DNA of 64,000 bases from a bacterium (GTDB lineage Bacteria > Desulfobacterota > Desulfocorpusculales > Desulfocorpusculum), in assembly GCA_037481695.1 (NCBI GenBank), contig JBBFLE010000011.1, positions 62,001-126,000 of the forward strand. Direction: 5' to 3'. The notes under the pieces were generated by a model. That model did no database searches. It had not been told where the DNA came from and saw only the letters and a list, made by a program, of their open reading frames with translations. Below are positions 1-64,000 of the stretch, piece by piece (the first letter of the stretch is position 1; each line of letters begins with the position of its first letter). A program made the position numbers and the translations under genes.

Positions 1-1442
1 AGGTGGAACTCATTGAGGAGATGGGGGATCAGGAGGTCTCCCTTTACGAACAGGGGGATTTCGTGGATCTTTGCCGTGGGCCCCATGTGCCCTCCACTGG
101 CAGGATAAGAGCTTTTAAGCTCACCAAGGTGGCAGGGGCTTACTGGCGCGGAGATGAGCGCAACCCCATGTTGCAGAGAATTTACGGCACAGCCTTTTCT
201 ACCCAGGAGGCCTTGGAGGAATATCTTAAGTGGCTGGAGGAGGCTGAGCGAAGAGATCATAGAAGGCTTGGGCGACAACTGGATCTTTTCAGCTTCAGCG
301 ATGAGGCCGGTGCAGGGCTTGTAATATACCATCCCAGGGGAGCCGTGCTCAGGTGGGTGCTGGAGGAAATAGAGAAAAAAGAACATCTGAAACGCGGTTA
401 TCAGATGGTCATTGGGCCCCAGATGCTCAGGGCTGAACTTTGGGAACGCTCCGGTCACATGGACTATTACCGCGATTTCATGTATTTTACCGAGAAGGAC
501 GGGCAGAGCTTTGCCATCAAGCCCATGAACTGCCTGGCCCACATGTTGATTTTTAACTCTCGCATCCGAAGTTACAGGGATCTGCCCATCAGGTACTTTG
601 AACTGGGTACAGTTCACCGACATGAAAAAACAGGAGTCAGGCATGGCCTGTTGAGGGCAAGGGGTTTCACGCAGGATGATGCGCACCTCTTTTGTGCACC
701 CCATCAACTTCAGGAAGAGATAAAGGGCATCCTGAGCTTTGTGAAAGACATGATGGGATTGTTTGGTTTCCCCTTCGAGCTGGAGATCAGCACAAGACCA
801 GAGAAGGCTTTCGGACAGCCAGAGGTGTGGGACAGGGCCACCATAGCCTTGAAACAGGGGCTGGAGGCCATGGGGTATGATTACAAGATCAACGAAGGAG
901 AGGGCGCTTTTTACGGCCCCAAGATAGACGTCAAGCTCCGAGATGCCTTGCAGCGAAGCTGGCAGTGTGCCACCATCCAGTGCGACTTCTTCCTGCCAGA
1001 GCGTTTTGATTTAACTTACGTGGATGCCGACGGCCAGAGGAAACGGCCGGTGATGCTTCACAGGGTCATATTGGGCTCTTTGGAGAGGTTCATAGGCATA
1101 TTGATAGAGCATTATGCAGGGGCCTTCCCGGTGTGGCTGGCTCCTGTTCAGGCCACTGTGATCAATATTACCGATGCTCAGCGCTCGTATGCCCAACAGG
1201 TGGCAACCCGTCTCAGGGACGAGGGATTCAGGGTGGAGGAGGACCTTCGAAACGAGAAGTTGGGTTTGAAGATTCGTGAGAACCAGCTTCAGAAGGTCCC
1301 TTACATGCTCGTGGTGGGCAACAGGGAGATGGCGCAGGGGGGAGTGTCGGTGCGTAGCCGGGAGGAGGGGGACCTGGGATTCTTTCCACTGGAAGGTTTC
1401 CTGGAGAGAATTCGCATGGAGTCCCGGGTTAGTTTGGGATAG
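1..1442 (+). CDS. thrS: Threonyl-tRNA synthetase, C-terminal part (5' end outside window)
   Basis: Charges tRNA-Thr with threonine in the cytoplasm. About 479 residues are visible and the reading frame is open at the window edge, so the TGS domain and part of the editing domain are missing. The first residues carry the end of the editing domain (DLCRGPH, with the Asp, Cys and His of the editing site). The class II core follows: KPMNC (first zinc ligand, about residue 175), [11 protein letters not shown] (motif 2 with zinc His) and [12 protein letters not shown] (motif 3 with zinc His). The anticodon-binding domain starts near WLAPVQATV. The gene heads the thrS-infC-rpmI-rplT-pheST cluster, 23 nt ahead of infC. 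Confidence 0.97.
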
Positions 1443-1465
1443 GAATTGGAAAAGGAGGTGGTCAG

Positions 1466-1975
1466 ATAGCCCTGCAGGACACTGCCGTCAACGAGAAGAT
1501 TAGAGCCCCTGAGGTCCGGGTAATTGATCCGGAGGGAAAGCAACTGGGCATAATGACGCGGGAGGCTGCCCTCAAACTGGCGGCTGAGTACGAGCTGGAT
1601 CTGGTGGAAGTCTCGGCCAAGTCGGTACCACCGGTTTGCCGGATAATGGACTATGGGAAGTTCAAGTACCAACAGAGCAAAAAGGTCCAGGAGGCCAAGA
1701 AGAAACAGTCCTACGTCCAAATCAAAGAGGTCAAAGTACGTCCCAAGACCGACGAGCATGATCTCCAGATCAAGATCCGGCAGATGAAAGATTTCCTAGG
1801 CAAAGGCCATAAGGTGAAGGTAAGCCTTATGTTCAGGGGAAGGGAAATCTCTCATCCTGAATTGGCCCATAGGGTGATAGGATTCATAGCCGAGGGGATC
1901 AAGGACGTGGGAAACGTTGAAATGGAGCCTCGTCTGGAAGGCCGCTTCATGACCATGGTGATAGCTCCGCGCTAG
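1466..1975 (+). CDS. infC: Translation initiation factor IF-3, apparent ATA start
   Basis: IF-3 binds the 30S subunit and checks start-codon/initiator-tRNA pairing. The N-terminal IF-3 signature (NEKIRAPEVRVI) lies upstream of the first in-frame ATG at 1553, so that ATG would remove part of the N domain. The only start with good placement is ATA at 1466, six bases after the Shine-Dalgarno AAGGAGGT at 1452-1459; it gives 169 residues, a normal IF-3 length. CTG at 1472 is a weaker alternative. In E. coli infC starts with AUU and IF-3 represses its own translation through that rare codon, so an AUA start suggests the same autogenous control here. The C-terminal domain is intact (MFRGREISHPE). 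Confidence 0.93.
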   Translation: MALQDTAVNEKIRAPEVRVIDPEGKQLGIMTREAALKLAAEYELDLVEVSAKSVPPVCRIMDYGKFKYQQSKKVQEAKKKQSYVQIKEVKVRPKTDEHDLQIKIRQMKDFLGKGHKVKVSLMFRGREISHPELAHRVIGFIAEGIKDVGNVEMEPRLEGRFMTMVIAPR

Positions 1976-2197
1976 GCCTGAGCCAGGTACCAGGAAAAGG
2001 TCTGAAAAAAAGGGGCTCTAAGAAAATTCCCGGAGAGTCTTTGAGGTCTTTGGGGACCAGGTGATCTCTTTTGGCGAGGGTATTTTTGTTTTTCTTGCTT
2101 GGCCCTGGATCAGGCTCCAGCATGGTAAGACAGGGATCGGCTTGAGGGTTGGACCTTGACGGGTCGGCCTCAGTTCTGGAGAGAAAGGGAGGATTTC

Positions 2198-2395
2198 ATG
2201 CCTAAGCTCAAGACCAACAGGAGCGCTGCCAAACGTTTTTCCAGAACAGGCAGCGGGAAGATAAGGAGAAACAAGGCTTATTTCAGCCACATCTTGACAA
2301 GCAAGAACAGGAAGAGGAAAAGAAACCTGAGAAAACGGAGCCTGGTCAGCGCCTCTGATATGGCGGCGGTCAAAAGGCTCATACCTTATGCATGA
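2198..2395 (+). CDS. rpmI: 50S ribosomal protein L35
   Basis: A 65-residue, strongly basic large-subunit protein starting [14 protein letters not shown], the family signature. The upstream in-frame extension to 2156 is not conserved in the family, and a Shine-Dalgarno (AAAGGGAGGA) sits just before the ATG at 2198. It lies between infC (222 nt upstream) and rplT, the usual order. No separate promoter could be assigned in the infC-rpmI gap. Confidence 0.96.
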
Positions 2396-2519
2396 AAGCT
2401 GTGGCCTTGGGTCGGGATCTGCCAGATTTGGTGTGTGGTGCTTTCTTGGGATGGCGGGTATCTAGGCAGTTGGCTTAGCTCAAGCCTCGGCAACAGATGG
2501 AAAGGAGAAAGAGTTTTCC

Positions 2520-2879
2520 ATGGCAAGGGTAAAAGGCGGGCCCAGAGGGGCTCGAAGAAGGAAAAAGGTTCTGAAGATGGCCAAAGGCTATCAAGGGGGC
2601 AGGAGCAGACTCCTGCGCACGGCCAAGGAGGCCGTGGATCATGCTCTGCTTTATGCTTTCAGGGACAGAAGAGCCCGCAAGAGAGACTTCAGAAGATTGT
2701 GGATAGTCAGGATCAATGCTGCAGCCAGAGCGAATCAGATGAATTACAGAGACCTTATCCATGGTCTCAAAGAGGCCAGGGTTTCTGTGAACAGAAAGAT
2801 GTTGGCCGACCTGGCAGTGAGCGACCCAGCTGCCTTCTCTCAAATGGTGGAGTTGGCAAGGCAGAATCTGAGGGCCTGA
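2520..2879 (+). CDS. rplT: 50S ribosomal protein L20
   Basis: A 119-residue basic protein of the 50S subunit. The N terminus [19 protein letters not shown] and the internal [17 protein letters not shown] are diagnostic of L20, an early assembly protein. It follows rpmI after 124 nt and precedes pheS. L20 represses the infC-rpmI-rplT operon in other bacteria; no specific L20 leader structure was recognised here. Confidence 0.97.
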
Positions 2880-3007
2880 CAAAGTTCCTTTTGGGGGCGT
2901 CAATAGGCAAGGTGGAGCCCTGGGGCGCATAAGGTTGATCAGGGTTGTCCTGGGATGATGGTGAGCCTGCAGGCTAAAGGTTTTGCTTTTGACTCGGATT
3001 TCTAGGC

Positions 3008-4018
3008 ATGAGCGGCTTTCTAGAAGAACTAGAGAAGATTCGCCGGGAGGCACTGGCCTCCATTGAGGCGGCCATCAGTTCGAAGGATATCGACCTCTTG
3101 AAGGTCAGTTACCTGGGTCGAAAAGGCAAGTTGTCCCTTTTGCTCAGAAGCATAAGGGACCTGCCAGTAGAGGAGAGGCCCAGGGCCGGAGAGATGGGGA
3201 ATCGTATCCGGCAGGAGCTGGAGCAGTGGCTGGAGCAAAAGGCCTCATCTCTTGCCGGGGAGGTTCGCAGAAGTGGGCTGGACATAACCCTTCCGGGAAG
3301 ACCTTTTCCCAGGGGCAAGAAACACCTCATAACCCAGACCCTGGAAGAAATACTCAGGATCTTCGCCTCCATGGGCTACAGCGTGGTGTCAGGGCCGGAG
3401 GTGGAACTGGATTACTACAATTTCGAAGCCCTTAACATCCCCAAGGACCATCCTGCCCGAGACATGCAGGACACATTCTACATCTCCGAGCAGGTGGTGC
3501 TGAGGACTCACACCTCACCGATGCAAGTGCGCACAATGGAGAAAGGTCCTCCACCAGTGCAGATAGTGTGCCCTGGAAAGGTTTACCGCCACGACAATGA
3601 TCCCACCCACAGCCCCATGTTTCATCAGGTGGAAGGGCTCTTGGTGGACAAGGGGATAACCTTTGGGGATCTAAAGGGCACCCTGACCGCATTCATACAG
3701 AGAATGTTCGGGGCCTCCACCTCTTTGAGATTCAGGCCCAGTTTTTTCCCCTTCACCGAGCCCAGCGCCGAGGTGGATATCCAGTGCGTGCTTTGCGGGG
3801 GTGTAGGCTGCGCACTTTGCAGTGGCACGGGCTGGCTGGAGATTCTGGGATCTGGTATGGTGGATCCGGCCGTATACGGCTTTGTGGGGTATGATCCAGA
3901 GATATATTCCGGGTTTGCCTTTGGGCTTGGGGTGGAACGCATTGCCATGCTTCGTCACGGGGTGGACGACATTCGGCTCTTCTACGAGAACGACTTACGT
4001 TTCCTCCAACAGTTTTGA
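3008..4018 (+). CDS. pheS: Phenylalanyl-tRNA synthetase alpha subunit
   Basis: Catalytic subunit of the alpha2-beta2 PheRS. The 336 residues fit the family. An N-terminal coiled-coil tRNA-binding region (about 1-90) precedes the class II aminoacylation core. Visible motifs are RTHTSPMQVR, the motif 2 stretch VYRHDNDPTHSPMFHQVEG, the phenylalanine-pocket region FRPSFFPFTEPSAEVDI and the motif 3 region GFAFGLGVERIAML. Four cysteines (CVLCGGVGCALC) in the insertion after motif 2 look like a zinc site, as in several bacterial PheS proteins. pheT begins 27 nt downstream. Confidence 0.97.
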   Translation: MSGFLEELEKIRREALASIEAAISSKDIDLLKVSYLGRKGKLSLLLRSIRDLPVEERPRAGEMGNRIRQELEQWLEQKASSLAGEVRRSGLDITLPGRPFPRGKKHLITQTLEEILRIFASMGYSVVSGPEVELDYYNFEALNIPKDHPARDMQDTFYISEQVVLRTHTSPMQVRTMEKGPPPVQIVCPGKVYRHDNDPTHSPMFHQVEGLLVDKGITFGDLKGTLTAFIQRMFGASTSLRFRPSFFPFTEPSAEVDIQCVLCGGVGCALCSGTGWLEILGSGMVDPAVYGFVGYDPEIYSGFAFGLGVERIAMLRHGVDDIRLFYENDLRFLQQF

Positions 4019-4045
4019 CTCTTTGAGGCGGAAAGACAAGAAAAG

Positions 4046-6451
4046 ATGAAAGCGACCTTGGGATGGATTAGGGAGTTCGTTCCTTGCGACTTGGATGCCC
4101 CGGAACTGGCCGAAGCCTTGACACATCGAGGCCTTGAGTGCAGGGCTTCCTTGGAAGGAACTCTGGAGGGAGTCGTGGTGGGGGAAGTGCTTGAGGTAGA
4201 GCCCCATCCCAGGTCGGAAAAGCTTCGAGTCTGCAAGGTGAGGGCAGGAAAAGAGTTCTTATCCGTGGTGTGTGGAGCTGCCAATGTGCGTCCGGGGATC
4301 AAGGCGCCCCTGGCCATGGTGGGGGCCAGGATCCCCTCTGGAATGTTGGTGCAGGCCTTGGAGATTCGAGGTGTCAGTTCAGAAGGGATGCTTTGTTCTG
4401 AGGCTGAGCTGGAGCTGGGAGATGACGCCTCAGGCATATGGATTCTCCCGGAGCATCTTCCAAGCGGGCAGAGGCTGGATGCTGTCCTGGATCTCAGCGA
4501 CTGGGTGCTCTCCTTTGATCTCACTCCCAACCGTGCAGATTGTTTGAGCGTGCTGGGCATATGCTTTGAGGTGGCTGCCATAACCGGTGCCAAGGTAAGT
4601 ATTCCAGAGATGGAGCTCCAAGAGAGAGGGGCTCCCATGGCCGGAAGATTTCAGGTGGAGATCCGGGATCCTGAGCTTTGTCCCAGGTACGTGGCGCGCA
4701 TGGTAGAGGGGGTAAAAATAAAACCCTCTCCTTTGTGGATGCGCAGAAGGCTGCAGTTGGTTGGGCTCAGGCCCATCAACAACGTGGTGGATGTGACCAA
4801 TTACGTTATGTGGGAGCTGGGGCAGCCCCTTCATGCATTTGATCTGGAATTATTAGAAGGCAGCTGCATAGTGGTCCAGAGAGCCAGGCCAGGTGAAAAA
4901 TTCATTTCTTTGGACGGGCAGACCAGGGACTTGGGCCCTGAGATGTTGATGATATGGGATGGGCAAAGGCCCGTGGCCGTGGCGGGAGTCATGGGAGGTG
5001 AAAACTCCGAGGTAAGAGCTCAGACCACAAACGTGCTCATAGAAAGCGCCTTTTTCAACCCCATGAGCATCAGAAGGACCGCCAAGGCCCTGGGCATGAA
5101 CACAGAAGCCTCCAAACGTTTCGAGCGAGGGGTGGATCCTGAGGGCTGTCCCAGGGCTGCACGCAGAGCAGCTCTGCTGATGGCAGATCTGGCTGGTGGA
5201 ACAGTGGCCAGGGGGGAGTTGGACGTCTATCCCAATCCTCAACCTCCAAAGACCGTGAAACTCAGAGTTTCCAGGGTGAACGCTCTCCTGGGTACCACTC
5301 TGGGGGCAAAAGAGGTCAAACATTGTCTTGAGCTTCTTTCCATGGAAGTACAGGAGAGTTCCCAGGACATGTTCATGGTCAAGCCTCCCACCCGCAGGGT
5401 GGATCTTACCAGGGAGATAGACCTGGTAGAAGAGGTGGCCCGCGTCTGGGGGTTCCACAGGATTCCCAACAGCCTTCCAGGCAGAAGGCTCTCCATCGTG
5501 GAGCATGGAGTGGAATGGAATTGGGAGTCCAGGATCAGGGAGATCCTGGTGGGCTTCGGCTTTAACGAGGTTATAACCTTCTCATTCATGGATCCAGCTA
5601 TTTTGGACCGCATGGGTCTTTCCGTTGGGGATCCCATGCGGGCAACCCTGAAGCTAAAGAACCCCCTCAGACAGGACCAGGGAGTCATGCGCACCAGCCT
5701 TGTTCCTGGGCTCTTGGATGCGGTGCATGGGAATCTCCATCGTCGCAACAACGACCTACGTCTTTTTGAGCTGGGCAGGGTGTTTCTTCCCAGGGAGGGG
5801 GAACTTCTTCCAGAGGAGCCTCGCCGCCTGGCAGGGGTCATGGTGGGGCAGAGAACCCCTCTTCACTGGTCTTCCAGCTCAGCTTCGGTGGATTTTTTTG
5901 ACCTTAAAGGGGTGTTGGAGGGGCTTGTTTGTGAGCTGCGAATTGGGGATGTCAGTTTTCTTGGAGGTGAATGCCCAAGCTTCCTTAATCCCGCTGCAGC
6001 AGCAAGGGTAGTCTCTGGGCACAGGGAGCTGGGCTGGCTTGGAGAACTGGATCCAGAGGTGCAGCGCAAATGGGATCTGGAACTCCCTGTGCTTCTATTT
6101 GAGATGGACCTGGAGCTTCTCCTGGAGCTTTCTGTAACTGTTCCCAGATACAGTGCTCTTCCTAGGTTCCCCGAGGTAGTAAGGGATCTATCTATAATTG
6201 TGGGGGAGGATATTCCAGCGGGTCGGTTGCTGCAGTTCATAAGAGACCATGGAGGTCAGTGGCTGGAAAATGTTGTGCTCTACGACCTTTTCCAGGATCC
6301 TGCTAAACTTCCTGCGGGCACCAAGAGCCTGACTTTTAGGCTTTGGTTCAGGTCTCGGGAGGGGAGCCTTACAGATGAGGCGGTGAACCTGGAACAACAG
6401 AGGATCTTGGAAGGCATGGAGGAAACTTTGGGTGCCAAGCTCAGAACCTAG
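4046..6451 (+). CDS. pheT: Phenylalanyl-tRNA synthetase beta subunit
   Basis: The beta subunit (801 residues, standard length) provides tRNA binding and editing. The N-terminal OB-fold tRNA-binding domain (about 39-150, with VVVGEVLEVEPHPRSEKLRVCKV) is followed by the B3/B4 editing domains (RPINNVVDVTNYVMWELGQPLH), the B5 domain and a degenerate class II core. The ferredoxin-fold anticodon-binding domain is C-terminal (PRYSALPRFPEVVRDLSIIV, about 690 to the end). It is the second gene of pheST and is followed after 60 nt by ihfA, as in many proteobacteria. Confidence 0.97.
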   Translation: MKATLGWIREFVPCDLDAPELAEALTHRGLECRASLEGTLEGVVVGEVLEVEPHPRSEKLRVCKVRAGKEFLSVVCGAANVRPGIKAPLAMVGARIPSGMLVQALEIRGVSSEGMLCSEAELELGDDASGIWILPEHLPSGQRLDAVLDLSDWVLSFDLTPNRADCLSVLGICFEVAAITGAKVSIPEMELQERGAPMAGRFQVEIRDPELCPRYVARMVEGVKIKPSPLWMRRRLQLVGLRPINNVVDVTNYVMWELGQPLHAFDLELLEGSCIVVQRARPGEKFISLDGQTRDLGPEMLMIWDGQRPVAVAGVMGGENSEVRAQTTNVLIESAFFNPMSIRRTAKALGMNTEASKRFERGVDPEGCPRAARRAALLMADLAGGTVARGELDVYPNPQPPKTVKLRVSRVNALLGTTLGAKEVKHCLELLSMEVQESSQDMFMVKPPTRRVDLTREIDLVEEVARVWGFHRIPNSLPGRRLSIVEHGVEWNWESRIREILVGFGFNEVITFSFMDPAILDRMGLSVGDPMRATLKLKNPLRQDQGVMRTSLVPGLLDAVHGNLHRRNNDLRLFELGRVFLPREGELLPEEPRRLAGVMVGQRTPLHWSSSSASVDFFDLKGVLEGLVCELRIGDVSFLGGECPSFLNPAAAARVVSGHRELGWLGELDPEVQRKWDLELPVLLFEMDLELLLELSVTVPRYSALPRFPEVVRDLSIIVGEDIPAGRLLQFIRDHGGQWLENVVLYDLFQDPAKLPAGTKSLTFRLWFRSREGSLTDEAVNLEQQRILEGMEETLGAKLRT

Positions 6452-6511
6452 AGATCATCTGCCCGCCCAATCTTTATGATGCGGGTCAAGCCATGGCAAA
6501 GGGGGAGAGAG

Positions 6512-6793
6512 ATGACTAAGGCAGATATAGTGGATCAGGTGTACGAGAAGGTTGGGTTCTCCAAGAAAGAATCGGCGGAGATCGTGGATCTGGTCTTTGA
6601 GATCATCAAAGAGACTCTGGAGCGCTCCGAAAACATCAAGATTTCCGGATTCGGTAGCTTCGTGCTCAGGGAGAAAAGAGCAAGAAGGGGCCGAAATCCT
6701 CAAACCGGGGAGGAGATACAGATAACCCCGAGGCGAGTTCTTACCTTCAAGCCTTCTTTGGTTTTGAAGAAAGCCATCAACTCCGGTTCCTGA
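6512..6793 (+). CDS. ihfA: Integration host factor alpha-type DNA-bending protein
   Basis: HU/IHF-family protein of 93 residues that bends DNA and shapes nucleoid and promoter architecture. Start at ATG 6512 (MTKADIVDQVYEKVGFSKK) after GGGGGAGAGAG; an in-frame ATG at 6476 would add 12 non-conserved residues. The beta-arm motif RRGRNPQTGEEI, with the DNA-intercalating proline, is present. The location directly after pheT is typical of ihfA rather than ihfB or hup. Confidence 0.93.
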   Translation: MTKADIVDQVYEKVGFSKKESAEIVDLVFEIIKETLERSENIKISGFGSFVLREKRARRGRNPQTGEEIQITPRRVLTFKPSLVLKKAINSGS

Positions 6794-6843
6794 CAAGCTT
6801 TCTGAACTGGTCTTCCAGTGACATGGGGTGATGGAGGCTCACC

Positions 6844-7200
6844 GTGGAAGAAAACCAAATTCCCGACAAGCTTTACTTCAAGATAGGTGAGGTCAGTCAG
6901 GTCACCGGGGTAGAGCCTTATGTACTTAGATACTGGGAGAGCGAGTTTCGAATAGTAAGTCCTGAGCGTAGCAGAAGCCGACAGAGGCTCTACACGCGCA
7001 AGGACGTAGAGCTCATCCTGGAGATAAAGAAACTCCTCTATGAAGAAAGATACACCATCGAGGGGGCCAAGAAGAAGCTTCTTGGAAGGCAAAGGGTCCA
7101 ACCTCAACAGCTCTCTATGGGCTTTCAGGAGGATCTATTTAGAAGCACCCTCAAAGAGGTGAAGGACGAACTCAAGGCGGTCAGGAAGTTGCTTCGTTGA
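6844..7200 (+). CDS. MerR-family transcriptional regulator
   Basis: A 118-residue protein starting at GTG 6844. The N-terminal winged helix-turn-helix of the MerR family ([21 protein letters not shown], split here as [11 protein letters not shown] and [10 protein letters not shown], then [11 protein letters not shown]) is followed by a short helical tail, [14 protein letters not shown], probably a dimer coiled coil. It has no cysteine-rich or drug-binding effector domain. A MerR gene after ihfA is a recurrent proteobacterial arrangement, but the regulated genes are not known from sequence. Confidence 0.9.
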
Positions 7201-7306
7201 GCTGTCCTGGGCCCAGATAAATAAGCAATAAGATATGTTCCTGGCATGGTTCCCCAAGCATGGGGGATGCCTGAATTGGCCAGCCAGAGACTTTAGCACA
7301 GGGGCC

Positions 7307-7335
7307 TTGACCTTAAGGCCTCCATGGTCTATAAA
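7307..7335 (+). promoter_or_regulatory. Sigma70-type promoter of tRNA-Pro
   Basis: TTGACC at 7307-7312 and TATAAA at 7330-7335 are separated by exactly 17 bp. The predicted start (about 7342) lies just before the mature tRNA 5' end at 7345. The tRNA can therefore be transcribed independently of the upstream merR gene. Confidence 0.75.
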
Positions 7336-7344
7336 AGGGCAAGT

Positions 7345-7421
7345 CGGGACGTGGCGCAGACTGGAAGCGCACCTGAATGGGGTTCAGGGGGTCGCTGGTT
7401 CAAATCCAGTCGTCCCGACCA
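7345..7421 (+). tRNA. tRNA-Pro (anticodon GGG)
   Basis: A 77-nt tRNA with CCA encoded (7419-7421). The acceptor stem CGGGACG (7345-7351) pairs with CGTCCCG (7411-7417); the discriminator is A. The D stem is GCGC/GCGC. The anticodon stem CCTGA/TCAGG encloses the 7-nt loop ATGGGGT, giving anticodon GGG, which reads CCC and CCU. The T arm is GCTGG-TTCAAAT-CCAGT. The overall form matches bacterial proline tRNAs. Confidence 0.97.
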
Positions 7422-7429
7422 TTTTTTTT
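7422..7429 (+). terminator. T-tract directly after tRNA-Pro
   Basis: Eight consecutive T follow the encoded CCA with no separate hairpin between. The tRNA acceptor/T-arm helix itself could act as the terminator stem, or the tract may be used with 3' processing. There is no direct proof of termination. Confidence 0.4.
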
Positions 7430-7461
7430 GTCTCAAATGCCTAGAATTTTCTTGGGTTGGG

Positions 7462-7507
7462 GGGCCTAGGCAGAATGGTCACCTAGGCCCTGGAAGCTGT
7501 GCTTCCA
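7462..7507 (+). repeat. Two adjacent perfect hairpins before ktrB
   Basis: Hairpin one has arms GGGCCTAGG (7462-7470) and CCTAGGCCC (7482-7490), 9 bp, around an 11-nt loop. Hairpin two follows at once: TGGAAGC (7491-7497), loop TGT, GCTTCCA (7501-7507). The GTG proposed as the ktrB start (7499-7501) falls in and next to the loop of hairpin two. They could terminate or attenuate tRNA read-through, or limit ktrB translation. Confidence 0.65.
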
Positions 7508-8860
7508 CCACGAGTAAAGGTATTGAACACCACCAGAGCCTCCATCCTGGGCTTCGCGGGATTCATTCTCCTGGGGGCCTGCCTGTTGATGATGCCTTTT
7601 TCCTCATCGGGCATTCCCATTGGGTTAATAGACGCCCTGTTCACAGCCACCTCCGCAGGCTGCGTAACAGGGCTTAGTGTATTGGACATAGGGAGGGATT
7701 TGAGCAGAACCGGACAGATCCTGCTACTGCTACTAATTCAGATCGGTGGGCTAGGCATCATGACCATGTCCACGGTATGGCTGCTTATGGCAGGTGGTAG
7801 GCCTAGCCTGGGGACTCGCATGGTACTCCAAGATACCTTCACACACAGGGGCAACTGGGATTTGAGATCCATGATCCTGGACGTGGTTCGCTTCACCTTG
7901 ATTCTGGAGCTTTTGGGAGCAGTGCTGCTCTTTGCCAGGTTCTCTGAGATGTACCCCTTGGGAGAAGCCGCATATTTATCTGTTTTCCATTCGGTGTCGG
8001 CTTTTTGTAATGCCGGGTTCAGCACTTTCACCAATAATCTGGAGGGGTTCGTGGGGGATCCTTTGGTGAGCTTAACTGTCTCCTTGTTGATCATAAGTGG
8101 AGGCATAGGCTTTCTAGTGCTCAGGGAATTGAAACTATTCTTTAGAAGGGGAGGGAGTTCTAGGCAATGTCTCAGCCTGCACTCCAAGCTGGTATTGTCT
8201 AGTTCAGCAGTTCTTATTGCGTGTGGGACAATGCTGATCCTCATGATGGAATGGAACAATACCCTGGCTGGCTTGTCCATGGGACAGAAGTTTCTGGCTT
8301 CTTTTTTCCAGGCTGTTACAGCCCGTACAGCAGGTTTTAACACCATTCCCATAGGTTACATGGCGAATCAGACTCTGATGGTACTGATTCTGCTGATGTT
8401 CATAGGGGCTTCTTCAGGCTCCACAGGAGGAGGCATCAAGACAGGCACTTTTGCCACCTTGGTGGCCCTGGGTTTCTCAAGGTTAAGAGGCTATTCAGAG
8501 CCCAAGGCCTTTGGTAGAACCATATCCCCAGGCAGTGTGGCCAAGGCCATGAGTGTGAGCATGGTTTGCGCTATGGTGGTGCTGGTGGGAACACTCCTGA
8601 TTCAGGTCACGGAGGTAGGCAGTGCCTCATCGGCCCTGGCAAGAGCCCGTTTCCTAGAGTTGCTCTTCGAGGTGGTGAGCGCCTTTGGAACCGTTGGCCT
8701 CTCCACAGGCGTAACCCCAGATCTAAGCGATGCAGGCAAGGTACTGATCACATTGATCATGTTTCTGGGTAGGTTGGGTCCCCTGGTGGTGGCTGTGGCT
8801 GTAGCTCGCCAAAAGACGGTGCACTTCAGGTTTGCCGAGGAAAGCATAATGATTGGGTGA
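7499..8860 (+). CDS. ktrB: KtrB/TrkH-family K+ uptake channel subunit
   Basis: Membrane subunit of a Ktr-type potassium uptake system; 453 residues, the KtrB rather than TrkH length. Four pore loops with filter glycines are visible: TSAGCVTGL, SAFCNAGFST, TARTAGFNT and SAFGTVGLSTG. An intramembrane gate-like loop, SSGSTGGGIKTGT, follows the third loop. The start at GTG 7499 covers the conserved N terminus before the first helix (ASILGFAGFILLGACLL); TTG 7523 is an alternative. The stop overlaps the region just before ktrA, so the two genes are translationally coupled. Confidence 0.92.
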   Translation: MLPPRVKVLNTTRASILGFAGFILLGACLLMMPFSSSGIPIGLIDALFTATSAGCVTGLSVLDIGRDLSRTGQILLLLLIQIGGLGIMTMSTVWLLMAGGRPSLGTRMVLQDTFTHRGNWDLRSMILDVVRFTLILELLGAVLLFARFSEMYPLGEAAYLSVFHSVSAFCNAGFSTFTNNLEGFVGDPLVSLTVSLLIISGGIGFLVLRELKLFFRRGGSSRQCLSLHSKLVLSSSAVLIACGTMLILMMEWNNTLAGLSMGQKFLASFFQAVTARTAGFNTIPIGYMANQTLMVLILLMFIGASSGSTGGGIKTGTFATLVALGFSRLRGYSEPKAFGRTISPGSVAKAMSVSMVCAMVVLVGTLLIQVTEVGSASSALARARFLELLFEVVSAFGTVGLSTGVTPDLSDAGKVLITLIMFLGRLGPLVVAVAVARQKTVHFRFAEESIMIG

Positions 8861-8868
8861 GGTGTGCC

Positions 8869-9528
8869 ATGAAACAGATCGCCGTTATCGGGTTGGGCAA
8901 TTTTGGATATCACTTGGCCACAAACCTTTGCGCCAAAGGCCACGAGGTCATGGCTATAGACAGGGATCCCCAGAAGGTTCAAGCCATAAAAGACCTTGTG
9001 ACTCGGGCCGTGATGGCCGATGCCACAGACAGAGAGGTGCTGGAGGACCTGGGCCTGAGGCAGATGGACACGGTGGTGGTTTCCATAGGAACTGAAATGA
9101 GTAATTCCATACTGGCTACACTCCATCTCAAGGAGATAGGGGTGAAGCGTGTGGTGGCCATGGCCATTAGCGAGCCTCACGAGCGCATCTTGCGAAGGGT
9201 GGGTGCCTCGGAGGTTGTGTTTCCGGAGAAAGATCTTGCCACATCCCTGGCCGAGAAGCTTCACAACCCCAACATGCTGGACTACCTGCCCTTTTCCCCT
9301 GATTACAGCATCGTGGAACTGGCTCCTCCAAGGAAGTTCATAGGCAGATCCCTCAAAGAGCTGGACCTGATAAACCGCTATGGGGTCCAGGTAGTGGCTG
9401 TTAGGGAGCTGGTGCCAGAACGCCTGAACATGATCCCCACGGGGAATTTTGTAGTTAAAGACAGCGACATCATAATCCTCTTAGGCCCCAACAAGTCCCT
9501 GGAAAAAATAAGGGAACAAGATGTCTAA
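8869..9528 (+). CDS. ktrA: KtrA-type RCK subunit of K+ uptake system
   Basis: Cytoplasmic regulatory subunit that forms a gating ring on KtrB and binds nucleotides. The 219 residues start at ATG 8869 after TGAGGTG; in-frame GTG 8857 is less likely. The N-terminal Rossmann fold has the dinucleotide motif IGLGNFG (about 6-12) and acidic residue D at the end of beta 2 (AIDRD). The C-terminal RCK_C domain (about 135-219) includes FIGRSLKELDLINRYGVQVVAV. Only one RCK repeat is present, unlike the two-repeat TrkA encoded at 10971-12338. Confidence 0.93.
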   Translation: MKQIAVIGLGNFGYHLATNLCAKGHEVMAIDRDPQKVQAIKDLVTRAVMADATDREVLEDLGLRQMDTVVVSIGTEMSNSILATLHLKEIGVKRVVAMAISEPHERILRRVGASEVVFPEKDLATSLAEKLHNPNMLDYLPFSPDYSIVELAPPRKFIGRSLKELDLINRYGVQVVAVRELVPERLNMIPTGNFVVKDSDIIILLGPNKSLEKIREQDV

Positions 9529-9535
9529 GAGGCTA

Positions 9536-10969
9536 TCATTTCTTCCAGAAATCGGGGAAGAGAAGCACGAAAACGGTGTAGATCTCAAGCCGACCGGCCA
9601 ACATGCAAAAGATGAGCACACATTTGCCTGCACCAGGTATGTCTGCATAATGGCCTGAAGGCCCCACCTGGGCAAGTCCCGGCCCGATGTTGCCCAGGGT
9701 GGCTGCCACTGAAGAGGCGCTGGTGATCAAATCCATTCCCAAACCCGCCATTACCCCTGAAGCTACAGCGAATATGCCCATGTAAAGCAATGTCATGCCC
9801 AGCACATGATTTACTACAGCCGGTGGCACCGTCTGTTTGGCTATCTTGACAGCCACCACGGCCTGAGGATGAAGCAATCTTCGAAGCTCGCCCTGCAGGT
9901 ACCGGTAAAGGATCAGGAAACGCACGCACTTGATGCCTCCACCCGTGGATCCTGCGCAGCCACCCACAAACATCAGAAGAAACAAGACCAGGCGGCAAAG
10001 GGGAGGCCACTTGTCAAAATCTGCCGTGGCAAATCCGGTGGTGGTCATTATGGAAACCACCTGGAAGGCCGCATCCTCCAACCTCTCCAGCCATGGCCCT
10101 CCCTCAAAAGCCAGCAGATAAGCCAGCACCAGTGCTGTAAAAAAAATCAAGAGCCCCAGGTAGAGCCTGAATTCCCTGTCCAGCCAGTACTGGGCCAAGG
10201 TGCCTCTTGCCACAGCATAATGAAGGGAGAAGTTTGTGGCCGCCAAGAACATAAAGAAAATAATGACCACTCGGTGATAGTGACTGTAAAAGGCAATGCT
10301 TTCGCTTCTGGTGGAAAAACCACCTGTGGCCATGGTGGTGAAGGAGTGGCATATGGAATCAAAAAAGCTCATGCCTCCGGCTGCAAGAAAACCTATCTGG
10401 ATCAGTGTGATGACCAGATAGGTCTGCCACAGGAGCCTTGCCGTGTCCGCTATCTTGGGCTTGAGTTTGTCCAGGAAAGGCCCGGGGACCTCTGCCCTGT
10501 AAAGCTGTACAGCGCCCACTCCCAGCAGAGGCAGGACAGCTACACCCAGCAGGATTATGCCCATGCCTCCCAGCCACTGGACCATGGAGCGCCAAAGCAG
10601 AAAGCTCTTGGGGAGATCTTCTGGTTTGGGGATCACCGAGGCTCCTGTGGTAGTAAAGCCAGAGACCACCTCGAAGAGGGCGTCCAATGGAGAAAGAATG
10701 CCTGAAAGCACAAAAGGAACAGCCCCGAAAGCACTGGCCGTGAGCCATCCAAAGGAAACTATGGCAAAGGCCCCTCTACGACCTATGGTGATCTTGCCAC
10801 GCAGGCCCCATATGCTTCCAAGGCCGCCCACCAGAACCGCCAGTATTACCCCCTTGAGGAAATCCAGAGTCTCTTTTTCTCCTTCCCAGAGGCTGATCCC
10901 CAAAGGCAGAAGCATGGTGAGTCCCACGCAGAGATTAAAGAAACACAGAATGCCTATTACCTGGCGCAT
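9536..10969 (-). CDS. trkH: Trk potassium uptake protein TrkH
   Basis: Ion-conducting membrane subunit of the Trk system; 477 residues, typical of TrkH. The four selectivity-filter loops are GFTTTGASV, MATGGFSTRS, MTTTGFATAD and ATLGNIGPGL, and a gate-loop-like GGCAGSTGGGIK lies before the fourth. The N-terminal helices absent from KtrB are present. Its ATG overlaps the trkA stop, so trkA-trkH form a coupled operon. It converges on ktrA with a 7-nt gap and no obvious terminator. Confidence 0.94.
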   Translation of the reverse strand: MRQVIGILCFFNLCVGLTMLLPLGISLWEGEKETLDFLKGVILAVLVGGLGSIWGLRGKITIGRRGAFAIVSFGWLTASAFGAVPFVLSGILSPLDALFEVVSGFTTTGASVIPKPEDLPKSFLLWRSMVQWLGGMGIILLGVAVLPLLGVGAVQLYRAEVPGPFLDKLKPKIADTARLLWQTYLVITLIQIGFLAAGGMSFFDSICHSFTTMATGGFSTRSESIAFYSHYHRVVIIFFMFLAATNFSLHYAVARGTLAQYWLDREFRLYLGLLIFFTALVLAYLLAFEGGPWLERLEDAAFQVVSIMTTTGFATADFDKWPPLCRLVLFLLMFVGGCAGSTGGGIKCVRFLILYRYLQGELRRLLHPQAVVAVKIAKQTVPPAVVNHVLGMTLLYMGIFAVASGVMAGLGMDLITSASSVAATLGNIGPGLAQVGPSGHYADIPGAGKCVLIFCMLAGRLEIYTVFVLLFPDFWKK

Positions 10970-10970
10970 T

Positions 10971-12338
10971 TCACCAATACTCTAGCTTGACACTGACTAT
11001 CTTTTCCAAGAGTTTAAGGGAGTCAGAGGCCACAACCATCACCACCCGGTCTCCAGGCTGGATCTGAGTATCCCCAGTAGGGATCATGACATGCTCCCCC
11101 CTGGTAATGGCACCCACCAGAATCCCCTTGGGCAAACCCAGATCTTTGATCTGTCTGGCCACAAGGTCAGAGGTCTCCAGGGCCTCCACCTCCAAGAGTT
11201 CGGCTTGGCCTTCTGGGAAAGTAACTACATTGGCTACCCGGCCCCTTCGGACATACTGAAGAATGCGGTTTATGGCGATGAGGGAGGGACTTATGACCAC
11301 ATCCACCCCGGTCTGATAAGCCAAGGGGATGTAACCCACCCGGTTTGCAAGGGCTATGACCCTCTTACAACCCATTCTCTTGCCCAGCAAGGAGACCAAG
11401 ATATTTTTTTCTTCGTCTGAAGTCAGGGCAAGAAAAGCGTCTAGTTTGTGCACACCTTCCTCTTTCATGATCTCCGAGGAGGTGAAGTCTCCTTTTATGA
11501 CCGTGGCATTGTCCAGCTCTGAGGCAAGTAACTCGCATCTTTCCTCGTTGGGGTCCACCACGCACACTTGTAGTCCTCTGTGTTCGAGGGCGCGTGCGAC
11601 CTTTAACCCAAGGGAGTTGCCTCCATATATCATGACCCTGCGAGGTGGTCTGGCATTTGAAGGATCAAAACTCAGGAAGACCTCTGAAACCGCCTGAGAG
11701 GTTCCCAGAAGGTAGACCAGGTCATGGAGCTGAATTTTGTCTTCTCCTCTAGGAATAACAGCCTGTTCCCCACGCAGTATGGCGGCCACTATCAGACCCC
11801 TCTCCGTGAGTATGTTTGTGAGCTCCTTTAGGCGTTTTCCCACAAAAGGATTCTGTTCCTCAGCCACGAAAGATGCTATCCTGAGCCTGCCCCCTGCCAG
11901 GTCCACCACGTCCTTTGCCCTGTGAGTCTCCAGGATTCTAAGGATGGAATCCACGGCCTCCTGATCGGTGTTTATCACCAGGTCAATACCTAAGCGATCG
12001 GGGCCCATGAGACGAGCGCTTGTGGCGTACTCAGGATCCCTTATCCTGGCCACCTTCTTGGGGATCTTGGATTGAATTCCGGCCACCAAACAAGAGATCA
12101 TATTGACTTCATCACTGTCAGTAGCGGCTATGAGAATGTCAGCCTTGTGAATTTCCGCCTTGCGCAAAATGCTCATGCTGCTGCCGCTTCCACACAGTGT
12201 GCGCACATCCAGTAACTCAGAAACACTCTCAAGCTTTTGCTCATCCTTGTCGATTACCACGATGTCTTTATATTCTCGACTGAGGCGAGCAGCCACATTG
12301 AAGCCCACCTCTCCTGCTCCTATGACAATTATGAACAT
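10971..12338 (-). CDS. trkA: Trk system potassium uptake protein TrkA
   Basis: Peripheral NAD-binding regulator of TrkH. The 455 residues contain two complete RCK modules: nucleotide motif IGAGEVG at residues 5-11 with acidic IDKD, and a second, degenerate one, IYGGNSLG, near residue 237; each is followed by an RCK_C domain. ATG at 12338 is preceded by AGGAGAAAGAATTAA. It is the first gene of trkA-trkH, with a leader of about 200 nt that may contain hairpins. Confidence 0.94.
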   Translation of the reverse strand: MFIIVIGAGEVGFNVAARLSREYKDIVVIDKDEQKLESVSELLDVRTLCGSGSSMSILRKAEIHKADILIAATDSDEVNMISCLVAGIQSKIPKKVARIRDPEYATSARLMGPDRLGIDLVINTDQEAVDSILRILETHRAKDVVDLAGGRLRIASFVAEEQNPFVGKRLKELTNILTERGLIVAAILRGEQAVIPRGEDKIQLHDLVYLLGTSQAVSEVFLSFDPSNARPPRRVMIYGGNSLGLKVARALEHRGLQVCVVDPNEERCELLASELDNATVIKGDFTSSEIMKEEGVHKLDAFLALTSDEEKNILVSLLGKRMGCKRVIALANRVGYIPLAYQTGVDVVISPSLIAINRILQYVRRGRVANVVTFPEGQAELLEVEALETSDLVARQIKDLGLPKGILVGAITRGEHVMIPTGDTQIQPGDRVVMVVASDSLKLLEKIVSVKLEYW

Positions 12339-12979
12339 TTAATTCTTTCTCCTGGCCCCTGTTTGCCTTGCTTGCGAGGCGCCTTGCAGGATAAAGCCCC
12401 TGGGTTCCCAATGGAAGCTTTTCCCAAAGGCCTCTTGGGGAAGAAAAAAATCTTCTGTCCCTTGGAAACAACTCAAATCACTCCAGAGGCCCCTTTTGGA
12501 ATAATTTTATGCGCCCTTGCAGGGCGCCTGGCCATATTTAAACATTTATTATACCAGCTCTTGGGCCTGCAGCTAATCCTCCTGATCGTGGCAGCAGGAA
12601 GGTGTTTGCGCCTGTGAGCGAATCCAGGCTTTTGAGCCAGGCCACCCAAGGGGATTTATGATATCATGGGTGCTGAGCCTAAGGGGCAGCCAGCAAAGAA
12701 ACATTGGTTTTGAGCTCAAGACACAAGGCCTTGGGTGTTCTTGAAAGACAATGACTGGGCTCTTATCAAGGGGCAAAAATGGCCCGTAACTTAATGAAAA
12801 GTCAAAGTTAAAAGCACCCATAGCCAGGAACCCCTCACTTACCAGTTGGGTATTACTGTGGGAAATGAACCTTGAGATAGCTTCATGGAGCACGGGATTA
12901 AGTAGTCCTTCAAAACTGTAATGATCTGGGGAAATATGGGGACTGAATCAATATGTTTGGGTATCTAATTTGATCTGAA
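12339..12979. other. 641-bp divergent intergenic region (trkA / MBL hydrolase)
   Basis: No gene is supported here. A perfect stem GCGCCC (12511-12516), loop TTGCA, GGGCGC (12522-12527) lies about 170 bp before trkA. ATTATA at 12548-12553 is a perfect TATAAT on the minus strand but has only a weak -35 (TTAGCT on the minus strand, 12571-12576), so a trkA promoter there is tentative. That would give a leader of about 200 nt. I looked for a c-di-AMP-type riboswitch, which controls K+ genes elsewhere, and could not align one. Confidence 0.5.
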
Positions 12980-13885
12980 ATGGAGGGACAGGAGGTGAGA
13001 AACGAGATCCAATGGGGCCCTGTGAGATTTATCCAGGGCCAGAACAAGGGAAGATATCCCTATTGCCACTCTCTTTACATAGAGGAGGCCGGGGTTCTAA
13101 TAGATCCGGGCTCTGACAGGCAGGTCCTTCAAGAAATAAAGGCTGGAGGCGGTGTGAGGCAGGTATGGCTCTCCCATTGGCATGAAGATCACATGATCCA
13201 TCTGGATTTGTTTGAAGATCTCCCCATATGGATTTCCCAACAGGATGCTCCACCCTTAGGGGATCTGGAGACTTTCCTGGACTGGTACGGCATGGAGGAG
13301 GAGTCTTACAGGCAGCACTGGCGGGATGTGCTGGCTGGCCAGTTTCATCTTAAGCCCAGAAGGCCTGCTGGTTTCTTGGTCCCAGGGCAAAGGCTTGAGC
13401 TCCCGGGTGTGACTGTGGAGGTGATCCACACTCCAGGGCACACTCCGGGGCACCTGGCTTTCAGGTTCTTGGAACAGGGGGTTCTGTTTCTGGGGGACTA
13501 CGACCTGACAGCATTTGGGCCCTGGTACGGAGATCTATACTCCAGCATAGAGGAGACCCTGGAGTCTGTAAGAGTTCTGCGTGAGATGGATGCAAGGGTT
13601 TGGATAGCAGGCCACGAGGCCGGCATATTCCAAGAGCCTCCTGACTCCCTTTGGGACTCATATGTTGAAGTCATAAAAAAAAGAGAGCAGAAGCTCCTGG
13701 AGTTCCTCAAGGAACCCAAGACAATGGATGAGATCGTAAAGGCCTGGATCGTCTATGGGAGGCCTCGTGAGCCTCAAGCCTTTTTTGAATTTGGCGAGAA
13801 GGCCATAATGGGCAAGCACCTCAAGAGGCTTGTCTCCCAGGGGCTGGTTTCAAAGGAGGCCGGGCGCTTCAGATCAAGGGGCTGA
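12980..13885 (+). CDS. MBL-fold metallo-hydrolase
   Basis: Metallo-beta-lactamase-fold hydrolase of 301 residues. Metal-binding motifs are SHWHEDHM (the HxHxDH motif, about residue 72), HTPGHTPGHLAF (about 154) and GDYDLTAFGPWYGD (about 172), with a later His in IAGHEAG. The C-terminal third (about 230-301) looks like a small winged-helix region common in glyoxalase-II-like and lactamase-like MBL proteins. The substrate cannot be read from sequence. It is followed after 12 nt by a DUF72 gene. Confidence 0.85.
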   Translation: MEGQEVRNEIQWGPVRFIQGQNKGRYPYCHSLYIEEAGVLIDPGSDRQVLQEIKAGGGVRQVWLSHWHEDHMIHLDLFEDLPIWISQQDAPPLGDLETFLDWYGMEEESYRQHWRDVLAGQFHLKPRRPAGFLVPGQRLELPGVTVEVIHTPGHTPGHLAFRFLEQGVLFLGDYDLTAFGPWYGDLYSSIEETLESVRVLREMDARVWIAGHEAGIFQEPPDSLWDSYVEVIKKREQKLLEFLKEPKTMDEIVKAWIVYGRPREPQAFFEFGEKAIMGKHLKRLVSQGLVSKEAGRFRSRG

Positions 13886-13897
13886 GGCACAAAAGAA

Positions 13898-14881
13898 TTG
13901 GAACTAGAGGCATATTTCTTCAGGGATTTGCATTCCGCTGTATTCATGGGTACGGCCAGCGACAGATATGCTGGATGGCTGGGTCAGATTTACAGCCCAG
14001 AGCTTTACAAAGGAAGGACGCAAAAAAGGGAAAGGAGGCTTGGGCAAAAGAGTTTCCTAGAAGAGGTGCTACCTGTAGATAGCCTCCAGGAATACTTCCA
14101 ACACTTTGAGGTGCTGGAAGTGGATTTTACCTTCTATGCTCCCCTATTGGAAAAAGGCCGGCCCACGGCCAACCACAGGCTCCTGGAAATGTACAGGGCC
14201 CACATGGGACCAAAGGACCGGGTCATTCTCAAGGCCCCCCAGTTGGTCACGGCTCAGGTGCTGAGAAAGGCAAACCGCTTTGAGGCAAACCCCAGATACC
14301 TGGATCCGGAGCTCTTTACCGTGGGCTTTTATGAACCGGCCAACAGGCTGCTGGGTTCCAATCTGGCCGCAATTGTCTTGGAGCAAGAATACCAACGCAA
14401 GGAAGGCAGGGTCTCGCCGGATGAGATGGCTCGGGATCTGGAGAATTTTTTCAGGCAGATCCCCGGAGATGACCGTTATCATTTGGAGTTGAGGACGCCC
14501 CAGTACTTGGTAGAGCCAGTGTTTCAGGTAATGGAGCTCTATGGTGTGGGCCAGGTGCTTTCTCACTGGAGCTGGCTTCCTCCCCTTGCCAAGCAGATGA
14601 AGACCTCGGGTGGAAGGTTTTTGAAAGAGGGGAGGGCCTGGGTTATAAGGCTTATGACCCCCCTGGGGATGCGCTACGAGGATGCCTATGCCATGGCATA
14701 CCCATTTGATCGTGTTGTGGAGGGAATGCTCCAATCTCGCATGATAGAGGAGACAGCGCAAATTCTGAGGGTCATCACCCAGGCACAAGGCTTGGCCTAT
14801 GTCATAGTGAACAATCGATCAGGGGGTAATGCCCCTGAGATCGCGCGAATGGTGGCCCAGCGCTTCCTGGGATTATTGTAG
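13898..14881 (+). CDS. DUF72 (YecE-like) TIM-barrel protein
   Basis: 327 residues, with the DUF72 N-terminal strand VFMGTASDRYAGWLGQIY and internal barrel motifs such as FTFYAPLLE (about 80), LRTPQYLV and YVIVNNRSGGNAPEIA near the C terminus. The start TTG at 13898 is chosen because ATG 13946 would cut the first beta strand. DUF72 proteins are widespread and of unclear function. The gene lies between an MBL hydrolase and a QueG-like protein with short gaps, suggesting one operon. Confidence 0.82.
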   Translation: MELEAYFFRDLHSAVFMGTASDRYAGWLGQIYSPELYKGRTQKRERRLGQKSFLEEVLPVDSLQEYFQHFEVLEVDFTFYAPLLEKGRPTANHRLLEMYRAHMGPKDRVILKAPQLVTAQVLRKANRFEANPRYLDPELFTVGFYEPANRLLGSNLAAIVLEQEYQRKEGRVSPDEMARDLENFFRQIPGDDRYHLELRTPQYLVEPVFQVMELYGVGQVLSHWSWLPPLAKQMKTSGGRFLKEGRAWVIRLMTPLGMRYEDAYAMAYPFDRVVEGMLQSRMIEETAQILRVITQAQGLAYVIVNNRSGGNAPEIARMVAQRFLGLL

Positions 14882-14913
14882 GAAGATCGGCCAGTTGCAT
14901 GGGAGGCACATGG

Positions 14914-15720
14914 ATGACAGAGGTAAAGAGGCTTCAGGAACTTCTCAATGGTCTTGTGAAAAAGCAAACTGCACCCCAAGAGGGTGAAGGGATCTGGAGA
15001 AAACCCCTTCTGGTTTCGGCCAAGCTGGATGAGCGCTTCTTGAAACTAAGGGAAATGGCGGCCTCTGACCACCTCATGCCCTGGGAGCTACTTCCTAGTG
15101 CCAAGAGCCTCATAGTGTTTTTCCTGCCATTTGCCAAAGCACTGGTCCGGGAGAACTCAGGCGGCCAAGAGCCTTCCCGCGGCTGGGGCACGGCCTATGT
15201 GCAGACCAATGAATTCATCGCCAAAATAAGCCAAGAAATGAGCCTGTTGCTAAGGCAAGCTGGCTATGCTTCGGCCGTGACCCCTCCCACACATAATTTC
15301 GATCCAGTGAGGCTCATGAGCCGGTGGTCGCACAAGCATCTAGGCTACTTGGCCGGGCTTGGACGCTTTGGCCAAAATTCTCAACTCATAACACCTTCAG
15401 GCTGTGCAGGCAGATTGGGGAGTCTGGTCACAGAGGCGGATCTGGGTGATCATCCCCTGGATCTGGGAAAAGAGGCCTGCCTCCACAAGATGGGGAAACC
15501 CTGTCTCAAGTGCTTCAAGCGCTGTCCTGTGGGAGCCCTGAGCCTCAACGGGTTTGACAGAAAGGCCTGCTGGGAAAGACTCAAGCTCAACAGGGAAAGG
15601 GCCTCCAGCCTGGCCGGCCTGCCTGAGAACACACATGTCTGCGGAAAGTGTGTTGCCATGCTGCCCTGCAGCTTTAAGGATCCTGTAGCAGCATCCGCGC
15701 TTCAGCTGGCCTGCCCGTGA
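14914..15720 (+). CDS. 4Fe-4S protein related to epoxyqueuosine reductase (QueG)
   Basis: 268 residues. The central block YLAGLGRFGQNSQLITPSG resembles the QueG/reductive-dehalogenase core, and the C-terminal part has clusters of cysteines: PCLKCFKRCPVGAL and VCGKCVAMLPCSF. The spacing differs from the canonical double CxxCxxCxxxCP of QueG, so the tRNA-modification role is not assured. The start is ATG 14914 with GGGAGG eight bases upstream; ATG 14899 is the alternative. Its 3' end overlaps the convergent nucleotidyltransferase by 19 nt. Confidence 0.7.
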   Translation: MTEVKRLQELLNGLVKKQTAPQEGEGIWRKPLLVSAKLDERFLKLREMAASDHLMPWELLPSAKSLIVFFLPFAKALVRENSGGQEPSRGWGTAYVQTNEFIAKISQEMSLLLRQAGYASAVTPPTHNFDPVRLMSRWSHKHLGYLAGLGRFGQNSQLITPSGCAGRLGSLVTEADLGDHPLDLGKEACLHKMGKPCLKCFKRCPVGALSLNGFDRKACWERLKLNRERASSLAGLPENTHVCGKCVAMLPCSFKDPVAASALQLACP

Positions 15721-16490
15721 GAGAAGTGAAAGATTTCTTCCAGCTCTCTTCTCCTGGCCCCATAGGGGCTGGGCTCGGGTAAATAAAGACCCGTGGATTC
15801 TATGAAGCGGGCTACCCTGGTACAAAGCCCTTTTTTCCAGGGTAGACCTCTTTGCCGCCTTGTGCGTACCCAGCTGGAGGAGACCCCCTCCATCTTCTTA
15901 GGTGAAGGCACCAGCGGGAATCTCACGGGAAGCCTAATGTTAGGCATTGCCGGTCTCTCAAACACAGTAAATGAGCCCAATGAGAAGAGCTCATCCAGTT
16001 CTTTTTCGGCATCCCCATAGAACCCTGGATCCAGAATGCGGGCCATGGTGTCTGCTCCCACAAGAAAACTCCATCTCGTGCCAGGAGCAAAAGTGAGCGA
16101 AAGAGCCCTTGCCTTCTCCAAGAAAAGCCCGTGGCTTGAAAGCCCTATGAGAAGTCTTTTCTGGAGATGGAAGGCCACTTGGAGCATCAGATACCTGTCT
16201 ACGATGTGAGCGTCTTGGGGTGGCTTGTCAGCATGGCGAAGATCCAAGATCAGTAAAACCCGGTCAAAGCCTCCCCTTTCCAATGCCCATTTCACCATGT
16301 GGCTGTGGGCCAGGGTTGGGGGGTTAAAGGAACCTGGTAAAATGGCCCAAGATCCAGCCTCAGATCTCAAGGCCCATGGGCTCTCTGGGACTCTTATTTG
16401 AGGCAGGCCTGTTCTAAGACACTCTGTGGCGGTCTTACCCAGAGCCTGGGCCAAGCTGATTTCTGCCTGGGAAAGCACGGCCGAGTGCAA
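15702..16490 (-). CDS. NadD/cytidylyltransferase-like nucleotidyltransferase
   Basis: 262 residues with a Rossmann-like nucleotidyltransferase core. LPGSFNPPTLAHSHM (about 51-65) corresponds to the G[ST]FxPxHxGH motif of NadD but has Ala for the motif glycine (TLAH). FLVGADTMARIL and the C-terminal VSSSWVR match the family's ISSTxIR phosphate-binding motif. The first 45 residues are outside the family core. It may make NAD or another dinucleotide; the substrate is unassigned. The start is TTG 16490, seven bases after the lipoprotein gene, so both are probably co-transcribed. Confidence 0.7.
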   Translation of the reverse strand: MHSAVLSQAEISLAQALGKTATECLRTGLPQIRVPESPWALRSEAGSWAILPGSFNPPTLAHSHMVKWALERGGFDRVLLILDLRHADKPPQDAHIVDRYLMLQVAFHLQKRLLIGLSSHGLFLEKARALSLTFAPGTRWSFLVGADTMARILDPGFYGDAEKELDELFSLGSFTVFERPAMPNIRLPVRFPLVPSPKKMEGVSSSWVRTRRQRGLPWKKGLCTRVARFIESTGLYLPEPSPYGARRRELEEIFHFSHGQAS

Positions 16491-16496
16491 GATCCT

Positions 16497-17135
16497 TCAA
16501 CTCTGAGGCAGAACTCCTTCGAAAAGCCTTCCCAAGGCCTCCATGACCGTGCGGTTGAGTTCTTCTTCCACATCCCTGATGTCGAATTGGAGGGTTGTTT
16601 TTTGGGGGCTTATTTCTATGGACCTAGTCAAGACCTCATTTTTTTCCACCAGTCCTATGGATGCGCTTAGCCTGACTCTGTAACGCGTAGTGGTTCTAAA
16701 TATCGAAGAGTCAGAGTTCACCTCCATGGCCTCGATACGCCCGGTCACGGCAGCCTTGAGATCCTTGGGAAGTTCTTTTAGGGCCTCAGGTTCTCCACTC
16801 CAGGATCGGAGGTCTACCACCTTCATTCCCTTGGCCTCCAAGAATCTCACAACCATCAAACCCAGGTCTTTGCCGGTTGTGGGAGAACCCAGCATGATGG
16901 TCTCAGGGCTTCCATCCACCCGTATTCGCTTACCCAAGATCTGGGGAGTGGATCTGGTGTCTTGAAAAGGGGCCACTCCCACTGTTATGGCTTGTGCAGT
17001 AGAGTACTCCCCAGTGGGTCTGAACTGGAGGTACACCATCTGTACGCCCGAACCGCTGCAGGAGACAAGACCCAGGAAAATAATACCCCAAGCCGCCAGG
17101 CAATTAAGTCTCATCAAGAACGACAGGTTGGTCAT
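16497..17135 (-). CDS. Predicted lipoprotein, function unknown
   Basis: 212 residues starting at ATG 17135 after GGGGGAAGAGAA. The N terminus has a hydrophobic stretch ending in the lipobox LGLVSC, so the mature protein is probably lipid-anchored at Cys. The rest has alternating strands (AITVGVAPFQDTRS, AAVTGRIEAMEV, YRVRLSASIGLV) resembling outer-membrane assembly or curli/PEGA-like lipoproteins, but no family can be named. An in-frame ATG 26 codons upstream is rejected because it would bury the signal peptide. Confidence 0.75.
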   Translation of the reverse strand: MTNLSFLMRLNCLAAWGIIFLGLVSCSGSGVQMVYLQFRPTGEYSTAQAITVGVAPFQDTRSTPQILGKRIRVDGSPETIMLGSPTTGKDLGLMVVRFLEAKGMKVVDLRSWSGEPEALKELPKDLKAAVTGRIEAMEVNSDSSIFRTTTRYRVRLSASIGLVEKNEVLTRSIEISPQKTTLQFDIRDVEEELNRTVMEALGRLFEGVLPQS

Positions 17136-17344
17136 TTCTCTTCCCCCACTGCTAGGGGCTGCCTCATCACAGGCTGCCCCCAAGGTCCATGTGTTCTCAA
17201 GGCTCCCATGCATGATAGGTTAGCCTCTTTGCCAGGTCAATCTAAATCCAGTAAAGACCCTTGCCAAAAAACGCAAACTCCACTATGAAAGTGTGAGAGT
17301 TCTTTGGGAAAGGGGTATGGACCGTTTTCAAAAGGAGGGCACAG

Positions 17345-18109
17345 ATGGGGGATCATTTCGACTTGAGCGGTAAAGTGGGTATAGTTACGGGAGGCGGCAA
17401 GGGAATCGGGAAAGCCATAGCCTTGGGTCTGGCTGAGGCCGGAGCAAAGCTCATGATTGCCGCAAGAACTCAGGCAGAGATAGAGGCAACGGCCGCAGAA
17501 ATAAGGGCCAAGGGAGGGGAAGCTGCATGGCGGGTCACAGACGTGAGTCTGAGCGATCAGGTGGAAGCACTGGTCACGGCCACTGTGGAGACCTTCGGAC
17601 GCTTGGATCTGCTCATCAACAATGCGGCCAGAAGTTTTCTTAGGCCTTTGCTGGAATTAAGGGAAGATGGATTCGACAAGATCTTTGACACCAATGTGAA
17701 GGGCACCTTCCTGCTCAGCCGTGCTGCTGCCAGGGTGATGAAAGAACAGGGAGGAGGAAGAATCGTGAACATCACCACAGTGGGGGCTGTGCGGGGAGGC
17801 GTGATGATGGGTGTTTATCATGCCAGCAAGGCTGCTGTGAAGATGCTTACCATGTGCATGGCCGCTGAATGGGCTCCTTACAATATCTCGGTCAATGCCG
17901 TGGGGCCAGGGCTCACACGTACTCACTTCAGCCAGCCCATATGGAGCAATCCAGAAGTGGAAAGGCAGATTGTCATGAGGATTCCCAAGGGTAGACTCGC
18001 CGAACCGCAGGATATAGTTGGAGCCGTGCTCTTCCTATGCTCGGATTCGGCTGGTTTTATAACAGGCCAAAGCCTGTATGTGGACGGTGGCACACTGGCC
18101 ACCACCTGA
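17345..18109 (+). CDS. SDR-family NAD(P)-dependent oxidoreductase
   Basis: 254-residue short-chain dehydrogenase/reductase. TGGGKGIG (about 14-21) is the cofactor motif, NNAA near 92 stabilises the central sheet, and YHASK (about 158-162) is the catalytic Tyr/Lys pair. The usual catalytic Ser position falls in NITTVGAV and is Thr. The C terminus, GQSLYVDGG, matches FabG/glucose-dehydrogenase-like enzymes. Start ATG 17345 follows AAGGAGGGCACAG. The substrate is unknown. Confidence 0.9.
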   Translation: MGDHFDLSGKVGIVTGGGKGIGKAIALGLAEAGAKLMIAARTQAEIEATAAEIRAKGGEAAWRVTDVSLSDQVEALVTATVETFGRLDLLINNAARSFLRPLLELREDGFDKIFDTNVKGTFLLSRAAARVMKEQGGGRIVNITTVGAVRGGVMMGVYHASKAAVKMLTMCMAAEWAPYNISVNAVGPGLTRTHFSQPIWSNPEVERQIVMRIPKGRLAEPQDIVGAVLFLCSDSAGFITGQSLYVDGGTLATT

Positions 18110-18319
18110 GGTCAAAGGAGCCGGTCTGGATGAGATGTGCCAAGGGGAAATCCGGATCGGTTCCCTTTTTTTTGAAGACAGATGCACTGCTTATGGTAAA
18201 TGTGCTTGGAGAGTCCTTTTGGGGGATCTGCCAAGGGTAAAGCTAAAAATGGCTCAATACATGGGTTTTGGGCCTGGGCTGGGGGGAAACTAGGCCAAGG
18301 CAATGAGCCTGGCTATCTT

Positions 18320-19306
18320 TCATATGTGAAGCTCCAGGACATCCCCATCAGAGAGGGGAAAATCCAGGTGGACTCTCTGACCGTCGTGTTTGTCCCTGCC
18401 CCATATTCTTGCAAATTTGAGCTTTTGGGCAAAGTCCTTGTGGATCTCTTCGGCGAAATCTGCCACAGTACTTCCCACAGGCAGGACAACCGGGTCATCC
18501 AAGTCCGGTTCTTTGCCAGGAACCTTGGTGTAGACCCTAATGATGTTCAAGGCCTTGAAGCTGGCAGACACCAATAGATCGGTCCCCTCCATGCTCCTGG
18601 TGGACACAGGCAGGATCTCATAGTCTTTTGCGTAAAACTCCTGGAGAATCTCGAGATGATCTCTGGATTTGGGCAAATCAATCTTGTTGGCCACCAGCAG
18701 TACCTGTTTGTTTAGACGATCCTGGTCTTCGGGTTGCCTTTTTTTCCCAACTGGTGCGATGCTGGCTCCATCGAGGGCCTCCAGCACCAATTCTGCCTCC
18801 TGCAACAGGTCGTCGCTGCTTAGATCCAGAACTATCCAAAGCACATCAGCGTTACGGAATATGGCGTAAACCCAGGGCTCGGTCAATTGCGGATGGATGG
18901 GAGGCACATCCACAAGTTGTATTCGGACATTCTGGAAAAGCAACATGCCTGCCTGGGGAAATCGGGTTGTGAACGGGTAATCGGCCACCTCGGGCCTTGC
19001 ATTGGTCAGACAGCTCAACAAACTGGACTTGCCGCTATTGGCTGTGCCTGCCATGACCACCTGGCCTGCACCTGCTTTTTCCACGAAATAGTTGTCCGCC
19101 CTTCGCCCTCCGGATTGCTTTGAAGCAGCCTCTTTTCTGAGCAAAGAAATCTTGCGACGCACTTCCCCCTGAAGCCGATCCGTGCCCTTGTGCTTGGGCA
19201 TGATGCGCAGCATTTCCTCTAGGGCCTGAATCTTCTCCTGGGGGGTTCTGGCCAACCTGTAACGTTTTTCAGCTTCAAAGTAATGTGGAGGGAGATTGGC
19301 AGGCAT
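18320..19306 (-). CDS. OBG/DRG-like GTPase with C-terminal TGS domain
   Basis: 328 residues. After a helical N terminus (about 1-70) comes a G domain: G1 GTANSGKSS (about 86), switch I TTRFPQAG, G3 DVPP instead of DxxG, and G4 NKID. The C-terminal about 65 residues (IRVYTKVPGKEPD ... LSDGDVLELHI) form a TGS domain, as in DRG and YchF proteins. The family usually interacts with ribosomes or RNA; the partner is not known here. Start ATG 19306 after GGAGGGATATC. Divergent from kdsB. Confidence 0.85.
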   Translation of the reverse strand: MPANLPPHYFEAEKRYRLARTPQEKIQALEEMLRIMPKHKGTDRLQGEVRRKISLLRKEAASKQSGGRRADNYFVEKAGAGQVVMAGTANSGKSSLLSCLTNARPEVADYPFTTRFPQAGMLLFQNVRIQLVDVPPIHPQLTEPWVYAIFRNADVLWIVLDLSSDDLLQEAELVLEALDGASIAPVGKKRQPEDQDRLNKQVLLVANKIDLPKSRDHLEILQEFYAKDYEILPVSTRSMEGTDLLVSASFKALNIIRVYTKVPGKEPDLDDPVVLPVGSTVADFAEEIHKDFAQKLKFARIWGRDKHDGQRVHLDFPLSDGDVLELHI

Positions 19307-19407
19307 TTTTTGATATCCCTCCTGGCCTCCAGCAGGCCAACCTGTCTGGTATCCTGTGTCCAGTCAGCAGTTACTGGAGAAGATCATAAAGAGTTCAAAC
19401 AGCTTAC

Positions 19408-19430
19408 GTCAAGGCGGGGCGCGCCTTGAC
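19408..19430. promoter_or_regulatory. Perfect palindrome overlapping the kdsB -35 element
   Basis: Arms GTCAAGGCG (19408-19416) and CGCCTTGAC (19422-19430) are perfect 9-bp complements with a 5-bp spacer. The right arm contains the first five bases of the -35 hexamer. The position suggests a repressor operator; no regulator in the window can be matched to it. Confidence 0.6.
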
Positions 19431-19453
19431 AAGGGTCCGGGCTTTGCTATAGT
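19426..19453 (+). promoter_or_regulatory. Sigma70-type promoter of the kds-lpt operon
   Basis: TTGACA (19426-19431), 16-bp spacer, TATAGT (19448-19453). It lies about 25 bp before the kdsB ATG and gives a leader of about 20 nt. All downstream genes to lptB are closely spaced or overlapping in the same direction. Confidence 0.8.
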
Positions 19454-19478
19454 GTTTTAAACACGCCCTGGTGACAGA

Positions 19479-21916
<2,438 letters not shown>

Positions 21917-22062
21917 GTGGCCAGATGAGCTGGAACAATCATCCTGGCTGAGTGCTAAGATTCTCTTTGGGGAGGAATGGCTAAGAAGCCTCTTGAAGAA
22001 AGGCAGCAGATCTCGCAGTGCTCAGATCAGGGCGTGGGAGAGTATCAAGAGGAGATGTGTTA

Positions 22063-22938
22063 ATGGGTTTCAGGATCGGATCCGTGAAAATAGGCCAGGG
22101 GGCCTGCCTGGCATTGGTGGCCGGTCCGTGTGTGATAGAATCCAAAGAGCAGGTCCTGGAGGTGGCGGCCGCCTTGGTAGAGATCACACGCGACTTGGGC
22201 ATGCCTTTGATTTTCAAGTCCTCTTATGACAAGGCCAACCGAACATCCATAGATTCCTACAGGGGACCAGGTCTTGAGAGGGGCCTGGAGATACTCCAGG
22301 AAGTCAGAGACACCTTGGATGTGCCTGTGCTTTCGGACGTGCACTGCCGCACGGAGATAGAGGCTGCGGCAAGGGTCTTAGACGTGATTCAGATTCCGGC
22401 TTTTCTTTGTAGGCAAACAGATCTGGTGGTGGCCGCTGCCCGCACAGGTTGTGCCATCAACGTGAAGAAGGGACAGTTCATGGCACCCTGGGACATGGCT
22501 CCTGTCATTGAGAAGATACGCTGGGCTGGAAATGATCGTATCTTGGTTTCTGAGAGGGGCTTTTGCCTGGGATACAACCAGCTGGTTGTGGATTTTAGGT
22601 CTCTGGTGATGTTGAGAGACCTGGGTGCGGCGGTGATATTCGATGCCACCCACAGTGTCCAGCTCCCCGGAGGCCTGGGGCGGGCCTCAGGAGGGCAGAG
22701 ACGTTTTGTGCCGGCACTGGCCAGGGCTGCGGTGGCTGTGGGGGTGGACGCCCTTTTCCTGGAGGTTCACCCTGACCCGGACTCTGCCCTTTGTGATGGG
22801 CCCAACAGCCTCTGCATGGCCGGCTTAAAGGGACTGTTAGAGGAGATAAAGGAGATAGATGCACTCACCAGACGGCATATGCAAAGCGCAAGAGGAACTC
22901 CACAGGCGTGTGATCTCCAGCGCCAGGAGAGTTCTTGA
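22063..22938 (+). CDS. kdsA: 3-deoxy-8-phosphooctulonate synthase (KDO-8-P synthase)
   Basis: Condenses arabinose-5-phosphate and PEP to KDO-8-phosphate. 291 residues beginning at ATG 22063 after AGAGGAGATG. Motifs are VAGPCVIES, FKSSYDKANRTS, LSDVH, CRQTDL, NVKKGQFMAPW and the metal/substrate region FLEVHPDPDSALCDGPN. The Cys in AGPC and the second Cys region fit the metal-dependent class, but this cannot be proven by reading. The 3' end overlaps kdsD by 80 nt. Confidence 0.96.
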   Translation: MGFRIGSVKIGQGACLALVAGPCVIESKEQVLEVAAALVEITRDLGMPLIFKSSYDKANRTSIDSYRGPGLERGLEILQEVRDTLDVPVLSDVHCRTEIEAAARVLDVIQIPAFLCRQTDLVVAAARTGCAINVKKGQFMAPWDMAPVIEKIRWAGNDRILVSERGFCLGYNQLVVDFRSLVMLRDLGAAVIFDATHSVQLPGGLGRASGGQRRFVPALARAAVAVGVDALFLEVHPDPDSALCDGPNSLCMAGLKGLLEEIKEIDALTRRHMQSARGTPQACDLQRQESS

Positions 22939-23872
22939 GATAGAGTCCCGGGCCATAGGAGCCCTGGTGAATCAGGTGGGGCCTGATTTTGCAAGCGCGG
23001 TCTCCATAATCTTCAGGTGCCAGGGCAAGGTCATAGTCTCAGGAGTGGGAAAGTCTGGGCATGTGGGGCGAAAAATAGCCTCCACACTTGCCAGCACTGG
23101 CACCCCTTCCTTTTTCCTGCATCCTGTGGAGGGGGTCCACGGAGATCTTGGGATGGCCACGCCCGAGGATGTTTTCCTTTTTGTCTCCCACAGCGGATCC
23201 AGCCAGGAAGTGCTCCAGTTGGTGCCTTTTGTGAAGCGATTGGGCTGTCCAGTCATATCCATCACCGGTCGGCGGGATTCCCCCCTTGCCAAGGCCAGCG
23301 ATGCAGTGGTTCTTGTGGAGGTGGAAGAGGAGGCCTGTCCCCTGGGGCTGGCCCCCACAGCAAGCACCACCTCGGTGCTGGCCATGGGGGATGCCATGGC
23401 ATTGTCCCTTCTGGAGTTGAAAGGGTTTACACCATCGGATTTTGCCAAGCTGCATCCAGGGGGGAGCTTGGGCAAGAGGCTCCTGTTGAGGGTGGGAGAC
23501 TTGATGCATACTGGAGAAGGTATTCCTTTGGTACATGAAAGCACATGCATGAGAGATGCCATATTGGAGATCACCTCCAAGGGGTTGGGGGTCACAGGCG
23601 TGGTAGATGATGAAGGTCGCCTGGTGGGAGTCATAACAGATGGGGACCTGAGGAGGGGCCTCCAAAGAGGCAATCAGATGCTGGAGGAGCCGGCCTCCAG
23701 GCTCATGACACGAAATCCCAAGTGCATTCAGGCTCAAGCCCTGGCAGTTGACGCACTCAATAAGATGCAAAGGCATGCCATAACCTCCTTGTTCGTCTTT
23801 GATGGGCAAGACGAGAGAGCCGTCTCTGGCATCATCCACCTCCATGATGTGCTCAGGGCAGGGGTGCTCTGA
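22859..23872 (+). CDS. kdsD: D-arabinose-5-phosphate isomerase (KpsF/GutQ family)
   Basis: Interconverts ribulose-5-P and arabinose-5-P, the KdsA substrate. 337 residues: an N-terminal SIS sugar-isomerase domain (VSGVGKSGHVGRKIASTL, VSHSGSSQEV, about 55-190) followed by two CBS domains (DLMHTGEGIP; RLMTRNPKCI, about 215-335). ATG 22859 has AAAGGAGA upstream, giving an 80-nt overlap with kdsA; GTG 22910 is a shorter alternative. The stop overlaps lptC as ATGA. Confidence 0.95.
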   Translation: MHSPDGICKAQEELHRRVISSARRVLEIESRAIGALVNQVGPDFASAVSIIFRCQGKVIVSGVGKSGHVGRKIASTLASTGTPSFFLHPVEGVHGDLGMATPEDVFLFVSHSGSSQEVLQLVPFVKRLGCPVISITGRRDSPLAKASDAVVLVEVEEEACPLGLAPTASTTSVLAMGDAMALSLLELKGFTPSDFAKLHPGGSLGKRLLLRVGDLMHTGEGIPLVHESTCMRDAILEITSKGLGVTGVVDDEGRLVGVITDGDLRRGLQRGNQMLEEPASRLMTRNPKCIQAQALAVDALNKMQRHAITSLFVFDGQDERAVSGIIHLHDVLRAGVL

Positions 23873-24465
23873 TGAATAGGGTTGCTTGTTTTCTAATGCT
23901 TTTGCTTTGGCTTCTTGTGCCGGGGTGGAACATATGCGAGTCAGCGACCAAGAAACACAACGAAGAGGTGCAATCCCAAGAATCAGATGAAAAAGAGGCA
24001 GTTCTTCACGTGAAAGGTGTTTACCTGGAAGAGTTCAATGAGTCTGGCCGTTGCCTGCAACTCTGGGCTGAATCGGGTACATACTCCCGCCTGGAAAAAC
24101 AGGTGGAGCTCTCCAAGGTGAGAGTCTTGGTGCCACCCCAGAAGGCCGGGCAGGCCAAGCGGGTGGAACTCACAGGTAATCGGGGTCAGGCTGATATGGA
24201 GCAAAAGGCCGTTCACATCAACGGGGACGTGCAAATCCTTACGGATGACGGGTACAATATTCGAACCGGGCATGCCACCTATTATTACGAGGCCAGGGAA
24301 ATACAGAGCAATGATCATGTTTACATGGAAGGGCCTGAGGGGACCACAGAGGGCAGCGGCTTGCATGTGTGGATAGAAAAGGAAGTTGTTCTTCTGAGGC
24401 AGAATGTAAATACCCAGCTCAAACCCGAGGCCCTTGAAAAGGCCAAGGAGAAGATCAAACCGTGA
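23872..24465 (+). CDS. lptC: LptC-like LPS export protein
   Basis: 197 residues. An N-terminal hydrophobic segment (MNRVACFLMLLLWLLVPGW) acts as signal or anchor; the rest is an all-beta OstA/LptC-like domain (VKGVYLEEFNESGRCLQLWAESGTY... HINGDVQILTDDGYNIRTG). LptC links the inner-membrane LptBFG transporter to LptA. The position between kdsD and lptA is the standard order. Sequence identity to E. coli LptC would be low, so the name rests on fold features and context. Confidence 0.85.
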   Translation: MNRVACFLMLLLWLLVPGWNICESATKKHNEEVQSQESDEKEAVLHVKGVYLEEFNESGRCLQLWAESGTYSRLEKQVELSKVRVLVPPQKAGQAKRVELTGNRGQADMEQKAVHINGDVQILTDDGYNIRTGHATYYYEAREIQSNDHVYMEGPEGTTEGSGLHVWIEKEVVLLRQNVNTQLKPEALEKAKEKIKP

Positions 24466-24983
24466 GGGGTTTGTTGAAGTCATGGAAGACCGCAGTACTG
24501 GTTTGTCTGTTTTCAGGCCTTTGTGCCCCTGAGGCCCCTGCTCTGGATCCTGCCCAGTGGAAGCAAAAGGAGGCTTCTTTGAAGGAGCAGCCGGTCAGAA
24601 TAAGAGCGGACAGGATGGAGCTCAGAAGGCAGGAGAACGTGATCATTTACAGCGGGAATGTATCGGTGACTCAGCCTCAGTATAAGATGGATTCCGATGT
24701 GCTGGAGGTTGGATGGGATCCTGAGACTCGAAAAATAAGACATCTTGTGGCCAGTGGCAAGGTCCGCATGGAGTCTGAGGATGCCAAGGCCACCTGCGGA
24801 TTTGCTATTCTGGATGTGAGCACTCAGTCGGTGGAGATGCAGGGCTCACCCAAGATGGTACAGGGCGGGGAGCATGTGGAAGGCGAAAAAATAATCTACT
24901 CTTTGACTGATCGAAAAAGTACAGTGCTTGGAGGCAAGAGCGGCCGGGTCCGTACCCTGGTGATACCGGGGGGCAAGCGATGA
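24462..24983 (+). CDS. lptA: LptA, periplasmic LPS bridge protein
   Basis: 173 residues from GTG 24462, overlapping lptC. A signal peptide (about 1-26, ending near CAPEAPA) precedes the OstA-type beta-jellyroll (IRADRMELRRQENVIIYSGNV, in two parts IRADRMELRR and NVIIYSGNV). LptA forms the filament that carries LPS across the periplasm. Overlaps with lptC (4 nt) and lptB (4 nt) show tight coupling. Confidence 0.92.
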   Translation: MRGLLKSWKTAVLVCLFSGLCAPEAPALDPAQWKQKEASLKEQPVRIRADRMELRRQENVIIYSGNVSVTQPQYKMDSDVLEVGWDPETRKIRHLVASGKVRMESEDAKATCGFAILDVSTQSVEMQGSPKMVQGGEHVEGEKIIYSLTDRKSTVLGGKSGRVRTLVIPGGKR

Positions 24984-25714
24984 AAGAACAGGCCCAGAAA
25001 CTGGAGGCCAAGGGGCTCGTTAAGAGTTTTGGCCCCAAGACAGTGGTGAAGGGGGTGGATCTGGAGGCTCAAAGGGGAGAAATTGTTGGGCTGCTGGGGC
25101 CCAACGGAGCCGGGAAAACAACTATTTTTTACATGCTTACAGGTGCCATAAGACCCAATGAGGGCCGGGTTTTCCTGCTGGGAGAAGACGTGACAGAGGC
25201 TCCCATGTACTTGAGGGCCAGGAAAGGGCTCAATTACCTTCCCCAAGAGTCCTCCATTTTTCGAAGACTGAGCGTAGAGGAGAACCTGCTATTGATACTC
25301 GAACTTTGGGAGAAGGATCCAGTCAGGCGCAAGCATCGTTGTCAAGAGCTGCTACGGGAGCTTCGCATAGAGCACCTGGCCCGCAACAAGGCCTACTCCC
25401 TCTCGGGAGGTGAGACCCGAAGGGTGGAGATCTGCAGGTCCTTGGCCATAAATCCGCTTTTCATCCTCTTGGATGAACCATTTGCAGGGATAGATCCTTT
25501 GGCTGTGGTGGAGATCCAAAACATAGTGCGCGGCCTAAAGGAGCGTGGCATAGGAGTCATCATAACAGATCATAATGTGCGGGAAACTTTAGGTGTTTGC
25601 GATAGAGCATACATCATAAACGAGGGCGAAATACTTGAGATGGGCAGCCCAGAACAGATAGCCTCCAGCGAAAAAGCAAGGCGGTTTTACCTGGGGGAGG
25701 GTTTCCGCCTGTGA
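24980..25714 (+). CDS. lptB: LPS export ABC transporter ATPase LptB
   Basis: Cytoplasmic ATPase that powers LPS extraction with LptFG. 244 residues; Walker A GPNGAGKT (about 40), Q-loop YLPQESSIFR, signature LSGGE, Walker B LFILLDEP and H-loop ITDHN. lptF/lptG and rpoN, often nearby, are not in this window. Confidence 0.97.
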   Translation: MKEQAQKLEAKGLVKSFGPKTVVKGVDLEAQRGEIVGLLGPNGAGKTTIFYMLTGAIRPNEGRVFLLGEDVTEAPMYLRARKGLNYLPQESSIFRRLSVEENLLLILELWEKDPVRRKHRCQELLRELRIEHLARNKAYSLSGGETRRVEICRSLAINPLFILLDEPFAGIDPLAVVEIQNIVRGLKERGIGVIITDHNVRETLGVCDRAYIINEGEILEMGSPEQIASSEKARRFYLGEGFRL

Positions 25715-26162
25715 TTGATTCTCAAGTGGATCCTCCCAAGTGAGACTGCGCCTGAAAGCCTCAAATTGAGTGAACTCCCTGGTGTGATCCGCTGGGCCAT
25801 AAGGGTTAAGGGCCAAAAGGGGCGGAAAAACTTTGGGGAAGCACCCCGTCGGTCCTGGCGCCCTGGGCAACAAGCGGCCTTGAATTTCTTCCTGTTCCCA
25901 CAGAGGATCTAATGCTAAGAGGATCCCGGGGATGGGCATGATCAAAACAAAGCCAGTCCAGTTGCCAGGCCGGGATGGCCTGCGCTGAGGAGAAAAAAGG
26001 GGCGGCATCTGCCTGTGGGAATACAGGGGAGGCCGAATTTCATCTTCTGATTGGGCAATGGCGGAGCTGGAGTAAAATAAGAGGACCCGGCTTGGACCTT
26101 GGGGCTTGTTTTTGAAACACAGAGAGCCTCAGGAAGCTTTCTGGCCACGGAGGTTTGAATCC
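25715..26162. other. 448-bp intergenic region before secA
   Basis: No gene is supported. A small perfect hairpin CAGGCC-GGGAT-GGCCTG lies at 25966-25982. A tentative promoter, TTGGGC (26051-26056), 16 bp, TAAAAT (26073-26078), would give a secA leader of about 80 nt. No SecM-like arrest peptide could be identified. Confidence 0.4.
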
Positions 26163-29100
26163 ATGCTGATGCAGGCATTGCAGAAGGTTTTTGGAAGCGC
26201 CAATGAGAGGACGCTCAGGCGTTTAGCTCCCATCGTGGAGCAGATAAATGATCTGGAGCCCAAGATTAGAGAATTGGGCGATGAGGCTCTCAGGAGTAAG
26301 ACCCTGGAGTTCAGGCAACATTTGCGATCCAGAGTGCTTGAAGTTCTAAGATCCGCAGAGGACTTGGGGCGCCTGGAGCTTGGCAGAGTGGTGAGGGATC
26401 TGTCTTTGCACAAGTTGATTAAAGAGGAGCACCTGCCAGGTGCTCAAGATGCCGCTGCAGAGGGTGGGGAGGATCTTGAGGAGCGGGTGGAGGAGCTCAA
26501 GGCAGAAATCAGAACAGCCATAGGGGAGACCCTGGAAGAGCTGCTTCCCGAGGCCTTTGCAGTGGTTCGGGAGGCAGCCAGGAGAGTCCTTGGGGAGCGT
26601 CCCTTTGATGTGCAGCTTGTGGGAGGCATTGTGCTTCACCAGGGCAAGATAGCCGAGATGGCAACAGGAGAAGGCAAGACACTGGTGGCCACGCTTCCTG
26701 TTTACTTGAACGCCCTTGCAGGCCGGGGTGTGCACGTTGTGACAGTTAATGACTATCTGGCCAAAAGGGACAGGGATTGGATGGGTCAGATTTACGAGCT
26801 GCTGGGCCTCAGTGTGGGAGTCATATATCACGACATGCCCCAGGAAGAGAGGCGCCTGGCCTATGAGGCAGACATAACTTACGGCACCAACAGCGAATTC
26901 GGGTTCGACTACCTGAGAGACAACATGGCTCTGAGAGCCGAGGATCAGGTTCAAAGAGGGTTTCACTTCGCCATAGTGGACGAGGTGGACTCCATCCTCA
27001 TAGATGAGGCGCGCACGCCTCTTATAATTTCCGGGCCGGTGGAGGTGGAGACCAATCGCTATGCAGAGCTTCAACCCATGGTCCAGCGGCTTGTTCAAAG
27101 CCAGACCTTCTTGGTCAACAGGCTCCTGGCAGAGGCCGAGAAGCTGCTTGAGGAGGGACAGGATTACGAGGCCGGCATAAAGATGCTACAGGCCAAAAGA
27201 GGTGCGCCCAAGAACAAGAGGCTTCTCAAGCTACTCCAAGACAGCAACAACAAGAAGCTAGTGGATAGGGTGGAGCTGGATCACATAAGGGACAAGACCC
27301 TATGGCGGCTGGATGAAGAGCTTTATTTCAGCCTGGATGAAAAGTCCAATGTGGTGGACTTAACGGAAAAGGGCAGGGTAGCCCTATCACCCAAGGATCC
27401 TAATTTTTTTGTTCTTCCAGATCTGGCAGAGCTGGACTCCAATCCTGATGTGACGCCGCAGCAAAGAGAACAGGCTGAAAGGGAATTCCAAGAAAAAAGC
27501 GAGATCATGCAGAATCTTTTCCAGCTCCTCAGGGCCTACTCCCTTTTTGAGAAGGACGTGAACTATGTGGTCAGCGATGGCCGGGTGATAATCGTGGATG
27601 AGTTCACGGGCCGACTGATGCCGGGCAGAAGATACAGCGATGGTCTGCATCAGGCTCTGGAGGCCAAGGAAGGAGTCAAGATAGAAGGAGAGACTCAAAC
27701 TCTGGCTACCATCACCATCCAGAACTACTTCCGCATGTACGAAAAGCTGGCCGGCATGACAGGAACTGCAGAGACAGAGGCAGCTGAGTTTCACAAGATC
27801 TATAAGCTGGATGTGGTGGTGATTCCCACACACAGACCCTGCATACGCCGGGATTACCCGGATGTCATCTTTCGCACAAAAAGGGAGAAGTACAGGGCCA
27901 TCATCCAAGAAATAGAAGAGTGCCACAGGAGGGGGCAGCCGGTTCTGGTGGGCACGGTCTCTGTGGAGGTATCGGAGCTGCTGAGCCGCATGTTGCCCAA
28001 GGCCATCCGCCACTCTGTGCTCAATGCCAAGCGGCACAAGGAGGAGGCGGAGATAGTTGCCCGGGCCGGTCATTATGGGGCAGTGACCATAGCCACAAAC
28101 ATGGCTGGCCGAGGCACAGATATCAAGCTGGGTCCGGGTGTGGTGGAACTGGGGGGACTTCACATCATAGGCACGGAGAGGCACGAGGCCAGACGAATAG
28201 ATAGGCAGCTCAGGGGCCGCTCTGGAAGGCAAGGAGATCCCGGCTCATCCAGGTTCTACCTTTCCCTAGAGGACGATCTCCTGAGGATTTTTGGTTCCGA
28301 GAGAATCGCCGTCATAATGGACAAGATCGGCATGCAGGAGGGCGAGCCCATAGAGCATGGATTGGTGACCCGTGCCATAGAAAACGCCCAGAGGCGTGTG
28401 GAGCAACACAACTTCGATATACGCAAGCACCTTTTGGAATATGACGATGTGATGAACAAGCAGCGGGAAGTGATCTATGCCCAGAGGCAGAGAATCCTTT
28501 TGGGTGACAGGCTGGAGCAGGATGTGCGGGAAATGATCAGGCAATGGGCCCAAGAAGCTGTGGAGCGTTACGCTCCTGCCAAGTCCCATCCTGAAGAGTG
28601 GGATCTTAAAGCTCTGGCCAGAGAACTCAGGATGAGGCTGGGCATACCTTGGGACGGTTCAGGCCTGGAGCAAGCCTCAACTCAAGGGGAACTGGAGGAA
28701 CTGGTGTACCAGAGGTTGCTTTTCTACTACATGAAGAAGGAGGAACTCTACGGCTCTGACATAATGCGCTATCTGGAAAAGATGATCCTCCTGCAGACCC
28801 TGGACAACCTGTGGAAAGAACATCTGCTGGGAATGGACCATCTGAAGGAGGGGATCGGCCTGAGGGGGTACGCCCAGAGGGATCCCCTAAGAGAATACCA
28901 AAAAGAAGGCTATGAGCTCTTCGTTGTGCTAACTGAGCGGATACGCACAGAGGCAGTGGAGAGGCTCTTTAGAGTTCAAGTGGCAGCAGAGCCGGCTCAA
29001 AAGAGCCACAGAAGATCCAATCTTGAATTGGGCAGGGCAAGAGGATCCACCAGCAGCTCAGATGCCTCGGAAGAGCCAAGGGCTGTGAAAAGAGCGTCTC

Positions 29101-29171
29101 AGAAGATAGGCAGAAACGACCCTTGCCCTTGCGGCAGCGGTAAAAAATACAAGAAGTGCTGTGGGCGATGA
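26163..29171 (+). CDS. secA: Preprotein translocase ATPase SecA, long form
   Basis: Motor of Sec secretion. 1002 residues, about 100 longer than E. coli SecA. Start ATG 26163 ([17 protein letters not shown]) with GGAGG nine bases upstream. Walker [29 protein letters not shown] and the helicase block [11 protein letters not shown] are intact. The C terminus has the zinc/SecB-binding motif [17 protein letters not shown]. Extra segments lie near residues 95-130 and near 325-385 ([20 protein letters not shown], then [13 protein letters not shown]), resembling the insert known from Bacteroidetes-type SecA. Confidence 0.97.
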
Positions 29172-29216
29172 TCATCAGGGCAAGGGGCATGGAGCCTGGA
29201 AGGAAGGAGCAGGGCA

Positions 29217-30419
29217 ATGGGTGGACAGGATGAGCAGGGTGTCAAGGGATTTCTCTTTTCGGCAGTTTCTTGCGGGCTCAAGAAAAACAAAGGAGACCTG
29301 GATGTGGGTCTCATATTCTCCCGGCGCCCCGCCTCTGTGGCAGGGGTTTTTACCCGCAACATGGTGGCTGCAGCCCCTGTTTTGATAGATAGGCAAAGGA
29401 TTTCCAGGGGCTATTGCAGGGCTGTCTTGGCCAATGCCGGATGCGCCAATGCCTGCACAGGACGCGAGGGTTACCAGGATGCTCTGGAACTTGCCCGATG
29501 GGTGGCCATGGAATTGGGAGTCGATGAGGAGGAGATCTTGTTGGCTTCCACCGGGGTCATAGGGACCAGACTCCCCATGGAGCCCATAAAGAAAGGAATG
29601 AAAAGCCTGGTGAGCGGATTGGCTCCCTGGAGGCTGGAGCATCTGGCCATGGCCATCATGACCACGGATACGAGGCCCAAGTGGATATTGCGTCGCATCA
29701 CACTGGACGGAAGGGAAGTTAACATGGCGGCTGTGGTAAAAGGAGCTGGCATGATTCATCCGCAGATGGCCACCATGCTTTGCTTTGTGGTGACCGATGC
29801 GGCCGCAGGCCCCCTGTTCCTTCAAAAAAGCCTGGTGAGTTCTCTGGAAAGATCCTTCCATGCCATCACCGTGGACGGGGACACCAGTACCAATGACACT
29901 GTTTTGTTGTTGGCCAACGGAGCATCAGGAGTGGATCCCATGGAGGAAGGCTCTCCTTCAGCGGAGCTTTTCCGGGCAGTACTAGGGGAGGTCCTGGAGG
30001 AGATGGCCCTGGAGGTGGTCAGAGACGCCGAGGGAGCCACCAAACTGGTGCACATACAGGTGCAAGGCGCTCCTGATGATGCATGGGCAAAGACCGTGGC
30101 CAAGACCATAGCTCATTCGCCCTTGGTGAAGACTGCTTTTTACGGCCAGGATGTGAATTGGGGCAGGATAGTAGCTGCAGTTGGATATAGCGGCGTGCCT
30201 CTGGACCCAGAGTGCCTGGATCTTTGGTACGGCGATGTTCAGGTTCTGAAAGCTGGTCGGCCCTTGGGGGACTCAAGCGAAAACCTGGCCAAGGATGTGG
30301 TGAGACAAAGAGAATTCAGCATAAAGGTTTCCATTGGAACCGGTGCAGGTAAGGCATTGCTCCACACATGCGACCTCTCACATGATTATGTGAGCATAAA
30401 CGGAAGCTACAGGACCTGA
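29217..30419 (+). CDS. argJ: Bifunctional ornithine acetyltransferase / N-acetylglutamate synthase
   Basis: Arginine synthesis by the cyclic pathway. 400 residues; self-cleavage site KGAGMIHPQMATML with the Thr nucleophile, plus ANAGCANACTG (oxyanion region), TVDGDTSTND and the C-terminal SINGSYRT. Start ATG 29217 follows AAGGAAGGAGCAGGGCA. It is isolated from other arg genes in this window; it follows secA by 45 nt. Confidence 0.96.
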   Translation: MGGQDEQGVKGFLFSAVSCGLKKNKGDLDVGLIFSRRPASVAGVFTRNMVAAAPVLIDRQRISRGYCRAVLANAGCANACTGREGYQDALELARWVAMELGVDEEEILLASTGVIGTRLPMEPIKKGMKSLVSGLAPWRLEHLAMAIMTTDTRPKWILRRITLDGREVNMAAVVKGAGMIHPQMATMLCFVVTDAAAGPLFLQKSLVSSLERSFHAITVDGDTSTNDTVLLLANGASGVDPMEEGSPSAELFRAVLGEVLEEMALEVVRDAEGATKLVHIQVQGAPDDAWAKTVAKTIAHSPLVKTAFYGQDVNWGRIVAAVGYSGVPLDPECLDLWYGDVQVLKAGRPLGDSSENLAKDVVRQREFSIKVSIGTGAGKALLHTCDLSHDYVSINGSYRT

Positions 30420-30578
30420 TGGCAGCGATGCCAGAACTCTTAGAACAGGCATCCTGGCAAGTTCACCAAAGAGAAAAAGCTTGGAGCCAGCTTGGTGTGG
30501 TGAGCAAATGGGCATGCTACCTGCAAGCTGATCCTGGGCAAGGGCCTGGCCTGAGCCACAGTGTCTGGGCAAAACCGG

Positions 30579-30660
30579 TTGCTAAAGGAGCTCTGGGCGG
30601 ATAAAATGTTTGTTTATATGCAAATCCGGCAATGCCGGAAGAGAAAGCTCCATGCCGGAA
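30579..30660 (+). promoter_or_regulatory. Candidate rpsB promoter and leader structure
   Basis: TTGCTA (30579-30584), 17 bp, TAAAAT (30602-30607). The leader then holds a perfect hairpin CCGGC-AAT-GCCGG (30626-30638), and the string ATGCCGGAA occurs twice (30632-30640 and 30652-30660) before the rpsB ribosome site. S2 autoregulates through leader RNA in other bacteria; whether this is that element is unproven. Confidence 0.5.
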
Positions 30661-30682
30661 TGGGGCTAGAGGAGGTGAAGGA

Positions 30683-31513
30683 GTGGCCAATGTAACCATG
30701 AAGCAGCTCTTGGAGGCAGGGGTTCATTTCGGGCATCAGACCCGCAGGTGGAACCCTAAGATGAAGCCCTACATCTTTGCGGACAAGAACGGCATCTACA
30801 TCATTGACTTACAGAAAACCGTTCGCATGTTCAAGAGGGCCTACCAGTTCGTCAAGGACACTGTTGCAGAAGGCAAGAACGTTCTTTTTGTAGGCACCAA
30901 GCGTCAAGCTCAGGAATCCATAGAAGAGGAAGCCAAGCGTTGCGCAATGCCCTACGTGAATCATAGATGGTTGGGTGGGATGCTTACCAACTTCCAGACC
31001 ATACGCAAGGGAATAGAGCGATTGAAGGACCTGGAAGCCATGGCAGAGGATGGCAGGCTTCAGGGTTACACCAAGAAGGAAATAATGCACCTCCAGAAGG
31101 AAAAGGCCAAGCTTCTAAAGAACCTGGGAGGCATTAAGGAGATGAGGGAACTTCCTGGAGCCGTATTCATCGTGGACTCCAGGCGTGAGTACATAGCCGT
31201 GAAAGAGGCCAGGAAATTGGGTATCCCTGTTGTGGCAATAGTGGATACCAATTGCGACCCTGACGAGGTGGATTATGTGATACCCGGCAATGACGATGCC
31301 ATAAGGGCCATAAAGCTTTTCTCTTCCCTCATAGCGGACGCCTGCCTGGAAGGCTTGGCGGCTCGGGAACAGCGCATCAGGGAGGCTGGAGAAACAGAAG
31401 TTGGGGTTTCGCCCATGCCAGAGGTGGAGCTCGGGACTGAGGTAGAGCCAGCAGAAGAGGAAGTGGAAGAGGAAGAAGAGGAAGATTACCTGGAAGAGTA
31501 TGAGGATAGATAA
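30683..31513 (+). CDS. rpsB: 30S ribosomal protein S2
   Basis: 276 residues from GTG 30683 ([20 protein letters not shown]), with GGAGGT six bases upstream; extension to 30632 is not conserved. Motifs include [11 protein letters not shown] and [13 protein letters not shown]. The C-terminal about 25 residues are an acidic tail rich in Glu, a variable feature of S2 in several lineages. It starts the rpsB-tsf-pyrH-frr operon. Confidence 0.97.
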
Positions 31514-31540
31514 GCAGCGTACCAAGGGAGGAGTGAACCC

Positions 31541-32140
31541 GTGAACATAGATGCCAAGAGTGTTATGGAACTGAGGGAGAAGACCGGGGCAGGAATAATG
31601 GACTGCAAGAAGGCCCTGGCAGAGGCAGGAGGGGATACACAAAAGGCCATAGAGATCCTGCGTAAAAAAGGAGCCATGGCAGCTGCCAGGAAAGCAGGCA
31701 GAGCAGCCAAAGAAGGGATCATAGGCCATTATGTTCACTTTGGTGGCAAGATAGGGGTGCTGGTGGAGCTGAACTGCGAAACTGATTTTGTGGCCAATAC
31801 CCAGGAGTTCCAAGAACTGGCCAAGGACCTGGCCATGCAGGTGGCCTCAGCCCAGCCTCTCTATGTGGACGTGGCAGACGTGCCTGAGGAGGTGTTGGCC
31901 AAAGAAAAGGAAATATACCGGGCACAGGCCTTGGGTGAGGGTAAACCAGAGAAAGTGGTGGATCGTATAGTGGAGGGCAAACTCAAGAAGTTCTATTCCC
32001 AGGTCTGCCTGATGGAACAACCCTTTGTGAAAGAGGACAGCATTTCCGTGAGACAGAGGGTGGAGGCCACTGTAGGCAAACTGGGGGAAAACATACTAGT
32101 GCGTCGCTTTGTGAGGTTTCAAGTCGGTGAGGGCTCATGA
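31541..32140 (+). CDS. tsf: Elongation factor Ts
   Basis: Nucleotide exchange factor for EF-Tu. 199 residues from GTG 31541: UBA-like N domain ([20 protein letters not shown]), core [10 protein letters not shown]. It is the short form with a single main core repeat, as in many non-gammaproteobacteria. The stop overlaps pyrH as ATGA. Confidence 0.96.
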
Positions 32141-32874
32141 GCGGTGCAAGCATGGGGGATTCTGTTCCTCGGTTCAAAAGGATTCTGTTGAAGCTCAGCG
32201 GTGAGGCCCTCATGGGTGAGGAGGGTTTTGGCATACAGCCCCGAGTCATGCAGGAGGTGTCACAAGAGATCAAAGAAGTGGTAGAGCTGGGAGTGCAGGT
32301 GGGCGTTGTAATAGGTGGGGGCAACATTTTCAGAGGTCTCACGGCAGCCAGCCAGGGCATGGACAGGGCTGCAGCCGACTATATGGGCATGTTGGCCACT
32401 GTTATCAACGGCTTGGCTCTCCAGGAGGCCCTGGAAAGGCTTGGGGTGCCCACCAGAGTGTTGTCAGCCATAGAGATGAGACAGATAGCCGAACCTTATA
32501 TACGCCGAAGGGCCACCAGGCACTTGGAAAAAGGCAGAGTTGTTATATTTGCTGCAGGCACAGGCAATCCTTTTTTCACTACTGACACAGCTGCTTCCCT
32601 AAGGGCCAGGGAGATAGGGGCTGAGGTTATCCTCAAGGCCACCAAGGTTGACGGTGTGTTTGACAAGGATCCTGCAGTGCATCCCGAGGCCGAGAAGCTG
32701 GAAGAGGTGGGATATATGGAGGTGCTGGAGCGAGACCTGAGGGTCCTGGATGCTACGGCCGTCTCCCTGGTAAAGGACACTCAGATACCCATTGTGATTT
32801 TTAATGTGCGCACCAAAGGTAATATTAAAAGAGTAGTAATGGGAGAAAGAGTGGGGACTCTCATCCGGGGGTGA
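32137..32874 (+). CDS. pyrH: UMP kinase
   Basis: Phosphorylates UMP to UDP. 245 residues of the amino-acid-kinase fold: [40 protein letters not shown] and [10 protein letters not shown]. Start ATG 32137 overlaps tsf; [10 protein letters not shown] (ATG 32152) is an alternative. UDP feeds the pyrimidine pool used by the nearby pyrG. Confidence 0.96.
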
Positions 32875-32877
32875 GTC

Positions 32878-33435
32878 ATGGTAGAAGAGCTGATGGAATC
32901 TTTGAAGTTGGATATGGAAAAGGTCATCTCACAGCTCAGCAAGGAATATGATCGAGTTCGTACTGGGAGGGCCACAACAGCCCTTCTGGATGGGATTCGG
33001 GTGGATTATTACGGTACCTCCATGCCCATTAATCAGGTGGCCAACATCTCTGTGCCCGAGCCCAGGTTGCTTGTCATTCAACCATGGGACAAGGGCATCA
33101 TGGGGGAAATAGAAAAGGCACTGCTGCGCTCGGAGCTGGGCCTGACTCCCATGAACGACGGCAAAGTCATCAGGATTTCCATCCCGCCCCTGACCGAGGA
33201 AAGGCGCAAAGAGCTGGTGAAGCTGGTCAGGAAAATGGCTGAGGAGCGCAAGGTGGACCTGAGAAACCACCGTCGGGAGGCCAACGAGAGTCTAAAAGAT
33301 CTCAAGAAAGAAAAAATCATAACAGAAGATGAGATGTTCCGTTATCAGGAAGAGGTCCAGAAAGTCACGGACAGCTACGTGGAGAAGGTGGATGCTCTCT
33401 TGAAGAACAAGGAGAAGGAAATCCTGGAAATCTGA
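32878..33435 (+). CDS. frr: Ribosome recycling factor
   Basis: 185 residues, the exact usual length, splitting post-termination ribosomes with EF-G. VRTGRATTALLDGIRVDYYG and RRKELVKLVRKMAEERKV are the family hallmarks. The gene starts 3 nt after pyrH and ends the rpsB-tsf-pyrH-frr block; a 309-nt gap with a strong inverted repeat follows. Confidence 0.97.
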   Translation: MVEELMESLKLDMEKVISQLSKEYDRVRTGRATTALLDGIRVDYYGTSMPINQVANISVPEPRLLVIQPWDKGIMGEIEKALLRSELGLTPMNDGKVIRISIPPLTEERRKELVKLVRKMAEERKVDLRNHRREANESLKDLKKEKIITEDEMFRYQEEVQKVTDSYVEKVDALLKNKEKEILEI

Positions 33436-33744
33436 GTCAAAAGATCCTTCTGGCCGGGCCGCCCGTGTAAGAGGGCCCTAGGCCAAGAAAGACAGCTCAT
33501 AGGGGAAATCCATTAATTTCAGAAGAGATTCTTGCTTGCCCTTGTTAGACCGGGTTCTACCAGGAAAAAGGCACCATGGGGTATCAGCACTCAGGAAACA
33601 GGTCTCTTAGCATGGAAGGCAAGCTTAGGTGAGGTTGCCCAAAAATCTCGAGATGGATCAGATCAGGGGCGTGTGCCTTGTAATCGCACGCCCCTGATCT
33701 TGTTGAGTCAGGAGAAAGGCTCCGGATCTTGAAGCCCTGGATCC
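33436..33744. other. 309-bp gap between frr and uppS
   Basis: No gene is supported. The main content is the 13-bp perfect inverted repeat at 33661-33699, described separately. No clear sigma70 promoter for uppS was found. Confidence 0.5.
33661..33699 (+). terminator. Perfect 13-bp inverted repeat, possible terminator
   Basis: GATCAGGGGCGTG (33661-33673) is the exact reverse complement of CACGCCCCTGATC (33687-33699), with a 13-nt loop. The following bases TTGTTG are only partly T-rich, so it would be a weak intrinsic terminator; it may instead be a processing or regulatory hairpin before uppS. Confidence 0.55.
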
Positions 33745-34530
33745 ATGAGTGCTAAACTCCGAAATGTAGAGAAAGGAATGCTCACGGAGATGGAAGTCTC
33801 CTTCAGCAAACTGCCCCGCCATTTGGCCATCATAATGGATGGCAACGGCAGATGGGCCCAAAGAAGGTGCCTTCCCAGGATCGAGGGCCATCGAAAGGGG
33901 GCCGAGGCAGTTCGAGCTATTGTCAGGGCATGCCGTAAATGGGGCATAGAAGTGCTTACCCTTTATGCCTTCTCCCAGGAGAATTGGCAGCGCCCTCCAG
34001 AAGAGGTCTCGGCGCTCATGGATCTCCTGGTTCAGTTTCTCCGTTCAGAACGGGAAGAAATGCTCCAAAATGGCATCAGGCTACAGGTCATTGGCCAGCC
34101 TGAGGACCTCTCTTTTGAGATTCAGGAGGTCTTGCGCCAGACCATGGAGGCCACGGCCAAGAATCAGAACATGATTCTCAACCTGGCCCTTAGTTATAGC
34201 GGACGCTCGGAGATCTTGCGGGCATTCAGGAGATTTTTGAATGAGTCAGGACAAGCCGGGGGGAAACATCAGGAGCTTACAGAGGAGTCCTTCTCACATT
34301 ACCTGGACACCTCCGGATTGCCCGAGCCGGATCTTTTGATACGCACAAGCGGAGAACAGAGAATAAGCAATTTCTTGCTTTGGCAGCTGGCTTACACAGA
34401 GATCTTCTTCACCGAGACCCTATGGCCTGATTTCACCGAAGAAGAGTTGGCCCAGGCGCTCAGGGACTACGAGCGCAGAGAGAGACGTTTCGGGCGGATA
34501 GGCGACCAGGTTCGAAGCTGCACCGGTTGA
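33745..34530 (+). CDS. uppS: Isoprenyl transferase (undecaprenyl diphosphate synthase)
   Basis: Builds the C55 carrier for peptidoglycan and O-antigen. Up to 261 residues; IIMDGNGRWAQRR (catalytic Asp, FPP site), YAFSQENWQRPPEEV and RTSGEQRISNFLLWQLAYTE (two parts: RTSGEQRISNF, LLWQLAYTE) are diagnostic. The start is unsure: ATG 33745 lacks a ribosome site, and ATG 33778 or 33790 would still keep the core. It is followed by cdsA, dxr and rseP, the standard order. Confidence 0.95.
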   Translation: MSAKLRNVEKGMLTEMEVSFSKLPRHLAIIMDGNGRWAQRRCLPRIEGHRKGAEAVRAIVRACRKWGIEVLTLYAFSQENWQRPPEEVSALMDLLVQFLRSEREEMLQNGIRLQVIGQPEDLSFEIQEVLRQTMEATAKNQNMILNLALSYSGRSEILRAFRRFLNESGQAGGKHQELTEESFSHYLDTSGLPEPDLLIRTSGEQRISNFLLWQLAYTEIFFTETLWPDFTEEELAQALRDYERRERRFGRIGDQVRSCTG

Positions 34531-34546
34531 GGGGAGCTGAAAAGGG

Positions 34547-35362
34547 GTGGAAGGTTCTGTTCAGCTGAAGCGCTGGATAACAGGTCTGTGTCTGCTTTGC
34601 GGGATATTGCTCCTGTTGATTCTGGGGGGGTCATGGGGGCTCTTGGGACTGGCAGTGGTAGCAGTAACCTTGGCCCAATGGGAGCTGGCACATCTGCTGG
34701 GGGCAGCCACCGACAGGCTGCGCACTGCAATTTGCATGTTCCAGGGGGCATGCCTGCCCGTTGCAGCTCTTTGGGGAGGCAGCCAGGGACTGCTGTCAGC
34801 CCTGGTGTGTGTGCTCCTGCTCTGGATGAGCATAGAGACATTGCTGCGAAAGGAGTTGGAAGGAGCCGGGAGAGAACTGGGCCTTCGCATGTTCTCCATC
34901 ATGTATGGCGGTGTGCTGCCCTGTTTTTTTGTGCTTCTCTGGAGGCTCCCGCAGGGGATTCATTGGATGTTTTGGACCATCACGGTCACGGCTTTGGGCG
35001 ACACTGCAGCTTACTATGTAGGCAGTATCTGGGGCAGGAAGAAGTTGATGCCCAGAATAAGCCCGGGCAAAACAGTGGAGGGATCCCTGGCAGGTCTGGC
35101 CGGAAATGGGGCTGGAGGGATCCTTTATGCCTTGCTCTTCCTACCCCAAGTGGTGGGTGTGGAATTGCTCCTGCTGGCTTTGGGGGTGGGGCTGGTGGGG
35201 CAGCTGGGGGACTTGAGCGAGTCAATGCTAAAGAGGGCAGCCCAGGTCAAGGATTCGGGCAGCATACTGCCCGGTCACGGCGGCATCCTAGACAGGTTGG
35301 ACAGCCTCATATTTTCGGCGCCAGTGGTCTTCTTTTGGGTCAACAGGTCAGCGACCTTTTAA
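34547..35362 (+). CDS. cdsA: Phosphatidate cytidylyltransferase
   Basis: Makes CDP-diacylglycerol for phospholipids at the inner membrane. 271 residues from GTG 34547, with about seven to eight hydrophobic segments. The family signature spans SPGKTVEGSLAG and, near the C terminus, KRAAQVKDSGSILPGHGGIL and DRLDSL. CTP from PyrG is its substrate. Confidence 0.94.
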   Translation: MEGSVQLKRWITGLCLLCGILLLLILGGSWGLLGLAVVAVTLAQWELAHLLGAATDRLRTAICMFQGACLPVAALWGGSQGLLSALVCVLLLWMSIETLLRKELEGAGRELGLRMFSIMYGGVLPCFFVLLWRLPQGIHWMFWTITVTALGDTAAYYVGSIWGRKKLMPRISPGKTVEGSLAGLAGNGAGGILYALLFLPQVVGVELLLLALGVGLVGQLGDLSESMLKRAAQVKDSGSILPGHGGILDRLDSLIFSAPVVFFWVNRSATF

Positions 35363-35630
35363 GAACTCGCGATGAAATTCCCCACTGGGTACAAAAATGG
35401 AATGACCTCGCGTTTCAGCCAGATTCCAACCTTAGTCTCTGACATGGCTTTGGGCCAAGGCGACTTTGGTGTTGTAACATCCGCAGAGCTGGAATTTTTA
35501 GGGCATTTGCTTTGGAGTCCCTTTTAAGGAAAAGATAAATAAGCAGTGTTTTTCCAGGCTAAAGACTTCATGACCCCAGGTTGAACAGCATGATCCAGTG
35601 CTTGGTGGCAAGGCAGACCAGAGGATCAAG

Positions 35631-36812
35631 ATGGCCCAGAGAAAGCGTAAGGGTATAGCAATACTTGGTTGCACAGGTTCCATAGGGCAGAACACCTTGA
35701 GGGTGGTGGAGCGATACCCTGAGCGTTTCAGGGTGGTTGCCCTGGCCGGGGGATGGAATGTAGATCTGATGGTGGAACAGGTTCTTGAGTTCAGGCCTGT
35801 TCTTGCTACCATGGCCACCCGGGATGCTCTGGAGCATTTGAGGCAAAGGGTCAGGGGGAAAGTGCACCTGGAGTTCAGCTTCGGAGAGGAAGGATTGCAT
35901 GCAGTGGCGACCCATCCAGAGGCGGATATGGTTGTTTCGGCCCTGGTGGGAGCTGCCGGATTGCTGCCCACCATGGCTGCCATCAGAGAACACAAGGATG
36001 TTGCTCTGGCCAACAAGGAAACCATGGTCATGGCCGGCAAGCTGGTTTCTCAGGAAGCCCGTTCCAAAGGTGTGAGGATCCTTCCTGTGGACAGCGAGCA
36101 CAGCGCTGTGTTCCAATCCCTGCAGGGGCACAGAAAAGAGGACGTGAGGCGTATAATCCTTACGGCTTCGGGAGGAGCTTTCCTGGGATTGCCACTGGAG
36201 AGGCTGGAGGAGGTCACACCAGAACAGGCTCTTGTGCATCCCAACTGGAAAATGGGGCAAAAAGTGACCGTGGATTCTGCATCCCTGATGAACAAGGCTC
36301 TGGAGGTCATAGAGGCCAGGTGGCTCTTCGATATCCCAGCATCAAGGATTCACGTTCACATTCATCCCCAGAGCATAGTGCACTCCATGGTGGAATATGT
36401 GGATGGCTCTGTCATAGCCCAGCTGGGTGTACCCGACATGCAGGTTCCCATTGCCTATGCGCTTTCGTACCCTGAGAGATTGAAGATAGGTCTTCCCCCA
36501 TTGGATCTGGTCAATGCAGGGCCTCTGACCTTCATGGCTCCAGATCCTGAACGCTTCCCGGCTCTTGGACTGGCTTACCAGGTGCTGGAAGCAGGTGGGA
36601 CCCTCCCGGCGGTGTTCAATGCAGCCAACGAGGAGGCGGTCATGGCCTTCCTCAAAAGAGAAATAAGATTCACTAGGATCGTGGAGCTGGTCCGCCAGGT
36701 CGTGGAATCTTTGCCGCCAGAAGATGGTGAAGATCTGGAGGCCGTGCTCGAGGCCGACCGCAGGGCCAGAGAGGCGGTCAGGAATTTCATCCGCTCCGGC
36801 AGGATGGTCTGA
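35631..36812 (+). CDS. dxr: 1-deoxy-D-xylulose-5-phosphate reductoisomerase
   Basis: Second step of the non-mevalonate isoprenoid pathway, which supplies UppS. 393 residues from ATG 35631 after AGAGGATCAAG. NADPH motif GCTGSIGQNTL; ALANKETMVMAG; LPVDSEHSAVFQ; active-site HPNWKMGQKVTVDSASLMNK. A 268-bp gap separates it from cdsA, with no clear promoter. Confidence 0.97.
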   Translation: MAQRKRKGIAILGCTGSIGQNTLRVVERYPERFRVVALAGGWNVDLMVEQVLEFRPVLATMATRDALEHLRQRVRGKVHLEFSFGEEGLHAVATHPEADMVVSALVGAAGLLPTMAAIREHKDVALANKETMVMAGKLVSQEARSKGVRILPVDSEHSAVFQSLQGHRKEDVRRIILTASGGAFLGLPLERLEEVTPEQALVHPNWKMGQKVTVDSASLMNKALEVIEARWLFDIPASRIHVHIHPQSIVHSMVEYVDGSVIAQLGVPDMQVPIAYALSYPERLKIGLPPLDLVNAGPLTFMAPDPERFPALGLAYQVLEAGGTLPAVFNAANEEAVMAFLKREIRFTRIVELVRQVVESLPPEDGEDLEAVLEADRRAREAVRNFIRSGRMV

Positions 36813-36820
36813 AGGCGAAC

Positions 36821-37972
36821 ATGGAGACAGCCCTGGAAACATTGGTAAAGATCTTTTATGCGGTTGTGGCCTTTGGGATACTGATCTTTTTCCATGAGCT
36901 GGGTCATTTCCTCATGGCCAAGCTCATGGGGGTCAAGGTGCTCACCTTTGCACTGGGGTTTGCCACAAAACTTCTCAAGGTTCGGGTGGGGGAGACGGAG
37001 TACGCCATATGTGCGGTGCCATTGGGCGGGTACGTAAAGATGTTGGGAGAAGATCAGGAGGAGGAAATACCCTCTGAGGATCTGCAAAGGGCCTTTTCCA
37101 GTCAAAAGGTGTGGAAAAGATTTATGATCGTGTTTGCCGGCCCTGCCTTCAACCTCCTGCTGGCTGTAGCCATTGTTTCCTCCCTTCATTTGGGAGAGAT
37201 CCCTTACCTTCCAGCCCGGATCCAGGAGGTGGTGGAGGCAAGTCCGGCAGCCGAAGCTGGCTTGATGCCAGGCGATGAGATCTTGGAGGTAGGGGGCAGG
37301 CCCATCAAACGTTTTCAGGAATTGAGGGAGCTGATCTTTGAAAGCGAAGGGGCCCCTCTGCAGCTTTCGGTGATGAGGGAAGGCTCCAGGCTGACACTGA
37401 CCGTGATTCCCAGGCTGAAGGTAGAACTGAGTCCGTACGGAGACGAGATCCGTATCTGGCAGATAGGGGTAGTTCCCGTGGGGGAAATACGCTTTGAAAA
37501 CTTTGGCCCCTTGGATGCCCTGGCCCAGGGATTGGTCTGGACTTGGGATAAGTCCTGGTTCACTGTGAGGACTCTGGCCCGGCTTGTGACAGGTCGTGAA
37601 TCCATCAAGAACATAGGAAGCCCGCTTCTCATAGGGGCAGAGGCCGCAAAACAGGCAGAGCATGGGCCCGCCAGCTACTTCAGCTTCATTGCCTTTGTGA
37701 GCGTGATCCTGGCAGTCATGAATCTTTTGCCTATTCCTGTATTGGACGGCAGCCATCTGCTTTTCTTCCTGGTGGAGGCCATCACGCGCAGGCCTCTTAG
37801 TCGCAGGTTTCTGGGAGCAGCACAATATGTCGGAATAGCAATCCTGGTTTGTATCATGGCCTGGGCTCTATACAGGGATCTGGATCGGTTCTATTGGAAA
37901 GCCAAGCAGACTGAAAAACCGGCTCCTGTTGAGGAAGTTCTTGAGCCCCCCCAAGGGGATTCTCAGCCATGA
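36821..37972 (+). CDS. rseP: RIP metalloprotease RseP (M50 family)
   Basis: Intramembrane site-2 protease. 383 residues; zinc motif HELGH at 25-29 within the first transmembrane helix, a single PDZ domain (about 125-200, PAAEAGLMPGDEILEVGG) and the third metal ligand in NLLPIPVLDG. Only one PDZ is present, unlike the two of E. coli RseP. The C-terminal cytoplasmic tail is Pro/Glu-rich. The anti-sigma target is not in the window. Confidence 0.95.
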   Translation: METALETLVKIFYAVVAFGILIFFHELGHFLMAKLMGVKVLTFALGFATKLLKVRVGETEYAICAVPLGGYVKMLGEDQEEEIPSEDLQRAFSSQKVWKRFMIVFAGPAFNLLLAVAIVSSLHLGEIPYLPARIQEVVEASPAAEAGLMPGDEILEVGGRPIKRFQELRELIFESEGAPLQLSVMREGSRLTLTVIPRLKVELSPYGDEIRIWQIGVVPVGEIRFENFGPLDALAQGLVWTWDKSWFTVRTLARLVTGRESIKNIGSPLLIGAEAAKQAEHGPASYFSFIAFVSVILAVMNLLPIPVLDGSHLLFFLVEAITRRPLSRRFLGAAQYVGIAILVCIMAWALYRDLDRFYWKAKQTEKPAPVEEVLEPPQGDSQP

Positions 37973-38676
37973 GGGTTCTGGGAATAGAGTCATCCACAGT
38001 TGCTGCAAGTACAGCCTTGGTGGAAGATGGGGCATTGCTTGGGGAAGTTTGGCTGGCCACCCCGGCCAATCACTCTCAGAAACTGCTTGGGGCTGTGGCA
38101 AGGCTCATGGAGCTAAGCGCAACTTCAGCAGAGAATTTGGATGGTGTGGCCGTGGGGTTGGGGCCCGGATCCTTCACTGGAGTGAGGGTTGCTCTCTCTA
38201 CAGCCAAGGGACTGGCCTTTGGGCTTGGGATACCCCTGGTGGGGATACCCACCCTGGAGGCCCTGGCGGCCGGGGTATCACACTGTCAGCATCTTGTGTG
38301 TCCCATGGTGGATGCAAGAGGCGAGAGGGTATTTACAGGCCTTTTCAGAATCGGGCAGGGTTCCATCCAAAAGGTTCGAGAGGAAGGACTGCGGGAGTTG
38401 GTACCGTGGGTCTTGGGGCTTAATGAGCCCGTGCTCTTTGTGGGAGATGGAGCCATAGCATACCGCCAGCTGATCCAGAATTTCCTTGGAGATTTGGCCA
38501 AGTTCGTTCCTGTGGAATACAGCCTCCCCAGAGCCTCCAGCGTAGCAAGATTGGGTGAAGGCAGACTCAGAAGGGGGGATAAGGATGACATAGATCTCCT
38601 GGCTCCCAGATATGCCCAAGAGGCCAAGGCAGTAAGGGACATGGCTTGCTCTGGGGAAAGCCCAGTGGCAAGATGA
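37969..38676 (+). CDS. tsaB: tRNA threonylcarbamoyladenosine synthesis protein TsaB
   Basis: Scaffold partner of TsaD/TsaE for the t6A37 modification. 235 residues of the ASKHA fold: LGIESSTVAASTALVEDG, VGLGPGSFTGVRVALSTAKGL (parts GLGPGSFTGVRV and ALSTAKGL). TsaB lacks the metal-binding HxxxH of TsaD, and none is seen here. The start overlaps the rseP stop as ATGA. Confidence 0.94.
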   Translation: MRVLGIESSTVAASTALVEDGALLGEVWLATPANHSQKLLGAVARLMELSATSAENLDGVAVGLGPGSFTGVRVALSTAKGLAFGLGIPLVGIPTLEALAAGVSHCQHLVCPMVDARGERVFTGLFRIGQGSIQKVREEGLRELVPWVLGLNEPVLFVGDGAIAYRQLIQNFLGDLAKFVPVEYSLPRASSVARLGEGRLRRGDKDDIDLLAPRYAQEAKAVRDMACSGESPVAR

Positions 38677-38712
38677 TCTGTGTCTGCAGGCCCCCAAACC
38701 TTATTCAAAACA

Positions 38713-38741
38713 TTGACAATACTGGCTCAGTAGTTTATATT
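38713..38741 (+). promoter_or_regulatory. Sigma70-type promoter before the DUF465 gene
   Basis: TTGACA (38713-38718), 17 bp, TATATT (38736-38741), the closest match to consensus in the window. Predicted start near 38748, 23 nt before the ATG at 38771. It may also drive rpsP and the genes after it, since no later promoter is clear. Confidence 0.8.
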
Positions 38742-38770
38742 TTTTGGACTTCTCCTGGCAGGGTAGCCTG

Positions 38771-39019
38771 ATGGAGCCAAGGGACATGAAGCTCATCCAG
38801 GAGCTCCTCCCCCAAGATGAGGAGCTTAGAAGGCTGGTGGAGGAACACCAGGCCTTTGAGAGGGAGCTGGAGCGTTTTTCCAACAAGAGGTACCTGACAC
38901 CCGCAGAGGAGTTGGAGAAAAAACGCATTCAAAAGCTGAAATTGGCCGGAAAGGATAGGATAGAGTCCATTCTGTCCTCTTACAGAAAGAGACTCCATCA
39001 GGAGGAGTCAGGGAAGTAG
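38771..39019 (+). CDS. DUF465 (YdcH-like) small helical protein
   Basis: 82 residues, all helical: a hairpin of two long helices with heptad-like pattern (LLPQDEELRRLVEEHQAFE, LTPAEELEKKRIQKLKLAGKD). Matches the YdcH/DUF465 family of unknown function. ATG 38771 is the start because the promoter at 38713-38741 places the in-frame TTG 38744 before the transcript. It sits just before rpsP. Confidence 0.8.
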   Translation: MEPRDMKLIQELLPQDEELRRLVEEHQAFERELERFSNKRYLTPAEELEKKRIQKLKLAGKDRIESILSSYRKRLHQEESGK

Positions 39020-39072
39020 TCCGATAGTTTTCCACCCAGGTGGGAAAATAGTTTGCCATCAAAGGAGATCTC

Positions 39073-39333
39073 ATGGGAGTAAGGATAAGACTTGCCAGGA
39101 TGGGAGGAAAGAAGAAGCCCTTTTACCGGATTGTGGTGGCCGACTCGGAAAGTCCCAGAGACGGCAGATTCATAGATCAGATCGGCTACTATGATCCCAA
39201 ACCAGATCCCATTGTGCTGCATTTGGATGCTCAGAAGGCGGACTTCTGGCTAAAAAAAGGTGCAAAACCTACTGAGGTCGTGAATCAGTTGATAAAGAAG
39301 GTGCGCTCTTCCCAGTACTCCACCCAGGCATGA
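39073..39333 (+). CDS. rpsP: 30S ribosomal protein S16
   Basis: 86 residues with the signature [20 protein letters not shown] followed by [32 protein letters not shown] precedes the ATG. First ribosomal gene of the rpsP-khpA-rimM-trmD-rplS block. Confidence 0.97.
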
Positions 39334-39389
39334 CCCGGGTGCCATGCCATTAGACGGAAGTCAACTCCACGATCCCTTGGGAGGTGCTC

Positions 39390-39632
39390 ATGGAGGTAAA
39401 CCTGAAGGAGCTGGTCCGCTATATGGCTGAAGCCCTGGTGGATTATCCAGACCGGGTGGAGGTAACCGAAGTGGAAGGCTCCACCACCTCTGTGATCGAG
39501 TTGAAGGTGGCCAAGGAGGATTTGGGCAAGGTGATAGGCAAGCAGGGCAGGACGGCCAGGGCCATGCGAACGATTCTAAGTGCAGTGTCCACCAAGCTTA
39601 GGAAAAGGGCGGTCCTGGAGATCATAGAGTGA
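39390..39632 (+). CDS. khpA: KH-domain RNA-binding protein KhpA
   Basis: 80 residues; KH motif [16 protein letters not shown] (GxxG = GKQG). ATG 39390 with GGGAGG upstream. KhpA partners KhpB/Jag in RNA binding elsewhere; the gene between rpsP and rimM is the conserved location. Confidence 0.93.
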
Positions 39633-39642
39633 GCCTCCAAAG

Positions 39643-40152
39643 ATGGAGAAAAGACTGTGGTTGGCCGTAGGGGTGGTCAAAAAACCCCATGGTGTCAAGG
39701 GCAAGATCAGTGTAACCCCTCTTTCCCAGGCACCTGAAGTCTTTTCTTGCCTAAAAGAGGTGCTTGTAGGCGAGACTCCCCCAGAAGCTAAAGCTCACCG
39801 AGTCATCCGAGTCCAATTCATGAACAAGGCTGTGTTGCTCCAACTGGAGGACTTTGACCTGGAGCAGGCTACGGGTTCTGTGGGTTCTTTGCTGTGGGTG
39901 AGAAGGGAGCAACTTCCCCCTCTGGAGCAAGGGGAATACTACTATCAGGATCTTGTGGGAATGAAAGTGGTCAGTTCCGAGGGGGAGCATCTGGGCTTGG
40001 TTGAAGGGGTCATGGAAACCGGGGATTCCCAGGTCTTGGTTTGTAGGAAAGGGCAAAGGGAGCTATTGATTCCATTTTTGCACGGAGTGATAAAGCAGGT
40101 GGACGAGCAAGAGGGAATGCTCCTGGTGGATCTACCTCAGGGCTTGGAGTGA
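39643..40152 (+). CDS. rimM: 16S rRNA processing protein RimM
   Basis: 169 residues: N-terminal RimM domain (VGVVKKPHGVKGKISVTPL, about 8-90) and a PRC barrel (YYYQDLVGMKVVSSEGEHLG, about 100-165). It assists 30S maturation with S19. Neighbours khpA (10 nt) and trmD (3 nt) confirm it. Confidence 0.96.
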   Translation: MEKRLWLAVGVVKKPHGVKGKISVTPLSQAPEVFSCLKEVLVGETPPEAKAHRVIRVQFMNKAVLLQLEDFDLEQATGSVGSLLWVRREQLPPLEQGEYYYQDLVGMKVVSSEGEHLGLVEGVMETGDSQVLVCRKGQRELLIPFLHGVIKQVDEQEGMLLVDLPQGLE

Positions 40153-40155
40153 GAA

Positions 40156-40905
40156 GTGGAGTTCCATGTTCTTACCATCTTCCCGGGAATGTTTGAGTCT
40201 CCTTTTAAGTGGGGAGTGGTGGCCCGGGCCATGGATCGTTGCCTGGTGCGCATGAGAGTGCACGACCTGAGAGAATACGGCTGCGGTCCTCATAACTCCA
40301 CAGACGATTACCCCTACGGGGGAGGCGGCGGGATGGTCATGAGGCCTGAACCCCTGTTCTTGGCAGTGGAAGCTGCCAGAAATGAAGGTGCAAAGGGACC
40401 GGTGATTCTCCTCAGTCCTCAGGGAGAGATCCTGAAACAGTCCCTGGCCAGGGAGCTGGCAGGTTTGCCGGGGATGATACTGATTTGCGGTCGCTATGAA
40501 GGGGTAGATGAAAGGGTTAGAAGCGCATTGGTGGATCGTGAGATCTCCATAGGGGACTACATATTGAGCGGCGGGGAACTGGCAGCCATGGTTCTCATGG
40601 ATGTGGTGGCCAGGCTGGTGGAGGGCGTGGTGGGCAACGAGGAATCCATCCTAAGAGAATCCTTTGAAGAGGGCATACTCGAGTATCCACATTATACCCG
40701 ACCCAAGGTCTTCAGGGGCATGGAGGTGCCCCAGGTGTTGCTATCAGGAGATCACGCTGCCATAGCCAGATGGAGGCGCAAAGAGGCCTTGAGACAAACC
40801 CTTAGAAGACGTCCGGAACTCCTGGATGGGGCAGTTCTCAGCCAGGAGGACCGAGCCATGCTGGAGTCGCTGAGGCTTGAAGAAGGGATCCCAAGAGGTG
40901 GTTGA
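40156..40905 (+). CDS. trmD: tRNA (guanine-N1-)-methyltransferase TrmD
   Basis: Makes m1G37 in tRNAs that read CNN codons, including tRNA-Pro(GGG) encoded at 7345 in this window. 249 residues from GTG 40156. SPOUT knot motifs DDYPYGGGGGMVMRPEP, LICGRYEGVDERV and SIGDYILSGGELAAM are complete. Confidence 0.97.
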   Translation: MEFHVLTIFPGMFESPFKWGVVARAMDRCLVRMRVHDLREYGCGPHNSTDDYPYGGGGGMVMRPEPLFLAVEAARNEGAKGPVILLSPQGEILKQSLARELAGLPGMILICGRYEGVDERVRSALVDREISIGDYILSGGELAAMVLMDVVARLVEGVVGNEESILRESFEEGILEYPHYTRPKVFRGMEVPQVLLSGDHAAIARWRRKEALRQTLRRRPELLDGAVLSQEDRAMLESLRLEEGIPRGG

Positions 40906-40909
40906 GAAA

Positions 40910-41491
40910 TTGCAAGGGGGTGATGGACTCAAGAATTTCCATCTCTTTGTGGCTTTGATACATTATCCAGTGTACAATCGTACGGGCCAGGTGGTGGCAA
41001 CGGCCATAACCAATCTGGATGTACATGATCTGGCAAGGGCCACGTTGACTTACGGTGGGGAGGCGGTATTCATGGTGACCCCTCTGGAAAGACAGCGCTG
41101 GCTTCTGGAACGAATCATCCAGCATTGGCAGGTGGGCCATGGGGCACAAACACACCCTAACAGGAAGGAGGCTCTCTCTAGGGTAATGGCCGTGGAGTCT
41201 CTGGAAGATGCCATACGTGCTGTGCGTGAGAGTTGCGGCGAGCATCCCTTTTGTATAGGCACCACCGCCAGGAAGAGGGCAGGGGCAACCACCTATGCAG
41301 AGCTAAGGCTGAGAATGAGTCTGGGAGGTTCCTATTTGATCCTTTTTGGCACTGGTTGGGGCTTGACCGATGAGACCTTGGCAAGCTGCGATTTTGTACT
41401 GGAGCCCATAGTAGGGGCGGGCAATTACAATCATCTCTCGGTGCGCTCGGCAGCTGCCATCGTGCTGGATAGACTCTTGGGTCGGGGCTGA
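40910..41491 (+). CDS. SPOUT-type RNA methyltransferase linked to trmD
   Basis: About 193 residues of a SAM-dependent RNA methyltransferase family found next to trmD in anaerobes (Methyltrn_RNA_4-like). Motifs: FHLFVALIHYPVYNRTG, HPNRKEALSRV, LILFGTGWGLTDE and GAGNYNHLSVRSA, the last two forming the knot that binds SAM. Chosen start TTG 40910, with AAGAGGTGG eight bases upstream and 4 nt after trmD; GTG 40898 and TTG 40877 are alternatives. The substrate RNA is unknown. Confidence 0.8.
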   Translation: MQGGDGLKNFHLFVALIHYPVYNRTGQVVATAITNLDVHDLARATLTYGGEAVFMVTPLERQRWLLERIIQHWQVGHGAQTHPNRKEALSRVMAVESLEDAIRAVRESCGEHPFCIGTTARKRAGATTYAELRLRMSLGGSYLILFGTGWGLTDETLASCDFVLEPIVGAGNYNHLSVRSAAAIVLDRLLGRG

Positions 41492-41547
41492 GAAATCTCT
41501 AAGAGCAGTTGCTGGACCCAAATGCTGTACAAAAAAGGAGGGCAAAC

Positions 41548-41895
41548 ATGTCCGTTATGGAGAAGATCGAAAAAGAACAGATGCGTTTTGATGCTCCGGA
41601 TTTCCGGCCAGGGGACACGGTCAGGGTGCATGTGAAGATCCGGGAAGCTGGCAAGGAACGTGTGCAGGTTTTTGAAGGCGTGGTGGTGCGCAGAAGAGGT
41701 GGTGGTTCCCGAGCCACCTTCACGGTAAGAAAGGTTTCTTATGGAGTGGGCGTGGAGAGGACCTTCCCGGTTCATTCTCCTATGGTGGAGTTCATAGAGC
41801 TGGTTCAAAGAGGAAAGGTAAGGAGATCCAGGATTTACTACCTCAGACAGCTTCACGGCAAGGCTGCCAGGATACAGGAGCGAAGGACTCTTTAA
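41548..41895 (+). CDS. rplS: 50S ribosomal protein L19
   Basis: 115 residues from ATG 41548 after [40 protein letters not shown] and [11 protein letters not shown] are L19 motifs. Extension to 41509 is not conserved. Confidence 0.97.
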
Positions 41896-41912
41896 GGCTT
41901 GGGGAGGAATGA

Positions 41913-42587
41913 GTGGTAAGGCCCAAGCAGCTGAGGCTTCTGGAGAAAGCCAGCTTGCAGCAGGAGCCGTGGGCTCTGGACGAGCTTATCAGGACAAGGG
42001 GATTCTCTCCTCTGGCAGGAGTGGACGAGGCCGGTAGAGGACCCCTGGCCGGGCCGGTGGTGGCAGCTGCTGTGATGTTTCCCCCTGGGACCAGGCTCCA
42101 AGGTCTTCGTGACTCCAAGCTCCTTAGCCCCTCACAGAGGGAGTTGCTTTACCAGGAGATTCTCAAGGTGGCCATCTGTTGGGGGGTAGGGGTTGTGGAG
42201 GCCCAAGAGATAGACCGCATCAACATCGCCGAGGCCACCCGAAGAGCCATGGAAGAGGCCGTGTCCAGGCTGGAAGTTCAGCCCAAAATGGTTCTGGTGG
42301 ACGGCATCATGGGCATAAGACACCATGCCTTGCAAATGACCTTGATAAAAGGGGATCAAAGAAGCCATTGTGTCTCTGCGGCTTCAGTTGTGGCCAAGGT
42401 CACCCGGGACAGGCTCATGGCCGTTTATCATGAGCAATACCCCCATTATAATTTCCGCAAACACAAGGGATATGCCACAAAGGAGCACCTGGCGGCCATC
42501 AGAAACCATGGCATGTGTCCCATCCACAGAAGAACTTTTCACAGCAGGAGTCTCCTCCAGACAAATGGTGCTAGCAATGGATCTTGA
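41913..42587 (+). CDS. rnhB: Ribonuclease HII
   Basis: Removes ribonucleotides from DNA. 224 residues from GTG 41913 after GGGGAGGAATGA. The catalytic acidic set is seen in GVDEAGRGPLAGPVV (DEG-like DEAG), LRDSKLLS, LVDG and AKVTRDRLM. An N-terminal helix of about 30 residues precedes the core. The 3' end overlaps yraN. Confidence 0.96.
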   Translation: MVRPKQLRLLEKASLQQEPWALDELIRTRGFSPLAGVDEAGRGPLAGPVVAAAVMFPPGTRLQGLRDSKLLSPSQRELLYQEILKVAICWGVGVVEAQEIDRINIAEATRRAMEEAVSRLEVQPKMVLVDGIMGIRHHALQMTLIKGDQRSHCVSAASVVAKVTRDRLMAVYHEQYPHYNFRKHKGYATKEHLAAIRNHGMCPIHRRTFHSRSLLQTNGASNGS

Positions 42588-42957
42588 GGGATCTGGCCCC
42601 TCATTAGGGTCCCAAGGCGAGGCTGCGGCTGCTGAGGCCCTCAGAGGCCGAGGCTATAAGATTCTGGAGCGCAATTACAGATGTGCTCTGGGGGAGCTAG
42701 ACCTGGTGGCACTTCAGGGCAAGACTCTGGTCTTCGTGGAGGTCAAAAGCGGTCTTGCCAGTGCTATTTTCCCCCGGGAACGGGTGGATTTCAGGAAACG
42801 CCGCAAACTTGTACAGGTGGCCATGTATTACCTCAAGGAAAAGAGAATGGAAGGAGTCAGCGCTCGTTTTGACGTGGTGGAAGTGGATTTCCCTGCCCAA
42901 GGCGGCAATCCAAGGGTCTTAATCCTCCCCAATGCCTTTGATCTGGAGCCTATCTGA
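42577..42957 (+). CDS. YraN/UPF0102 family nuclease-like protein
   Basis: 126 residues of the restriction-endonuclease-like UPF0102 fold. GERAA-type GSQGEAAAAEALRGRGYKIL starts the domain; active-site-like residues are in ALGELDLVALQGKTLVFVEVK (E-x-D then ExK, parts GELDLVA and VFVEVK). ATG 42577 overlaps rnhB by 11 nt; ATG 42565 is also possible. Function in DNA repair or recombination is suspected in the family, not proven. Confidence 0.88.
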   Translation: MDLEGSGPSLGSQGEAAAAEALRGRGYKILERNYRCALGELDLVALQGKTLVFVEVKSGLASAIFPRERVDFRKRRKLVQVAMYYLKEKRMEGVSARFDVVEVDFPAQGGNPRVLILPNAFDLEPI

Positions 42958-43449
42958 GCTTTGTACAGCTTGTCCCTGAATTCTTTTTGAAGCTCCCAAG
43001 CGGTTCACCGAGCAGGGTATTACAGTTGCGTGGAGCACCTTTTCATAGAACTCCACAGGTCCTACCTCTCCTATGATTCCATATTCATAACCTGTCTCGG
43101 CCATTGCTTTCAAGGCGCAAAGAGCCAAGGCCTTCCCTATTCCTTTCATCCTGTGCTTTTCCAGGACCCCCATGGGCCCAAAAAACCCCTTGTGAGATGC
43201 CTCGAAGCAGGCAAAGCCCACCAGCTCATCTTCTTGCAAAGCCACGAAGCAAGCAGGCGGCATCCTACTCATGGCAACCCGACATTCCGATGCCCAAGCT
43301 CGGGAGAAGTTCTTGGCCACCCAGGACACCAGTGCTTCCTCTTCCCTTGTTCTGGCCCTGCGCACCTGTATCCCGATACAAGCCAAGGAAGCGAGGCTTG
43401 CTCCTGGATCCGGAAGACAAAACAAAGGCACCAGCATATCCACTATCAT
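42919..43449 (-). CDS. GNAT-family N-acetyltransferase
   Basis: 176 residues. The acetyl-CoA loop is in GVLEKHRMKGIGKALALCAL (R/QxxGxG/A = RMKGIG, about 120). ACFVALQEDELVGFACFE forms the preceding strands. The C-terminal about 40 residues overlap yraN on the other strand by 39 nt. The acceptor is unknown. The start could be an internal Met, since the first 25 residues lie outside the domain. Confidence 0.8.
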   Translation of the reverse strand: MIVDMLVPLFCLPDPGASLASLACIGIQVRRARTREEEALVSWVAKNFSRAWASECRVAMSRMPPACFVALQEDELVGFACFEASHKGFFGPMGVLEKHRMKGIGKALALCALKAMAETGYEYGIIGEVGPVEFYEKVLHATVIPCSVNRLGASKRIQGQAVQSSDRLQIKGIGED

Positions 43450-43543
43450 CCCTGTTTGCCCTCAAAAAATATAATCTTACAGGCCATGGGCTTGTCCAGG
43501 ACCCTGCCTCAACCATGACAAGGGCTGGATTCCAAACCCAGCA

Positions 43544-44461
43544 TCATGGAATCTGCCCCCTGCGTCTCAAGAGGAGGGATTCCCACCACAGTTGTCTCTT
43601 TCTGCTCTCCAGTGAAAGAGCAGCACACCAACTGGAGAGGAACTCATCCACCTCTCTATACCTGAGGCCTCCCAGAAGCAGCCAGCCGTCCTGTCCCAGC
43701 CTTCTCAAAATGTGTGGCATCTGCCTGCTTAAGATTTTGGGTGAGGCAACTGCCATGACCAGATCGTAAGTTCCTCCTGAGCTCCAGACAGGAGCGCACC
43801 TGACCTTTATCCTGGCTCCAAGCAGATTTCTCTTTATGTTCTTGCGAGCGATCCGGACCGCATGGGGCTCCTGGTCCAGGGCCAAAACTCCCTCCACACC
43901 CCAAAGGGCTGCGGCCATGGAGAAGAGGGCTGTTCCTGCTTTGATATCCAGTGCATTTCTGATCCTCTCCTTGGATAGAAGCTCATCCAGAAGGGACAGG
44001 GATGTGCAGCATTGAGGTTCCAGGCCGCAGTGCTTTGCCTGGCCTGTCTCCAGCTCCAAGAGACTCTGGTTGGGACCCATTTCCACACTTGTGCCTGGTG
44101 GTCCCACCCAGAGTCTTGGGGTCACCTGAAAGGGTCCAAAAAATCGTTTGTGAGCTCTGGGCGGCCATTTGCTTAATTGCTGTTTTTCCCAACTTAGCCG
44201 CACATCTCCCAAGTGGCTGGAAATACAGTTTGCCATATGCTTCAAGCGGCCCAGCCGTGCTGGCTTGAACCCCTTTTGCTCCAAGCATGTGGAAAGCTCC
44301 CATGTACCATTTCCCAAGAAGCGGAACTGAACTCCCCTGTTGCCCAGCTCAGCCAGCAAGGGGGCCAAAAGACAGGCAGCCTGAGCTGAAGCCACAAGCT
44401 GTATTTTAACGGTCTCCAGGCAAGAGGGGGAATTGGGCTGCATTGTTCGGGTCATCTCCAC
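43544..44461 (-). CDS. PrmA-like methyltransferase with altered SAM motif
   Basis: 305 residues resembling ribosomal protein L11 methyltransferase (PrmA): an N-terminal alpha/beta region, then RLWVGPPG, LELETGQAKHCGLEPQCCTS (PrmA FGTGLHPTT region) and ALDIKAGTALFSMAAALWGVEGVLALDQEPH (in two blocks). The usual GxGSG glycine loop of motif I is KAGTA, and the acidic D at the end of beta 2 is kept. It may be an active variant or a decayed paralogue. The start is uncertain (GTG 44461, ATG 44455 or 44443). Confidence 0.65.
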   Translation of the reverse strand: MEMTRTMQPNSPSCLETVKIQLVASAQAACLLAPLLAELGNRGVQFRFLGNGTWELSTCLEQKGFKPARLGRLKHMANCISSHLGDVRLSWEKQQLSKWPPRAHKRFFGPFQVTPRLWVGPPGTSVEMGPNQSLLELETGQAKHCGLEPQCCTSLSLLDELLSKERIRNALDIKAGTALFSMAAALWGVEGVLALDQEPHAVRIARKNIKRNLLGARIKVRCAPVWSSGGTYDLVMAVASPKILSRQMPHILRRLGQDGWLLLGGLRYREVDEFLSSWCAALSLESRKRQLWWESLLLRRRGQIP

Positions 44462-44704
44462 TTTACATTACCCGGGCTTTTGCTTTGCTGTAAAGTACCT
44501 TAGTAAGTGGGCTCGAGCATGGGCTTATCTTGTAGGCGCTCTTGGCCAGGGTGGGCCCCAGGGGTCCCCCGAGAAATCTGCCCCATTGGCTTTTGGGATA
44601 AAGTGCTTGGGAGGTCTGGCATAAGCTTCTTGTGTTTGGTTTAATATCTTTGAGCACGCGCAGGCCAGGGCAGATTTCCTGGTGGAATCGTTTCAGGGGG
44701 AATA

Positions 44705-45871
44705 ATGATTTATTTGGATTATAACGCTACCACGCCCGTGGACCAGAGAGTCTTGGATGCCATGTTGCCTTATTTCAGGGAGCATTTCGGTAACCCCAGC
44801 AGCGGCCATGGCCAAGGAAGGGCGGCCAGGGAGGCCCTGGAGAGGGCAAGACAAAAGGTGGCTTCCTTATTGGGGGCTGATGTTTCTGAGATCATTTTCA
44901 CGAGCGGAGGAAGCGAATCCAACAACACAGTCATACAAGGTGTAGCCAATGCCTTCAAGGGCAAGAGAAGACATGTAGTAACTGCCCAGTGCGAGCACCC
45001 TTCTGTGCTGGAGCCCTGCCGGGCATTGGAGGCAGATGGAGTGGAGGTGACCTACCTTCCCGTTGACAGCCATTGCCTAGTGGACCCTCAGGAAGTGAGA
45101 AAGGCCTTGAAGCCTCATACCATCTTGATCACCATCATGCATGCCAACAACGAGGTGGGAACCATACAGCCCATTTCCGAAATAGGCCGCATTGCCCGGG
45201 AGGCAGGGGTGCTCTTTCACACCGATGCAGCACAAAGTGTGGGCATGATACCCTTAGACGTGAGGGAAATGGGAGTGGATTTTGTGACAATAGCAGGCCA
45301 CAAGCTCTACGCGCCCAAGGGTGTGGGAGCCCTCTTCATGCGGGAGGGTGTGGTGCTTCCTCCCCTCATCATGGGGGCCTCCCAGGAGAGAGGAAGGAGA
45401 GCAGGCACCCAAAGCGTGCCTTTGGTGGTGGCTCTGGGAGAAGCATGTGAGTTGGCATCCATGTTATTGCCAGAGGAGATGAATCGCATAAAAGGGCTAA
45501 GGGATGAATTGCAAAAAAGATTGGAGCAAGTGGCCCCTGGTCTTGCTCTCAACGGTCATCCTGAACAAAGACTTCCCAATACCTTGAACGTGTCCTTCAA
45601 AGGTGTTTCAGGTGCAGTGCTCCTAAGGGAACTCAATGATATATGCGCCTCAGTGGGCTCTGCCTGCCACGATGGATCAGGGGAGATCTCTCCGGTGCTT
45701 CGTGCCATGGGCCTGACAGAGCAAAGGGCCATGGGGGCTGTGCGCTTTAGCCTGGGCAGATGGACAACCCAGGAAGATGTAACTCTCACTGTGGAGGCCG
45801 TGAAGCATTGGGTTTCAAGGAGAAACAAGGGCATAAAGGGCTGGATCTCCAGACTCTGGAGAAGATCTTGA
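44705..45871 (+). CDS. Cysteine desulfurase (NifS/IscS family)
   Basis: PLP enzyme that delivers sulfur from cysteine for Fe-S or tRNA thiolation. 388 residues: DYNATTPVDQRVL, GSESNNTV, HANNEVGTIQP, PLP lysine in TIAGHKLYAPKGVGAL and catalytic Cys in GSACHDGSGEISPVLRAMGL. It lacks a neighbouring iscU or iscR, so its pathway cannot be fixed; the many Fe-S proteins at 54-60 kb are possible clients. Start ATG 44705 after CAGGGGGAATA. Confidence 0.92.
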   Translation: MIYLDYNATTPVDQRVLDAMLPYFREHFGNPSSGHGQGRAAREALERARQKVASLLGADVSEIIFTSGGSESNNTVIQGVANAFKGKRRHVVTAQCEHPSVLEPCRALEADGVEVTYLPVDSHCLVDPQEVRKALKPHTILITIMHANNEVGTIQPISEIGRIAREAGVLFHTDAAQSVGMIPLDVREMGVDFVTIAGHKLYAPKGVGALFMREGVVLPPLIMGASQERGRRAGTQSVPLVVALGEACELASMLLPEEMNRIKGLRDELQKRLEQVAPGLALNGHPEQRLPNTLNVSFKGVSGAVLLRELNDICASVGSACHDGSGEISPVLRAMGLTEQRAMGAVRFSLGRWTTQEDVTLTVEAVKHWVSRRNKGIKGWISRLWRRS

Positions 45872-45895
45872 TCAGTGTACATGAAAAGAATCGGC

Positions 45896-48151
45896 TCAGG
45901 GAACCACCGTGAAGGGATGGTCAGTGGTGTCTGCTCCCACACGTTCTCCTCTGGAATCCAAAAGCAGAACCTTGACCCAACAACTGGGCTTGGGCTTGCC
46001 AACAGCGGGAACCGTTATGGTGTAAGCACCAGGGTTGCCTGAGAGCTTGGCCAGTCTTTTCCAGGTAATCTTGTTGTTGACACTTAAGAATAGCTCCACG
46101 GATTGAACGGGTCGGATTGTCTGGTGGGTGATCCAGGCCACAGGATAGGGCTCCCCAGAGCGAAGAACTTCACCTCCTTTCAAGGTGGTGAGCTGCATGA
46201 CTGCCAGGGTGAAGAATCCGTCTGATCTGTCTGAGCCCAACTTTCTGTCCTGGGCATCGTAAGCCATGATCTTGAAAAGCGATCGATTCTTGTTTTGTGT
46301 TGGGATGGGGACATTCCACTGGTGCGAGGATCCTGTGGCCTTATCAGTGATGAGATGCCATCTCCTGCCCCCATCTGTAGAGTACAAGAGTTTGAAGCGA
46401 ACCGCATTTTGAGGTGCGAACCATCTGACCATGAAACTGCTTCCCGAAGGCACCACGTCTCCAGCCACAGGTGATACCAGACGAACCCCTTGCTCTGGAT
46501 CAACCACTGTCAAGGCGTGGGAGGCAACAGCAGGGCAGGGTTGCGAGTCTTGCACCAAGAGGGTGACATTTCCATCATAGGCACGGGAATAAGTAAAAAC
46601 ACATTGGGGTGAGTCGCAGTCCGGGAAGCCGTCTCCGTCCAAGTCCCAGGAGTAGGTGTAAGGAGGGACTCCGGAAGAAACCTGGCTGGTAAACACCACT
46701 TCCTCTCCTATCCCAGCAGGATTGGAGGAGATCTGGAAATCCACCTGGGGAGGAAAGCACCAGTCTCTGCCTTCTAGGACTTCCTGAGTGGTTTGCAAGG
46801 GGTCCAGGTGATCCTTGAGTCTGGTAAATGGTGTGCCGCCTCCCTCCCATGAGGCCCAAAGTCTCCCGAAATAGTCCGAGCCTTGAGGAAAGCTGCAAGA
46901 AGCGCTCCCCCCCCAAAGCTGACCCACCAACCTGTGTTCTGTGTTCCAAAGCCCACATCCCGAGGAGCCAGGCTCTGTGGTGCCCAGATCCCAGGCCTGC
47001 ACCTTCAGGTACATGGAAGGGTCTCTCACGGGCAGGCCATCTGAGGAGGAAGCCAGGCCAAGGGGGTCCAGATCAAAGCTGATCATCTTTTCGGCCCCCT
47101 GGGGATGATGAATGGCCACAGCCCCCTGGGGGAGAATACTTCTTCGATCCCAGCCTGCCCAATGGGGAAAGAAACTGGGCTGGGGCCTAGAGGCCAGTTC
47201 CACCAGGGCAAAATCCGACCCTTCCTGGGAACTCCAGGCTGCTCTGAAAAAGGATCCCTGGGTGAACTGGCTTAAGTTTCCATCACGAGTTCCGCCACAT
47301 TGGGACTTCTGATAGTTCCAGTACACCACCACTGACTGGGCATTGGCCGGAGTTATACCGCAATGCTCGGCAGTCAGGAAATAGGGAGAGAGATCCTGGG
47401 AGGTGTTGTTAAGAAGTGTTCCGCTGCAGGCCATGGAGCCTACTGTCACTAGTCCCACTGACCTGATTTCATCACTCCAGGATTCTGCCTCAGGGCAAGC
47501 CACATCCAGATTGCATTCCCCGGGTTGGTAGGTTGGTGAAAACAAAAGATCTTGCTCTTTCCAATTCCCAGGTTTTGGGGGCAGGGCTCTGAAGCCTCGA
47601 TTGATGGAAGTGAGTTCCAACTCCATGTGGTTGCTCATGTTCCTGGGAATTCTCAGTTCCAGATCAGCCTGCCATCCTGGCAACAAAGGGGTCCACAACT
47701 GGCCGTGGTGGGTGTTCTGCCTGTCTGTGAAGGGGCCCAGAATCACCTCTTGATCCGGGTTTCTAATGATGAGGGATGCTCCTGCCGGGAGTCTGAACCG
47801 ACCAAAGCCGAAACTCAAAGACAGGGCTCCCGGCGCATTGATCTTCAGGCTCCAAAGCAGAAAGTCATCCTCCAACTCATGCCACTGACCAGAGTTCCAA
47901 GGAGTGAGTGAAACAAAATTGGGGATTGCGAAAACAAAAGGCTCCCCTGGCCTGGGAGGCCTGTAGGCCTGAAGTTGCTCGTTGTTGAAGAAAGCCAAAT
48001 CAAGGGACTCCCCCCCTTGAGCCTCAAGAGCCCACCAAAAAGGGCCAAGTAGCATCAAGATGATAAAGGCCCATTTCTTAAAGGCCCTGCAGGCTGCACT
48101 CAACCTGCTTGGTATATCTTCAAAGCCACAGGCCACGGACATGCTTTTCAT
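45896..48151 (-). CDS. Secreted trypsin-fold serine protease with PKD-like domain
   Basis: About 751 residues. After a signal segment (KKWAFIILMLLGPFWWALEA) and an N-terminal domain comes a chymotrypsin-like domain similar to lysyl endopeptidases: His in FLTAEHCG, Asp in SDFALVEL and Ser in EPGSSGCGLW. Next is a PKD-like beta domain (GVPPYTYSWDLDGDGFPDCD, parts) and two further Ig-like segments ending in FTVVP. Several Cys pairs suggest disulfides. Secretion and extracellular or surface action are inferred. ATG 48151 preferred over TTG 48160. Confidence 0.85.
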   Translation of the reverse strand: MKSMSVACGFEDIPSRLSAACRAFKKWAFIILMLLGPFWWALEAQGGESLDLAFFNNEQLQAYRPPRPGEPFVFAIPNFVSLTPWNSGQWHELEDDFLLWSLKINAPGALSLSFGFGRFRLPAGASLIIRNPDQEVILGPFTDRQNTHHGQLWTPLLPGWQADLELRIPRNMSNHMELELTSINRGFRALPPKPGNWKEQDLLFSPTYQPGECNLDVACPEAESWSDEIRSVGLVTVGSMACSGTLLNNTSQDLSPYFLTAEHCGITPANAQSVVVYWNYQKSQCGGTRDGNLSQFTQGSFFRAAWSSQEGSDFALVELASRPQPSFFPHWAGWDRRSILPQGAVAIHHPQGAEKMISFDLDPLGLASSSDGLPVRDPSMYLKVQAWDLGTTEPGSSGCGLWNTEHRLVGQLWGGSASCSFPQGSDYFGRLWASWEGGGTPFTRLKDHLDPLQTTQEVLEGRDWCFPPQVDFQISSNPAGIGEEVVFTSQVSSGVPPYTYSWDLDGDGFPDCDSPQCVFTYSRAYDGNVTLLVQDSQPCPAVASHALTVVDPEQGVRLVSPVAGDVVPSGSSFMVRWFAPQNAVRFKLLYSTDGGRRWHLITDKATGSSHQWNVPIPTQNKNRSLFKIMAYDAQDRKLGSDRSDGFFTLAVMQLTTLKGGEVLRSGEPYPVAWITHQTIRPVQSVELFLSVNNKITWKRLAKLSGNPGAYTITVPAVGKPKPSCWVKVLLLDSRGERVGADTTDHPFTVVP

Positions 48152-48330
48152 GACATCCAAGTTCTTTTTGCCTTCCTAATAGACAATACCCTCATCCTCT
48201 GTCCAAGAAAACGCTAGCTCATATGGGCTGCTCTAAGGGGAGATTTGCCAAAAAGAAGCCTTTTTTTCTTGGAACCCCCCAAGAGTTTTCAACCCCATGA
48301 CCTCAGACATCCAGAGAAATCAAGCTCCAT

Positions 48331-49833
48331 TTAAGGCTGCCTTGGGGGATGCTCTGAAGAGGCCCGCCTCAAGCTTTCCCACATTTCAACCAGGTTCCTG
48401 GAGAGATCCCATCGGCCGTTTGCAAAAACCCCGTAGTCGGCTCCCCCCATAGCCGATGCGAACCTGGTGGAATTGGCAAAGAAGAGCCATTGCTGAACCC
48501 ATCTTCTCTCTATGGGTTCATCAAATGGATTTTCTTGGGATGCAAGCCCCTGCTGCCAGGCCTGCTCAAGGATTTTTGTGGCTGCCAAGGTCACCTGGTT
48601 GGTGGTGATTAAAGTATTCTCCAACTTCTCAAAGTGTTTTTCCACCCAGGGGCTTGAGTGACAATTAAGGCAGACCTCCTGCATGTTCTTGCGTCTTGTA
48701 CCTAGTTCTTGAGGGCTGATCAAAAACAGATCCACAGGCTCTCCCGTGAGTTCTGTGGGCAGGGGAAGACCGCCTTTGTTTATGATCCTTGTGGTGTCTG
48801 GGCTCTGGGGGTGAGGGTGGGAGTAAACCAGACCAAAGAGGCGCCATGGCAGCCTGTCATTCATGCGATGTGTTCGCTCCATGAGCACCTCACCATCAGG
48901 GTCAGCCAGGAGGCTCACATGGCAGGTGGCGCAGGTGGGGGCAGTAAAATCTTTCCCTATGCGCCATGGGACTTGCTGGAAATTCCACTTGGCACCCTTG
49001 GCTTCATAAATACTTCCATGTTTGCTTATCTTGTAAACCGGGAAGGCCGGCACATCAGGGCCTTGATGGCACTGGGAGCAGGTATGGGGTTTCCTGGCTT
49101 CTTCTATGGAGAAGGCATGCCTGGTGTGACAAGCTGCACAGGATCCCATGCTTGCGTCAGGGTTGATCCTGCCTACCCCCTGGTTGGGCCATCCAGAAAG
49201 AATTGGGAAGTGCATCTCACCCATGGTGGTAGCGCGATTCTGGAATCCTTTGACTTCAACCTTGGTGCCGTGACAAGAAAGACATGAGTCAGCCTGGGTC
49301 AAAGGGTCTTGGGCATTTTGAACAAGCCCCCTGGGGCCCAAGCAGTGCACTCCATTGATGGAGCTGGCCAGGAGCTGGAAAAGTGGGTTGGCGTTCAAAT
49401 TTCCGTATGCGTGGGACATTATGTTCTGCTGGAATTGTTCTGCTTCCACAGGATGACAAGTGGCGCAGTCTGCAGGGGAAACCACTGTGTGAATGCGAAA
49501 TCCGTTGTGTTCAAAGGAGTCGGGATGGCTATCTGGTCTGAGCATGTGACACTCGGCGCACCCCACTGCCACCGACCCTAGGGAATCATCCACATTCGGG
49601 GCGGAAATGCGTCTTTGAACTTTGGGCAATTGCATGGCTTCTGCGGGTGTGACACGAAAATGCCTGCTAGTTAACCAATCCTGGTGAATGCCTGGCATAA
49701 CAGACACGTGGCATGCAAGACATGTCTGAGTAGCCTCGCTCAATGGGGCTGCCTGGGAAGAATCGGGAACCATGAAAGATGCCATTGCCCAAAAAAGAAA
49801 AAGGCAAATCACGATCAGCTCCTTTGCATGCAA
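48331..49833 (-). CDS. Octaheme c-type cytochrome, hydroxylamine oxidoreductase family
   Basis: 500 residues from TTG 49833 with a signal peptide ending near SSQAA; GTG 49812, with AAAGGAG ideally spaced, is an alternative start. Eight CxxCH heme sites are at about 38, 92, 123, 184, 232, 252, 301 and 388. The C-terminal FASAMGGADYGVFANGRW matches the HAO family. Family members oxidise hydroxylamine or hydrazine, or reduce nitrite, NO and hydroxylamine to ammonium. Reaction direction cannot be read. It starts about 10 nt after korB and is probably in the hcpR operon. Confidence 0.85.
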   Translation of the reverse strand: MHAKELIVICLFLFWAMASFMVPDSSQAAPLSEATQTCLACHVSVMPGIHQDWLTSRHFRVTPAEAMQLPKVQRRISAPNVDDSLGSVAVGCAECHMLRPDSHPDSFEHNGFRIHTVVSPADCATCHPVEAEQFQQNIMSHAYGNLNANPLFQLLASSINGVHCLGPRGLVQNAQDPLTQADSCLSCHGTKVEVKGFQNRATTMGEMHFPILSGWPNQGVGRINPDASMGSCAACHTRHAFSIEEARKPHTCSQCHQGPDVPAFPVYKISKHGSIYEAKGAKWNFQQVPWRIGKDFTAPTCATCHVSLLADPDGEVLMERTHRMNDRLPWRLFGLVYSHPHPQSPDTTRIINKGGLPLPTELTGEPVDLFLISPQELGTRRKNMQEVCLNCHSSPWVEKHFEKLENTLITTNQVTLAATKILEQAWQQGLASQENPFDEPIERRWVQQWLFFANSTRFASAMGGADYGVFANGRWDLSRNLVEMWESLRRASSEHPPRQP

Positions 49834-49842
49834 GATTCCTTA

Positions 49843-50694
49843 TCAGGCGTAGTGTTCCAGAATATGTTCAAGAGCTCTCTTATCCACCTTTCTGCCCAGA
49901 AGAGGGGCCTCTTTGAGAACTGCAAAATGCTCCTCAAAGGCTGGTCGGTCATTCTGGTAGATCACGCCCACGGGTATTTCTTCCCCCCACTTGAGGGAAA
50001 GGGCCATGGCCTTTTCCCAGTCCCTGGGATCATGTTCTGGGCCAATGGGTTTACACCTCTTTCTGTACCAGTCGTAGGTGTTTACGTGATTGAAGGAAAC
50101 ACATGGCTGGAGAATGTCTATGAGGGCAAGCCCCCTGTGCCTGATTCCCCTCTGAATCATTTCCACCAGATGTTCTCCCATGCCTGCAAAGGACCTGGCC
50201 ACAAAACCGGCCTGCAGGGCCACGGCCACGGCTATGGGATTAAAAGGGCTTGAAAACACTCCATCCGGCTGTGCTCTGGTAACAAAACCTTGGGCTGATG
50301 TGGGGCTGGCCTGCCCTTTTGTGAGCCCATAAACCTGGTTATTGTGCACCAGCACAGTAAGGTCTATGTTCCTTCTTATGGCTGCCAGGAAGTGGTTCCC
50401 GCCTTCTCCGTACATGCAGCCGTCTCCACTTTCCACCACCACCACCAAGCCGGGATTGGCCAATTTGGCTCCTGTGGCAACAGGAAGGGAACGACCATGC
50501 AATCCATTGAAAACATTTCCATTTATGTAATGTGGCGCCTTGGCCGCCTGCCCTATACCTGATACAAAAAGGACCTGATGTGGCTCCAAATCGAGTCCCA
50601 CCAAGGCCTCCTTAAGGGCCTTCAGAATGGGAAAGTTTCCGCAACCAGGACACCAGGATGTCTTATAATCCCCGTACTGCTCTATGTTTACCAT
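49843..50694 (-). CDS. korB: 2-oxoacid:ferredoxin oxidoreductase, beta subunit
   Basis: TPP-binding subunit. 283 residues: WCPGCGNFPIL, SGIGQAAKAPHYI, the TPP/Mg motif GDGCMYGEGGNHFLAAIRRN and LVHNNQVYGLTKGQASPT. Together with the alpha/gamma subunit encoded upstream it decarboxylates a 2-oxoacid to acyl-CoA and reduces ferredoxin. 2-oxoglutarate is the usual substrate of this two-subunit class, but pyruvate or branched-chain acids are possible. No delta ferredoxin subunit is adjacent. Confidence 0.9.
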   Translation of the reverse strand: MVNIEQYGDYKTSWCPGCGNFPILKALKEALVGLDLEPHQVLFVSGIGQAAKAPHYINGNVFNGLHGRSLPVATGAKLANPGLVVVVESGDGCMYGEGGNHFLAAIRRNIDLTVLVHNNQVYGLTKGQASPTSAQGFVTRAQPDGVFSSPFNPIAVAVALQAGFVARSFAGMGEHLVEMIQRGIRHRGLALIDILQPCVSFNHVNTYDWYRKRCKPIGPEHDPRDWEKAMALSLKWGEEIPVGVIYQNDRPAFEEHFAVLKEAPLLGRKVDKRALEHILEHYA

Positions 50695-50715
50695 CGGATC
50701 CCCCCCTGTTTCTTG

Positions 50716-52407
50716 TCACTGCCTTGCCAATCTGGCCAGGATGTATTCAGGCGTCATGGGAAGCCCATCGTACCTGGAGACTTGCATGGGAAACTTAAAG
50801 CCTGTCTCTCTTCGGATCAATCTGGCCAGCTGGCCTGTGGCATTTCCCTCCACGCAAACGGTGGTCTTTGCTTGTTTGAGCCTCTCCAAGAATTGTGCAT
50901 CCACCAGAGGCCAAACCTGGGAGAAGTGAAGAACCGAAGTTTTACGGCCAGCCCGGCTCAACAAAGAAGCAGCCTCCTGAAGTGCCCCCTTGGTGGATCC
51001 CCAGCCCACCAACAGCAATTCCGGATCCTGGGGACCCGAGAAGCTGGGAGGTACCACTTCCTGGGCCAGGCCCTGGTATTTACGAAGTCTTTTTTCCACC
51101 ATCTTGGGCCTTAGGCTCAAGTCCTCTGTGATGTGGCCCTTTTCAGTGTGCTCGTGGCTGTCGGCCACCACCAGGTGCCTTGAAACACCCGGGAGCAGCC
51201 TCGGGGAGACCCCTGAGGGAGTAATGGCATAACGGGCGTATCCTCCCTCGGGGATCGCCCCAGGTTCCTCCCCTGGTAACACACAATCCAGGTCTTCCAC
51301 TTCAAAGGGCTCCACATCTCTGTACGAGTCTGCCAGAAAATGATCTGTGAGTATGAAAACAGGCCCCTGGTATTTCTCGGCCAGTTCCACAGCCTTTCTG
51401 GTGAGGTGAAAACATTCCTCTATGCTGCCAGGGGCAAAAACCGCCCTGGGGAATTCTCCGTGTCCTGCATGGAGCACAAATTCCAGATCTGCCTGCTCGG
51501 TCCTGGTGGCCAGGCCGGTGGCCGGACCAGGTCTTTGCCCTATGAGTATGACCACTGGGGTCTCGCTTACTGCTGCCAGACTCACCGCCTCCACCATCAA
51601 TGCGAATCCCCCTCCCGAGGTGGGGACCAAGCTTGGTAGGCCTGCAAAAGAGGCCCCTATGGCCATGTTTATGGCTGCTATCTCGTCCTCGGCTTGTTCC
51701 ACTATTATGGACATTTCCTTGGACCACTGGACCAGGGTCATGGCCACAGAGGTGGAGGGACTCATGGGGTAGTAAGCGCAAAAACGGACTCCTGCGGAGA
51801 TGGCCCCAAGTCCAACAGCCTCGTGGCCGTTCAAGACTATTCTGGGCACAGCCTGGGCGCCGGGGCTGGGTACCTCCAGCTCTGTGCAATGTTCTTTGCT
51901 CCACCTATAGGCCGAGGAAAGAACCCTTCGGTTTGCCTCTGCTAAACTGGCCTTGCCTTTGCCCAGTATTTGCTCCAAAGCCCCTGCCAGGACTTCCTCC
52001 CTAATCCTCAGCAGGGCCCCTGCCACTCCCATGGCAACCGTGTTGGCAAAGCCATTTCCGCTGAGGCTCTTGTAAGGTGCTCTTACAGCAGAGATGCCCT
52101 CAGGGATTTCCCAGGCCTCATCGGCCAGAGCCTGACCACCAGGGGCCATCTCTTGGCGGTGCAGAAAAAGGGTCTCCCCGTTGAGGGCCACCAGCAAATC
52201 CACCTTTTCTGTTGGCGCCAGGACCTCCTTGGCTCCAAATCTTATGGCAAACACATTGTGGCCGCCCCTTACCCTTGATTCATAGGTCTGGGTCACATGG
52301 ATTCTATAGCCTGATCTGACCAAAGCTCTGCTAAAGGCTTCCCCCACTGTCTGAAGCCCCTGACCAGCTTCACCACCTATGAGGACGTTGAAGTCCAGAA
52401 ATTCCAT
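50716..52407 (-). CDS. korA: 2-oxoacid:ferredoxin oxidoreductase, fused gamma-alpha subunit
   Basis: 563 residues. The gamma domain (about 1-185) begins with NVLIGGEAGQGLQTVGEAFS; the alpha domain (about 195-563) has GAISAGVRFCAYYPMSPSTS, PTSGGGFALMVEAVSLAAVSE and VCVEGNATGQLARLIR. ATG 52407 has AGGAGA eight bases upstream; it overlaps the DUF2400 gene by 38 nt and so is translationally coupled to it. korB follows 21 nt later. Confidence 0.92.
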   Translation of the reverse strand: MEFLDFNVLIGGEAGQGLQTVGEAFSRALVRSGYRIHVTQTYESRVRGGHNVFAIRFGAKEVLAPTEKVDLLVALNGETLFLHRQEMAPGGQALADEAWEIPEGISAVRAPYKSLSGNGFANTVAMGVAGALLRIREEVLAGALEQILGKGKASLAEANRRVLSSAYRWSKEHCTELEVPSPGAQAVPRIVLNGHEAVGLGAISAGVRFCAYYPMSPSTSVAMTLVQWSKEMSIIVEQAEDEIAAINMAIGASFAGLPSLVPTSGGGFALMVEAVSLAAVSETPVVILIGQRPGPATGLATRTEQADLEFVLHAGHGEFPRAVFAPGSIEECFHLTRKAVELAEKYQGPVFILTDHFLADSYRDVEPFEVEDLDCVLPGEEPGAIPEGGYARYAITPSGVSPRLLPGVSRHLVVADSHEHTEKGHITEDLSLRPKMVEKRLRKYQGLAQEVVPPSFSGPQDPELLLVGWGSTKGALQEAASLLSRAGRKTSVLHFSQVWPLVDAQFLERLKQAKTTVCVEGNATGQLARLIRRETGFKFPMQVSRYDGLPMTPEYILARLARQ

Positions 52408-53260
52408 CCACAAATCTCCTTTCTCTCCAGAAGCTTTCGGCCTGTCCCCAGATACCAGGACGGGTCAAAGCAAAATCGTACTTGACAGGATCCTCTGGGC
52501 AAACACGCCTGAAACCATCTGTGATCTCCAAGGCAGCCGCCAGATCAGGCTGCCTTCTTGTTGTGAAGCCCAAGATCATGCCCACCCGGTGCATGTGCAC
52601 ATCCAGAGGCACTATGAGCTGGGATGGATCCACCCCTTGCCAACCACCAGGGTCCACTTCGTCTTGCCTGACCATCCACCTAAGGTACAGATGAAGTCTC
52701 TTGCAGCAGCTCCCGCCCCAAGGCGAGGAAAGTACCTGAGAGGCCAAGCCCCTTGAGGCACAGTTCAGTTGAGCCATCCACCCGCAAAGGGCAGGAATTG
52801 TGCTGCTGTGCCCATGGGATATGCGCATGCTGAAACATTCACCCAGGGAACCCTCTTGTCTTATGATCCTGCCAACTCCCCACAGAAATGCTGCCAGTTT
52901 CTCACCGCTGGTAAACCTGTGTTTAAATCCTGACAGGAGAAGCTTTAGATCCCTTTCTCTGGAGTCAAGGATGAGCTGCCTGGGTGAAGGTCCCAAGAGC
53001 TGGAGCACATGGCTCACATTTCTTAAGATCTGTGCCACTCTCCCATAGGCCAAGGAGGCTGCCACCAGGCCTGCCACTTCCCGATCCAGAGGATTGGCGT
53101 AATCATAAAGGAACTCCAGGGGATCAGGATGAACAAACTCCCTGCGGTTGATTCGGCAATATAGCTCTTCCAGGAAGACTCTTAGGGATTCATCCCTTGT
53201 GGAGATACCTCCAGCTTCTGAATGCCTGCTACAGAGCTTTCTGGCCAAGCAGGGCTTCAT
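52370..53260 (-). CDS. TIGR02757/DUF2400 family protein
   Basis: 296 residues. DPLEFLYDYANPLDREVAGLVAASLAYGRV and LDVHMHRVGMILGF with DPVKYDFALTRPGI are hallmarks of this family of unknown function; the LDVHMHR segment resembles HhH-GPD DNA glycosylase-like folds. It begins 3 nt after the hcpR stop and overlaps korA, so it lies in the middle of a coupled set. Its relation to redox genes is unexplained. Confidence 0.8.
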   Translation of the reverse strand: MKPCLARKLCSRHSEAGGISTRDESLRVFLEELYCRINRREFVHPDPLEFLYDYANPLDREVAGLVAASLAYGRVAQILRNVSHVLQLLGPSPRQLILDSRERDLKLLLSGFKHRFTSGEKLAAFLWGVGRIIRQEGSLGECFSMRISHGHSSTIPALCGWMAQLNCASRGLASQVLSSPWGGSCCKRLHLYLRWMVRQDEVDPGGWQGVDPSQLIVPLDVHMHRVGMILGFTTRRQPDLAAALEITDGFRRVCPEDPVKYDFALTRPGIWGQAESFWRERRFVDGISGLQRPHRW

Positions 53261-53263
53261 GTC

Positions 53264-53956
53264 TCAGGACAGCCTCCTTAAGCCTTGAGCCAGCTCTTGG
53301 AGACCTCTATGGTCCAGGATGCGGAAGCCTCTGGTGCCATTTAATTGGATCAGTTCTTCTGCAGCCATCCTGGCCAATATCCTGGAGAGGGTCTCGGGTA
53401 TTGTGCCCAAGAGGCTAGCCAACTGAGCCTTGGGGATCTCCAGGCTAAAGGAATTGCCTTTGCCGCCTATGGAACTCTCCTTTTCCAGAAGGTAGGCCGC
53501 CAGCCTGCCGGGAACTTCCTTCAAGGATAGATCCTCTATGAGCCTGGTGAACTTGCGAAGCCTCTTGGACAAGACCCCAAGCATTTTCAAGGCCACCGAA
53601 GGATCCCTTCGGATCATCTCCACAAGGGAGTCTTTGGGAAAAAAAAGAAGTCTGCTTTTCTCCATGGCCTGAGCCCCGGCCGGAAAACTCTCTTCTGAGA
53701 AGACCGCCACCTCCCCCAAAGGCTCCCCAGGGCCCAAGATATGCAGGATCTGCTCCTTGCCTTCAGAAGAGAGCTTGAATACCTTTACCCTCCCACTTAG
53801 CACCAGGTAAAAACCAGCGCAATCTTCCCCTTCGGAAAAGATCAACTGCCCTTTCTCAAAGACCTGTTCCAGGGCTGCCAGGGCCATCTGTTCAAGGTGC
53901 TCTCTGGAGAGCCCCTGAAAAAGTGGGGTCGAGGCTATGTGGTGAACCATGTCCAT
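53264..53956 (-). CDS. hcpR: Crp/Fnr-family regulator, HcpR-like
   Basis: 230 residues: cyclic-nucleotide-binding fold (about 10-130, LFQGLSREHLEQMA, GEPLGEVAVF) and a C-terminal winged helix (KAQLASLLGTIPETLSRILA). The recognition helix has E-T-L-S-R, the ExxSR pattern of FNR that reads TTGA half-sites. Matching TTGA-N6-TCAA palindromes lie at 53969-53982 and before hcp at 56062-56075. HcpR regulators control hcp in anaerobic bacteria. No N-terminal FNR cysteines are present. Start ATG 53956; a 140-residue upstream extension is non-conserved. A palindrome 13 bp before the start suggests autoregulation. Confidence 0.85.
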   Translation of the reverse strand: MDMVHHIASTPLFQGLSREHLEQMALAALEQVFEKGQLIFSEGEDCAGFYLVLSGRVKVFKLSSEGKEQILHILGPGEPLGEVAVFSEESFPAGAQAMEKSRLLFFPKDSLVEMIRRDPSVALKMLGVLSKRLRKFTRLIEDLSLKEVPGRLAAYLLEKESSIGGKGNSFSLEIPKAQLASLLGTIPETLSRILARMAAEELIQLNGTRGFRILDHRGLQELAQGLRRLS

Positions 53957-53968
53957 GGGAGAGCTTTC

Positions 53969-53982
53969 TTGATCTACGTCAA
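53969..53982. promoter_or_regulatory. HcpR/FNR-type binding site in the divergent hcpR region
   Basis: TTGATCTACGTCAA, two TTGA half-sites spaced by 6 bp. On the other strand it reads TTGACGTAGATCAA, one base different from the hcp site. Its centre is about 41 bp before the predicted start of the rightward siroheme gene, whose -10 is TATGAT at 54004-54009. Confidence 0.8.
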
Positions 53983-54003
53983 GGTCTTTCTTGGGCCATC
54001 TCT

Positions 54004-54009
54004 TATGAT
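54004..54009 (+). promoter_or_regulatory. -10 element of the siroheme-reductase operon
   Basis: TATGAT, starting 22 bp after the HcpR-type site ends. There is no good -35, as expected for an activator-dependent promoter. A leader of about 28 nt follows. Confidence 0.6.
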
Positions 54010-54043
54010 GAATATAACATCCTGTTTCCAAGGAGGCCAAGCC

Positions 54044-54847
54044 ATGAAATGGAGTCCCCAGGCAGAGCAAGCCGTGCAGAAGGTGCCCTTTTTTGTACGC
54101 AAGAGGGTTCGCAGGCGAGTAGAGGAATATGCCTTCCAGGAAGGGGCATCGCAGGTGGAGCTGGAGCACGTGCTGGCCTGTCAGAGAAGGTTTCTGGAGC
54201 GGATGGAAGAGGAGGTCAGGGGCTACCAGGTGGAAACCTGCTTTGGTCCCACAGGCTGCCCCAATAGGGCAGTAGTGGCAGAAGACATGGCTTCCAAGCT
54301 GGAAAGGCTCTTGCAAGACAAGGGTATCAGGGAATTCCTGGCCCGAAAGGTGGGTGGCCCCTTGAAGCTGCATCACGAGTTCAGGATCTCCCTGTCCGAT
54401 TGCCCCAATTCCTGCTCAAGACCCCAAATAGCCGACGTGGGGCTTGTGGGCTGCACAAAGCCCCTGGTCTCACTCACGGCATGTGAGGGATGTCAGGCTT
54501 GCGTGCAAGTCTGTAAAGAACAGGCCATTCAACTAGACTCCAGGGGCCCTGTCTTGGATCCCCATGGATGTCTTGGCTGCGGACAGTGCATCAAGGCATG
54601 TCCCAGTGGTACCCTGCAGGAGGGCCCCACGGGATACAGGATCCTGGTGGGTGGAAAACTGGGCAGACATCCAAGGCTTGCCACCGAGGTCCCAGGGGTT
54701 CACCCTGTAGGGGGAATCCCGCAAATGGTGGAGAGGATAGTGGATCTCTATATGAAAGAGTCCCGAGGAGGAGAGAGATTGGGAGAGATAGTGGAGAGGA
54801 AAGGTTGGCAGGGATTTCTGGATGAGCTTTTGAAAGGGCAAGTGTGA
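54044..54847 (+). CDS. Siroheme/4Fe-4S reductase-like protein with dicluster ferredoxin domain
   Basis: 267 residues from ATG 54044 after AAGGAGG. The N-terminal about 45 residues (VPFFVRKRVRRRVEEYAFQE) resemble the PCP_red domain. Siroheme-4Fe-4S ligands are C66-x5-C72 (CFGPTGC) and C120-x3-C124 (CPNSC); two ferredoxin clusters are CEGCQACVQVC (147-157) and CLGCGQCIKAC (176-186). It matches short anaerobic sulfite-reductase C-like proteins. Substrate sulfite, nitrite or another N-oxide is unresolved; regulation by the HcpR-type site favours nitrogen oxides. Confidence 0.82.
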   Translation: MKWSPQAEQAVQKVPFFVRKRVRRRVEEYAFQEGASQVELEHVLACQRRFLERMEEEVRGYQVETCFGPTGCPNRAVVAEDMASKLERLLQDKGIREFLARKVGGPLKLHHEFRISLSDCPNSCSRPQIADVGLVGCTKPLVSLTACEGCQACVQVCKEQAIQLDSRGPVLDPHGCLGCGQCIKACPSGTLQEGPTGYRILVGGKLGRHPRLATEVPGVHPVGGIPQMVERIVDLYMKESRGGERLGEIVERKGWQGFLDELLKGQV

Positions 54848-54965
54848 CAGAACAACAATAATCTTGCTCATTGTGTGCCTGTTGGGAAACTGTGGCCTGA
54901 GGGCTCTGGGTGTGGTGCAGGGGTGCAAGAGCGCTGGGGGGCCAGAAAAACAGGGAGGTTTAGCC

Positions 54966-55853
54966 ATGGATCGTTACATGAAGGCCTTTGTGATAATGTC
55001 CATGTCATATCTTGTGGCCGGGGCGGTCTTGGGACTTGCCCTGCTTTGGGACATCTCTTCTCTCCAGCTTAGGTTCGCACATGTGCATTTGAACCTCTTG
55101 GGTTTCATGGCCATGATGATCTTTGGCGTTGGATATTTCATCTTGCCTAGATTCAGCGGCAGGAACCTGAGGTGGCCGAGGCTTGTGGCAGTGCACTTCT
55201 GGAGCTCCAATGTGAGCCTGGTGGGCATGGTGGTTTTCTATTCTGTATGGCCCACAGGGTGGCTTGCCTGTTCTGTGGTTCAAGCCATGTCCACAGCTCT
55301 TTTTCTTGTGAATGTAGGTGTTTCTGTGACAGCCTCCTCCAAAGATGAGCTGTTTGAAAAGAAGCCGCAGTCCCAAGGTCCCGTGATATGGAGTGGGGCC
55401 AAGGTGGCTGATCTGGTGGAAAGATGGCCTCAGGTGAGAAATATCCTGGTCGCCAGAGGGATCAAGGCTCTGGAGGATCCAGGACACCTGGAGCATGTGA
55501 GAAAGCTTGGTGTGAGCCTGGGCATGTTGGCCAGACGACATGCTCTGGATGAGGCCGAGCTTCTCAGCGCCATAGCCACCGCAGTTGGAGGCCGGCTGGA
55601 ATCCACTGGCTCAGGCACGAAAGACAAGCCCATAGGTAAGGACAGCATCATAAAAGAGGTGATAAGAGATTACCCGGCCACAGAAGAGGTCTTCAGGAAG
55701 TTCTATGGTGAGGGTTGTTTCTCGTGTCCAGGACAGGCCTTTGAGACCATAGCCCAGAGCGCCATGATGCATAACGTAGAGCTAGATAAGATCCTGATGG
55801 AGCTTAACCAGGCGGCCACAGAGGCCAGAGGAGGGCCAACCGAGGGGGTGTAA
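54966..55853 (+). CDS. Four-helix heme-oxidase-like membrane domain fused to two DUF1858 domains
   Basis: 295 residues from ATG 54966 (GGGAGG upstream). Residues 1-122 contain four transmembrane helices with His at 39, 41 and 77; FAHVHLNLLGFMAMMIFGVG (38-57) resembles the N-terminal part of NorB/cbb3 subunit I and NnrS proteins, a heme-binding pattern. A first DUF1858-like domain spans about 140-205; the second (about 223-284) has the redox pair CFSC at 251-254 as in the hybrid-cluster-protein-associated disulfide domain. A membrane NO sensor or electron-transfer role is an inference. Confidence 0.75.
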   Translation: MDRYMKAFVIMSMSYLVAGAVLGLALLWDISSLQLRFAHVHLNLLGFMAMMIFGVGYFILPRFSGRNLRWPRLVAVHFWSSNVSLVGMVVFYSVWPTGWLACSVVQAMSTALFLVNVGVSVTASSKDELFEKKPQSQGPVIWSGAKVADLVERWPQVRNILVARGIKALEDPGHLEHVRKLGVSLGMLARRHALDEAELLSAIATAVGGRLESTGSGTKDKPIGKDSIIKEVIRDYPATEEVFRKFYGEGCFSCPGQAFETIAQSAMMHNVELDKILMELNQAATEARGGPTEGV

Positions 55854-55897
55854 ATTTCACCTGGGGGCTAAGATCAAAAAACACGGGAGGTGTGGCC

Positions 55898-56035
55898 ATG
55901 GCAGGGAAAGAGGAAGAAAAGAAATGTTCCATGTGCGGGGCAAGCGAGCTGGAAACGGTGCTCTTACAGGCACGCAAGCAGGGAAGTCTCTTTTGGGTTT
56001 GTGTGAGGTGCCTTCCCATTCTGATCCACGGGTAG
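55898..56035 (+). CDS. 45-residue zinc-ribbon protein
   Basis: Starts at ATG 55898 with CGGGAGG eight bases upstream and ends TAG 56033-56035. Two CxxC pairs (CSMC, CVRC) spaced by about 25 residues indicate one zinc or iron site. The short leader helix is Lys/Glu-rich. It follows the membrane protein gene by 44 nt and precedes the hcp control region. Too small for most gene finders; the family is unknown to me. Confidence 0.75.
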   Translation: MAGKEEEKKCSMCGASELETVLLQARKQGSLFWVCVRCLPILIHG

Positions 56036-56061
56036 GCCCCCAGAAACTAATTTTTCTTAGC

Positions 56062-56103
56062 TTGACGTAGGTCAAGGCTGTAAGAGACTCTGTGGTTTAG
56101 GAT
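56062..56103 (+). promoter_or_regulatory. HcpR/FNR-type site and -10 element of hcp
   Basis: TTGACGTAGGTCAA (56062-56075), then 22 bp, then TAGGAT (56098-56103). The geometry matches the promoter at 53969-54009 to within one base. No consensus -35, so activator-dependent initiation near 56110 is expected. Confidence 0.75.
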
Positions 56104-56194
56104 AAGCCCACAAGAGGCAAGGATCTTTGGCCTCCAAGGCCCAGGCAGCAGAAGCTGGTGGGCCCAATACTCATGGTGTGAGGAGGAAGAATTC

Positions 56195-57853
56195 ATGAAG
56201 GTTGCTCAGGCTACAGAGAAGATGGAAATGTTCTGTTACCAGTGCGAGCAGACGGCAAAAGGAGAGGGCTGCACAAGAATGGGAGTCTGCGGCAAGGACT
56301 CGGATGTGGCTGCTCTGCAAGATCTTCTGGTTTATGCCCTACAGGGACTCTCACAGGTGGCTACTCAGGCGCGCAAGTTGGCAGTAGTGGATCCAGAAGT
56401 AAATGGCTTTACGGTGGAGGCGCTCTTTTCCACATTGACCAACGTGGATTTTGACCCAGAGAGGTTTCCTGTTTTACTGGAGCGCTGTATCTCATTGAGG
56501 GAAGGGCTGAAGGCAAAGCTTAGGGCCGCTGGCCAAGAGATTCAACTGGGAGGTCCTGCCGAGTTGGAGTTGGCCCAGGGGCTAGAAGGCTTAGCGGAGC
56601 AAGGCAGGGACCTGGAGCTGCTTTATGGAGAACAGGAGGATCCAGACATCCGATCCCTCAAGCACACGACCCTCTTCGGCATCAAGGGAGTGGCGGCCTA
56701 TGCGGACCACGCCCGCATCTTGGGCAAGGAGGATGATCAGGTCTATGCTTATATCCATGAAACTCTGGCCGCAATGCCCAGAAATGATTTGACATTGAGC
56801 GACTGGCTAGATATGAGCCTCAAGTGCGGGGCAACAAATCTAAGGGCCATGGAACTGTTGGATGAAGGCAACACAAGCACCTACGGGCATCCTGTGCCCA
56901 CCAAAGTGCCATTGGGAGTCAAGAAAGGCAAGGCGATCCTGGTCTCTGGCCACGATCTCAAGGACCTGGAGGAGGTTCTCAAACAAAGTGAGGGCAAGGG
57001 GATCTACGTTTATACCCATGGGGAGATGCTGCCCACCCATGGCTATCCTGGGCTCAAGAAGTATTCTCACTTCTACGGGCATTATGGAACGGCCTGGCAA
57101 AACCAGCAGAAGGAGTTTGAGTCTTTTCCTGGGGCCATTCTCATGACCACCAACTGCATACAGAAGCCCAGGGACTCTTACAAGGCCAACATCTTCACCA
57201 GTGGACTGGTGGGATGGCCGGGTGTGGTTCACATCCAAGGAAGGGACTTCGGCCCTCTGATTCAAAGGGCTCTGGAGCTCCCAGGTTTTGATCAGGACCT
57301 GGAAAAAGACCACGTGATGGTGGGCTTTGGAAGAAATGCTGTCATGGGTGTGGCGCAGCAGGTCATAGATGCCGTTAAGTCAGGGGCCATAAAGCATTTC
57401 TTCCTGGTAGGTGGATGCGACGGGGCAAAACCCGGAAGGAGTTACTACAGCGAGTTCGTGGAGAAAGTCCCCAAAGATTGCGTGATTCTTACACTGGCCT
57501 GCGGAAAATTTCGATTCTTCGACAAGAAGCTTGGGGATATAGGTGGAATCCCCAGATTGCTGGATGTGGGACAGTGTAACGATGCTTACTCGGCCATACA
57601 AATAGCAATGGCCCTCTCCCAGGCCTTCAACGTGGGTGTGAACCAGTTGCCTCTGAGCCTGATTCTGTCCTGGTATGAGCAAAAGGCCGTGGCCATTTTG
57701 CTGACCTTGCTCCACCTGGGCATCAAGAACATCAGACTAGGGCCCAGCCTGCCGGCTTTCATAAGCCCAGGGGTGCTCCAGGTTTTGGTTAAGAACTTCG
57801 AAATAAAACCAATAACCACCCCAGAGGAGGACTTAAAGGCCATCCTGGGGTAA
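56195..57853 (+). CDS. hcp: Hybrid cluster protein (hydroxylamine reductase / NO detoxification)
   Basis: 552 residues from ATG 56195 after GGAGGAAG. N-terminal cluster motif CYQCEQTAKGEGC followed by GVC (C-x2-C-x8-C-x5-C) as in Desulfovibrio-type Hcp. Hybrid-cluster ligands are in HGEMLPTHGYPGLKKY, TTNCIQKP, VGGCDGAKPGRSYY and CGKFRFFDKKLG. The enzyme reduces NO and hydroxylamine in anaerobes. It has no adjacent hcr-type reductase; ferredoxin-like proteins downstream are candidate donors. Confidence 0.97.
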   Translation: MKVAQATEKMEMFCYQCEQTAKGEGCTRMGVCGKDSDVAALQDLLVYALQGLSQVATQARKLAVVDPEVNGFTVEALFSTLTNVDFDPERFPVLLERCISLREGLKAKLRAAGQEIQLGGPAELELAQGLEGLAEQGRDLELLYGEQEDPDIRSLKHTTLFGIKGVAAYADHARILGKEDDQVYAYIHETLAAMPRNDLTLSDWLDMSLKCGATNLRAMELLDEGNTSTYGHPVPTKVPLGVKKGKAILVSGHDLKDLEEVLKQSEGKGIYVYTHGEMLPTHGYPGLKKYSHFYGHYGTAWQNQQKEFESFPGAILMTTNCIQKPRDSYKANIFTSGLVGWPGVVHIQGRDFGPLIQRALELPGFDQDLEKDHVMVGFGRNAVMGVAQQVIDAVKSGAIKHFFLVGGCDGAKPGRSYYSEFVEKVPKDCVILTLACGKFRFFDKKLGDIGGIPRLLDVGQCNDAYSAIQIAMALSQAFNVGVNQLPLSLILSWYEQKAVAILLTLLHLGIKNIRLGPSLPAFISPGVLQVLVKNFEIKPITTPEEDLKAILG

Positions 57854-57860
57854 GCTGAGA

Positions 57861-57894
57861 AAGGGGAGACCCCCGCAACCCGGGGGATCCCCTT
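57861..57894 (+). repeat. Strong hairpin between hcp and the HD-domain gene
   Basis: AAGGGGA (57861-57867) pairs with TCCCCTT (57888-57894), and CCCCCG (57870-57875) with CGGGGG (57881-57886) around a 5-nt loop; only a GA/A mismatch interrupts 13 bp. No T-tract follows. It likely sets mRNA stability or partial termination after hcp. Confidence 0.7.
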
Positions 57895-57921
57895 CTTTGG
57901 GAAGCCAAGGGAGGTATACCC

Positions 57922-58665
57922 ATGAAGTGCCCGGGTCAGGACAGCCGATATTGGAGGCCAGGGGCGGTCTTTGAGGTGGACTGCCCCCAATGCGGCTCCC
58001 CGGTGGAGTTCTTCAAGGACGAGACCAAGAGAAAATGCAGGACGTGCGGCCACAGCCTGGTGAACCCTAAGATGGATTTCGGCTGTGCTGCCCACTGCAA
58101 GTTTGCGGCCCAGTGTTTGGGTGAATTACCTCCCGAGTTGGTGGCCCAAAGGGGTGAACTCCTCAAGGACAGGGTGGCCCTGGAGATGAAACGTTATTTC
58201 GGGCAGGACTTCAAGAGGATAGCCCATGCCACCAAGGTGGCCAGGTATGCTGACCAAATAGGCAGGCAGGAGGGGGCGGACATGGCGGTGGTGTTGGTGG
58301 CCGCCTATCTTCACGACATAGGCATCAGAGACGCCGAGCGGATTCACGGCTTCACATCACCGAGGCTTCAGCACAAGCTAGGACCCCCTGCAGCCAGGCA
58401 GATCCTGGAGCGCATGGGAGCCGGGGAAGGCCTTGTGGAGGAGGTCTGTGACATAATCGCACATCACCATCACCCCAGGAAGGAGGAGACCCTTAATTTC
58501 AAATGTCTTTACGACGCGGATCTCCTGGTAAATCTGGAAGAAGAGCTGCGGCGGGGTGTGGGAAGAAAAAAGGAGAGCCTGGAACGTATCATAGACAAAG
58601 CATTTCTTACACAGCAAGGAAAAAAGATGGCCAGGGAGTCCTTGTTGCAGGAAAACAGCCATTAA
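57922..58665 (+). CDS. HD-domain phosphohydrolase with N-terminal zinc ribbon
   Basis: 247 residues. Residues 20-45 carry CPQCGSPVEF and CRTCGHSL (zinc ribbon), with further Cys in FGCAAHCKFAAQC. The HD domain (about 93-230) has HATKVARYADQIG, AYLHDIG (HD) and DIIAHHHHP. HD proteins hydrolyse nucleotide or phosphate esters; the substrate is unknown. It follows hcp after 68 nt that include a hairpin. Confidence 0.85.
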   Translation: MKCPGQDSRYWRPGAVFEVDCPQCGSPVEFFKDETKRKCRTCGHSLVNPKMDFGCAAHCKFAAQCLGELPPELVAQRGELLKDRVALEMKRYFGQDFKRIAHATKVARYADQIGRQEGADMAVVLVAAYLHDIGIRDAERIHGFTSPRLQHKLGPPAARQILERMGAGEGLVEEVCDIIAHHHHPRKEETLNFKCLYDADLLVNLEEELRRGVGRKKESLERIIDKAFLTQQGKKMARESLLQENSH

Positions 58666-58736
58666 GAAAACCTTGGTGAGTGTTGGCACCTCGCTTGAGC
58701 TTCCCAATGAAGCAAGGCATACCAGGAGGCAGACAG

Positions 58737-59486
58737 ATGAAGGTAAAGAGAAAGATAGTGCAAATAAACGAGGAGCTCTGTGACGGCTGTGGCATTTGCG
58801 TGCCGGCCTGTGCCGAAGGAGCCATACAGGTGGTGGAAGGAAAGGCCAGGCTCATGGCCGAGCGCTACTGCGATGGGCTGGGGGCTTGTCTGGGGGAGTG
58901 CCCCAGGGGAGCCTTGCAAGTGGTGGAACGGGAAGCCGAGGAGTTCGATGAAGAGGCCGTGGAGGAGCATCTGAGGGAGCTAAAGGCCAGCCCAGAGAAG
59001 GCCATGGCCTGTGGATGCCCCTCTTCTCAGGTCCAGAGCTTTGAGGTTCAAGGATCCTGCCAGCAGGCCAATGAACCCTCTCAAAGGCGTTCCCCGGTGG
59101 GCTCTGGCCTCAGCCATTGGCCGATTCAGATCCGCCTCGTCCCTCCCAGCGCCCCGTTTCTAAAGGGTGCGGATCTCTTGGTAGTGGCCGACTGCACGGC
59201 TGTGGCCTATCCAGAACTTCATCAGGATTTTCTGCAGGGCAGGGTTGTGCTCATGGGGTGTCCTAAGTTTGACGACGGCTCGCTTTATGTGGAGCGTTTC
59301 AGGGAGATATTCGAGAAGGCAGGTATCAAGAGTGTGACTGTCTTGACCATGGAGGTGCCTTGCTGCCAGGGGCTTCCAATGATGGTTAAAAAGGGCATGG
59401 AACTGGCTGGGAAAAGAATTCCTTTGGAGCAGGTGGTGGTAAGCACCAGAGGGGAAATACTTAGAAGAGCCAGCTCAGTTGCCTGA
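58737..59486 (+). CDS. 4Fe-4S protein with C-terminal Cys-containing domain
   Basis: 249 residues from ATG 58737 after AGGAGGCAGACAG. The first 60 residues form a two-cluster ferredoxin module (CDGCGICVPAC and CDGLGACLGEC). A linker contains CGCPSS. The C-terminal domain (about 140-249) includes LLVVADCTAVAYPELH, LMGCPKFDD and VPCCQGLP, repeated Cys that could bind a further cluster. Likely an electron carrier or metallocentre protein for the hcp set; the exact role is unknown. Confidence 0.78.
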   Translation: MKVKRKIVQINEELCDGCGICVPACAEGAIQVVEGKARLMAERYCDGLGACLGECPRGALQVVEREAEEFDEEAVEEHLRELKASPEKAMACGCPSSQVQSFEVQGSCQQANEPSQRRSPVGSGLSHWPIQIRLVPPSAPFLKGADLLVVADCTAVAYPELHQDFLQGRVVLMGCPKFDDGSLYVERFREIFEKAGIKSVTVLTMEVPCCQGLPMMVKKGMELAGKRIPLEQVVVSTRGEILRRASSVA

Positions 59487-59517
59487 GACTTTGGCCCAAG
59501 GAACTGGAGGAAAAGCC

Positions 59518-59832
59518 ATGGAGATAATGGATCTTGGCAGCAGAGGCAAGTTCGACCCCCAGAGGTTTCACATGGAGCTAATCCATGACATGTATACCTT
59601 CAGGATGATTCTTTTCAGCTTTGAGCCCGGCCAGGAGCTTCCGGTACACCATCATGAGGCAGACTCTGAAGTGGCCATACTGGTTCTGGAAGGAGAGGGA
59701 GAGTTCACTGGCGGAGAAAAAGGGATCCCAGCCAAGGCGGGTTCCCTGCTGGTTTGCAAGGTGAGCGAACCCCATGGGGTGCTTGCCAGGAGCCGCATGC
59801 GGGTGCTTGTGATCATCGCTCCGCCCATCTGA
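59518..59832 (+). CDS. Small cupin-domain protein
   Basis: 104 residues from ATG 59518 after GGAGGAAAAGCC. Cupin motif 1 is ELPVHHHEADSEVAILVLEG (metal His pair, Glu), and motif 2 is KAGSLLVCKVSEPHGVLA. Such proteins bind a metal and may sense or convert small molecules. It lies in the operon between two Fe-S genes. Confidence 0.85.
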   Translation: MEIMDLGSRGKFDPQRFHMELIHDMYTFRMILFSFEPGQELPVHHHEADSEVAILVLEGEGEFTGGEKGIPAKAGSLLVCKVSEPHGVLARSRMRVLVIIAPPI

Positions 59833-59860
59833 GCCGGGCTCTTGAACCCAGGGGGCACAA

Positions 59861-60055
59861 ATGGCTAAGAGGGTGTACATAGAGGAAGATGAGTGCATAG
59901 GCTGCGGAACCTGCCAGGAGTTATGCCCGGAGGTGTTCCAGCTGGATGAAACCACTCAGAAGGCAAGAGTTTTGGTGGAGGAGGGCGGGCCTGAGGAGCT
60001 CATACAAGAGGCCGTGGATTCATGCCCGGTATCTTGTATTCATTGGAAGGAGTGA
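59861..60055 (+). CDS. Single-cluster 4Fe-4S ferredoxin
   Basis: 64 residues: CIGCGTCQELCPEVF and, at the C terminus, SCPVSCIHW give the four ligands of one [4Fe-4S] cluster of the Fer4-13/Fer4-19-like type. Possible electron donor to Hcp or to the siroheme reductase. Confidence 0.93.
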   Translation: MAKRVYIEEDECIGCGTCQELCPEVFQLDETTQKARVLVEEGGPEELIQEAVDSCPVSCIHWKE

Positions 60056-60063
60056 GCCTGGAG

Positions 60064-60462
60064 ATGAGGCGAGTTAGTCTGGAGGTGGTTGTGCCTCCCT
60101 TTTGGGAAGCCGGGGTGGGCTGCAGCACCTGCAGGACCTTCATGGAGCAGGCAGGCCTCGCCATCCAAAGCGGCAGGGAGGAGTATCCTGAAGAATTGCT
60201 CAGCATGGCCCGCAATCTTTCCCACTGGCTGGATGGGATCCAGGCAAAGTACCCGCAGGTACTGAAGGTGGAGCTAGTGGATGGGCTCTCGCCCCTTGGA
60301 ATTTGGAAGCAGCTTCGCCACAGGCTAAGACCGCTTCCTGGGTTCATCCTCAATGGTGTCAGGGTGTGTTGCGGTTGGGACCTGGGCAAGGCAGAGTCTC
60401 TCATAAGGGATAGGATGGGGGATCTGGGCTTTGTTGGCACAAATGCTCTTTCTCCTTCTTGA
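60064..60462 (+). CDS. CxxC protein of unknown family at end of hcp cluster
   Basis: 132 residues from ATG 60064, 8 nt after the ferredoxin stop; ATG 60022 would overlap it. VVVPPFWEAGVGCSTCRTFME places a redox CSTC pair after a beta strand, a thioredoxin-like layout, but no family can be named. A second Cys pair is in VRVCCGWDLGK. Confidence 0.65.
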   Translation: MRRVSLEVVVPPFWEAGVGCSTCRTFMEQAGLAIQSGREEYPEELLSMARNLSHWLDGIQAKYPQVLKVELVDGLSPLGIWKQLRHRLRPLPGFILNGVRVCCGWDLGKAESLIRDRMGDLGFVGTNALSPS

Positions 60463-60604
60463 TTTCCTGCCACATACAGCCTTGCAAGATGAGTTCCAGC
60501 TTGCAAAAGCTGCATTGGAGCCTTGCCCCTTCAAAGAGCTCATCAGGAGAGTATTTCTCTTTTCGGCCGCATATGGGGCATGAAAAGCAGATCTTGTTCT
60601 CCAT
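60401..60604 (-). CDS. Small zinc-ribbon protein
   Basis: 67 residues from ATG 60604 with GGAGGGGGACCAA before it. CSPICG-like CPICGRKEKYSPDELFEG and CSFC form a two-CxxC zinc ribbon (CPIC, CSFC), with a C-terminal basic-acidic tail. It overlaps the 3' end of the + strand CxxC gene by 62 nt. Function unknown. Confidence 0.65.
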   Translation of the reverse strand: MENKICFSCPICGRKEKYSPDELFEGARLQCSFCKLELILQGCMWQEIKKEKEHLCQQSPDPPSYPL

Positions 60605-60699
60605 TTGGTCCCCCTCCGGGCAAAACCCATTGCAATTAATCACACAAACAGCTTGGTCTTGATTTCATCTACGGCCGTGGCCACCAAGAAGTTCAGGGT

Positions 60700-61857
60700 T
60701 CAATTTCCTCCAGGACCTATCACTCCCTCCTGGAGCAGTAGTTCTATTTCTTCCTCCTCTATGCCCCAGCCCAGAAGTGCCCCACGGGTGGTCTCCGGAC
60801 TGGGAGGGGTAGGAGGTCTTTTTATTTGGGCAGGTGTACGGCTGAAGCGAGGAGCAGGGCCTGGTTGCAGGATTCCGTCCAGCTCCAGGAAGGTGCCTCT
60901 GGCCAAGTTGTGGGGATGCAAAGGAGCCTCTTCCATGGAAAGAACTGGCGCAAAGCAGCTATCCGTGCCCTCCAAGATCTGACACCATTGCTCTCTGGTC
61001 TTAGTCTTGAACAGGTTTCTCAATGTTTCCTTCATCTGGGGCCAATGACTTTGATCCAGCTGATCCGGAAGCTCCTCGGCCTTCAGGCCCAGCCTCAGGA
61101 GAAGCTCCTGGTAAAACTTGGGTTCCAGAGCCCCCACTGCCACGAACTTCCCGTCCGAGGTCTCATACACCTCGTAGAAATGGGCTCCTGTGTCCAGAAG
61201 GTTTTCACCCCTGGCCAGCCTCCATGCCCCCATGGCCTTGAGGCCATAAAACATGGTCATGAGGGAAGCTGCCCCATCCACCATGGCAGCATCCACCACC
61301 TGACCCTGGCCCGAAACCCTGGCGTGAAGGATCCCGCACACTATGCCAAAGGCCAGATAAAGGGCTCCGCCTCCAAAATCCCCTACTAGGTTCAATGGGG
61401 GCACAGGAGCCTGTCCCTTTCGGCCAAAGGAGTCCAGGGCTCCGCTCAAGGCTATGTAGTTTATGTCGTGTCCGGCAGCGTGAGCCAGTGGGCCTTGCTG
61501 ACCCCAGCCTGTCATACGACCGTAAACCAGCCTGGGATTTCTCTCAAGGCAAACATCCGGCCCCAACCCCATGCGCTCCATCACCCCCGGCCTGAATCCT
61601 TCGATGAGGGCATCGGCACGCTCTATAAGCTTTAGAACCAGCTCAACGCCTTGGGATTTTGCCAGGTCCACTGGAACCTGGAGTCTTCCCCTGGCAAGCA
61701 GATCGAAGCGCGTAGGCATGGTTATACCAAGATTGGCTGGGGAGAGCCTGGTTATGCGGATCACCTCTGCACCCATATCCGAAAGGAGCATGGCACACAT
61801 GGGCCCAGGTCCTATGCCAGCCATCTCCACTACCCTGATATGTTCAAGGGGTCCCAT
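60700..61857 (-). CDS. Alpha-methylacyl-CoA racemase-like / family III CoA-transferase
   Basis: 385 residues from ATG 61857. [40 protein letters not shown] (catalytic His in the Amacr class) and [16 protein letters not shown] (catalytic Asp of Amacr) favour the racemase branch, with [20 protein letters not shown] further on. A CaiB-like CoA-transferase remains possible. It starts 13 nt after a response-regulator gene on the same strand. Confidence 0.85.
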
Positions 61858-61870
61858 TGCAGAGGCATCC

Positions 61871-62362
61871 TCAGTGCTTTGCCCACTCCCTCCAATGAAG
61901 GCCAGTCTTCTTTTCCCAATCGGTCTCGAATTTTCTGTTAAAGAAACCTTCCAATTTTTCCAGGAGCCTTTTCCAGCCTGGGAGATATTCATAACTGAGC
62001 ACGTCTTCCAGGAAACCCACTATCTCTGGCATCATTTCCTTAGGGAGATAGGCCCTGGCACCCATTTCAAATGATTTTTTCAAGGCTTCTGGACTAAGGG
62101 CATGTGCTGTGAGCATGGCCACCGGAAGCTTGCGGGCAACGGCCCTCTCCAGCAGATCGAAGCCGTTTACCCCCATGATATCCAAGACCACCAAATCATA
62201 GGTCCACCCAGACAGCCTTTGTATGGCTTCATCATAGCTGGAGGCGGTCTCTACAGTACAGTCCTTGACGCTCTCGGTTATGATGTCCGTTAGGGAATCC
62301 AGCACGTCAGGCTCGTCATCTACCAAGAGTATTCTCTTGCCGCTCAAAACAGAAGATCCCAT
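61871..62362 (-). CDS. Single-domain response regulator with C-terminal tail
   Basis: 163 residues from ATG 62362 with AGGAGG five bases upstream. A CheY-like receiver (about 7-125): [10 protein letters not shown], phospho-acceptor in [16 protein letters not shown] and the conserved Lys in YLPKEMM. The tail (about 126-163) is helical and basic, without a recognised output domain. No histidine kinase is next to it. Confidence 0.88.
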
Positions 62363-62607
62363 CATATCCTCCTTGGGAGCCAAGGTTTTGCCCATCTTTC
62401 AACAAGGAAAGCCACTTCACTTGAGACCTGGATTCATGACCAAGACCTGTGAACCCTTAGAGCTTCCAAGCCCAGCGTACATTGAAAAACTACCAGCTAG
62501 GAACCCAGACCCGAACTCAAAGCTAAGACCAGGGTAATCTTGAGGGGCAGTTCATCCAAGCACAGCCTCAATTCACCCGTTTCACCCGGTAATGGAAATG
62601 ACTCGTC

Positions 62608-63369
62608 TTAGGAACCCTCTGACTGTGGATGCTCCATTGCCTGCAACAAGGCCCTCACATTCTTTCCCAGCACATTGAGGTTGTATCCTCCTTCCAGGAT
62701 GGCAAAACATCCGGCCTTCCATTCTTGAGCTGCCAGAGTCGCAAGCCTTCCTATGGTCTCATAGTCTTCTGTGCTTAGAAGACCTCCCCAGTCTTCTTGG
62801 TGGAAATCGAACCCAGCCGAAATTCCTATGATGTCAACCCTTGGGCCCCTAAGCGCCTCTTTCACCTCCTCAAGATATAGTTCCCTGGTCCTGGCCGAAG
62901 GGTTGTAAATGCGCACCCAGGTTTCTTGCCCCAGAATATCTACGGTTCCATCCCCAAAGTGCAGGTCAATATCCAGGACCAGGGCTGTCTTGATGAGTCC
63001 CTCCTGTCTTAAAGAAAGAAGGGCAACTGCCATGTTGTTGAAATAACAGAAACCCCAGCAGTGGGAGTGGGAAGCGTGGTGCCCAGGGGGTCTTATGAGT
63101 CCGAAGCAGGGTTCACTGAGTCCTGTTTTGGCTGCAAGAACTGCTCCCCCTGCTGCCAAAGAAGCTATTGCATAGAGTCCCATGGCCTCAACATGCTGGA
63201 GGTGGGATGGGGCGTGGGCCAGACAAATCTGTTCTTTGGAGGCAGGGGAAGGCTCCAGAAAATCGGCCAAGTCTTGTATTTCCCTGAGCACAGCCTCCAT
63301 GCGGCCGGCCTGTGCGGCAGGGTCATGGGTATAAACCTGTGTGAAGCTGGGGTGATATATTACTTTCAT
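62608..63369 (-). CDS. Histone-deacetylase-family amidohydrolase
   Basis: 253 residues: RPPGHHA (about 92), CYFNNMAVA, zinc ligands in LDIDLHFGDGT, GISAGFD and LEGGYNLN. Bacterial members act on acetylpolyamines, acetoin-related or other acetyl-amide compounds. ATG 63369. No partner gene is evident. Confidence 0.92.
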   Translation of the reverse strand: MKVIYHPSFTQVYTHDPAAQAGRMEAVLREIQDLADFLEPSPASKEQICLAHAPSHLQHVEAMGLYAIASLAAGGAVLAAKTGLSEPCFGLIRPPGHHASHSHCWGFCYFNNMAVALLSLRQEGLIKTALVLDIDLHFGDGTVDILGQETWVRIYNPSARTRELYLEEVKEALRGPRVDIIGISAGFDFHQEDWGGLLSTEDYETIGRLATLAAQEWKAGCFAILEGGYNLNVLGKNVRALLQAMEHPQSEGS

Positions 63370-63854
63370 GCTTCACGTGGGTCAGAGCTCTTGGGCATAG
63401 CCTTGCTCTTGCCCCAAGCCTCTATAACTGAACAGGTTTGGGGGAAGTTTATTTGCTGCTTGTCTGCCTGTCAACCAGATAATCACCAAAGCAAGTAGGC
63501 AAAAGACATGCCAGGTGGAGCTGAAGCTTTGGCTAAGGAGTCTTTTTAATGGCACGTGGCAAAGCCCTCAGGCCTCTTGGGAGAAGATTCTTGGCAAAAA
63601 AAATCCTGATATGCCTGGTTTTGGGAGACTTGGACCCCAAGACCTGAGCATTGCTTTGGTGTGTCAAAATATGGGCTGGGGAGCTCTTATATTCCGAGCT
63701 GGAAGCCCAGGCATCCAGAGAAATTAAGCCCTTGCAGGGGGATCTCTTGTTAAGCTTGGCATTGGCTGGTAATCTCCCAGGGAGCTCATGTCAGGCTGAG
63801 CTCCTTGATCTTCAACCAAGAGATGGCACTGCAGGTCTTGAAAGGACTTCCTTT
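63370..63854. other. 485-bp divergent intergenic region
   Basis: No gene is supported. It contains a perfect 8-bp inverted repeat GGAGCTCA (63781-63788) / TGAGCTCC (63797-63804) with an 8-nt loop, about 50 bp before the CHASE2-like gene, and a small CTTGG-ACC-CCAAG hairpin at about 63629-63641. No promoter reaches a convincing match. Confidence 0.45.
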
Positions 63855-64000
63855 ATGAGGCGATGGACAGTCTTGGCTTTGGTGGCTTCGGCTTTCTTGG
63901 CTGGGGAGCTCTTTCTGAGATTGGGTTGGTTGGGCTTTATGGAGAGATGGCAGTATGATCTGTTCCATCATGCTGCTGGATTCAGGGGCCCGGCAACGCA
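63855..64000 (+). CDS. Start of CHASE2-type membrane sensor (3' end outside window)
   Basis: The frame from ATG 63855 is open to the window edge (48 codons). A basic start, MRRWTVLALVASAFLAGELF, is a signal or membrane segment, followed by ERWQYDLFHHAAGFRGPAT, the pattern that begins CHASE2 sensor domains. AAAGGA lies nine bases upstream. Full-length proteins of this type are adenylate cyclases or kinases; which one is unknown. Confidence 0.6.
   Translation, partial: MRRWTVLALVASAFLAGELFLRLGWLGFMERWQYDLFHHAAGFRGPAT

Follow-up and report, generated by a model that had tools for sequence, protein, structure and literature searches.

A predicted HcpR regulon with class II operator geometry in a Desulfocorpusculum genome

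Background

In the window analysed here, a stretch of 64 kb of DNA from a bacterium of the genus Desulfocorpusculum (Desulfobacterota), two nearly identical palindromes of the FNR type are present, one in the divergent region between a Crp/Fnr-family regulator gene and a siroheme-reductase gene, and the other upstream of hcp, the gene of the hybrid cluster protein. The locus thereby raises the question of which protein reads these two sites, and whether the operons behind them are activated or repressed. In fact, regulons of this kind have been described by comparative genomics for a regulator named HcpR. In Desulfotalea and Desulfuromonas, hcp and frdX were predicted to be preceded by a TTGAC-type motif. 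In Desulfovibrio, HcpR sites were predicted in front of an operon for a putative sulfite/nitrite reductase, and activation was predicted for hcp as well as for this Desulfovibrio operon (Rodionov 2004, PMC545781). Nitrate/nitrite reductase genes were assigned to the HcpR regulon of Geobacter (PMC545781), and nitrate and nitrite reductase genes to that of Desulfuromonas (PMC545781, PMC1274295), while norB in Synechocystis and a nar operon were added later (Rodionov 2005, PMC1274295). The delta-proteobacteria using the TTGAC motif have Ser or Pro at position 180 with Glu181 in the HcpR helix (PMC1274295).

Results and Discussion

The two operators and the genes around them

The features of the locus, in order along the window, are as follows.

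53264-53956, minus strand: hcpR, Crp/Fnr-family regulator of 230 aa with an effector domain and a Crp-type HTH
53969-53982: operator 1, TTGATCTACGTCAA, common to the divergent hcpR and siroheme-reductase genes; read directly from the sequence and conserved in the sister loci L030 and L031
54004-54009, plus strand: TATGAT, putative -10 hexamer of the siroheme-reductase promoter, 21 bp past operator 1, 5/6 matches, site centre at about -40.5
54011-54040, minus strand: likely sigma-70 promoter of hcpR, TTGGCC, 18 bp, TATATT with a preceding TG, 9/12 matches in a promoter scan
54044-54847, plus strand: siroheme sulfite/nitrite-reductase-like protein, 267 aa, carrying PCP_red at its N terminus as well as two 4Fe-4S motifs
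54966-55853, plus strand: membrane protein in which DUF1858 (the Hcp-associated redox disulfide domain) is joined to short COX1/NnrS-like helices
55898-56035, plus strand: zinc-ribbon-like protein of 45 aa, directly 5' of hcp in sister genome G001 too, 72% identity in L032
56062-56075: operator 2, TTGACGTAGGTCAA, 5' of hcp; read directly from the sequence and conserved in the sister loci L032 and L033
56098-56103, plus strand: TAGGAT, putative -10 hexamer for hcp, 22 bp past operator 2, site centre at -41.5
56195-57853, plus strand: hcp, hybrid cluster protein, 552 aa (PRK05290 4e-248, TIGR01703 7e-229)
57922-58665, plus strand: HD-domain protein, kept downstream of hcp in relatives
58737-59486, plus strand: ferredoxin-type Fe-S protein, kept downstream of hcp and the HD gene, FrdX-like by position

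An earlier note on this DNA had described two FNR-type sites that differ at one base, and direct reading bears this out, since the reverse complement of operator 2, TTGACCTACGTCAA, mismatches operator 1 at position 5 only. Its distance of 13 bp between operator 1 and hcpR needs a small correction, as we measured 12 bp from the operator end to the ATG (53956, minus strand). By pattern search, operators 1 and 2 are the only exact occurrences of TTGA-N6-TCAA in the 64-kb window, and TTGAYNNNNRTCAA has 19 copies in the 4.1 Mb of the genome compared with 5 for a reversed control pattern. Under a first-order Markov null model, the two intergenic stretches would contain a site by chance with probabilities of 4.8e-4 and 3.8e-4, respectively. 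A search for known RNA elements at the locus found none.

As for the genes, the siroheme reductase-like protein matches the Pfam families NIR_SIR (4.3e-21) and PCP_red (8.1e-15), with a sulfite_red_C match (3.3e-24) that lies under the cut-off of that family, and the membrane protein matches TIGR03980 (9.5e-17), PF08984 (9.6e-19) and COX1 (4.8e-7). This fusion is possibly a membrane partner of Hcp. The 45-residue zinc-ribbon-like protein has no protein-family match above cut-off. No second hcp gene was found in the genome.

Promoter geometry and the direction of regulation

It had also been claimed that -10-like hexamers follow the sites at 21-22 bp and place them near -41, as for a class II activator. 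The hexamers are indeed there, TATGAT at 21 bp and TAGGAT at 22 bp, and the site centre is at -41.5 for the latter if the -10 hexamer is assumed to span -12 to -7. Among 59 distinct sites of relatives, all facing target operons, TANNNT starts exactly 22 bp past the site in 38, and every other spacing is found 0-9 times. Moreover, hexamers with at least 4/6 matches to TATAAT occur at 21-23 bp in 48 of the 59, compared with 9.6 (sd 2.8) in shuffles, a comparison that overstates the significance because related loci are not independent. Together with the promoters of this genome, the 22-bp spacing in the relatives supports a class II position for the operators. Of the two promoters, that of hcp fits the predicted geometry better, because at the siroheme-reductase gene the spacing is 21 bp and not the family-typical 22, and because in sister G001 the positions 21-23 bp past the site of this gene offer no good -10, the nearest being TATAGC at 31 bp. 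Nor is there a good -10 at this distance past the site of norB in G001.

The second base past the site, position -33, falls where a -35 box has its conserved G. It is G in 55 of the 59 relatives' sites, while its mirror position is C in only 13, and therefore the site is polar, pointing toward the operon that would be activated. This G is kept in all nine sites tested from the genome itself and its sisters. As a separate observation on the target-facing sites of the relatives, a polar GG directly past the operator marks the activated side, and it could be used to predict the direction of activation.

An opposite sign of regulation has to be considered here, in which HcpR represses the operons that it binds until NO or damage releases it; this has been proposed for Desulfovibrio desulfuricans HcpR2 (PMC5701242). 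Such a model exists for hcp in that species, and operator 1, being downstream of the predicted hcpR promoter, does occupy a repressing position with respect to hcpR itself. However, the fixed 22-bp spacing to the -10 and a site standing in place of the -35 box make up the geometry of an activator, and a pure repressor would need neither this spacing nor the loss of the -35 box, so we regard repression of the two operons as quite unlikely.

For hcpR the sign is most likely negative. In the window genome operator 1 is too near the ATG to be the -35 box of hcpR, and it is because it sits downstream of the likely hcpR promoter that autorepression is predicted. In relatives with the site 20-61 bp before hcpR, a -10 starts 7-10 bp past the site in 24 of 31 loci against 11.5 (sd 2.5) in shuffles, where the relatedness of the loci again inflates the contrast, and on the hcpR side of these same relatives there is no -10 excess at 21-23 bp. 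The short distance means that TTGACt would be the -35 box of hcpR itself, and binding there would repress. Thus the autoregulation suggested earlier is plausible, and its sign would be repression, judging from the position of operator 1 here and from the overlap with the -35 box in many relatives.

The regulator and its recognition helix

The hcpR product matches cNMP_binding (2.3e-25) and HTH_Crp_2 (5.2e-16) in Pfam, its best PDB relative is DNR (3dkw, 2e-26), and it is 67% and 59% identical to the orthologues of the two sister genera. Its recognition helix is GTIPETLSR, with Pro followed by Glu and Arg as the third contact, and the ExxSR helix attributed to the adjacent protein by the earlier note lies within it. 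With one Cys in 230 residues, the protein does not have the FNR-type Fe-S (4Fe-4S) cysteine motif. The Pro-Glu of this helix corresponds to the Ser/Pro180 and Glu181 of HcpR1-type regulators; the HcpR1-type motif wyTTGACnnnnGTCAArw is located 5' of hcp in this genome and in relatives; and the neighbourhood is of the same type, with hcp 2.2 kb from hcpR and a ferredoxin-type gene downstream, likewise in many relatives. The gene at 52370-53260, downstream of hcpR, is its neighbour in the two sister genera, in L045 and in L076 as well.

It could be argued that another activator of the Crp/Fnr type, a global one resembling FNR or DNR, reads the sites and that the adjacent gene is a bystander. TTGA-type half-sites are common to FNR, ANR, DNR and HcpR, and DNR is the closest solved homologue of the adjacent regulator. 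Against this, the only other Crp/Fnr protein with an HTH that our search found in the genome has the helix QQTVSE, without ExxSR, and the site travels with this hcpR across many genomes. We therefore consider a separate activator very unlikely, and HcpR itself remains the preferred reader of the two operators.

Conservation among relatives

The class is represented by three genomes, that is, the present one and those of two sister genera. Both sister genera have one site of this form at the divergence of hcpR and the siroheme-reductase gene (TTGATCCAAGTCAA in L030 and TTGACCCAAGTCAA in L031) and one 5' of hcp (TTGATACAGGTCAA in L032 and TTGACCTGGATCAA in L033), with hcp located on a different contig from hcpR. 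A wider homologue search gave 80 loci from cultured or uncultured Desulfobacterota and Nitrospirota, and neighbours were compared at the 78 for which 200 bp or more of upstream sequence was available. The site is present in 40 of the 41 loci where hcp, siroheme-reductase or HD genes stand beside hcpR, and in 11 of the 37 without such neighbours. A search for TTGA-N6-TCAA before hcp in related genomes, which had been recommended as a check, comes out positive in both sister genera.

The exact site is absent from the available upstream stretch in 29 of the 80 homologues having the same helix, for a few of which this stretch is short. The idea that site-less loci carry an altered recognition helix was rejected, as 79 of 80 loci have the P-E helix and the remaining one could not be parsed. 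Same-helix homologues with neither an exact site in the available upstream stretch nor an adjoining hcp include L043, L046, L047, L049, L050, L054, L057, L061-L064 and similar ones.

An identical core alone is no proof of an operator pair, because TTGATCTACGTCAA has one further copy in the genome, at C1:149064, apparently within a reading frame (ADLIYVNGDSF...); it is position and conservation that provide the proof. We treated this third site, which is just 5' of a nucleotidyltransferase gene, as a chance occurrence. That operators 1 and 2 are chance palindromes as well, a reading which such a copy might encourage, is practically negligible and in effect refuted by the comparative data, namely the intergenic position, the two sister genera, the recurrence at comparable loci and the fixed spacing.

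Candidate regulon members elsewhere in the genome

When the sites of this genome were ranked by a profile built from the relatives' sites, two operon-preceding sites outside the window scored above both window sites, and the regulon thus likely exceeds these, with at least two more candidate promoters. The site at C17:45507, TTGACTTATGTCAA, precedes a gene for a MoaD-like protein, which was named by eye since the family search gave no match, followed by a gene for a 758-residue NorB with a cytochrome c-like domain. In sister G001, TTGACCTAAGTCAA stands at the equivalent place before norB, and the order of MoaD-like gene and norB is kept. The strong HcpR-type site and the genes of the MoaD-like small protein and the single-chain NorB together cover C17:45507-48234 (L116, L122; sister L125). 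The second norB copies (L126, L127) were rejected as regulon members, as they are without a strong site.

The other site, TTGACTTAAGTCAA at C1:118134, is a perfect HcpR-type site with TAGACT 22 bp downstream. The operon after it encodes a GltD/ferredoxin protein, a Rieske protein, a cytochrome b, a multi-haem cytochrome c, a molybdenum enzyme, an Fe-S subunit and an ethylbenzene-dehydrogenase-like subunit, and the 1148-residue molybdenum enzyme has a full-length match to nitrite oxidoreductase subunit A (7b04_B, 875 bits). This NxrA-like operon (C1:106000-118150; L118, L123) may encode a nitrate reductase or a nitrite oxidase. The site C9:29860, also ranked above the window sites, was set aside as lying within a reading frame, and so were those at C23:41776, C1:533549 and C11:56187.

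Proposed mechanism and comparison with known systems

Considering class II geometry, FNR-type core, ExxSR helix and conservation altogether, the direct activation of the siroheme-reductase operon and of hcp that had been proposed from the DNA alone gains support. We infer that 53264-53956 encodes HcpR, which would activate from both window operators as a class II factor, damp its own gene, and control the norB and NxrA-like operons too, and to this reading we give a probability of about 0.88. The activating signal is most likely nitric oxide, which HcpR would sense with a bound heme, a sensor chemistry suggested by distant homologues. The activated dimer would then bind TTGAY-N4-RTCAA at operators 1 and 2, centred near -41.5 and standing in for much the greater part of the -35 box, with the conserved G at -33 perhaps left for contact by sigma. 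Occupancy of operator 1 would turn on the unit of siroheme reductase, COX1-DUF1858 protein and zinc ribbon, and would also dampen hcpR by negative feedback; occupancy of operator 2 would turn on the unit of hcp, HD protein and ferredoxin. Elsewhere in the genome, HcpR probably also activates the MoaD-like/norB operon and the operon of GltD, Rieske, cytochrome b, cytochrome c and NxrA-like proteins.

The locus is a new instance of the HcpR regulon described in 2004-2005, with its architecture resolved more precisely. It is the same as the HcpR1-branch regulon of delta-proteobacteria (PMC545781, PMC1274295) in having a Crp/Fnr gene beside hcp and a ferredoxin gene, the TTGAC-N4-GTCAA motif, and Pro/Ser180-Glu181. 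Its predicted targets also have counterparts among those assigned to HcpR before, namely hcp with its predicted activation, the putative sulfite/nitrite reductase operon of Desulfovibrio, the nitrate and nitrite reductase genes of Geobacter and Desulfuromonas, and norB of Synechocystis. It differs in that the siroheme-reductase gene and hcpR diverge; that the DUF1858-COX1 fusion, the small zinc ribbon and, as a predicted target, the NxrA-like operon are included; that the class II spacing of 22 bp and the G at -33 have been measured in many genomes; and that autorepression of hcpR is predicted. Pseudomonas DNR (3dkw), a heme-dependent NO sensor with a TTGAT-type site and norB as target, is the closest solved homologue, but overall similarity is low, and although one norB operon here has a strong site, the core neighbourhood of hcpR is hcp/ferredoxin and not nir/nos. 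HcpR of Porphyromonas gingivalis, of the HcpR2 branch, is a heme-dependent, NO-responsive activator of hcp (PMC12750200), whereas its helix (Gln181) and DNA motif differ from those found here and its sequence is distant. HcpR1 of D. desulfuricans is a heme-binding Crp/Fnr regulator of nitrogen-oxide genes which binds in front of its own gene as well, yet its site is CRP-like, TGTGA-N6-TCACA, and hcp is not under its control (PMC5701242).

A broader generalization can be offered tentatively, and we hold it to be somewhat less than an even chance. In a large group of Desulfobacterota and Nitrospirota, a single polar operator may work both ways, as a class II site with a one-sided -33 G on the target side and as a -35 box or leader roadblock on the hcpR side, and in the deep lineage of the present genome this control may have been extended to NO reductase and to a nitrite-oxidoreductase-like nitrate-respiration operon. 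If this is true, the two-way operator makes HcpR a self-limiting switch.

Conclusions

Since genetics is hard in relatives of the sulfate reducers, the mechanism by which HcpR activates has long stayed speculative there, and the locus now offers a clean promoter architecture for it. In a poorly studied lineage, a siroheme reductase, Hcp, an NO reductase and an NxrA-like operon are tied to one predicted regulator. To judge from the DNA, the operators next to hcpR almost certainly let HcpR switch on enzymes against nitric oxide and related stress, which bears on how anaerobes survive the input of nitrate and nitrite.
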